Below are positions 1-30,347 of a DNA stretch of 30,347 bases, piece after piece (positions within the stretch are counted from its first letter, which is position 1; each line of letters begins with the position of its first letter). A model generated the notes under the pieces. The model saw only the letters and a list, made by a program, of their open reading frames with translations. It ran no database searches and was not told where the DNA came from. The DNA comes from a virus: positions 1 to 30,347 of the IMG/VR virus record IMGVR_UViG_3300019755_000131, one strand, 5' to 3'. The translations under genes were made by a program, and so were the position numbers.

Positions 1-1017
1 TCATTTACTTATTGCACCAATAAGTTCTGTATATTTTCGATTTGAAATACTTCCCTCTTCTGTTAAATTTTGTAGTAAATCATTTATTTCTTTTTTTGCA
101 AAAGTAAAAAAACAACTATGTATACTTCCAGTTTTATATGACTTTAAATCCATGGACAATTCAATACCTAATGCTTGACGACTAACACCATATTTTTTTA
201 GAAGATAAACTAAATTATCATGTGTAGGATTATCTTTAAATAATGTTATATCATCTGATGAATTAAATAGTAAAAAATTTATTGCAAATTGATTTGCACG
301 AATATCTTCAGCATTCATTTTACCATCACTACCATCATCAAATATATCAAAGGTATTACTGTTTCCTTCATCTTTAAAAAAGTGATACATTTCATGTAAC
401 ATAGTAAAAAGTGTTTTTGAATAAGCTTTTGTATATGTGGTTACATATGCAGTGGCTATTTTTTTATCAAAATATATACCATCAAAATTAAAAGGTGAAT
501 TACTTGAATCTATAAGAAATATTTTTAATCCATAGATATCATATATGTTTTTAATAAGAGCATCAAATATATATTTCGCTTCAATATCTGTTGCACTTTG
601 TAAACTTACACGAACTTCATCATAATTTAAGTCATCATATACTTGAGAAATAAGTTCACTATCACTTAACCTAAAATACTCATGAGTAAAATCGGTTGGA
701 TTATTCTTAATCTCTTCCTGCTCTCTAAATAATAATGCTATCATTTCTAAGTTCTCAATTAAACGACTTGATACCACTTCATCATTTGTTTTTTTAAATT
801 TAGCTAAAGTAATAGGCTTAAAATTAACATCCATCATACTTGGCATAGTAAGTTCAAATGCTTTTAAAAATTGTGATAATATCTTTCTATTCTTAATAGG
901 ATTTGATAATAAATCTTCAATATTTAAAGTTAAACTTTTTGCTATATCATTAGCTTCAGAAATATTTGAATCTATTAAATTTTTTAGATTTAGTTTTAAT
1001 GTGTCTAATGAAGTCAT
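1..1017 (-). CDS. ImmA/IrrE-type metallopeptidase
   Basis: A 338-residue protein with a zinc-protease signature HEMYH at residues 208-212 and a downstream helix with E237 (AEDIRANQFAINFLL), which fits the gluzincin-like third ligand of the ImmA/IrrE (COG2856) family. In integrative elements such proteases cleave the cognate repressor and trigger induction. The first 150 residues are not recognised; they are longer than in minimal ImmA proteins. The ATG at 1017 follows AAAGGG at a good distance. It is the last gene of a leftward group headed by the S24 repressor at 1646-2299, which is the natural candidate substrate, but it may also have its own promoter (1125-1153). Family call is firm; the substrate is inference. 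Confidence 0.85.
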   Translation of the reverse strand: MTSLDTLKLNLKNLIDSNISEANDIAKSLTLNIEDLLSNPIKNRKILSQFLKAFELTMPSMMDVNFKPITLAKFKKTNDEVVSSRLIENLEMIALLFREQEEIKNNPTDFTHEYFRLSDSELISQVYDDLNYDEVRVSLQSATDIEAKYIFDALIKNIYDIYGLKIFLIDSSNSPFNFDGIYFDKKIATAYVTTYTKAYSKTLFTMLHEMYHFFKDEGNSNTFDIFDDGSDGKMNAEDIRANQFAINFLLFNSSDDITLFKDNPTHDNLVYLLKKYGVSRQALGIELSMDLKSYKTGSIHSCFFTFAKKEINDLLQNLTEEGSISNRKYTELIGAISK

Positions 1018-1124
1018 GCATACCCTTTAATATTTATTATTTGATTTATTTTGAATAGATGGAATTGTATCTAAATATTTCTAAATGTATTACTCACATT
1101 TTAAAAGCAAATTAAAATAATTCT

Positions 1125-1177
1125 AAAATATTCTCATCTATTTTCTTTGTCAACAATAAATAATCTGTTGACAAAGA
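1125..1177 (-). promoter_or_regulatory. Promoter with overlapping 12-bp inverted repeat
   Basis: A perfect inverted repeat (arms 1144-1155 and 1166-1177, sequence TCTTTGTCAACA and its complement, 10-nt loop) lies between the Cys-rich gene and the ImmA-type gene. On the minus strand the left arm contains TTGACA (1148-1153), and 17 nt further on is TATTTT (1125-1130), a reasonable promoter for the protease gene. No T-run follows the stem in the leftward direction, so an operator is more likely than a terminator. Confidence 0.5.
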
Positions 1178-1187
1178 TGATCAAACT

Positions 1188-1433
1188 TTAATCTTCTGTA
1201 CTATATAGTTCCTTCATACAGTTACCACATACTTGTCGACCTAATTTTGCACATTCTATAAATGCTTCTTTTTCAGTTTTACAAGCAAATTTAGCCCCTG
1301 AAACTCTTTTCATCATTTGACACATAGATTTAGGTTTAGCACTACAAGTATCATCATTGTTTGGAGTTGCTTCAAATAAATGATATTCCAAAGATGTAGG
1401 ATTTTGTTTTAGTGTATATACAATTGTTGACAT
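1188..1433 (-). CDS. Small cysteine-rich protein, unknown function
   Basis: An 81-residue protein with six cysteines, including a C-terminal CGNC pair and further cysteines at CSAK, SMCQ, FACK and IECA. This suggests a small metal-binding (zinc) protein. The start at 1433 is set by a clear AAAGGA ribosome binding site 6-7 nt upstream. It belongs to the leftward group with the repressor and the protease. I do not recognise a named family, and no function can be given. Confidence 0.7.
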   Translation of the reverse strand: MSTIVYTLKQNPTSLEYHLFEATPNNDDTCSAKPKSMCQMMKRVSGAKFACKTEKEAFIECAKLGRQVCGNCMKELYSTED

Positions 1434-1521
1434 TCTTTTCCTTTCTTCATAGATTATTTAATTTATTAGATTAAATGTATTGTATTATATAGAAAGAAAG
1501 TCACAAAACCTGTCACAAAAA

Positions 1522-1638
1522 TTAAATCTTCCCACTCATTCTAAGTCCGCATACTATCCCTGTAACTAAAACACCAGCTAAAAATGCAAGGATTAATTCT
1601 AATGGTCTTTTACTTTTTTTGATAAAATTATAATCCAC
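1522..1638 (-). CDS. 38-residue single-pass membrane protein
   Basis: A short reading frame with a GTG start at 1636-1638, preceded by AAAGG ten nt upstream. It encodes a Lys/Arg-rich N-terminus (about residues 6-11), one hydrophobic segment of about 20 residues (LELILAFLAGVLVTGIVCGL) and a short basic tail. It starts 7 nt after the repressor stop codon, so it is probably co-transcribed with the repressor and made in the lysogen. The role is unknown; small prophage membrane proteins of this kind can act in superinfection exclusion, which is only a possibility here. Confidence 0.5.
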   Translation of the reverse strand: MDYNFIKKSKRPLELILAFLAGVLVTGIVCGLRMSGKI

Positions 1639-1645
1639 TTTAATT

Positions 1646-2299
1646 TTACCTTTGTATTGTTAATGTTTTCATACCAAGTACTTGTAGTGGTACTTGTGTA
1701 TCATTTGGATCATACGCTTTAGTATCATATTTAATGTTGTCACTCTTGATATCTATAGTACCATCAAGATTAAACTGTAATCTTTTTATGAGTATTTGAC
1801 CATGAAGTTGAATAGCATATATGCCATCTACTCCATTTGTTTTTGTCTCATCTATGATGACATGATCTCCTGATTGTAAAGTAGGATACATACTATCTCC
1901 ATCTACCTCTATAATCTTAATCTTTTTGATATCTGGAGCAGTTCTAAAAAATGCTTTGTCTAAAACTATTTTATCAATAACTTCTACTTCATAATTATAT
2001 ATCCCATCCCCTGCAGCTGCTTTAACATTTAAAACATCAATTTCATAGCCATGATTATTTGATGAAGTTGTTGATTTTTCATTATTTAAAAACATCTCGC
2101 CTTTTCCTGTCAATAGCCACCATGAATTAATAAGGAATTTTTCCTGTAATAGTTCTATCTCTTTTGATTTTAACTCTTTAACTTTGCCTCTTTCAATATC
2201 TTGGACTCTTGAAAATGGTAAATTTGCTAATTCTGATAAATCTCTTTGAGTATCCATTTTAAGGGCTTTTCTAAGCTTTTTTATTCTTTCTGATAACAA
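1646..2299 (-). CDS. Phage repressor, XRE HTH plus S24 peptidase domain
   Basis: A 217-residue protein with an N-terminal helix-turn-helix (about residues 3-55) and a C-terminal LexA/CI-type S24 domain. The catalytic pair is visible: Ser136 in GDSMYPT and Lys172 in ILIKRLQ, spaced 36 residues as in LexA relatives. The linker KAAAGDG holds a probable Ala96-Gly97 self-cleavage site. The start is TTG at 2297-2299: the HTH begins at once with LSERIKKLRKALK, and an AAGGAA site lies six nt upstream, whereas the first in-frame ATG (residue 15) would cut the HTH. It maintains lysogeny by binding operators in 2300-2360 and is likely inactivated by RecA-stimulated self-cleavage. Confidence 0.9.
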   Translation of the reverse strand: MLSERIKKLRKALKMDTQRDLSELANLPFSRVQDIERGKVKELKSKEIELLQEKFLINSWWLLTGKGEMFLNNEKSTTSSNNHGYEIDVLNVKAAAGDGIYNYEVEVIDKIVLDKAFFRTAPDIKKIKIIEVDGDSMYPTLQSGDHVIIDETKTNGVDGIYAIQLHGQILIKRLQFNLDGTIDIKSDNIKYDTKAYDPNDTQVPLQVLGMKTLTIQR

Positions 2300-2313
2300 T
2301 TTTTTCCTTTTTT

Positions 2314-2357
2314 ACGGAAAATATCCTTATTTGTCTTGACAAATAGGAAAAATTCCT
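2314..2357. promoter_or_regulatory. Operator-like sites of the immunity region
   Basis: Two similar 11-bp boxes, GGAAAATATCC (2316-2326) and GGAAAAATTCC (2346-2356), lie 30 bp apart, about three helical turns. The second lies in the spacer of the early promoter. A separate palindrome ATTTGTC-TT-GACAAAT (2329-2344) covers the -35 box. These are the best candidates for repressor and Ner-like binding sites; which protein binds which is not decidable from sequence. Confidence 0.55.
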
Positions 2358-2364
2358 TTATACT
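2336..2364 (+). promoter_or_regulatory. Rightward early promoter
   Basis: TTGACA (2336-2341), a 17-nt spacer and TATACT (2359-2364) make a near-consensus sigma-70 promoter pointing into the transposition operon. Its position opposite the repressor gene corresponds to the early promoter of Mu. Operator-like sites overlap both the -35 box and the spacer, which fits tight repression in the lysogen. Confidence 0.75.
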
Positions 2365-2407
2365 TCCAACATAATTATTCACACATAAGATAATAATTAT
2401 ACTCCAA

Positions 2408-2437
2408 AAGAGATAAAAAGGAAGATTTTTATCTCTT
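2408..2437 (+). promoter_or_regulatory. Perfect 12-bp leader hairpin
   Basis: AAGAGATAAAAA and its exact complement flank a GGAAGA loop, about 40 nt downstream of the predicted early transcription start. No T-run follows, so it is not a simple terminator. It may stabilise the 5' end of the early transcript or act as a binding or processing site. Confidence 0.55.
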
Positions 2438-2438
2438 G

Positions 2439-2484
2439 CACTACATAAACCTTTTAAGGTTTAGTAGTGTCGGCATTTAGTGCC
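2439..2484 (+). repeat. Two-hairpin RNA element, copy A
   Basis: First hairpin: CACTAC, a bulged A, TAAACCT, loop TTTA, AGGTTTA, GTAGTG (2439-2469). Second hairpin: GGCA, loop TTTAG, TGCC (2472-2484). The same arrangement recurs at 8396-8442 and 20510-20556. This copy differs from the other two in that no Shine-Dalgarno sequence or gene follows it; it lies inside the long early leader. Its outermost pair is C-G where the other copies have T-A, a paired change. Confidence 0.7.
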
Positions 2485-2827
2485 AGATGTTCTATTTAAA
2501 ACATACTGTTAAAAAACCTCTATAGCGAAGTAGCTGATGGAAAAGTGAAAGGTTATGTAATCTTAGTGGAACAATGAAATATAACATTGGAGGGGCTGTC
2601 TTAAATGATGGCTAAATATTGAGGTGTGCATAGAGTACCAAGAAAAGAAAAGCTCTAGAACTATATAGAAATATTTAGTTAAGCCACTTATATAAATGGA
2701 GGTCTATTTGTAAGTTACTTCCCTGCATGAAAGTATGTATAAGAACAATAGATAAGTGGTTTTATTAAGTATTTATGTTTGAGTTACTTTATAAGTAGTT
2801 CAATAATGAATATGAAAGGGGCAAAAG

Positions 2828-2956
2828 ATGTATGAAAATAATTTTCAATATAGATTAAAAAAAATCCATAATTTTAGTACTTATCATAACCCACATTTAG
2901 GTGGAACAAGTTACAAACATTTTGGAGTGAAAGGTAGTAGAAAATGGCAGATATAA
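2828..2956 (+). CDS. 42-residue protein, unknown
   Basis: A small reading frame with a strong AAAGGGG site 6-8 nt before ATG 2828. Its stop overlaps the start of the Ner-like gene (2944), a typical sign of translational coupling. The product is rich in aromatic residues, His and Lys (for example YKHFGVKGSRKWQI at the C-terminus), with no membrane segment. It would be the first protein of the early transcript. No family is recognised. Confidence 0.55.
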   Translation: MYENNFQYRLKKIHNFSTYHNPHLGGTSYKHFGVKGSRKWQI

Positions 2957-3210
2957 ATATAAATTTTAGAGATAAAGAAGATAAATATAAAAATATAGTT
3001 ACTCGTATCAGATATGAGTTTGATAAAAGGGGCTTTTCTCCTATGTCATATAGTAAAGCATTTGATTTAGATAGATCAGCATTAACAAAAATATTATCAG
3101 GTTCTCTTACAGGTGAAAAAACTACACCAAGAAGTGGAGCTGTTAGAAAAATCATAGCTCAACTTAAGGCTGATAAGGTTTGGATAGGAAAACTTCCTTG
3201 GGAGGTATAA
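2944..3210 (+). CDS. ner: Ner-like DNA-binding regulator
   Basis: An 88-residue protein whose central part (RIRYEFDKRGFSPMSYSKAF, then a second helix around DLDRSALTKILSG) reads as a lambda-repressor-type helix-turn-helix. Its place directly between the repressor control region and the transposase is that of Mu ner, which damps the early and repressor promoters. It overlaps the 42-aa gene by 13 bp and ends one base before the transposase start, whose ribosome binding site GGAGG lies in its last codons. Function is by position and fold; direct similarity to Mu Ner cannot be judged here. Confidence 0.65.
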   Translation: MADININFRDKEDKYKNIVTRIRYEFDKRGFSPMSYSKAFDLDRSALTKILSGSLTGEKTTPRSGAVRKIIAQLKADKVWIGKLPWEV

Positions 3211-3211
3211 G

Positions 3212-5305
3212 ATGGAATTTACAGAAAAGAAACTAGTTGACCTTTTAGACATAAGTCAACCAGCTTTATTTAAAGCTCTAAAGAAAGTTGATTATGAACT
3301 CAAACAAATAGAAGGCTCAACTAAAAAAGTCAAACACTACAAGCTAGAAGATTTACCTGAGCGATACATTGAAAAGTTAAAAGCAAAAGGTATAGAGATC
3401 GATGTTAAAAAAGATACTAACATTTCAAAAGCAAATTTCACACAAACTTATCTTTTGGCTACTCCTATAAAACAAAAAGTAGCTGTATTAAAGTGTAGAT
3501 TGATTGAGTTTTATTTGAAACGAGATGGTACTTTGAATCAAAAAGATTGGTTAAAACAAACTTTAAAAAATGATATAGAGTTTGAAGAACTTGGAGCTGT
3601 ATCTATAAAACAACTAAATGATTGGCTTGGTAAATACAATATTGCAAAAGCTAAAAAGTCGAATTTAGTTGAATGTTTTATAGATACAAGAGGTGCTAAA
3701 AAAGGTGTCAAAGCTTTAGATGAGATACAGCAAGAAACAGCGATACGATATTTTCTAAAAGCTAACCGTCCTGTTATATCTGAAGTACATAGAAATATGT
3801 GTCATACCTTTGGAGATACGATGCCTAGCTATGATGTCCTCAATAACTTTTATGCTCAATGGAAACATCAAAACCCAGTATTGTATGAGTTTAGTAAATC
3901 ACCTGATTCTGCTAAGAATAAATATCTAGCAGCTTATGGAGATATGAGTGCTAGGGCGAAATATCGTAATCATTTTGTAGAACTAGATAGTACACCAGCT
4001 GATGTGATTTGTGATGATGGAAAAAGATATGCAATCATAGCTGCTATTGATGTACATACTAGAAGAGTAATTTTCCACGTAAGTGAAACATCAAGCTCCT
4101 ATTCTATATCTCAACTTTTGCGAAAGTATATTTTAAAGCTGGGTATTCCTGAAAATGTAGTTATAGATAATGGTAAGGATTACACTTCAAATCATTTTCA
4201 AAGTATCTGTTTAAATCTTGGAATAAACATGGATGTAGTTCCACCATTTAGTGGAGAATGTAAACCACATGTTGAGAGAGTTTTTGGAACATTATCACGA
4301 GAATTATTTGAACAAATACCTGGTTACATTGGACACAATGTAGGACAAAGAAGTGAGATACAAGCTAGAAAATCATTTTCTCATAAAATCTTATCTCAAG
4401 AAAAATGGAGAGAAGAACAAAAGCATAAATCTAAAGAAGAAAAAGATGCATGGAGAGATGCTTGGAAGTTTAAAAAAGAAAACTTAGGACTAGAACTTAC
4501 CATCTTATTGAGTCCTGATGAGTTGCAACTTTGGTGTGATAACTGGGCAAATAAGATGTATGAAACAAGAGTTCATAGAGGTCTGAAGTCTAAACCAATA
4601 GATAAATGGAATGCACAGATTACACCAGTTGAATCTATAGGTGATAAACGAATGTTAGATTTACTTTTAGGTGAAAGTAGTATTCGTAAAGTTGGTAAAA
4701 AAGGTATCGCTTATGATGGCTGTCAATATGCTCATATGGACCTAGTGGAATATACAGGTAAAGCTGTATTTGTTATGGCTCCAAGTGATTTAGGTTTTAT
4801 TTTGGTTTATGATGAAAATATGCAGTTTATTTGTACAGCTGAAGATTTAGAGTTTATGGGTCAAGATAGACAAAAAGTCAAAGGTGCAAGACAAAAATCA
4901 CTAGCACTTATGCGAAAAATGAACAAAATTGTTCAAGAAGTAGCTGCTATAAAAGATGTAACTATCATAGATAGAATCGAAGCAATACAAGAAGAGATAA
5001 GCACACCAACTATTGCAGTTACAAAACATACAGCAATGGTAGATGCCTTACTTGAAAGCTCACCAATTATTGAGGCTATTGATAAAAAAGCTTTAGAAAA
5101 GTCCAATAAATACGACTTCAAAATCAAAGATGAAAACAATCAACCAACAAAAGTATTGGCAAGTGGACGCCCTATATTTAACAGTATGTATGACCGATTT
5201 TTATGGGTGCTACAAAACAATGCTTGGACTGAAAAAGATGAGATACAAAGTAAGAAACATCCTGAGATGTTTAAGTTAGCAAAAGAAGAATTAAAAATAT
5301 CATAA
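3212..5305 (+). CDS. MuA-like DDE transposase
   Basis: A 697-residue protein, close to the length of MuA (663). The N-terminus (residues 1-55) is a MuA-type winged helix for end binding. The RNase H-fold core shows D259 in VELDSTPADV, D319 in VVIDNGKDY and E355 in KPHVERVFGT, giving a D-D-35-E spacing. A beta-barrel-like region follows (about 490-550), then a Lys-rich C-terminal part that in MuA contacts MuB and ClpX. It pairs and cuts the phage ends and joins them to target DNA for integration and replicative transposition. ATG 3212 has the excellent site GGAGGT. The next gene, the MuB-like ATPase, begins 11 bp later. Confidence 0.95.
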   Translation: MEFTEKKLVDLLDISQPALFKALKKVDYELKQIEGSTKKVKHYKLEDLPERYIEKLKAKGIEIDVKKDTNISKANFTQTYLLATPIKQKVAVLKCRLIEFYLKRDGTLNQKDWLKQTLKNDIEFEELGAVSIKQLNDWLGKYNIAKAKKSNLVECFIDTRGAKKGVKALDEIQQETAIRYFLKANRPVISEVHRNMCHTFGDTMPSYDVLNNFYAQWKHQNPVLYEFSKSPDSAKNKYLAAYGDMSARAKYRNHFVELDSTPADVICDDGKRYAIIAAIDVHTRRVIFHVSETSSSYSISQLLRKYILKLGIPENVVIDNGKDYTSNHFQSICLNLGINMDVVPPFSGECKPHVERVFGTLSRELFEQIPGYIGHNVGQRSEIQARKSFSHKILSQEKWREEQKHKSKEEKDAWRDAWKFKKENLGLELTILLSPDELQLWCDNWANKMYETRVHRGLKSKPIDKWNAQITPVESIGDKRMLDLLLGESSIRKVGKKGIAYDGCQYAHMDLVEYTGKAVFVMAPSDLGFILVYDENMQFICTAEDLEFMGQDRQKVKGARQKSLALMRKMNKIVQEVAAIKDVTIIDRIEAIQEEISTPTIAVTKHTAMVDALLESSPIIEAIDKKALEKSNKYDFKIKDENNQPTKVLASGRPIFNSMYDRFLWVLQNNAWTEKDEIQSKKHPEMFKLAKEELKIS

Positions 5306-5315
5306 AGGAATTAAA

Positions 5316-6020
5316 ATGGAATATGAATTTATATCAACAGATAATTATATAAGATGTTTAGGAGTTATTAAAGAGCTTCAGAACTTACCAAGTCACTCAC
5401 ATAAGATGGCTTTGTTTTATGGAAAATTTGGACTAGGAAAATCAATATCAATAGGAAGATTAGCAACGGAAGAAAATGCAGCATTAGTAAGAACTCTTGG
5501 AACATGGACACCCAAGTCTATGTTATGTGATATATGTTTTGAGCTTGGACTTGATGAGACAGGGTCAGCTTCTACTTTACAACATAGAATCATAGATGAA
5601 CTAATAGAATCACCAAGACCTATAATTATAGATGAAGTAGACACCATCCAATCAAGTAAACATAAAGACTTACTTTTAATCATACGAGATATACATGATC
5701 TAGCTCAAACTCCTGTTTTGTTTACAGGGATGGAACAATGCATAAAACACTTTAAAAAAGATGCCCATTACTTTAGTAGATTTGTAAAAACAGTGAAGAT
5801 TTTACCAAACTCCAAAAGTGATATTGCTAAATATTGTAAAAGTACATCTATAGGAATAAGTGAAGATTTGATTGATTATTTTCATATGAAGTATGCAAAC
5901 TTACGACAAATAAAAACACTACTTATCAGGCTTGAAGAGTACTGTGAAAATAACGATTATGATAGTGCAAATATGGAGCTTTTAAAAGCCAGTCAAATTG
6001 AGAAACAGCATGACATCTAA
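5316..6020 (+). CDS. MuB-like AAA+ ATPase, target selection
   Basis: A 234-residue AAA+ ATPase with Walker A GKFGLGKS (residues 36-43) and Walker B PIIIDEVD (102-109). In Mu, MuB forms ATP-dependent filaments on target DNA, stimulates the transposase and gives target immunity. The protein is about 80 residues shorter than MuB (312) and starts almost at the AAA+ fold, so the N-terminal HTH domain of MuB is missing; HTH functions may sit in the next two genes. It directly follows the transposase and overlaps the next gene by 11 bp. Confidence 0.9.
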   Translation: MEYEFISTDNYIRCLGVIKELQNLPSHSHKMALFYGKFGLGKSISIGRLATEENAALVRTLGTWTPKSMLCDICFELGLDETGSASTLQHRIIDELIESPRPIIIDEVDTIQSSKHKDLLLIIRDIHDLAQTPVLFTGMEQCIKHFKKDAHYFSRFVKTVKILPNSKSDIAKYCKSTSIGISEDLIDYFHMKYANLRQIKTLLIRLEEYCENNDYDSANMELLKASQIEKQHDI

Positions 6021-6612
6021 TAGTAAAAATCTAAGTATAGATGAAAAAGTATGGAGATGTATAAGAAGATATAAAAGGTTTATGTTCTCAGAAGTTGCAC
6101 TTATAACTGGAGCTACACAAGAGTATCTATCTGATTTAATAGAAGGTTATGAAGCTGAGGGAATCATCAAGTTAAAAGATGAAAGTAAAACTATAAGTGA
6201 ACGAGAATATACAGTACTTAAAAAACTTGATCTAAATGTAGGTGTGATTAAACATTCTAAAAAAAATCCTACTACAAAAAATCCTAAAGGTTATGGTCGA
6301 AGAGTGGAAGTGCATATCATAGAGCATCACATAAGTGTAAAAGATTATCGTAAATCTAAAGAATATAGACAACGAATAAGAGTAATTAAATTACTTCAAA
6401 AACAAATAGGTATGACAAAACTCAAAGAGTTAAGTGCTGTTAGCATTACAGCTGTAAGACAAATCATAAATGAAAGCTATCCAAGTCCCCAAAAGATGAT
6501 GAATAGGATGGTTAAGAATCTTAACTTTGATATAGAAAAGTTAGGACAAATCAGAACAAATTTAGATGTAAAAGACTTTGTAAGAAGTTATCAAAATGGA
6601 AACAAGAAGTAA
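6010..6612 (+). CDS. DNA-binding protein with two HTH-like regions
   Basis: ATG 6010 overlaps the MuB-like stop by 11 bp (a TTG at 5998 is also possible); the product is 200 residues. Residues near the N-terminus (VWRCIRRYKRFMFSEVALIT and following) look like a winged helix, and the C-terminal 60 residues contain a second HTH (LKELSAVSITAVRQIINESY) followed by PSPQ. That second part resembles the whole of the next protein (6596-6853). The middle is basic (KKNPTTKNPKGYGRR). It is probably a DNA-binding accessory factor of the transposition operon; the precise role is unknown. Confidence 0.65.
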   Translation: MTSNSKNLSIDEKVWRCIRRYKRFMFSEVALITGATQEYLSDLIEGYEAEGIIKLKDESKTISEREYTVLKKLDLNVGVIKHSKKNPTTKNPKGYGRRVEVHIIEHHISVKDYRKSKEYRQRIRVIKLLQKQIGMTKLKELSAVSITAVRQIINESYPSPQKMMNRMVKNLNFDIEKLGQIRTNLDVKDFVRSYQNGNKK

Positions 6613-6853
6613 GATACTCAATCTACTTCAACAACAACTAGAAAACAAATCTCAAAATAAAATAGCAAAAGAGTTAAAAATAAGTGCATCAGCACTTAGT
6701 CAAATTATGGCAAATAAATATCCAAATCCTGAACATATATATCAAAAAATAATAGAGAAATATGAAGGTGTTGTTGAGATTGTTGGAGTAGGTACTAAAC
6801 AAAGTGCAAAAGAAGTATTTGATGAAATAATGGAGGAGATAGATGGAGCTTAA
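6596..6853 (+). CDS. Small HTH protein
   Basis: An 85-residue protein dominated by an HTH (NKIAKELKISASALSQIMAN, then KYPNPEHIYQKIIEKYE). It resembles the C-terminal part of the upstream protein in order and spacing, including the LLQ-Q start and the YP-P turn. It overlaps the upstream gene by 17 bp and is overlapped by the downstream tiny gene, so all are in one operon. Likely a transcription or transposition regulator; no closer assignment is possible. Confidence 0.65.
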   Translation: METRSKILNLLQQQLENKSQNKIAKELKISASALSQIMANKYPNPEHIYQKIIEKYEGVVEIVGVGTKQSAKEVFDEIMEEIDGA

Positions 6854-6962
6854 ATATATAGTGATTATGTGCATAGCTAGTTTTATATGTGGATTTGTAG
6901 CAGCTGAAATACTGCAATATAGAAAACAAAATAAAGGGAAAATATCATGGACAAAACAATAG
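6843..6962 (+). CDS. 39-residue membrane protein
   Basis: ATG 6843 lies within the end of the HTH gene and follows GGAGGAG at good spacing. The product has a hydrophobic segment (YIVIMCIASFICGFVAAEIL, residues 5-24) followed by a basic tail (QYRKQNKGK), so it should insert once in the inner membrane. It overlaps the next gene (6947) by 16 bp. Overlap with both neighbours and a strong ribosome binding site support it as a real gene of unknown function. Confidence 0.55.
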   Translation: MELKYIVIMCIASFICGFVAAEILQYRKQNKGKISWTKQ

Positions 6963-7246
6963 GATCAAAGAGTATTAAAAAAGTAAGTAATAATGGATAT
7001 ATCATAAGAGTTGGAGCTGTAGCTTTTCAGTTAGATAACGAAGGAATCAAAGACCTTATTTATCTTCTAAGTGAAGCAGCTGGTTTAGTCATTGTAGAAG
7101 ATGAAGATATGCAAAAGTTAGTAATGGCAATTGATCCTAATAATACAGTTCCGTTAAAAAGAACAACAAACAACAATATTTTTACAGGAGAGAACATCTC
7201 AACTGAAGATCTACTAGAACTAAATAAAACTTTGAAACATTCATAG
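6947..7246 (+). CDS. Hypothetical early protein, 99 aa
   Basis: A soluble 99-residue protein preceded by AAAGGGAAA. The sequence reads as alternating strands and a helix (GYIIRVGAVAFQLDNEGIKD, then an acidic EDEDMQ stretch). No motif or family is recognised. It is the last gene of the transposition operon, because a good intrinsic terminator begins immediately after its stop codon. Confidence 0.65.
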   Translation: MDKTIGSKSIKKVSNNGYIIRVGAVAFQLDNEGIKDLIYLLSEAAGLVIVEDEDMQKLVMAIDPNNTVPLKRTTNNNIFTGENISTEDLLELNKTLKHS

Positions 7247-7272
7247 AATCATCTTTTAAAGATGATTTTATT
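7247..7272 (+). terminator. Rho-independent terminator of transposition operon
   Basis: AATCATCTT-TTA-AAGATGATT forms a 9-bp hairpin followed by TTTATT, immediately after the stop codon at 7246. Confidence 0.7.
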
Positions 7273-7326
7273 GAGTGCTTAATAGCCTCGTATCTTGCAA
7301 GATAAATTAATATAAAGGAAATGAAA

Positions 7327-7992
7327 ATGGCAAACAAAAATGAAAATGGTCGTTGGATAAATAAAGATGGAAAAGCTGTCCATGAAGATATGGTACCTGT
7401 AGATAAACAACTAGAAGATGAACTTGTTGTTGGTTTAATAGGTGGAGCTTTAAGAGTAAGTAATGTGATTCAAGAATACAAAACTAATGCTTTTGAACAA
7501 TGTTATGCATTCAATGATCTATTGAGACAAAAGTATGACATGGAAAGAATCACATCTAAAAGTGGAGCTGTTACATTAAAAAGTTTTGATGGAACTATGG
7601 AGGTTCAAATACAAGTTGCAAAGCTGATTACATTTGATCAGAAATTAGTACTTGCAAAAGAAAAAATAGATGAGTACCTGGACGAAAAAACAGAACATGC
7701 AGATGCTGAGATTAAAACACTTATCACGAGAGTATTTGATGTGAAGAATGGAAAGGTTGATGCTAAACAAATTATGAGTTTAAAACAGTATCCAATAACT
7801 CATCCAAAATGGAAAACAGCAATGACTATGATTGATGAAGCTACAGAGATAGCTGGTACAAAATCATATATAAGATTTAAACATAGAGCCAATGGTCAAA
7901 TAGATGGAAGATTAGAACCTATCTTATTAGATATTGCAGCTCTTGATGTTATTGAAAAAGAAGTGGAGATAAAAGATGGAACAAATAAGTAA
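7327..7992 (+). CDS. DUF3164 family protein
   Basis: A soluble protein of 221 residues matching the DUF3164 pattern found in the early region of many transposable phages: an N-terminal GRW-N-DGK--HEDMVP stretch, a long helical middle, and a C-terminal half with KSYIRFKHRANGQ. The function of the family is unknown. ATG 7327 is preferred to ATG 7321, because AAAGGA lies only one nt before the latter but seven nt before the former. Transcription probably starts in the gap after the terminator at 7247-7272. Confidence 0.85.
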   Translation: MANKNENGRWINKDGKAVHEDMVPVDKQLEDELVVGLIGGALRVSNVIQEYKTNAFEQCYAFNDLLRQKYDMERITSKSGAVTLKSFDGTMEVQIQVAKLITFDQKLVLAKEKIDEYLDEKTEHADAEIKTLITRVFDVKNGKVDAKQIMSLKQYPITHPKWKTAMTMIDEATEIAGTKSYIRFKHRANGQIDGRLEPILLDIAALDVIEKEVEIKDGTNK

Positions 7993-8335
7993 GAATTTTA
8001 AAAGATATGAGTTTGCGTGCCAATGTGGTTGTGGATTTAATACTGTTGATATAGAGCTGATTTTAGTACTAGAAAAAGTAAGAACACATTTTGATGAACC
8101 TGTAGTTATTACAAGTGGAAATAGATGTGAAGAGCATAATTTTAATGTACAAGGTTCAGATAAATCACAACATATCAGAGGTATGGCTGTTGATTTTAAA
8201 GTATTAAATGCTTCTCAAGATGAAGTTGCTGATTATTTAGAGTCAAACTATCCTGATAAATATGGGATAGGACGATACAACGGTCGTACTCATCTTGATG
8301 TAAGAGCTTTTAAAGCTAGATGGGACAAACGATAG
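7976..8335 (+). CDS. M15-type peptidase, candidate endolysin
   Basis: A 119-residue protein with the zinc and active-site pattern of M15A peptidases: TSGNRCEEHN, then SQHIRGMAVDF (H66, D73) and THLDVR (H106). The N-terminal CQCGCG motif is common in phage members. Such enzymes cut peptide bonds in the peptidoglycan stem or cross-bridge, and are used as endolysins. There is no signal peptide, so release would need a holin. It overlaps the DUF3164 gene by 17 bp, so the lysis enzyme is encoded in the early/middle block, well away from the holin-like gene at 18968 and the lipoprotein at 28310. Confidence 0.85.
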   Translation: MEQISKNFKRYEFACQCGCGFNTVDIELILVLEKVRTHFDEPVVITSGNRCEEHNFNVQGSDKSQHIRGMAVDFKVLNASQDEVADYLESNYPDKYGIGRYNGRTHLDVRAFKARWDKR

Positions 8336-8346
8336 TTTCATAGAGT

Positions 8347-8380
8347 TATGTCACCGACAGTAATGTCGGAGACATAGTTT
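8347..8380 (+). terminator. Strong hairpin after peptidase gene
   Basis: TATGTC-A-CCGACA, loop GTAA, TGTCGG-A-GACATA (8347-8376) forms a 12-bp stem with one A-A mismatch, and GTTTTA follows. This is the most GC-rich stem in the region and fits an intrinsic terminator after the peptidase gene. Confidence 0.65.
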
Positions 8381-8395
8381 TAGTGAGATTATCAG

Positions 8396-8442
8396 TACTA
8401 CATAAACCTTTTAGAGGTTTAGTAGTATCGGCATTTAGTGCC
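8396..8442 (+). repeat. Two-hairpin RNA element, copy B
   Basis: First hairpin TACTAC, bulged A, TAAACCT, loop TTTAG, AGGTTTA, GTAGTA (8396-8427); second hairpin GGCA-TTTAG-TGCC (8430-8442). The Shine-Dalgarno sequence AAAGGA begins three nt after the second hairpin and the start codon of the next gene follows at 8456. The placement suggests a 5' untranslated element that protects the message or controls translation. Confidence 0.75.
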
Positions 8443-8455
8443 AGAAAGGAAAATT

Positions 8456-8665
8456 ATGAATAATATCAAGACTTTAATACAAACTACAAATATAAATATA
8501 GCAAACTGTGATGAAAATATCAAAGAAGAAAAAGAACAAAAAGAAGTATATAAACAAGTGTTAAAAAATGCGTATGCATCATGTAAGCATGATTTTGAAG
8601 AGGTACCATCTATGGGTGCAAGTATAGTTGAATGTAAAATTTGTGGATATTGGGATGGTGTGTAA
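8456..8665 (+). CDS. Small zinc-binding protein, 69 aa
   Basis: ATG 8456 is chosen because AAAGGA lies six nt upstream; the longer frame from GTG 8438 would start inside the RNA element. The product begins with a charged helical region (NIKEEKEQKEVYKQVLKNAY) and ends with a CKH...ECKICGYW pattern, a likely four-ligand Cys/His zinc site. A small zinc-knuckle protein of unknown role, translated directly downstream of RNA element copy B. Confidence 0.65.
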   Translation: MNNIKTLIQTTNINIANCDENIKEEKEQKEVYKQVLKNAYASCKHDFEEVPSMGASIVECKICGYWDGV

Positions 8666-8668
8666 GCC

Positions 8669-8682
8669 TTGCATATATGCAA
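8669..8682. promoter_or_regulatory. TTGCAT-AT-ATGCAA palindrome
   Basis: A perfect 14-bp palindrome 49 bp before the start of the ribbon-helix-helix gene. RHH proteins often bind palindromes ahead of their own genes. The same TTGCAT/ATGCAA halves recur at the late promoter (11172-11184). Confidence 0.45.
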
Positions 8683-8731
8683 CTTTTAATAAGTGAATTT
8701 TAGATACAATACAAAATAATAAAGGGAAAAC

Positions 8732-8881
8732 ATGGAAGAGAAAAGCAAAAAACTACAAGTAACATTTAACACAGAGATGATTAAAAAGATGGAAGAAATC
8801 GCTAGTCAATTAGGTATGACACTTAATCAATATGTAATATATACAGTAACAAAAGATATTGACAATAGATTAAATAAGTAA
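8732..8881 (+). CDS. Ribbon-helix-helix (Arc/CopG-type) regulator
   Basis: A 49-residue protein from ATG 8732, preceded by AAAGGG. It shows a beta-strand segment (KLQVTFNTEM), a helix (IKKMEEIASQLG), the M-T-L-NQY turn and a second helix, the classic RHH layout (strand in the DNA major groove, two helices for dimerisation). It stands alone between a palindrome and a terminator, as expected of an autoregulated gene. No toxin partner lies beside it, so a transcription regulator is more likely than an antitoxin. Confidence 0.7.
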   Translation: MEEKSKKLQVTFNTEMIKKMEEIASQLGMTLNQYVIYTVTKDIDNRLNK

Positions 8882-8884
8882 TCT

Positions 8885-8910
8885 AAAAAGATTAGAATTA
8901 TAATCTTTTA
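8885..8910 (+). terminator. Terminator after RHH gene
   Basis: AAAAGATTA (8886-8894) and TAATCTTTT (8901-8909) form a 9-bp stem with a six-nt loop. The stem itself ends in TTTT, giving a weak AT-rich intrinsic terminator just after the RHH stop codon. Confidence 0.5.
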
Positions 8911-8928
8911 ATATTCTATTAAGAATAT
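8911..8928. promoter_or_regulatory. Palindrome upstream of 75-aa gene
   Basis: ATATTCT-ATTA-AGAATAT is a perfect 7-bp inverted repeat about 47 bp ahead of the next gene, in the only space available for its promoter. It may be an operator. A second small stem, AGAGT with ACTCT, lies between it and the ribosome binding site. Confidence 0.35.
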
Positions 8929-8974
8929 ATTTGTAATACTTTCAGAGTAAAAAGACACTCTAAAAGGATTATAA

Positions 8975-9202
8975 ATGAACTCAAATACACAAGAAACTCA
9001 ACAAAATAAACAACTTACACGATTTGATTTTAATGACAAGATGGAAAGTCTTGCAACTAAAATGGCATTTATGTCTGATGCTATGATGTATTGGGATGTA
9101 AAATCCATAGGTATTGAAGAAAATACTCAATATGGATTTGGTCTAATTATGGAAGATTTAATCCTTGAAATGAAAACAAATGTGGAACAATTAGAAAAAT
9201 AA
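8975..9202 (+). CDS. Hypothetical protein, 75 aa
   Basis: A 75-residue soluble, mostly helical and acidic protein with a good AAAGGA site. It precedes the ATPase gene by 12 bp and is very probably co-transcribed with it. Sequence features such as the MATKMAFMSDAMMYWD-like Met-rich stretch do not point to a known family. Confidence 0.6.
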   Translation: MNSNTQETQQNKQLTRFDFNDKMESLATKMAFMSDAMMYWDVKSIGIEENTQYGFGLIMEDLILEMKTNVEQLEK

Positions 9203-9214
9203 TAAGGAAATATT

Positions 9215-10126
9215 ATGGTAGCTTTTTTAAATAAAATGGCTTTAACATCAGAAAAATTACATACAGAAACTGAGTTTCTAATACCAAAGTTTTTAGCAAA
9301 AAGAATGATAACAATGTTTTATGCTGATGGTGGAAATGGTAAAACATGGCTTAATTATGGAGTGGCTTCATACATATGTGATAATAACCTTGCAAAAATG
9401 GTTTACTATATGGATTTAGATAACCCAATAGATGAACTATCTGTTAGAAATGTCGAGGAACTTCTCTTAAATAAATATCATAATTTTAAATATTTACATA
9501 GAAGTGATTTAGAAGATACACCATTAGAAACACTTGAAAAACTTGCAAGTAAAGAGCATTCAAGAGGTCATGCCTATGAAGATGTAGTTTTTATTATTGA
9601 TAGCGTTAGAAATGTTACCAATGTATTAAACAATGAAAAAGCTATGTATATGATGAATCTCTTAATGGATATAAGAGAAGCTGGTGCAACTATACTTTTT
9701 ATTGCTCATTCAAATAAAGATGGTAAGAACTATGAGGGTAGCAACAATCTAAAGAACTCTGCTGATGCTATGTTTAAAGAAAAACTATTAAATAAAATTC
9801 ATGGTGAAAGTCTTACTGTAAGTTTAACTGCTGAAAAAGAGAGAAGTGGTATAAAAAGCTGTGACTTTACTATTTGTACCAAAACACTTAAAATGACTGA
9901 AGCTAATCCAATATATTCAAGAATGAATCCATATGAAAAAGAGTTTACTTCTAAAGCTAAATCCAGTTTAAAAGAGAATGTTGATGGACTTAATAAAACA
10001 CAACTATTGCAATCTATAGGTTATGAAAAAGATGATGTAACAGCTAGGGCTACATTGGATAAATTTACAGGTACATTTTGGAAAGCTACAAAAGATAAGA
10101 ATAGATTTTTATATACTTTGTTATAG
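9215..10126 (+). CDS. RecA/RepA-like hexameric ATPase
   Basis: A 303-residue P-loop ATPase of the AAA_25/RepA-KaiC group. Walker A ADGGNGKT lies at residues 37-44, a second strand MVYYMDLDNP follows, Walker B VVFIIDS is at 124-130, and the sensor strand ILFIAHSNKDG is at about 160-170. The last 60 residues look like a winged helix. Relatives are plasmid RepA helicases and phage or element ATPases acting on DNA. In a Mu-like phage, which uses host replication, its role is not obvious; replisome recruitment or recombination are possible. Tandem 9-bp repeats lie directly after the gene. Confidence 0.75.
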   Translation: MVAFLNKMALTSEKLHTETEFLIPKFLAKRMITMFYADGGNGKTWLNYGVASYICDNNLAKMVYYMDLDNPIDELSVRNVEELLLNKYHNFKYLHRSDLEDTPLETLEKLASKEHSRGHAYEDVVFIIDSVRNVTNVLNNEKAMYMMNLLMDIREAGATILFIAHSNKDGKNYEGSNNLKNSADAMFKEKLLNKIHGESLTVSLTAEKERSGIKSCDFTICTKTLKMTEANPIYSRMNPYEKEFTSKAKSSLKENVDGLNKTQLLQSIGYEKDDVTARATLDKFTGTFWKATKDKNRFLYTLL

Positions 10127-10127
10127 T

Positions 10128-10182
10128 TACAACTTCTAAAGCTATTGTTTAAAGGGTAGTTGTAGAAGTTGTAGAAGTTGTA
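10128..10182 (+). repeat. Left inverted-repeat arm with tandem GTTGTAGAA units
   Basis: A 29-nt arm (10154-10182) starts GGGTAGTTGTAGAAG and consists of tandem 9-bp GTTGTAGAA units. Its near-exact complement is at 10505-10533 (28 of 29 match). Just upstream, TACAACTTCTA (10128-10138) is complementary to the units, so a local hairpin can also form. The two arms flank the gene at 10205-10498. Confidence 0.7.
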
Positions 10183-10204
10183 AGAAAAATAGAAAAGGAT
10201 AAAT

Positions 10205-10498
10205 ATGTTTAAAAATACACCAATATGCGAAATATGTAAGAAAAAAGAGGCAACTCATTTTTCATTAGAGCGACCAGATACTACAGACCATGAGATAATT
10301 AAGACAGAGGGAAAGTGGAGGTTTGTTTGTGCCGATGAAGAGGGATATAATGAAATGTATCATGCTTCTATTAAGGAGTTTTTTAAAAGTCCAATAGAAA
10401 CTGTAGATTGGATGGCTCATCTCCATGAAAAAGGCTGGATGAATTGGGATAACTTTATGGATATGCAACATAGATTTAGAAAAGCTACTAATAAATAA
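10205..10498 (+). CDS. Hypothetical protein between inverted repeats, 97 aa
   Basis: A 97-residue protein with an N-terminal CEICKKKEATHF motif and a later single Cys (FVCADEEG), which suggests a zinc-binding fold. It is rich in Trp, His and Met in the C-terminal half (WMAHLHEKGWMNWDNF). AAAAGGA precedes the start. The gene is flanked on both sides by a 29-bp inverted repeat, so it forms a distinct cassette between the ATPase and GemA genes. No family recognised. Confidence 0.65.
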   Translation: MFKNTPICEICKKKEATHFSLERPDTTDHEIIKTEGKWRFVCADEEGYNEMYHASIKEFFKSPIETVDWMAHLHEKGWMNWDNFMDMQHRFRKATNK

Positions 10499-10504
10499 AA
10501 ATAC

Positions 10505-10533
10505 TACAACCTCTACAACTTCTACAACTACCC
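10505..10533 (-). repeat. Right inverted-repeat arm
   Basis: The reverse complement starts GGGTAGTTGTAGAAG and differs from the left arm (10154-10182) at one position (AGAGG in place of AGAAG). The arms are separated by 322 bp. A partial extra unit (TTAGTTGTAAAGTAGTTGCA) follows at 10551-10570, before the GemA gene. Confidence 0.7.
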
Positions 10534-10585
10534 TATAAATAAGGACTTCTTTAGTTGTAAAGTAGTTGCAATCAAAAGGACTCAA

Positions 10586-10993
10586 ATGACAAAACCCCAA
10601 GAAAAATATAAAAAACAACTCATACAGAAAATTCAGATAAATAAGAAAAATGTATTTTTAGATGATGAAGAACGAAAAGAGTTTATACTCTCAAGATTTG
10701 GAGTAACATCCACTACAAAGATGAATATAGATCAACTCAAATTACTTTTAGATTTTTGCTATAGAAAAGTGAGTGATATTCCTTTGTACGAAAAGATTGA
10801 AGATAAAGATAAAATCACTTTTGTTCAAAAAGAAAAAATATGGATGCTCTGGAAAGAAAAAGCTAGAGATAAAAGTGAAGCAGCATTGCTCAATTTTGCT
10901 TCAAAAATAGCACAATATAACATTACAAGCCTTGATAATCTACTCAAAGGTAAAGCTACTAAACTTATAGTGGCACTAAATAGATTGCATTAA
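10586..10993 (+). CDS. gemA: GemA-like protein (Mu gp16, DUF1018)
   Basis: A 135-residue protein with the GemA layout: a basic N-terminus followed by a helical part, the middle TTKMNIDQLKLLLDF segment, and a C-terminal half with KIWMLWKEKARDKSEAALLNF and a closing KLIVALNRLH helix. In Mu, GemA (gp16) is an early protein that changes host gene expression and DNA supercoiling. ATG 10586 follows AAAAGGA. It is the last gene before a strong terminator, which marks the end of the early/middle block. Confidence 0.8.
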   Translation: MTKPQEKYKKQLIQKIQINKKNVFLDDEERKEFILSRFGVTSTTKMNIDQLKLLLDFCYRKVSDIPLYEKIEDKDKITFVQKEKIWMLWKEKARDKSEAALLNFASKIAQYNITSLDNLLKGKATKLIVALNRLH

Positions 10994-11062
10994 TTCAATT
11001 AAACTAGTAATAAAATTTACTAGTTTATATATAGAATAAATATATTTTAATGATTTTTTCAT
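10976..11062 (-). CDS. Possible 28-residue leftward peptide
   Basis: On the minus strand an ATG at 11060-11062 is preceded by AAGGAGG, the most perfect Shine-Dalgarno sequence in the window, at good spacing. It encodes 28 residues: a basic MKKSLKY start, then a mostly hydrophobic stretch. The frame ends inside the 3' end of the GemA gene and spans the terminator stem. A possible leftward promoter (TTGCAT, 17 nt, TAAAAA) lies within the late control region. It may be a small membrane peptide, but chance cannot be excluded. Confidence 0.3.
   Translation of the reverse strand: MKKSLKYIYSIYKLVNFITSLIELMQSI
11001..11030. terminator. Terminator after GemA
   Basis: AAACTAGTAA (11001-11010) and TTACTAGTTT (11017-11026) form a perfect 10-bp stem with a six-nt loop. 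A- and T-rich flanks on both sides allow termination in both directions. It separates the early/middle genes from the late control region. Confidence 0.7.
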
Positions 11063-11145
11063 GATTCCTCCTTTTTGTTTTACCTATAGAACCACTAAAG
11101 CGAGTCGTGAGCATGAAAGAGGTGTTTTTTATCTAAATAGATTAC

Positions 11146-11201
11146 ATAATGCAAGTTAATTTTAAGTTAATTTGCATTATGCAATACTTTTATGCTATCA
11201 T
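11146..11201 (+). promoter_or_regulatory. Late promoter with inverted-repeat operator
   Basis: ATAATGCAA (11146-11154) and TTGCATTAT (11172-11180) form a perfect 9-bp inverted repeat. A direct repeat of AAGTTAATTT lies between the arms, and an overlapping palindrome TTGCAT-T-ATGCAA is at 11172-11184. TTGCAT (11172-11177) with TATCAT (11196-11201) at 18-nt spacing is a plausible promoter for the late genes, so a protein on the repeat would touch the -35 region as activator or repressor. The rest of 10994-11145 holds the terminator and the possible leftward peptide. Confidence 0.55.
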
Positions 11202-11229
11202 TTCAAAAATCTATATGAAAGGTGTGTAT

Positions 11230-11448
11230 ATGTTATGTCCTAAATGTGCAGGTAAAACTAAAGTAAACGGAACGGTTAAAGGTGAGACTGTAGATAGATT
11301 TAGAATATGCACATCTTGTGGTTTTACATTTCAGACAGTTGAGGCTGTTACATTTGACAACGCTTGGAGAGATCATGCAAAAAGAGCTTACGACACAAAT
11401 CATAAAATCGAAAATTACAGACAAGAAAACTTTAACTTCGCTAGTTGA
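11230..11448 (+). CDS. Zinc-ribbon protein, candidate late regulator
   Basis: A 72-residue protein beginning MLCPKCAGKTKV and continuing to RFRICTSCGFTFQTVEAV: two CxxC pairs in a zinc ribbon that resembles the N-terminal ribbon of NrdR and, in spacing and the F-T-E-V tail, the Ogr/Delta late activators of P2-like phages. ATG 11230 is used because AAAGG lies seven nt upstream. It is the first gene after the late promoter region. No Mor or C homologue of Mu is seen, so it may take that place; this is inference. Confidence 0.65.
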   Translation: MLCPKCAGKTKVNGTVKGETVDRFRICTSCGFTFQTVEAVTFDNAWRDHAKRAYDTNHKIENYRQENFNFAS

Positions 11449-12658
11449 TGAGTTTATAAAACTTCAATCAATCACTACTAAAACTTACCTAGAATCATTT
11501 CTATCCGATTTACTTATCTATGTTAATAAAAACTTTGACAGTAAAGATAAAGATACTTTATTAACTATTGTTCAAAGTAAACTCAGTGAGTTTAATATCC
11601 CATTTGAAACAAAACAGTTAGAATCTATTTATGAAAAAATTGCATTAACTGCTAGTGTAGGATCTACAAAAATAGTATTTAATAAAACAGATATAAAAGC
11701 TATAGAGTCTATGAGAAAAAGTTTTTACTGGGTAGGAAACGAATACAATCAAAACACACAAGCTAAACTAACAGATGTAATAGAATCAGCATATCAAGGT
11801 GATGTAAATAGAGCTGATATTAGTATCTTATTAAAAAAAGAGTTCGAAAATATCATAGATGCAGATGTGAGATATTTTGAGGGCGTTGCAGATCATATTA
11901 TAAATCAATCTCAAAATATAAGCAGAGTAAATCAAGCCTTAAAATATGATGTAAAATATTTCAAAGTAAGAGCGAGAATAGATAAAAAGACGAGTACAAT
12001 TTGTAGATCTATGCATGGAAAAATTATAGAGGCATCTCACCTAGATAATCAAGTAGAAAATATTTTAAATGCTAAAAGTATAGGAGAAAAAAAAGGTGCA
12101 GCACTTTGGAGCAGTAAAGCAGTATTTGGTAAGCTAGATAAGAACTTCGGACTTCCACCTTATCATTTTAGATGTAGAACTGGTGTAGAACCCGTATGGA
12201 TAAGTGAAGATATAATAGATGGTAAAATAGTTAAATATACTGATAAAAGAAAAGATGATATCATAACTCATATAGATAAAACAGGAGTACAAAGAAGAGT
12301 TGATGCTAAAGTATTTGGTCATTCTATCTCTTCTAAAGCTAGAACTACACCAAAAAGTGATGTGATAAGTGCATTAAATAGTATCAATGAAATAGCACCA
12401 CATAGTGGATTTTTTAATAGAGCAGTAGCTAAAAGTTCAAATGGCTATTTTATGGTATTTGAAGCTGATAAGCTTATAACACTTTATAAACCAACAAACA
12501 GTAAAGGAAAGAGTAATCTTGACAATCATTTTAAAACAAATGCAATAATAGATAAAAAAGAGGTAATAAAATGGAACAATACACAATCAACTTTGGAAAC
12601 ACCTGGGCAATCGAAAACATTAACAATATTGATAAAACTATTAAACTTGATGAAGTAA
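11375..12658 (+). CDS. MuF-like minor head protein with extra C-terminal domain
   Basis: A 427-residue protein of the SPP1 gp7/Mu gpF minor head family. The signature lies at residues 195-275: KVRARIDKKTSTICRSMHGK, then GLPPYHFRCRTGVEPVW. These proteins sit at the portal and may enter the host with DNA. After the family domain another 120 residues (about 300-420) follow, with a strand-rich stretch NGYFMVFEADKLITLYKP and NHFKTNAII, suggestive of a small nuclease-like toxin domain. ATG 11375 follows GGAGAG and lies 74 bp inside the upstream gene. The 3' end overlaps the next gene by 88 bp, so the last residues may not belong to the original domain. Confidence 0.8.
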   Translation: MQKELTTQIIKSKITDKKTLTSLVDEFIKLQSITTKTYLESFLSDLLIYVNKNFDSKDKDTLLTIVQSKLSEFNIPFETKQLESIYEKIALTASVGSTKIVFNKTDIKAIESMRKSFYWVGNEYNQNTQAKLTDVIESAYQGDVNRADISILLKKEFENIIDADVRYFEGVADHIINQSQNISRVNQALKYDVKYFKVRARIDKKTSTICRSMHGKIIEASHLDNQVENILNAKSIGEKKGAALWSSKAVFGKLDKNFGLPPYHFRCRTGVEPVWISEDIIDGKIVKYTDKRKDDIITHIDKTGVQRRVDAKVFGHSISSKARTTPKSDVISALNSINEIAPHSGFFNRAVAKSSNGYFMVFEADKLITLYKPTNSKGKSNLDNHFKTNAIIDKKEVIKWNNTQSTLETPGQSKTLTILIKLLNLMK

Positions 12659-12900
12659 ATTTTGAATACCCCTTTGGACAATGTGAAATATCAGGTGGAA
12701 ATATAAACTGGATATTAGATCATACAACACCAAATGATGAGATAATTGAAAAATGTACAAATATAGAATCTTTTAATAAAAAAGCATCTTTTAAAGTTTT
12801 GCTTTTAAAAAGTGAATGGATAGACCAAAACAAAGATTTTGAAGGAACATTTATAGATGCTTTGAAATTCATACAAAAAGAGTTTAATAATGAACAATGA
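12571..12900 (+). CDS. Small acidic protein, possible immunity protein
   Basis: A 109-residue acidic protein whose start (AGAGG seven nt upstream) lies 88 bp inside the end of the MuF-like gene. The N-terminal half is strand-rich (MEQYTINFGNTWAIENI), and the C-terminal half is helical. No family is recognised. Its size, acidity and position directly behind a MuF protein with an extra C-terminal domain fit an immunity protein of a MuF polymorphic toxin. It could equally be an unrelated head gene. Confidence 0.55.
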   Translation: MEQYTINFGNTWAIENINNIDKTIKLDEVNFEYPFGQCEISGGNINWILDHTTPNDEIIEKCTNIESFNKKASFKVLLLKSEWIDQNKDFEGTFIDALKFIQKEFNNEQ

Positions 12901-13333
12901 CGACCAAGCTATAAAGAACCTACTTTTTAGAATAGGTTCAGAAGTAGCTTCAAAAGCAAAAGACTTAGCTCCATACGATACAGGTAACTTGCAAAAAGAT
13001 ATCCAAGTATGGGATGAGAACATAGACAACTACGAGATATCTATAGGTAACTCAAAACTAACTCCTTATGCCCCTTTTGTACATTCTGGAACTGGAATCC
13101 ACGGCAAATATAAAAGAAAAATCACACCTAAAAAAGGTAAAGCCTTAAAAACACCATACGGACTCAAAGCAAGTGTAGATGGTCAAAAAGCAAATCCATA
13201 TCTTATCAATGGATTAGAAGAGTATGTAAATGGCGGTGGACTTAACCGTGCATTAAATGATACAGGTGATGATATAAGTGAAGAGGTATTTAAAAATATT
13301 AGTGAGTCTTTTAAGAGTATTAGTGTAGACTAA
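12890..13333 (+). CDS. HK97 gp10-like head-tail/minor capsid protein
   Basis: A 147-residue protein with the gp10-like pattern: an N-terminal helix, KAKDLAPYDTGNLQKDI, a strand region ending in YAPFVHSGTG, a basic loop (GKYKRKITPKKGK), and KANPYLINGLEEYV. Such proteins sit at the head-tail connection or in the tail terminator region. It overlaps the previous gene by 11 bp. The location ahead of the terminase rather than next to the tail genes is unusual and may reflect module shuffling. Confidence 0.7.
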   Translation: MNNDDQAIKNLLFRIGSEVASKAKDLAPYDTGNLQKDIQVWDENIDNYEISIGNSKLTPYAPFVHSGTGIHGKYKRKITPKKGKALKTPYGLKASVDGQKANPYLINGLEEYVNGGGLNRALNDTGDDISEEVFKNISESFKSISVD

Positions 13334-13356
13334 ATTTAATAAAATAAAGGAAAAAA

Positions 13357-13665
13357 ATGAAAAAAGATTTAAAAACATGTCTTACAGAGGTTGAAAATTT
13401 CAATAGTATTATTCAGTTAGGATTAAAAAAAGATGCTATGACCACTAGCTATGACTTAGATAAAATAAAAAGTACATTAGAAAAAATCAAGGAAATTATT
13501 CCTAGCTCTGACAGTGCAGTTTTACAAGTAACTGGTATTATTGACAGATTTGATGAAATAAACCCATCTGAAGATGGTTTCCCGGAAACAATTTCCTCTG
13601 CAGAATTTAAAAAATTAGGTAAAGATTTATCAAACTTGATTAATTTGATAAATAGAAGCAAGTAA
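13357..13665 (+). CDS. Hypothetical protein, 102 aa
   Basis: A 102-residue soluble, mainly helical protein with AAAGGAAAA before the start. It has no cysteine-pair, membrane or nucleotide motifs and does not resemble a family I know. It closes the rightward block and converges on the terminase gene; the 33 bp between the two stop codons show no strong terminator. Confidence 0.6.
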   Translation: MKKDLKTCLTEVENFNSIIQLGLKKDAMTTSYDLDKIKSTLEKIKEIIPSSDSAVLQVTGIIDRFDEINPSEDGFPETISSAEFKKLGKDLSNLINLINRSK

Positions 13666-13698
13666 AATAAGTAAGACTTTTAAAGACATCAAAGTGGG

Positions 13699-15285
13699 CT
13701 ATAGAATAATAGCTCCACCTTTCCCTTCTTCATCCTCTTCTCCACGTTCTAAAATATCTAGCCTTTTAGCTGCTAAAGCTAAAGACCAAAACCTATCTGC
13801 ATGACCATGTATATTTCTATCTGCATCATATAACATTCTTTTTAAACCAGCTTTTCTTTTGATAGCATGAATATCAGCAATGAGTACAGGATCGTTTGGA
13901 ATGGTTATCAACTTCTCTTCAAACATCTTCTTTAAATTTAAAACCATAAACTCTTTAGAACTAGCTGTGAAGTATACGCCTTCAGCTTGGCTAGGAAATT
14001 CACTCTCCATAGTCTCAGCTATATCTCTTCCTATTCCTGTCATATCTATTCTGATATTTGACTTTTTAAATACTCTTAAATGATCTCTTAAAACTGTTTT
14101 TTGAGACTCAAATTTCATCTTTTCATATACATCTTGAATAGCAAGTGTGTATCTTTTCTCAACCAAATCCAAACAACTCAAACTTGATAAATCTTTTACA
14201 CGACCTATATCATAACCACTCCAAAGTACATTTTGTAAATTGGGTGTATAGTAACTATAATCTTTAACACAAGATTTAATAAGTGATATAGGAAAGAAAG
14301 AACTATCATCATCTACAAACTGACACTCATACATCATAGCCCAGCTGTCTTCATCAAATAGGTCTTTTAGTATTTGAATATCTACATCAAGACCATCTTT
14401 AACAGCATCAGTAATAGTTGTAATATGCCTAGAAAACATATAAAATTTAACATCATCTACACAAAGCTTATGAAATAAACTATCCTGAACAAAGGGAGTA
14501 CTTAAAATAGTAATTCTAGCTTTTGTTTCACCAGCTTTTACAGATGTAATAGATGGAATAAATGCTTCCCATATTCTTTTAGGATTTAAGTACCAAGCAA
14601 ACTCATCCATCCAAACACTTCCTGAGAACCCTTGTATAGTTCTAAAGTTATTTGCAAAGATATAAATAGTAGCTCCTGAAGGTACCTTTATTTCAGAACT
14701 AGAACCACTCAACACGATATCTAATTTTTCAGCATGCTTTTGAATCTCGGCATACCACTTCAAAGCTTGTGTTTCAGAAGCTGAAAGTATCAGCTGATCC
14801 ATACCACTCATAGCATCTACTAAACACTCACCACTACATCCATAAGTAGCACCGATTTGTCTACTCTTTAACCAAACTCTAAAACGACTAGTATCATGCA
14901 TAAACTCTCTTTGATATTTATATAGACCATAATCTTCATCAAGCATCTTATCTCTGTATTCTTGAACTTCTTTAGAGTGGATGATATTTTGTTTTACTTT
15001 TTTGACTATTTTTTTAGACTTCTTTTCTAATCTTTCTTTTGATTTAGTAAGCATTGCTAACTTTCTGCTGTTTGCTTCTGTTGGAGCTCTTTTAGATAAA
15101 GTGGCTATTTGCTTATCAAGATTTTCTATAGATTCTTCATTTACATTTTTATCTTCACTTTTTTTAATCCATCCATAAAGGGTAGCTCTATTTTTGATTT
15201 TAAGGTCTTTGCAGATATCTGTGATACTTACACCAGCTTTTACTAAGTTAAGTGCTTCTTTTTTGAGTTCTTGTGTATAAGCCAT
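13699..15285 (-). CDS. Terminase large subunit, P2 gpP-like
   Basis: A 528-residue protein. Residues 1-45 form an HTH (SITDICKDLKIKNRATLYGW), and 50-105 are a basic coiled-coil linker. The ATPase has the P2-type Walker A KSRQIGAT (140-147) and Walker B VWMDEF (224-229). The RNase H nuclease has D359 (GYDIGR), D414 (IRIDMTGIG) and D497 (GHADRF). It cuts and pumps DNA into the prohead through the portal. AAAAGG precedes ATG 15285. It is second in a leftward pair with the portal. No separate small terminase subunit is evident; the N-terminal HTH may supply DNA recognition. Confidence 0.9.
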   Translation of the reverse strand: MAYTQELKKEALNLVKAGVSITDICKDLKIKNRATLYGWIKKSEDKNVNEESIENLDKQIATLSKRAPTEANSRKLAMLTKSKERLEKKSKKIVKKVKQNIIHSKEVQEYRDKMLDEDYGLYKYQREFMHDTSRFRVWLKSRQIGATYGCSGECLVDAMSGMDQLILSASETQALKWYAEIQKHAEKLDIVLSGSSSEIKVPSGATIYIFANNFRTIQGFSGSVWMDEFAWYLNPKRIWEAFIPSITSVKAGETKARITILSTPFVQDSLFHKLCVDDVKFYMFSRHITTITDAVKDGLDVDIQILKDLFDEDSWAMMYECQFVDDDSSFFPISLIKSCVKDYSYYTPNLQNVLWSGYDIGRVKDLSSLSCLDLVEKRYTLAIQDVYEKMKFESQKTVLRDHLRVFKKSNIRIDMTGIGRDIAETMESEFPSQAEGVYFTASSKEFMVLNLKKMFEEKLITIPNDPVLIADIHAIKRKAGLKRMLYDADRNIHGHADRFWSLALAAKRLDILERGEEDEEGKGGAIIL

Positions 15286-15342
15286 TATTTAGCCTTTTAT
15301 TTGTTTAGACGATACATTAATCGAATAAAAATAGTTTTGAGT

Positions 15343-15363
15343 TTTTAAACGGGTTTTAAACGG
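15343..15363. repeat. Short direct repeat TTTTAAACGG x2
   Basis: The 10-bp unit TTTTAAACGG occurs twice (15343-15352, 15354-15363) just before the terminase gene on the leftward strand, in the 93-bp gap after the portal gene. It may be a protein-binding site or simple slippage. Confidence 0.4.
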
Positions 15364-15378
15364 CATAGAAAACATATT

Positions 15379-16437
15379 TTATTTATTTCCTATCCCTAAA
15401 AGTTCTCTTGCTTCTGTTTGAGATACAATATCTCTATCTACAAGATTTGTAACAAGATCGCTATCATCTTTAAAGTTTGTTACATCAAGCTCTTCAATTT
15501 CTAAATCAATCCCTATATTTTTAAAGAATCCCTCAACTCTTCTTATTTTTGGTTTCATAACCACTTGGTTAAAAGAATGAAGTTGATCTATAAGTTCTCT
15601 TCCCCCACCCAGCCCACCAGCTGTCATAACTCCAGCTAATCTGGGAGGTACTCCATGAGCTGCTATAATTTCATCACGTCCTACATTTTTGAGTTTCTCA
15701 AAACTCATATCTTCAATACCATCAAGTTTTTCTAATCGTATTTTTGCAGGAGGAGTTCCCTCTTTACTTTTCCCTGTATACATCAAAAGTGATTTATGAG
15801 AATTTTCATAACCTTTGTAATTATCCGAAAAAAATGTCTTAAAAGCTTTTTGCTGCTCTACATTTGGTGCTGAATTTTCAAACACAATTCCAAAGCCTGG
15901 TCTAGCTCCATTTGTAAAAAAAGTACTATTATAAGTATCTGCTTGATTTAAAGTATTGATTTGTTTTAGAACTGTTAAATAATCAGGCTCTCCATAATAC
16001 TTTCCACTAGGGCTATAATATTTTAAATGGTACCCATCAAGTTTTAGAGCATCATCATTTGTTGTAAGTTGATAGATCTCTTTGTCTTTATTTAACCTAC
16101 CTTGATAACCCAATATATGATGAAGATGAAACTCTTTAGTAGTACCAGCTTTTTCCATGAATGCATTCCCATACATCTCTAAATCACAACACACCGCAAA
16201 TAGAAAATCACTTATAAATTCAGATGATGGTAAATATTTATCTAAGTTTGTAGACTTCACTTGTGATAAAAGTCCAGCTTTTAATTTAATACTTCTTTGA
16301 TGATAGACATTGAAATAGTAATACTTTAGAAGTCCATTAAAATCTATAAAAGGATTTATGGTTCCATTTGGACTTAACGTGTCTTTATCTATATATTGTT
16401 TTGATTTTGTAGCACCTTTTAGTATATGTTCATCCAT
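15379..16437 (-). CDS. Portal protein, P2 gpQ-like
   Basis: A 352-residue portal of the P2 gpQ/PBSX type. Markers are DFLFAVCCDLEMYGNAFMEK in the first third, the YYGEPDYLTVLKQINTLNQA region, and AAHGVPPRLAGV with the glycine-rich GGLGGGRE near residue 270. Twelve copies form the channel for DNA packaging and the head-tail joint. ATG 16437 is preferred to TTG 16440 because AAGGG is then six nt away. The pair portal-terminase runs leftward while scaffold and capsid run rightward from the same gap, as in the P2 head module, although in P2 the terminase is nearer the gap. Confidence 0.9.
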   Translation of the reverse strand: MDEHILKGATKSKQYIDKDTLSPNGTINPFIDFNGLLKYYYFNVYHQRSIKLKAGLLSQVKSTNLDKYLPSSEFISDFLFAVCCDLEMYGNAFMEKAGTTKEFHLHHILGYQGRLNKDKEIYQLTTNDDALKLDGYHLKYYSPSGKYYGEPDYLTVLKQINTLNQADTYNSTFFTNGARPGFGIVFENSAPNVEQQKAFKTFFSDNYKGYENSHKSLLMYTGKSKEGTPPAKIRLEKLDGIEDMSFEKLKNVGRDEIIAAHGVPPRLAGVMTAGGLGGGRELIDQLHSFNQVVMKPKIRRVEGFFKNIGIDLEIEELDVTNFKDDSDLVTNLVDRDIVSQTEARELLGIGNK

Positions 16438-16440
16438 CAA

Positions 16441-16595
16441 ATTCCCTTCATTTCATACCACATAAACCTTTTAAGGTTCAGATACCCAATACTAATATAA
16501 AAGATTTTTTTAATCACTCTAAATACTCATATATGGAGTGTTTTAAAGTTTTGAAATTGTCATAATAGTGGAGTAAATTTAAAGAAAGGAACACG
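16441..16595. promoter_or_regulatory. Divergent late control region
   Basis: The 155-bp gap between the leftward portal and the rightward scaffold gene must hold two divergent promoters. It contains a decayed copy of the RNA element (16457-16482: the first hairpin core is present, the outer stem and second hairpin are lost), a run of T (16504-16511) and an inverted repeat CACTC...GAGTG around ACTCATATATGGAGT. A CATAAT box near 16561 could be a -10 for the rightward genes. No confident -35 is visible. Confidence 0.4.
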
Positions 16596-17423
16596 ATGTC
16601 AGATAAAAAGAAAGCAACTAAACTTACTGATATATCTATTACACATATATCTTTAGTGAAAGCTGGAGCAAATGGGAAAGATATCATTTATAAGTCGAGT
16701 GAGAACGATCCATTACATCAACATCAAATAAAAATTTCTAAAACTGATGATGAAAAAGGTGTGATATATGGTGTAGTTTATGCTCCAAATCAAGTAGATA
16801 CTGATGGAGAGTATACAGATGCAGATGAAATCATAAAAGCAGCATATAACTTTATGAAATCAAAAAACACTACAAATGTAGACAAATCGCATAGTTTCAA
16901 TAATGAAAAAGCATTTATTGCTGAGAGCTGGATCATCAAAGAAAATGATTCTATTTTTCCTGAAGAAGCTTTAGGTTCTTGGGCTGTAGCAATTCAGCTT
17001 GAAGATGATGTTCTTAAAGAACAAGCAAAAACAGGAGAGATAGCTGGTATCTCTATGGCTGGAACTGCTACGAAAATAGAACCTGAAGTATCAAAAGCAG
17101 ATGAAAAAAGTTTTTCTATGGATGATGTTTTAAATATGTTCAAAAAAATATTTGGAAGAACTTCAGTAGAAATAAGTGGTCATGTTTATAACGATGAAGC
17201 AAATATACACAAATCACAAGAAGGGGAAGAGTTGAAAAAAGAAGATGTAGAGAAAACTATCAAAGAAGAGATAGAAAAAAGTGTTAAACCTTTAAATCAA
17301 AAGATTGAAGATTTAGAAAAAGAAAATGGTGAGCTAGTAGAAAAGCTTAAAAAAAGTAAACAAGATGACACACCAGCTAAAACTGATGTAGAAAAAGCAA
17401 ATTCAATAGAAGGAATTTTATAA
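16596..17423 (+). CDS. Prohead protease and scaffold, XkdF/gpO-like
   Basis: A 275-residue protein. The N-terminal 170 residues fit an XkdF-type prohead serine protease (ISITHISLVKAGANGKDII start; VDKSHSF, FIAESWII; AGISMAG as the probable nucleophile region). The C-terminal 70 residues (about 205-265) are a charged coiled coil, the scaffold part. This equals the P2 gpO arrangement of protease and scaffold in one chain. It guides capsid assembly, then cleaves head proteins and itself. It is the first rightward gene after the divergent gap, and its stop overlaps the capsid start. Confidence 0.8.
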   Translation: MSDKKKATKLTDISITHISLVKAGANGKDIIYKSSENDPLHQHQIKISKTDDEKGVIYGVVYAPNQVDTDGEYTDADEIIKAAYNFMKSKNTTNVDKSHSFNNEKAFIAESWIIKENDSIFPEEALGSWAVAIQLEDDVLKEQAKTGEIAGISMAGTATKIEPEVSKADEKSFSMDDVLNMFKKIFGRTSVEISGHVYNDEANIHKSQEGEELKKEDVEKTIKEEIEKSVKPLNQKIEDLEKENGELVEKLKKSKQDDTPAKTDVEKANSIEGIL

Positions 17424-18334
17424 TGCAAAATTTAACAGATATTTTAAAAGCAAACACAACACCACAAGATGTAACACTCAGTGGAAATCTTACACCACAA
17501 CAAGCAAGAACATTTATTAAAGCTATTGTAGATAGACAATCTATCCTAAAAGATGTAACAGTAGATATCTCTTCTAAACTTACAAAAGAAAGAAGCACTT
17601 ATGATATTGCAAAAGGTGTATTAAGTAGACATATAAGTGGAACTGCTCCATCTACAGCTGCTATGAAAAAACTTGGAAAAATTGGGTGTAATCTTGATAT
17701 GAGTAAAGGTGTATCTTTAAATGCAAGAATTTTACAAGATACTTTAAATGATAACAAAGATAATCCAAACTTTGATACAGAGCAGTTTGCAAGTTTTGCT
17801 GTTGCATTTATGAATGATTTAGATTATTTAGGAATTGTTGGTACAGATGATAATGCAGCATCTACAGCAGAATTTGAAGAATTAGCCAAAGGTTGGGTGC
17901 AAATTGCAAAAGATAGCTCTGATTCTAAAAAAGTAACTACATCTGAAACAGAGGTGGCTGCACAACTTCAAAAAGTAGTTGAAAATATTCATGAAGATTG
18001 TAAAGGTGGAAAAGCTGTTATTTATCTAAGTGCAGTTGATTATGATGCTTATCAATTAGAAGTATCTGAAGCTTATCCAAATAGTGGAGCTTTAATAAAT
18101 GGTGGAATTAACTCATTTATGGGGTACAAACTCAAACCAAATGAAAATATGAAAACTGGCGAATTTCTAGCCACAGTTCCTAAAAATATGGTCTTTGGAA
18201 TCTCAAATCAAATTGAGAGAACGAGATGGTATGACAATGAACTTTCTTGTTTAAGATATAAATTTGTTGTGTACTGTGATTATGAATTTGATATTCATAA
18301 ATATGTAACTTTAGTGACATTTGTAGCAGCGTAA
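17423..18334 (+). CDS. Major capsid protein, P2 gpN-like
   Basis: A 303-residue protein in the position of the major capsid protein with features of the P2 gpN family (HK97 fold): LTPQQARTFIKAIVDRQSI, a middle SRHISGTAPSTAAMKK stretch, ILQDTLNDNKDNPNFDTEQF in the spine helix region, and a C-terminal IERTRWYDNELSCLRY segment. It forms the icosahedral shell. Its ATG overlaps the stop of the protease gene by one base. Confidence 0.85.
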   Translation: MQNLTDILKANTTPQDVTLSGNLTPQQARTFIKAIVDRQSILKDVTVDISSKLTKERSTYDIAKGVLSRHISGTAPSTAAMKKLGKIGCNLDMSKGVSLNARILQDTLNDNKDNPNFDTEQFASFAVAFMNDLDYLGIVGTDDNAASTAEFEELAKGWVQIAKDSSDSKKVTTSETEVAAQLQKVVENIHEDCKGGKAVIYLSAVDYDAYQLEVSEAYPNSGALINGGINSFMGYKLKPNENMKTGEFLATVPKNMVFGISNQIERTRWYDNELSCLRYKFVVYCDYEFDIHKYVTLVTFVAA

Positions 18335-18345
18335 AAAGTACAATT

Positions 18346-18684
18346 ATGGAATCAGTAAATATAGAAGATTTAAAGGGTTTATTCCCTTTGAGCTTAGAAG
18401 ATACAGATATAACTCCACATCTTAATCGTGCAATATGGGATTATAATCATATTACTTTTGATGAAGAGATACAACAAATTGAAGTTATAGGTTCTAAGTC
18501 TTTATATTATCTTGCTCCATTACTTTTTATTGAGATGCAAAGTCGAGCTGAAGAGTATGCCGAATCTCTTGAGACATTTAAAGACGTAAAGAAGTTTCAA
18601 GAGTATTGGCTCAATCGTGCCAATAGTGCATTAAATAAAACAAATAATGATGATGAAAGTGAGATGTTGTGGGACAGTATATAA
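18346..18684 (+). CDS. Putative head-tail connector, 112 aa
   Basis: A 112-residue, mostly helical and acidic protein directly after the capsid gene, where head completion proteins (P2 gpL or gp6-like adaptors) lie. Helical stretches such as LYYLAPLLFIEMQSRAEEYA and KKFQEYWLNRANSALNK fit an adaptor ring protein. No diagnostic motif is seen, so the call rests on position, length and helical content. Confidence 0.55.
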   Translation: MESVNIEDLKGLFPLSLEDTDITPHLNRAIWDYNHITFDEEIQQIEVIGSKSLYYLAPLLFIEMQSRAEEYAESLETFKDVKKFQEYWLNRANSALNKTNNDDESEMLWDSI

Positions 18685-18968
18685 ATGAAGATGAAGCTAG
18701 AAATGCTATCAAAAGTATTGTAAGTACACATACAACAGACTTCACACTTTTTACGCAAAAAAGAACAACTATCAAAACGGCATGTAAAGAAGTAGTATTT
18801 ATAGCTATTTTTTTATATGAAGAAAATAATGAAGAGCTTTATAATAAATTTGTAAAAAATCATGTTCAAAATAATGATGGAATGAAGTTATTAAAAAGTG
18901 ATACTTTTTTTGAAAATGGAAAGAAAAAAGAAGCATTTCATATTGAATGTGAAGTAAGAGGTGTGTGA
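18669..18968 (+). CDS. Hypothetical head-tail joining protein, 99 aa
   Basis: A 99-residue protein starting at GTG 18669; in-frame ATG codons occur only near the C-terminus, so GTG is the reasonable start. It overlaps the connector gene by 16 bp and ends overlapping the next start. Sequence features (FTLFTQKRTTIKTACKEVVF, then a helical and a charged part) are not specific. The position between connector and tail tube suggests a head closure or tail completion role. Confidence 0.55.
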   Translation: MGQYINEDEARNAIKSIVSTHTTDFTLFTQKRTTIKTACKEVVFIAIFLYEENNEELYNKFVKNHVQNNDGMKLLKSDTFFENGKKKEAFHIECEVRGV

Positions 18969-19180
18969 TGGAAGAACGAATTATAAAGCTTGAAGTTACA
19001 CAAGAACATCATGCTCTAGAGATAAAAGAACTCAAAGAATCAAACAAAACATTAACAGAATCTTTTAGTTCTTTTTCTAAAAATATAGCAGCGATTAAAA
19101 ACTGGATTATTGGTGGTGTTACACTAGCAATAATTCAACAAATAGGACTTATTGAGTTCTTAAAAAAAATCATATTTTAA
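18968..19180 (+). CDS. Holin-like protein (XhlA type)
   Basis: A 70-residue protein from ATG 18968, which overlaps the preceding stop by one base. The first 40 residues form an amphipathic coiled coil (KLEVTQEHHALEIKELKESN), and the C-terminus holds one transmembrane segment (WIIGGVTLAIIQQIGLIEFL). This is the layout of XhlA/hemolysin-type phage holin proteins. It would act in the inner membrane at lysis. A lysis gene amid tail genes, 10 kb from the peptidase at 7976, is odd, so a tail-associated membrane protein remains possible. Confidence 0.55.
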   Translation: MEERIIKLEVTQEHHALEIKELKESNKTLTESFSSFSKNIAAIKNWIIGGVTLAIIQQIGLIEFLKKIIF

Positions 19181-19190
19181 AGGATATTAG

Positions 19191-19385
19191 ATGGCAAACG
19201 AAAAAGTAACCGTAAAAGTTCTAAACCCAAAAGGTGTTAGAGATGAAAATCAAAAATTGGTACCAATAGGTAAAACTATGGAAGTACTTAAAACAACAGC
19301 AGATATTTTAGTAGAAAATGAAGCTGTTGAATTAGTTGAAGAACAAAAAGCTACAACAACTCAAATAGATAAAAAGGATAAATAA
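19191..19385 (+). CDS. Small hypothetical tail protein, 64 aa
   Basis: A 64-residue protein with AAAGGATA before its ATG. The sequence suggests a small beta-rich domain (VTVKVLNPKGVRDENQKLVP, then TMEVLKTTADILVENEAVELV) and a polar tail. It overlaps the tail tube gene by one base. Small proteins of this kind often lie directly before tail tube genes; the role is unknown. Confidence 0.6.
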   Translation: MANEKVTVKVLNPKGVRDENQKLVPIGKTMEVLKTTADILVENEAVELVEEQKATTTQIDKKDK

Positions 19386-19954
19386 TGGCAGATATAGAAA
19401 GATATATAGGTGGTGGAACGGTTGAATTAGCACTTTACAATGGTACTGGTTATGAACCATTTGTAGCTATTGGAGAGGTGCAAACAGCAACTTTAAAAAT
19501 ATCAAATACTTATGCTGATGGTTATAGTAAAGATGAAGGTGTAAAAAAGCAAGTAGACAAAGTACTTACTGAAACAAAAGCAACTACAGCATTTACAACA
19601 CAAAACATGAGTAAAGACAATATGGCGATGGCTATGTTTGGTACAGTTGGAACTGAAGTTTTTGCTATTGGAGATACTTTACCAGATGGAACAACAGCAA
19701 CAGTAGAAACTACACTTGATGTGATAAAAGGTGGAACGATTGCAAAAGTAGAAGGAAAAATTAGAATTATTGGTAAGAACTTATCAGGATCTAAAAACCC
19801 TGTGCTTGAAATACATCATGCTTTTATCACTCCTAGTGGAGATGTTAGAGATTATTTTGCAGAAAAACATGCAACTGTTGGTTTTGATTGTGAAATAGTT
19901 AAATTAGATACTGAAGATTCTCATTTCAAAGAATACTTCATGGCAAAAGCGTAA
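19385..19954 (+). CDS. Major tail tube protein
   Basis: A 189-residue beta-rich protein in the classic tail tube position, followed by the frameshifted chaperone and tape measure genes. Markers are the N-terminal IGGGTVELALYNGTGYEPF, the strand pattern GEVQTATLKIS, and a C-terminal domain with VLEIHHAFITPSGDVRDYF. Such proteins stack as hexamers to form the flexible tube of long non-contractile tails. There is no sheath gene beside it. Confidence 0.75.
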   Translation: MADIERYIGGGTVELALYNGTGYEPFVAIGEVQTATLKISNTYADGYSKDEGVKKQVDKVLTETKATTAFTTQNMSKDNMAMAMFGTVGTEVFAIGDTLPDGTTATVETTLDVIKGGTIAKVEGKIRIIGKNLSGSKNPVLEIHHAFITPSGDVRDYFAEKHATVGFDCEIVKLDTEDSHFKEYFMAKA

Positions 19955-19965
19955 AGGATTAAAAG

Positions 19966-20277
19966 ATGAACTTAAAATTAGATAAAAACACAAGAAAATT
20001 TATAGATGTAGAGATCGAATTAGATAGTAAAAAATTAAAATTCACATACTTTGAAAAAGTTACAAAACAAATTAAAGAGATGAAAAAATTGTCAAAAGCA
20101 CCAGGTACAAAGATGTATGAAATTGATGAATTATCATTTAAACAATTTTTTGATAATTTCAAAGGTGAAAAAGAAGAGATTGAAGCAGTAAAAGAATTTT
20201 ATGAAGAAAATGGAAATTTTTATGACTTCATAAATCTTTGTGATGAAGAGATGGGAAAGCTCAAGAAGAAAGCATAA
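19966..20277 (+). CDS. Tail assembly chaperone, short form (gpG-like)
   Basis: A 103-residue protein between tail tube and tape measure, the position of lambda gpG. It is small and charged, with the motif FKQFFDNFKGEKEEIEAVKE. It ends four codons after a slippery site GGGAAAG (20253-20259). It coats or guides the tape measure during tail assembly and is not found in virions in known cases. The role follows from context and the frameshift, not from a conserved motif. Confidence 0.75.
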   Translation: MNLKLDKNTRKFIDVEIELDSKKLKFTYFEKVTKQIKEMKKLSKAPGTKMYEIDELSFKQFFDNFKGEKEEIEAVKEFYEENGNFYDFINLCDEEMGKLKKKA

Positions 20278-20519
20278 AGAGTGTCATAGCTTACATAAAA
20301 ACACTTGGAAAAGATAACGGAATATTTTCGTATGAGTTAGAAACTAATTATGAATATATTTTGTTTGATATATATCAAACATCTCTAAAAAACAATGGAT
20401 TTGGGGTAGAGATAAGCTATGAGATAGTTAAAGATTATTGTAAAAAATATAAGTTTGATTCTATAGATATATATAAAATCATGAAAAGAATACTAAGTAA
20501 AGTTAATAGTACTACATAA
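19966..20519 (+). CDS. Tail chaperone, -1 frameshift fusion (gpGT-like)
   Basis: A -1 shift at GGGAAAG joins the short form to an overlapping frame without its own start, which runs from GCT at 20259 to TAA at 20517-20519. The fusion is 184 residues. The added part begins AQEESIKSVIAYIKTLGKDN and ends KRILSKVNSTT, a helical T-domain. In lambda the T part binds the tail tube protein, while G binds the tape measure. Without the shift, 240 nt of open frame would be unused, which strongly favours a real product. The stop codon falls inside RNA element copy C. Confidence 0.85.
20253..20259 (+). other. Programmed -1 ribosomal frameshift site GGGAAAG
   Basis: The heptamer is read G-GGA-AAG in the zero frame (ATG GGA AAG) and GGG-AAA after a -1 slip, the X-XXY-YYZ rule. 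It is the same heptamer as in the lambda G/T gene. No obvious strong downstream hairpin is seen. Confidence 0.85.
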
Positions 20520-20556
20520 ATCTTTTTAAGATTTAGTAGTATCGCCATATAGTGGT
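20510..20556 (+). repeat. Two-hairpin RNA element, copy C
   Basis: First hairpin TACTAC, bulged A, TAAATCTT, loop TTT, AAGATTTA, GTAGTA (20510-20541); second hairpin GCCA-TATAG-TGGT (20544-20556). Compared with copy B, a C-G pair became T-A in the first stem and a G-C pair became C-G in the second, so pairing is kept while sequence changes. AAAAGGTG follows three nt later and the tape measure gene starts at 20574. The chaperone fusion's stop codon lies in the left arm. Confidence 0.75.
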
Positions 20557-20573
20557 AGAAAAGGTGATAGTAG

Positions 20574-23500
20574 ATGAATAAAGAATTAAAAATCAAAATT
20601 AAAGTTGACAAAGATACAGGTGCTGTAAAAGTTGTCGGTGATGAATTTGATACATTAAATACTAAAACCAAATCTGCATCTATAGGGATAAAAGATGTTA
20701 CAAAAAGTCTCGGTGGTATTGCTGCTGGTGTAGGTTCTATATATCTAATCAAAGAAGCATTTGAATTTGCTATAAAAAGTGGATTTTCTTTTAATAATTC
20801 TTTAGAACAATCAACTCAAGGGCTTACAGCTCTTACTGTTGCTACTAGCTCAAATATTTCAGCTCTTGGAAAACACTTAACTTTAACAGATAAATACTCA
20901 TTAGCAACTATAGAAGCTACAAAATCTGTAAAAGATTTACAAAAGATAAATGCAGATACTCCACATTCTTTAAATCAAACAAACCAAATTTATAAAGCTA
21001 TGTATGTATCTATGAAAAAAGCAGGTGCATCAAATAGTGAGATGATAAATATCACAAAAAAGATGTCAATAGCAGCAGGTAGTGCAGAAATAGAATTTAA
21101 TTCACTTCTTGCTGGTGTTGATGGACTTGCAACTGGAACTGTTCTAGCAAATAGCGACTTAGGGAGATTTTTAAGTGGACTTGGTCTTACAAATCAAGCT
21201 TTAAAAGAATCTGATGATGTAGTAAAACTTTTAGAAGATAGACTAAGTCAATTTAAAGCAGCAGATACAATGAATGTCGCTGTATCAAATCTTACAAATT
21301 CTTGGGATCAATTAGCTGGAACTATGACTGAAGATATATTTGAAGATGTTAAAGAAGGTGCAAAAGAATTATCTGGATTTTTAGATGATTTAAATAAAGA
21401 TGTAAAATTATTGAAATATTGGTTTGCTGAACCAGCAGATCTTAAAACACTTGATGATGTAGAAAATAAAATTGCAGATGTAACAAGAGCTCTGTCTGAA
21501 AATAACAGCAAAATAAAAGGTTCTTTTTTTGAAGATTTAGGGAATGGTAGAATATTTGGCGAAACTCATTATAAAAAGAATATTAAAGAATTAAATGAAG
21601 AGCTTACTAAACTTATTAAAAAAAGAAGTGAATTAATAGAAGACTCAGAAAAAAACAAAGATTCTTTAGTAGGTTCATCTTCAAATAAAAATACAGATAA
21701 AACTGTAAAACTAAGCATAAAAACAACTATGGATAGTGCAGCTAAAGAGTTTTACGCTCAGCAGGATAAATTAACTACTATAGAACAATCATTAAATATA
21801 ACTATAGAAGATGATCCATTTTATGAAGTATCTTTAAAGTATGCAAATTTAAGAGATACTGTAGCTTTAAATCCATTACATACTCAAGTGCAATTAGATC
21901 TAGTAGATGATGCATTGATTAATGAAATAAGTATTATAAGTGCAAAAAAGATAAAAATAGAAGCAGAATTAGAAATAGCAAATCTTGATAGTATGGACTC
22001 TATGACTGATTTACTTGACTTGCAATCCTCTTTAGCAGATAGTAGTGATCGCTGGGCTACAAACATCAAAGGAGTAAGTGGAGCATTACTTCAAGCTGGA
22101 AAATCATTTTCTGATATAGATAAAGACAAAAAGAAACGTGAAAGTGCAGATTTAAAAGCACAAAAGAAATATGCAAAAGCATACCTTGAAGCAAATGGAG
22201 ATGTATATAAAGAAAAAAAAGCATCATCTGAATTTGATGCTACACAATCAAAAATAAGAGAAAGTGAAATGGATAGTTATATCGGAGCATTTTCAAATCT
22301 TTCTGCTGCAGTTTCAAGCTATGGGGAACAAAGTTCAACAGCAGCTAAAGTTGCAATTGCTGCCGAGCAAGGTTTAGCAGTAGTACAAGGTGTACGTGCT
22401 GTTATTAGAGCATGGGGTGATCCTTATCCTTTAAATCTTGTAACAGTACCTTTAACTATGGCAGCTGTTGGTGGATTGCTAGGACAAATTGGAGCTAGTG
22501 GTGGTGGAGGTGGTTCTGCTCCTAAAGTTCCACAATCTGAAATAAATCAAGTCGGAATAGATAACCATTTTGAGCCTATGTTAGAAAAAGCGGATATCCA
22601 AATAGACCTGTTGGAAGCGATTAAGAAAAATGGTAGTGCAGAACAACTGACAATCGAAAAAACAAAAGTAGAATATGACTATGCTATGGCTACATACATA
22701 AATGAAATGACTTCAGATTTTAGAGAAGAAAAAGGGCTTCAAGGTCGATTAGTATCGAGATATGAAACACCTGAACAATGGGAAAATTATTTAAAACTTT
22801 TCGACAATCTAAATAGTAAATTTGGTGCAGACTTATGGACTTCTACAGAAAGAGAAGATGGTATTAAAGGGGAACAAGACGCAAGATTAAACAAAGATTT
22901 AATTCAAAGTAATGAGGACTTCTTGCGATATGTCGGTGTACTTTTCGACAACAATGCAGGATTTCTCGTAAATTGGGGTAGCGGAAATAATACAGCCGAA
23001 GAAAATAAGCTTTTAGGTGTAGAGAGAATTTTTGAAATGCAGAACCTAATGGCGGATTTTGCAAAAGGTTCTTTCGGCTCTTTGGAAAGTTTAGTTGACT
23101 ATAAAGAAGATGTAGAGGATATGTTTGACTCTATAACAAATACTAGTAAATATGCAGAACTAGAAACTAAAAAAGCATACGAAACTGTATCTTCTCTTAT
23201 AGGGGATAAAAGCTTCTCGTCTTTTATAGAAGAAAATATTTCTCTTATTAGAGAATTAGAAAACAGTTTTACTAATGCAGAATTAGAAAGTTTATTTTCT
23301 ACAAATCCTAAAGATTTCTTAAAACAACAAGATACACTTTATAAGCTAAACACACAACTTGGAACAGCATACGAAACAAACGATAAAGGACTTAGGGAGC
23401 TTATCAATAGCATGGATAGCTTTGAACTAGTAGCAGAAGCGATGGAGACTTCTGTTAATAATATAAACTCTTTTGTAGATAGTTTTAAAAACGATGAAGA

Positions 23501-24506
23501 GTTATTAGGAGATATGGCTTCAAATTTGGGTGTAGATGTTGCAACAAATATAGAAGAATTATCTTCACTATTTGAAAAGTTAGCTTCTGATACAGTTGGT
23601 TTAACAGATGCAGAAGCTGAGTTATTGTCAGCTAATAAATCTATTATTGAACAAACAAATGAATATGCAGATTCAATTTCTACACTTGAAGGTGTATTTA
23701 CATCTTTAGAAACAACAATAGATAAGTTACGTGGATATAGTCAAACAGCAGATGTGTCTTTAGCTAAATTTTATACTACTTTAAATACTGCTAAAGATTT
23801 TGATATAACAGATGAGGATGGATATGCATCTGTAATAAAAGACTTGGTATCAAGCTCAAATATCTTTAATAATACTGATCTATTTACGAGTACTGCAGAT
23901 ATGACTTATGCTCAGTTATCAGCTGCTAATCAATTAGAAGATTTAGAAATAGATACTAGAACTCAAATAGATTATTTAGCAGAGATCGAAGAAAATACAA
24001 GGATGACTTATGAGTCATTACTAGCTCAACTCAGTGATATAGGAAAATCTCTAGTTACAAATTCAACAACTTCTTCTAACACAAGAATACCTACAAACGA
24101 ACCTGTGTTATCTGAAAGAGAACAATATGTAAGAAGCTTATATCAAGATATTTTAGGAAGAGAAGGAGAGTTAACAGGTGTTGACTATTGGACAAGTAGT
24201 GATTTAACACGAGCTGAAATATCAAGCGGATTTTTAAACTCTGATGAGTATTTAAATAATAAAAAATATACAGCATTTGCAGAAGGTGGATTAATAAAAG
24301 GTGGACAAGGTGGAGTTTTTGGTCATATTGGTGAAGAAAGTCATGATGAACTTATCGTACCACTTAAAAATGATCCACTGCATATGAAAAAACTTTTACA
24401 AGAGATCCAATCTTTAAAGAATGAAGTTAGAAAAATGAGAGAAGATAATAATCATCATTCATCAAATATAGCAGAAAATACAAGAACAGGTAGGTTCAAT
24501 AAATGA
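20574..24506 (+). CDS. Tail tape measure protein
   Basis: A 1310-residue protein, by far the longest in the window. The N-terminal 550 residues are mostly helical with repeated SLxxLxxxL patterns. Hydrophobic segments lie at about 590-642 (VAIAAEQGLAVVQGV; VTVPLTMAAVGGLLGQ), followed by a SGGGGGS linker. After another long helical region, a DUF4214-like unit (about 1180-1229, with YVRSLYQDILGREGELTG and VDYWTSSDL) precedes FAEGGLIKGGQGGVFG, a motif typical of the C-terminal end of tape measures. It sets tail length: at about 0.15 nm per residue the tail would be near 200 nm. Translation starts just after RNA element copy C. Confidence 0.92.
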   Translation: MNKELKIKIKVDKDTGAVKVVGDEFDTLNTKTKSASIGIKDVTKSLGGIAAGVGSIYLIKEAFEFAIKSGFSFNNSLEQSTQGLTALTVATSSNISALGKHLTLTDKYSLATIEATKSVKDLQKINADTPHSLNQTNQIYKAMYVSMKKAGASNSEMINITKKMSIAAGSAEIEFNSLLAGVDGLATGTVLANSDLGRFLSGLGLTNQALKESDDVVKLLEDRLSQFKAADTMNVAVSNLTNSWDQLAGTMTEDIFEDVKEGAKELSGFLDDLNKDVKLLKYWFAEPADLKTLDDVENKIADVTRALSENNSKIKGSFFEDLGNGRIFGETHYKKNIKELNEELTKLIKKRSELIEDSEKNKDSLVGSSSNKNTDKTVKLSIKTTMDSAAKEFYAQQDKLTTIEQSLNITIEDDPFYEVSLKYANLRDTVALNPLHTQVQLDLVDDALINEISIISAKKIKIEAELEIANLDSMDSMTDLLDLQSSLADSSDRWATNIKGVSGALLQAGKSFSDIDKDKKKRESADLKAQKKYAKAYLEANGDVYKEKKASSEFDATQSKIRESEMDSYIGAFSNLSAAVSSYGEQSSTAAKVAIAAEQGLAVVQGVRAVIRAWGDPYPLNLVTVPLTMAAVGGLLGQIGASGGGGGSAPKVPQSEINQVGIDNHFEPMLEKADIQIDLLEAIKKNGSAEQLTIEKTKVEYDYAMATYINEMTSDFREEKGLQGRLVSRYETPEQWENYLKLFDNLNSKFGADLWTSTEREDGIKGEQDARLNKDLIQSNEDFLRYVGVLFDNNAGFLVNWGSGNNTAEENKLLGVERIFEMQNLMADFAKGSFGSLESLVDYKEDVEDMFDSITNTSKYAELETKKAYETVSSLIGDKSFSSFIEENISLIRELENSFTNAELESLFSTNPKDFLKQQDTLYKLNTQLGTAYETNDKGLRELINSMDSFELVAEAMETSVNNINSFVDSFKNDEELLGDMASNLGVDVATNIEELSSLFEKLASDTVGLTDAEAELLSANKSIIEQTNEYADSISTLEGVFTSLETTIDKLRGYSQTADVSLAKFYTTLNTAKDFDITDEDGYASVIKDLVSSSNIFNNTDLFTSTADMTYAQLSAANQLEDLEIDTRTQIDYLAEIEENTRMTYESLLAQLSDIGKSLVTNSTTSSNTRIPTNEPVLSEREQYVRSLYQDILGREGELTGVDYWTSSDLTRAEISSGFLNSDEYLNNKKYTAFAEGGLIKGGQGGVFGHIGEESHDELIVPLKNDPLHMKKLLQEIQSLKNEVRKMREDNNHHSSNIAENTRTGRFNK

Positions 24507-25453
24507 ATTTTGCAGAGTTAAAAGAGGAAGTTCTAAGTGTAGAGCATGAAGGAATCACTTATCAAAAAACTATCTATAAAAATGCAACAACAATTACAGG
24601 TGTAACAGATGAACAATATCCAGAATATTCTGAAACGCAGAAATATTTACATGGTGATAATGTAATAGTACCTGAGCTAAAAAGTATTTATAGAAGCACT
24701 ATCGGAACTATAGAAGAACCAAATGTAGGAAATTTTCCATGTCTTGAAAATAGTGAAAAATGGGTTTGGTTTGGTTATGTAAATAGTGCAAATATGTTTG
24801 CTTTAGATGAAAATATAGGAGCAAAAACAGTTGGAACTGATGTAGTAATGACTATGGACTTTAACCAATGTAATATCTTATCTTTTGTTGATTGTAAATT
24901 TCATCTTTTAACAGTCTCACAAAAATGTAATACAACACAGGAGGTAACAAAATCTGTAATAAGTGGAAAAGATATTAGTTTTGATGATTTTGCTGAGTAT
25001 TGTTTCAAGCCTACAAAGCAAAAAAGAAAAGTAATATTGGATTTGGAATGGCTTCCTAGTAGTACTGTTACTTTAACTTTTACTGGAGATATGTCTATAG
25101 GAACTTTAGGTATTGGACGAGAAGAAGAACTTGGGTTTAATATAATCGGAAATCTTTTAACTTGGGAAAGTCAGAGTAAGTTTGATGTTAATCAATTTAC
25201 TGGATTTAGAACTGTACTTCGTAAAGGAAGTGTAAGAGTTTTAAGTGCTGAATTAATAGTTGATACAAATAATTTCAACTCTACAGCAATGAGAGCAGAT
25301 GAGATATTTGATAGGTATATGCTTTGGATACCTACTAAAAAGGATGTTTTTGCAGAAAACATTGATATTGGGTATTTAGAAAACTTTTCAATGAAAGCCA
25401 ACAATCAAAGCATACCAACACAATGTAAAATAGTAGGAGTACCAACGAAATGA
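24503..25453 (+). CDS. Putative tail tip protein, 316 aa
   Basis: A 316-residue strand-rich protein whose ATG overlaps the tape measure stop by four bases. Features are KWVWFGYVNSANMFALDEN, a Cys-containing middle (NQCNILSFVDCKFHLL) and a C-terminal half with repeated beta strands (RVLSAELIVDTNNFNS). The gene following the tape measure usually encodes a distal tail or tip protein, and this reading fits. No named family is recognised. Confidence 0.6.
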   Translation: MNFAELKEEVLSVEHEGITYQKTIYKNATTITGVTDEQYPEYSETQKYLHGDNVIVPELKSIYRSTIGTIEEPNVGNFPCLENSEKWVWFGYVNSANMFALDENIGAKTVGTDVVMTMDFNQCNILSFVDCKFHLLTVSQKCNTTQEVTKSVISGKDISFDDFAEYCFKPTKQKRKVILDLEWLPSSTVTLTFTGDMSIGTLGIGREEELGFNIIGNLLTWESQSKFDVNQFTGFRTVLRKGSVRVLSAELIVDTNNFNSTAMRADEIFDRYMLWIPTKKDVFAENIDIGYLENFSMKANNQSIPTQCKIVGVPTK

Positions 25454-25863
25454 TAGAAACAAAATTAACAACATTAGCAGTTTATGAAGGGGTAGTACCT
25501 GACAGATCAATACAGGATGATAATACAAGAGCATTAGCCGTATGGAGTTTTTTAAAGTACACTTCAAATACATTGGCAACAAATATAAATGAAAGTTTTG
25601 TTCCCAAAATAAATAAAATAAAAGATGAAGTAAACAATACTGCTGAAGATATCAATACAAAACACCAGGAAGTGGTAGAAGCCTCACAAATTACAGTAGC
25701 TGCAAAAGAGAAAGTACTTGGGGTAGTTTCAATACTCCCTGAAGGAACTGTTAATGATAAAACTATATCAGCAGCAGATACATACAGTAGTCAAGAAATT
25801 GAATCTAAACTATCACAAAAACAAAACTTAGCACAAGCAACAGCAACAGCATTATACTTCTAG
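25450..25863 (+). CDS. Putative tail fibre-associated protein, 137 aa
   Basis: A 137-residue protein overlapping the previous stop by four bases (ATGA). The N-terminus (TTLAVYEGVVPDRSIQDDNT) is followed by a helical, probably coiled region (INKIKDEVNNTAEDINTKHQ), then a short domain with TYSSQEIESKLSQKQN, which resembles segments seen in phage tail fibres. It may be a fibre anchor or a shortened fibre. The assignment is tentative. Confidence 0.5.
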   Translation: MIETKLTTLAVYEGVVPDRSIQDDNTRALAVWSFLKYTSNTLATNINESFVPKINKIKDEVNNTAEDINTKHQEVVEASQITVAAKEKVLGVVSILPEGTVNDKTISAADTYSSQEIESKLSQKQNLAQATATALYF

Positions 25864-25895
25864 TATAAGAACAATTAAAAAACAAAAGGAAAAAC

Positions 25896-26303
25896 ATGAC
25901 ACATACAGCACCATTCGCACAAATACCAAAAGTAAATACAGCAGTACTAACATTAGCTGGAATAATTACAAATGATACACCGACAAATACTGAACTTATA
26001 GCAACTGCTGGAACAGATGGAGCATTACTCACAAAAGTTACAGCAATGCCACGTGCAACAACAACTGCAAATCCATTATATTTATTTGTTAGTCAAGATG
26101 ATGGAGTAACAAAAAGATTAATTGATAGTGTTTTAATGGAAGCACACACAGTAGATACTTCAACAGCTATACCAGTTACAACCTTTTCCGATATTAGTCA
26201 AGATACACCAATAAGACTTGAATCAAATGAAAAACTATACGTATCTGCTGGTGTTGCATTAGCAGATGGAATAGTAATTACAGCACGTTTAACGGATTTT
26301 TAA
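25896..26303 (+). CDS. Putative virion beta-sandwich protein, 135 aa
   Basis: A 135-residue protein rich in Thr, Ala and Val with alternating strand patterns (VNTAVLTLAGIITNDTPTNT; KLYVSAGVALADGIVITARL). The final part reads like the closing strands of a jelly-roll decoration domain. AAAAGGA precedes its start. Proteins of this type occur near tail fibre genes of transposable phages; the exact role is unknown. Confidence 0.5.
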   Translation: MTHTAPFAQIPKVNTAVLTLAGIITNDTPTNTELIATAGTDGALLTKVTAMPRATTTANPLYLFVSQDDGVTKRLIDSVLMEAHTVDTSTAIPVTTFSDISQDTPIRLESNEKLYVSAGVALADGIVITARLTDF

Positions 26304-26304
26304 T

Positions 26305-27393
26305 ATGAATCAGTTAGGAAAATTAAAGCCCAGTGTTGGTGGTGGATTGGGTGGTTTGCCGAGTAGGAAAGAAAAAAATGTTGAAACATATAAGGAAGAA
26401 TTTTCTTTTTATAACACAAATTGGATTACTGGAATATCGAATGGGTTCATAAACGATGTTAGAGCTTTTACTGTAGATGAGGAAAACAAGATAGGATATG
26501 TTTTGTCTACAGATATTAATACTATTGTCTCTTTGGATTTATCAGACTTGACAAATATTCAGGTACTAGATACTTATACAAATACGACTCTTCTTTGTCA
26601 TACAGATAACTCTGCTTTGGCATTAGATACAGTAAACAAAGTCTTATACTGTACAGCTAGGTCTTCAAATACTTCAGCTTATTATTTTTTAGCTATTAGT
26701 GTAGTTAATCCTCGTAATATGTACTTACTTTCATACTGTGGAGGGAGTAATAAATATCCAGGGAGGGACATTGTACTTGATGTGGCTAGAAAAACTGCTT
26801 GGACTAACTCTGTGGTTTCAGCAGGTAGATTCTATTCAATGGATATATCAAATCCTTTGGATGTAAGTGTGCGTCATGAATATATAAATAATGAAATGGA
26901 TGCAGCAACAGTCATGTCTTATGATTTAGAAACAAAACGTATGGTAGTACTAAGTCCAGATAGTCAAACTGTAACTCTGTTAGATGTGTCTAATATTTAT
27001 AAATCAACCCTTATAGCAAGTAAAATATTAGGCTCGACAACAGCTTGTATTATATACAAGAATAATACTTTGCTAGTACAATCTAATGATACTATGTATG
27101 TATATGATATATCTGCTAATAGTTTTAATTTGATAACGACAGTAGAGCTAGGTTTAACTGCATATTCTTATCACATTATAGACGATTTCACTATACTCTG
27201 CGTAGGCTCATCTTCAGTTATTGTAAACATAAGAGATATGTCAAACATTATGGTTACAGAATCTAAAATAGGAACTGGTGCAACTAATTTAAGTGGTACA
27301 CACTATATAACCAATGATAAAACTTTAATGTCAGGGTATCAAGACAAAGTGAGTTCATTAAAACTATCAAATATCTATATAAAGGATAAATAA
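26305..27393 (+). CDS. Beta-propeller tail protein, candidate receptor binder
   Basis: A 362-residue protein with a short Gly/Pro-rich N-terminus (LKPSVGGGLGGLPSRK), probably the attachment part, then about seven repeats of the pattern strand-V--LD-S-ll-l. Examples are IVSLDLSDLTNIQVLDT, FYSMDISNPLDVSV, VTLLDVSNIYKSTLI, MYVYDISANSFNLI and VIVNIRDMSNIMV. This is the LVIVD/beta-propeller type of repeat. Propellers bind surface sugars or proteins, and the place among tail fibre genes suggests receptor recognition. The ribosome binding site is weak; translation may be coupled to the preceding gene. Confidence 0.65.
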   Translation: MNQLGKLKPSVGGGLGGLPSRKEKNVETYKEEFSFYNTNWITGISNGFINDVRAFTVDEENKIGYVLSTDINTIVSLDLSDLTNIQVLDTYTNTTLLCHTDNSALALDTVNKVLYCTARSSNTSAYYFLAISVVNPRNMYLLSYCGGSNKYPGRDIVLDVARKTAWTNSVVSAGRFYSMDISNPLDVSVRHEYINNEMDAATVMSYDLETKRMVVLSPDSQTVTLLDVSNIYKSTLIASKILGSTTACIIYKNNTLLVQSNDTMYVYDISANSFNLITTVELGLTAYSYHIIDDFTILCVGSSSVIVNIRDMSNIMVTESKIGTGATNLSGTHYITNDKTLMSGYQDKVSSLKLSNIYIKDK

Positions 27394-27917
27394 TGAAAAA
27401 AATAAACAAAATAACAAAAGAGATAACAAACGCAAAATTACCAAAAAGCTTAAAAGGTTTAAAACAAGAATCATTAAATGATTTAAGCTGGACTGATGAA
27501 AGCTTAGGTTTACAAGATTTTGCATTTTGGAAAGAAAAAAATATAACAGAAGCTTTTGATAGTGCTACACATAAACTAGATGGAAATGAAACATATACGC
27601 TTGATGAAGATAACTTTTTAGTAAATGTATCTCAAAAAGTTGTAGAAAAAACAGCAGAAGAGTTAGAAGCTGAGTTTAAAGATACAGTTCCAGCATCTTT
27701 AACTATGAGACAAACTAGACTTGCTCTGCTTGGTGCAAATTTATTAGAAACAATCGAAACTGCCATCAAAAACGGCACAGATGAAGCGATGAAAATAGAA
27801 TGGGAATATGCAGATGTGGTTAGGAGAGATTGGGATAGTTTAAATGCTATGGCGAGTGGTTTAGGGATGAGTGAACGACAGCTAGATAATTTGTTTATCG
27901 CTGGAGGTGAGTTGTGA
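27393..27917 (+). CDS. Tail fibre assembly-like protein, 174 aa
   Basis: A 174-residue protein overlapping the propeller gene by one base. The C-terminal half shows the pattern SLTMRQTRLALLGANLLETI, then MKIEWEYADVVRRDW and SERQLDNLFIAGGEL. This is seen in many small phage proteins behind tail fibre genes, which are thought to be fibre chaperones or fibre-linked structural parts. The N-terminal half (SLNDLSWTDESLGLQDFAFW) is characteristic of the same group. The family function is not settled. Confidence 0.6.
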   Translation: MKKINKITKEITNAKLPKSLKGLKQESLNDLSWTDESLGLQDFAFWKEKNITEAFDSATHKLDGNETYTLDEDNFLVNVSQKVVEKTAEELEAEFKDTVPASLTMRQTRLALLGANLLETIETAIKNGTDEAMKIEWEYADVVRRDWDSLNAMASGLGMSERQLDNLFIAGGEL

Positions 27918-27947
27918 TAACTAAAGCAATAGAACTGGAGATATAAA

Positions 27948-28313
27948 ATGTTTAAATTACTAACAATATCAAAAGATACAATCTCTAAATTATCAGCAAG
28001 AGATGGCTATGTATCAAAAAAAGACTGCAATGGTTGTGGAGCTGGATGGAATGCAAAACTTGTACCTGATACTATCTATTTTTTAGATATTAAGCCAATA
28101 TGTTGTCGGCATGATGATCGCTATGAACATGGAATAACACAAGAAGATAAAAAAATAGGAGATGATGAGATGTTGGATAATCTTATCACAGCTATTAATG
28201 CAGTTGATAAGTGGTATTACCCAACAAAACTAGCACGAAAAAGAGCAATGACATACTATAGCTTTGTAGAAGATCATGGAGATAGTGCATTTTATAAAAA
28301 GGAAGAGAAATGA
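27948..28313 (+). CDS. Phospholipase A2-like protein
   Basis: A 121-residue protein with CNGCGAGW (residues 27-34) resembling the calcium-binding loop of phospholipase A2, and PICCRHDDRYEHG (50-62) resembling the catalytic CCxxHD / HDxxY helix, with H55-D56 as the probable dyad. The spacing C-C-R-H-D is one residue shorter than in secreted enzymes but fits shorter viral forms. A later DDEMLDNL helix may carry the second aspartate. It could act on membrane lipids at lysis or entry. Its neighbour is a lipoprotein gene that overlaps it by four bases. Confidence 0.6.
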   Translation: MFKLLTISKDTISKLSARDGYVSKKDCNGCGAGWNAKLVPDTIYFLDIKPICCRHDDRYEHGITQEDKKIGDDEMLDNLITAINAVDKWYYPTKLARKRAMTYYSFVEDHGDSAFYKKEEK

Positions 28314-28564
28314 AAAAATTATTATTAGTAGGTGCATTATTTGCATTTTTATTAAGTGGGTGTGCTACAACAGTAGGGCAAAAGATTTATGATAATAGAG
28401 TGGTTGTATATAAAGTTGTTAAAAAAGGTGTGACAATATTTTTAACAAAAGAAGAAATTGCAGAACTAGAGTTAGATAACGCAAGTACATTTATAGAGTA
28501 TGCATATACGTTGGATAAGCAGGGAAAGCAAGTTGTACCTGGGGAATTAAAAAACAATTTTTAA
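28310..28564 (+). CDS. Small lipoprotein, possible outer spanin-like
   Basis: An 84-residue protein with a lipoprotein signal: MKKLLLVGALFAFLLSGC with the lipobox cysteine at residue 18. The mature part of 67 residues is mixed and charged. The start overlaps the phospholipase-like stop by four bases, so it is in the same late operon. A small late lipoprotein after a possible lysis enzyme could serve as an outer spanin, but no partner inner spanin is recognised, so the role is open. Confidence 0.6.
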   Translation: MKKLLLVGALFAFLLSGCATTVGQKIYDNRVVVYKVVKKGVTIFLTKEEIAELELDNASTFIEYAYTLDKQGKQVVPGELKNNF

Positions 28565-28573
28565 ATTTAGTAT

Positions 28574-28595
28574 GTAGGTGGTAATTTCCACCTAC
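28574..28595. terminator. Terminator between convergent genes
   Basis: GTAGGTGG (28574-28581), loop TAATTT and CCACCTAC (28588-28595) form a perfect 8-bp GC-containing stem in the 40-bp gap between the late operon and the leftward lipoprotein gene. T-runs are poor on both strands, but position and strength point to bidirectional termination. Confidence 0.65.
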
Positions 28596-28604
28596 GAATA
28601 AAAG

Positions 28605-28955
28605 TTATTCACACGTTACATCAAGCATATATACTTTTTTACTTTGACTATCACTAAAGCTACCAGTTGCTTTAGTAGAACTAGATTCAGTATTTGAAAC
28701 CTTGTAAGTTGTAAACCCTTTTTCAGTACATAACTCTTTAGCTCTTTTATACGCGAATTTTGTTATTTTATTTTGATCTTCATAGGACCCACCTGTATAA
28801 GTAACTTTATATTTATTTTTTCCTATTTCAAAATCTGAATATCCAACTTTAGCATCATATGTTCCTGCTAAACCCACACCGTACTTTTTATATGCTACTT
28901 GTCCACAACCGATAAACATTCCGCTAATAATCACAACACTTAATAACTTTTTCAT
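28605..28955 (-). CDS. Lipoprotein, CC0125/CC1285-like
   Basis: A 116-residue protein with a signal ending in the lipobox FIGC (Cys17). The mature part contains KYKVTYTGGSYEDQNKITKF and AYKRAKELCTEKGFTTYKV, which resembles the CC0125/CC1285 family of bacterial lipoproteins (strand, Gly-rich turn, helix with RA-EL---GF). AAGGAAA precedes the ATG. It begins 35 bp after the HTH gene at 28991 and is likely co-transcribed with it. It would therefore be made in the lysogen and could alter the cell surface. Confidence 0.65.
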   Translation of the reverse strand: MKKLLSVVIISGMFIGCGQVAYKKYGVGLAGTYDAKVGYSDFEIGKNKYKVTYTGGSYEDQNKITKFAYKRAKELCTEKGFTTYKVSNTESSSTKATGSFSDSQSKKVYMLDVTCE

Positions 28956-28990
28956 TATTTTCCTTATTACTTTAATTTTTAATCTAATAG

Positions 28991-29212
28991 CTACTTAGCT
29001 ATCCCCTCTATCTGTAAAACCTTATCTTTTACATCTTCATAACTTTTGGCTTTGATGTAGTTTTTTAGCCAACTTCTTACCCATGCAGGTATCGGTCTAT
29101 CAGTATCATTCCATTTTCCAACAGTCGTATATTGAATACCTGATAAACTAGCAAAGTCTTTTCTTGATAATCTATTTTCTTTTAAAATAGAATCAAATTC
29201 TTTTTTATCCAT
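28991..29212 (-). CDS. Cro/CI-type HTH regulator, 73 aa
   Basis: A 73-residue single-domain HTH protein: FDSILKENRLSRKDFASLSG is helix 1-2, and IQYTTVGKWNDTDRPIPAWV holds the recognition helix and the turn. It lacks a cleavage domain. It faces the gene at 29329 across a 116-bp control region with three similar operator boxes, so it probably represses both directions as a local switch. Its own promoter may be TTTACC, 17 nt, TATAAT on the minus strand (29235-29263). AAAGGAT lies before the start. Confidence 0.75.
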   Translation of the reverse strand: MDKKEFDSILKENRLSRKDFASLSGIQYTTVGKWNDTDRPIPAWVRSWLKNYIKAKSYEDVKDKVLQIEGIAK

Positions 29213-29245
29213 ATTTATCCTTTATGTCTAAAGAATTATAATAAA

Positions 29246-29327
29246 TTTATCCTAAATGGTAAATTAACTCTTGACATTTATTCCTAAATGGTATATAATT
29301 CTTCATAATTTTACCAAAAAGGATAAA
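29246..29327. promoter_or_regulatory. Three operator boxes of right-end switch
   Basis: Box 1 is TTTATCCTAAATGGTAAA (29246-29263), box 2 is TTTATTCCTAAATGGTAT (29277-29294, same direction), and box 3 is TTTACCAAAAAGGATAAA (29310-29327, reverse direction). Each joins TTTAT-CC and GGTAAA halves. Box 1 covers the leftward -35, box 2 the rightward spacer and the first base of its -10, and box 3 ends one base before the start codon of the antirepressor-like gene. Confidence 0.7.
29271..29299 (+). promoter_or_regulatory. Perfect consensus promoter for antirepressor-like gene
   Basis: TTGACA (29271-29276), a 17-nt spacer and TATAAT (29294-29299) match the sigma-70 consensus exactly. An operator box fills the spacer. 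Such a strong promoter must be repressed in the lysogen, most likely by the HTH protein at 28991-29212. Confidence 0.85.
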
Positions 29328-29328
29328 A

Positions 29329-30117
29329 ATGACAACAATTGTAAAGAAATTTGAAGATGATATAGAGTTAAATCTTATAGTAGATGAAACTCATCAGTTT
29401 TTGTTACCAACTAAAGAGGTAGCACTTGGTTATGGTGTAAATTCAAGTACTGTAAGAAGTCATAAGAATAATAATAAAGATGAGTTTATTGAAAACAAAC
29501 ATTTTACCAGCGTCCAAATTATGGACGGCGGGATTCCTAGACGACAAACACTTTGGACAAAAAGAGGATTAGTAAGATTAGGATTTTTCATCAAAAGCCA
29601 AAGAGCTAAAAAGTTTAGAGACTGGTGTGAGGATCTTATAATAGCTGAACTCAATAAAACTTATGAACCAAAGATAGTAAAAGAGATACCTATAGATGAA
29701 GATATGATGAAGTTCTATTCTCAATATGGAGTGTTCAATCCAAATGCAGAATTTTATATAGAACATATGGGATTTAAAGCTTTAGCGTATGCAGATAGTA
29801 AATATGGTTTTATAGTATCTACTCCAGAGTTAGCAAGGCTTATGGGTGTTAAAAGTTCAACACTTAGAGTACTCAAAAAATACCATGGAGATAAGCTAGT
29901 AAAAAATAAACACTTTGTAAAAATAGGTCATGTTACATGGTGGACACGAATCGGTGCTGGTTGGATAGGTCTACATAATCGTGATGGTAGCTTCGGACAG
30001 TACCTGTTAAGTGGAGAGCTTGATAAAAAGCTAGATATGGAGTCTCAATACTTAGATATGGAATCAATGGCACTACTTGACAGAGTAGCCCAATTATCAG
30101 GAAAGGAAATAATATAA
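29329..30117 (+). CDS. Antirepressor-like protein with duplicated DNA-binding unit
   Basis: A 262-residue protein resembling phage antirepressor/Rha-type regulators. Residues 26-85 hold LPTKEVALGYGVNSSTVR, NKHF at 56-59, then LWTKRGLVRLG and a helix SQRAKKFRDWCEDLIIAEL. Residues 164-214 repeat the same order: STPELARLMGVKSSTLR, NKHF at 193-196, then WWTRIGAGWIG. The distance from GV to NKHF is 19 residues in both. The C-terminus has short DMES repeats. It is driven by a perfect promoter under operator control and may lift repression or regulate late or induction genes. Confidence 0.65.
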   Translation: MTTIVKKFEDDIELNLIVDETHQFLLPTKEVALGYGVNSSTVRSHKNNNKDEFIENKHFTSVQIMDGGIPRRQTLWTKRGLVRLGFFIKSQRAKKFRDWCEDLIIAELNKTYEPKIVKEIPIDEDMMKFYSQYGVFNPNAEFYIEHMGFKALAYADSKYGFIVSTPELARLMGVKSSTLRVLKKYHGDKLVKNKHFVKIGHVTWWTRIGAGWIGLHNRDGSFGQYLLSGELDKKLDMESQYLDMESMALLDRVAQLSGKEII

Positions 30118-30347
30118 TGGAAAAAGTACAAAAAGTTGCAAGTGGGTATGTAATACCAGAAGAAACATATTCAAAGATTTGCAGAGAAATGGCAGATACA
30201 AGTGCAAAACTTATCTTTATAAAAAGATCATTATCTTTAATGGAAGAACATATGTGGAAAGAGAATGAAGGTATTTATGGTTTAGATGCAATTATAAATG
30301 ACATTATAACTACATGCGATAATACTTACAATCAACTCTCAAATTAA
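30117..30347 (+). CDS. Hypothetical protein, 76 aa
   Basis: A 76-residue soluble, mostly helical protein overlapping the antirepressor-like stop by one base (TAATG), so translation is coupled. It contains EETYSKICREMADTSAKLIF and an acidic-aromatic C-terminal half. No family is recognised. It ends exactly at the last base of the window. Confidence 0.6.
   Translation: MEKVQKVASGYVIPEETYSKICREMADTSAKLIFIKRSLSLMEEHMWKENEGIYGLDAIINDIITTCDNTYNQLSN

Follow-up and report, generated by a model that had tools for sequence, protein, structure and literature searches.

Two-hairpin elements of a Mu-like phage as probable members of a mobile palindromic repeat family of Campylobacterota

Relation to described palindromic repeats

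Protein-coding palindromes are best known from Rickettsiales. RPEs are long stem-loops of 105–146 bp (PMC2229807; Ogata et al. 2000), and the repeat of Campylobacterota analysed here resembles them as a palindromic repeat that lies between genes and also in frame inside conserved protein genes. By that description it is nevertheless set apart from them: its unit has 48 nt and two hairpins instead of a single long palindrome of 105–146 bp, it belongs to another phylum, and it is also found in phages and a plasmid.

A REP, as described by Di Nocera et al. (2013, PMC3733652), is one hairpin of 20–40 nt with a terminal GTAG or CGTC, and such repeats are reported for Sulfurovum NBC37-1. REPs share with the Campylobacterota repeat the short hairpins, the frequent position near gene ends or inside other palindromes and the presence of some copies in genes, and the CGTC type likewise occurs without a dedicated transposase. 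The Campylobacterota repeat differs in having two unequal hairpins rather than a single one of 20–40 nt, few copies and no terminal tag; nearly all copies begin with YAC... and end with ...AGA, and GTAG is present only within stem I, mainly in the phage subtype. GTAG-REPs flank a RAYT (Y1) gene, but here Y1 genes were found in 6 of 12 carriers, and the element was near none of the 12 Y1 loci sampled. Identity with a REP family of Sulfurovum NBC37-1 is unlikely. MITEs (Correia/NEMIS, ERIC, RUP; PMC2229807) are also non-autonomous dispersed repeats with structured transcripts, but no terminal inverted repeats enclosing the entire unit and no target-site duplication were found for the Campylobacterota repeat.

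Taken together, the Campylobacterota repeat works most like the RPEs and REPs, and it departs from both in length, tag and number of hairpins. Literature searches, whose coverage was incomplete, returned no description of the element in Campylobacterota, and it is apparently a so far undescribed repeat family of about 48 letters. This agreed with the sequence-only reading of this DNA, which knew of no described element of such a form; in Rfam 15, no family reached the gathering score for the window or for six loci with the element. The Campylobacterota unit is much shorter than the Rickettsiales repeats and well bounded, with clean empty sites, an integron-like integrase hot spot and both phage and plasmid carriers. 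With it, one can test how tiny palindromic repeats move, and genes that have or lack an inserted two-hairpin leader are available as a natural series for comparison.

The window phage and its three copies

The window, that is, the whole stretch of 30,347 nt analysed here, comes from IMG/VR, where it is recorded as a virus, and belongs to a Mu-like transposable phage, which encodes DUF3164 in addition to the genes in Table 1. The window MuA protein as the sole query found no relative, unlike the terminase alignment, by which relatives were recovered. Near terminase relatives (83%) lie in Arcobacter MAGs, and the host of the phage is therefore probably in the Arcobacter group. The terminase and portal genes are oriented opposite to every neighbouring gene, and the relatives are arranged likewise.

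Table 1. Coordinates of the element copies and of phage features in the window
Feature	Position	Strand	Remarks
CI-like repressor	1646-2299	-	
Likely early promoter, TTGACA-17-TATACT	2336-2364	+	consensus match only; about 70 nt upstream of copy 1
Copy 1	2438-2487	+	hairpin I 2438-2470, spacer C 2471, hairpin II 2472-2484, tail AGA 2485-2487; bulged A 2445; in early leader
MuA-type transposase	3212-5305		
TniB/MuB-like ATPase	5316-6020		
Copy 2	8395-8445	+	hairpin I 8395-8428, spacer C 8429, hairpin II 8430-8442, tail AGA 8443-8445; bulged A 8402
Small gene, 69 aa	8456-8665	+	directly downstream of copy 2; homologue at the same place in L006
GemA	10586-10993		
Terminase and portal genes	13699-16440	-	
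Partial copy or remnant	16457-16481	+	only the 5' arm and loop of hairpin I; score with model R1, 17 bits
Copy 3	20509-20559	+	hairpin I 20509-20542, spacer C 20543, hairpin II 20544-20556, tail AGA 20557-20559
Tail tape measure gene	20574-24506	+	directly downstream of copy 3

The sequence-only reading had placed three two-hairpin copies in this DNA, and all three are present on the + strand. In all of them, hairpin I (about 15 bp with a bulged A) is followed by one unpaired C, hairpin II (a 4-bp stem and a 5-nt loop, UUUAG or UAUAG) and AGA. The folding energies are -21.8, -20.9 and -16.4 kcal/mol (z -5.1 to -6.0), and 0 of 200 shuffles were as stable. The first-arm pattern has five matches in the window against 0.14 expected, and the model built from the copies (R1) found only the three full ones. 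The partial copy lies immediately upstream of where the portal gene begins and is oriented against that gene; L007 and L012 have it too.

A Shine-Dalgarno sequence beside the element had been noted for two copies, and this holds for copies 2 and 3, while copy 1 does not adjoin one. AAGGAAAATTATG directly follows the tail of copy 2. In copy 3, the upstream tail-chaperone-like frame ends at a stop codon within the element's ACATAA, and the tape measure gene follows downstream with AAAGG...ATG. Separately, the interval from the M15 peptidase gene to copy 2 contains a strong hairpin (ATGTCACCGACAGTAATGTCGGAGACAT, 8340-8380), which is not a consensus terminator.

Among the three window copies, 3 of 20 pairs changed on both sides in a compensatory way. 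The pairing through base changes that had been noticed in these copies extends well beyond them: in 43 distinct aligned copies, 89% of the cells pair against 74±1 in shuffles, double changes occur at 13 of 16 pairs, the covariation score reaches 0.41 (0.17 in shuffles), and slid-partner controls pair at most 46%. Fitting to the model biases the 43-copy alignment towards the structure; an alignment of 16 copies made with MAFFT (A7) gave the same result. Stem II varies among GGCA/TGCC, GCCA/TGGC, GTCA/TGAC, GGTA/TACC and GCGG/CCGC, with no change in its loop TTTAG or in the flanks TC...AGA. The stems thus covary, and the loops and flanks are nearly fixed.

Two details of the original description were narrowed by the relatives. 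The bulged A is conserved in the window copies but is not universal, being absent from L006:4155; likewise, the second stem with its 5-nt loop ending in TAG was confirmed here, but the loop is UUUAA in the relative L006a. In another copy (L100:1501-1570, the same as the L063 copy), the loop of hairpin I contains about 20 extra nt that fold by themselves (CCCTCAAGGGG), apparently a nested insertion.

Relatives in phages, a plasmid and chromosomes

The 48-nt unit consensus is ACNNC-A-...TTTA...-GNNGT-RTC-GSCA-TTTAG-TGSC-AGA. Its carriers are Campylobacterota genomes with scattered copies, a Sulfurovum plasmid and Mu-like phages. Patterns and R1 located phage relatives in viral contigs (L005:8525-8475; L006:115-166 and 4155-4204), and the element of L007/L008 is the same as window copy 3. 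A phage with a Mu-type portal carries a copy antisense to its flanking genes (L052:4173-4122), in which the bulge is retained although a stem pair changes. The full phage copies are sense with their neighbouring genes in 9 of 10 cases. On the G423 chromosome, three sense copies lie in the early part of a Mu-like prophage, between its CI-like repressor and its transposase, each within a 207-nt leader unit repeated three times. The region with three 207-nt units in the early region of a Mu-like prophage (L131:11192-12900), beside small oppositely oriented genes, looks as if it were a cassette exchange site. The INPHARED phages that were searched contained no homologue.

Among chromosomes, R1 found divergent copies with stem I wholly rebuilt in a scan of 104 genomes of the Arcobacter MAG's family, and matches in 34 of 228 genomes of one family; the pattern search of 397 Campylobacterota genomes gave further chromosomal copies. 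We built a second model (R2) from 16 chromosomal copies and no phage sequence. R2 finds window copy 2 (E 3e-10), copy 1 (E 7e-7) and copy 3 (E 2e-3), as well as the L005, L006, L052 and L044 copies (E 1e-6 to 1e-10). Since a model without phage sequence still detects the window copies, the phage and chromosomal subfamilies are homologous. Under strict filters R2 matched 18 of the 397 Campylobacterota genomes. It matched none of 398 genomes of another phylum (that of an alphaproteobacterium), and in a count over 15 carriers it gave 1–11 copies per genome. The Sulfurovum mangrovi plasmid has the element in two places. The search for further covarying copies in related genomes, by which the sequence-only reading had proposed to be judged, was thus successful. 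Some candidates were discarded: the structure was absent from the pattern matches in L009-L011, those in L048, L050, L053, L054, L060 and L061 were chance matches to the short pattern, and L049/L051 scored 28 bits with R2 but have a different arrangement and were set aside.

Insertion sites and possible roles

The element lies in frame inside genes for GDP-fucose synthase, RmlB, ManC, UDP-glucose dehydrogenase and integrases, and an epimerase gene also holds it. These identities were taken from sequence, and three were confirmed against solved structures (GDP-fucose synthase 7anh; ManC 2qh5; RmlB 1bxk), with which the alignment gaps show the element as an extra 14–17 residues. Such copies occur on both strands and are open both ways (sense ..YALATGVSAFSAR.., antisense ..LALNADTPVAKAK..). 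One RmlB gene (L072:312-1721) has two copies; a further unrelated insertion of about 50 residues stands before RFHHISTDEVYG in the same gene, and nucleotide-sugar genes seem to collect insertions. The GDP-fucose synthase copies of four genomes are near the same motif, which may reflect a hot spot or inheritance. Tyrosine integrases (Pfam Phage_integrase), which we take to be of the integron type, carry copies at one and the same short stretch in six or more genomes. The homologous integrases of L064 and L070 have insertions 6 nt apart, each being the empty site of the other; L135, L151, L152 and L166 hold other integrase insertions.

Empty sites are also available outside coding sequence. In the filled kdsA genes (L162/L177, L175) the order is TATAAT, 14 nt, element and Shine-Dalgarno, while about 28 of 30 homologues are without the element and have the promoter TATAAT, about 15 nt and the Shine-Dalgarno sequence; the insert is a 48-nt unit placed exactly between promoter and Shine-Dalgarno. 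For phages, L005 is the empty site of L006:4155, upstream of a Zn-ribbon gene, and L019 that of window copy 3. No target-site duplication was found, and the kdsA and integrase comparisons need none.

These observations suggest that the window element very probably represents the A+T-rich subfamily, resident in phages, of a palindromic repeat of Campylobacterota that is mobile and non-autonomous, because the borders are fixed, genes carry it on both strands and homologues provide clean empty sites. Mobility is read here from presence and absence between species. On this reading the element is a repeat that roams among genomes, not an RNA switch dedicated to phages, and an RNA specific to phages only was dropped on account of the coding and antisense copies.

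The sequence-only reading had favoured a leader that stabilises messages or gates translation. We consider it doubtful that the element is such a dedicated 5' leader RNA of phages and some host genes, although several facts point that way. Other genomes also have the element right beside the Shine-Dalgarno sequence of unrelated genes: besides window copies 2 and 3, this is seen at kdsA (L162, L175), a small exported-protein gene (L075, L167), a parvulin-like gene (L163), L044 and L155, giving 8–9 such loci overall. In kdsA the element begins about 7 nt after the likely transcription start, and phage copies are almost all sense. However, many copies lie inside genes on either strand, the L052 copy is antisense, and most kdsA genes do without the element. 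The spacing from element to start codon varies from <10 to several hundred nt, which disfavours a translational gate of a fixed kind. Nor is it supported that the element is essentially a phage leader: the chromosomal copies are dispersed, some in coding sequence and some near terminators. Occurrence at random positions and on both strands had been named beforehand as an observation against the leader reading, and the chromosomal copies are distributed in this way. Use as a 5' leader in some genes is still plausible from the arrangement of these sites.

The early position of copy 1 recalls the put RNA of HK022, a close pair of stem-loops downstream of an early phage promoter (PMC9378689). The put RNA acts through the zinc-binding domain of the RNA polymerase beta' subunit, so that termination is suppressed. 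A put-like antiterminator, in which two stem-loops 1 nt apart and a bulge on the nascent RNA bind RNA polymerase early in an operon, would fit this two-stem anatomy, the distance of about 70 nt from the promoter to copy 1 and the early sense copies of the G423 prophage. It is most unlikely here: put has about 70 nt and long stems, the likeness shown is one of two-stem layout and not of sequence, the position after an early promoter applies to copy 1, no promoter-like site was found upstream of copies 2 and 3 on the + strand, and chromosomal copies inside genes as well as antisense copies would not have this role. The position of copies at module borders and the 207-nt repeated units of G423 beside opposed small genes could likewise indicate a DNA operator or a recombination linker between phage modules, which is very unlikely, as a double-stranded site needs neither a bulge nor covariation of stem II, and copies are present within host genes.

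For the mobile repeat, we suggest the following course. The unit comprises 48–50 nt in two unequal head-to-tail hairpins, with loops UUUA and UUUAG, the spacer RUC and the tail AGA. A folded single strand is recognised at REPs and at the ends of IS200/IS605. The homologous folding of both subfamilies suggests that here, too, a folded single strand may be recognised, by an enzyme supplied in trans, and that insertion would be clean, without target duplication. Phages and plasmids would carry the unit between hosts. Copies at gene borders would be tolerated because promoter, Shine-Dalgarno and reading frame are all spared, and upon transcription the repeat would become a two-hairpin 5' leader, for which some copies are perhaps kept.

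Some findings speak against the mobile repeat. The copy number is low, no transposase is linked to the element, and 6 of the 12 carriers lack Y1 genes; a Y1/RAYT protein was rejected as the mover for want of linkage. Most phage copies are in sense orientation at gene borders, and copies abutting the Shine-Dalgarno sequence are commoner than expected of blind insertion, which may reflect target preference, survivorship or real leader use. A bolder version, in which a mobile riboregulatory cassette has recurrently landed or been kept between transcription start and Shine-Dalgarno, giving the kdsA, parvulin-like and tape measure genes one two-hairpin leader read through the fixed UUUAG loops by one host or phage factor, is in our estimation unlikely.

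The surroundings of the chromosomal copies were also compared. Non-coding copies sit in the loops of hairpins that their flanks form, and this mutual pairing of the flanks was significant (20/5000 permutations when each context contributed one copy, 51/5000 on leaving out the nested group). It was not significant for phage-type copies (85/1000) or gene copies (373/1000); no preference for hairpin loops was seen at the window copies. Four copies in G235 and three in G120 have identical contexts, which are probably rRNA operons, as concluded for G235 because spurious antisense 23S-like reading frames lie there.

In the phages, an NrdR-like zinc-ribbon gene (11170-11445 of the window) is preceded by the palindrome TTGCATTATGCAA and a promoter-like sequence, both conserved in the window, L005 and L006; they are a possible late-gene regulator and its operator. 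A larger palindromic repeat (GTCG..GAACGACCTT / AAAGCGAAGCGATT..CGACGAT) surrounds seven copies (L066, L069, L110, L113, L117, L119, L120); it may be another repeat family, or the whole may be a compound element.
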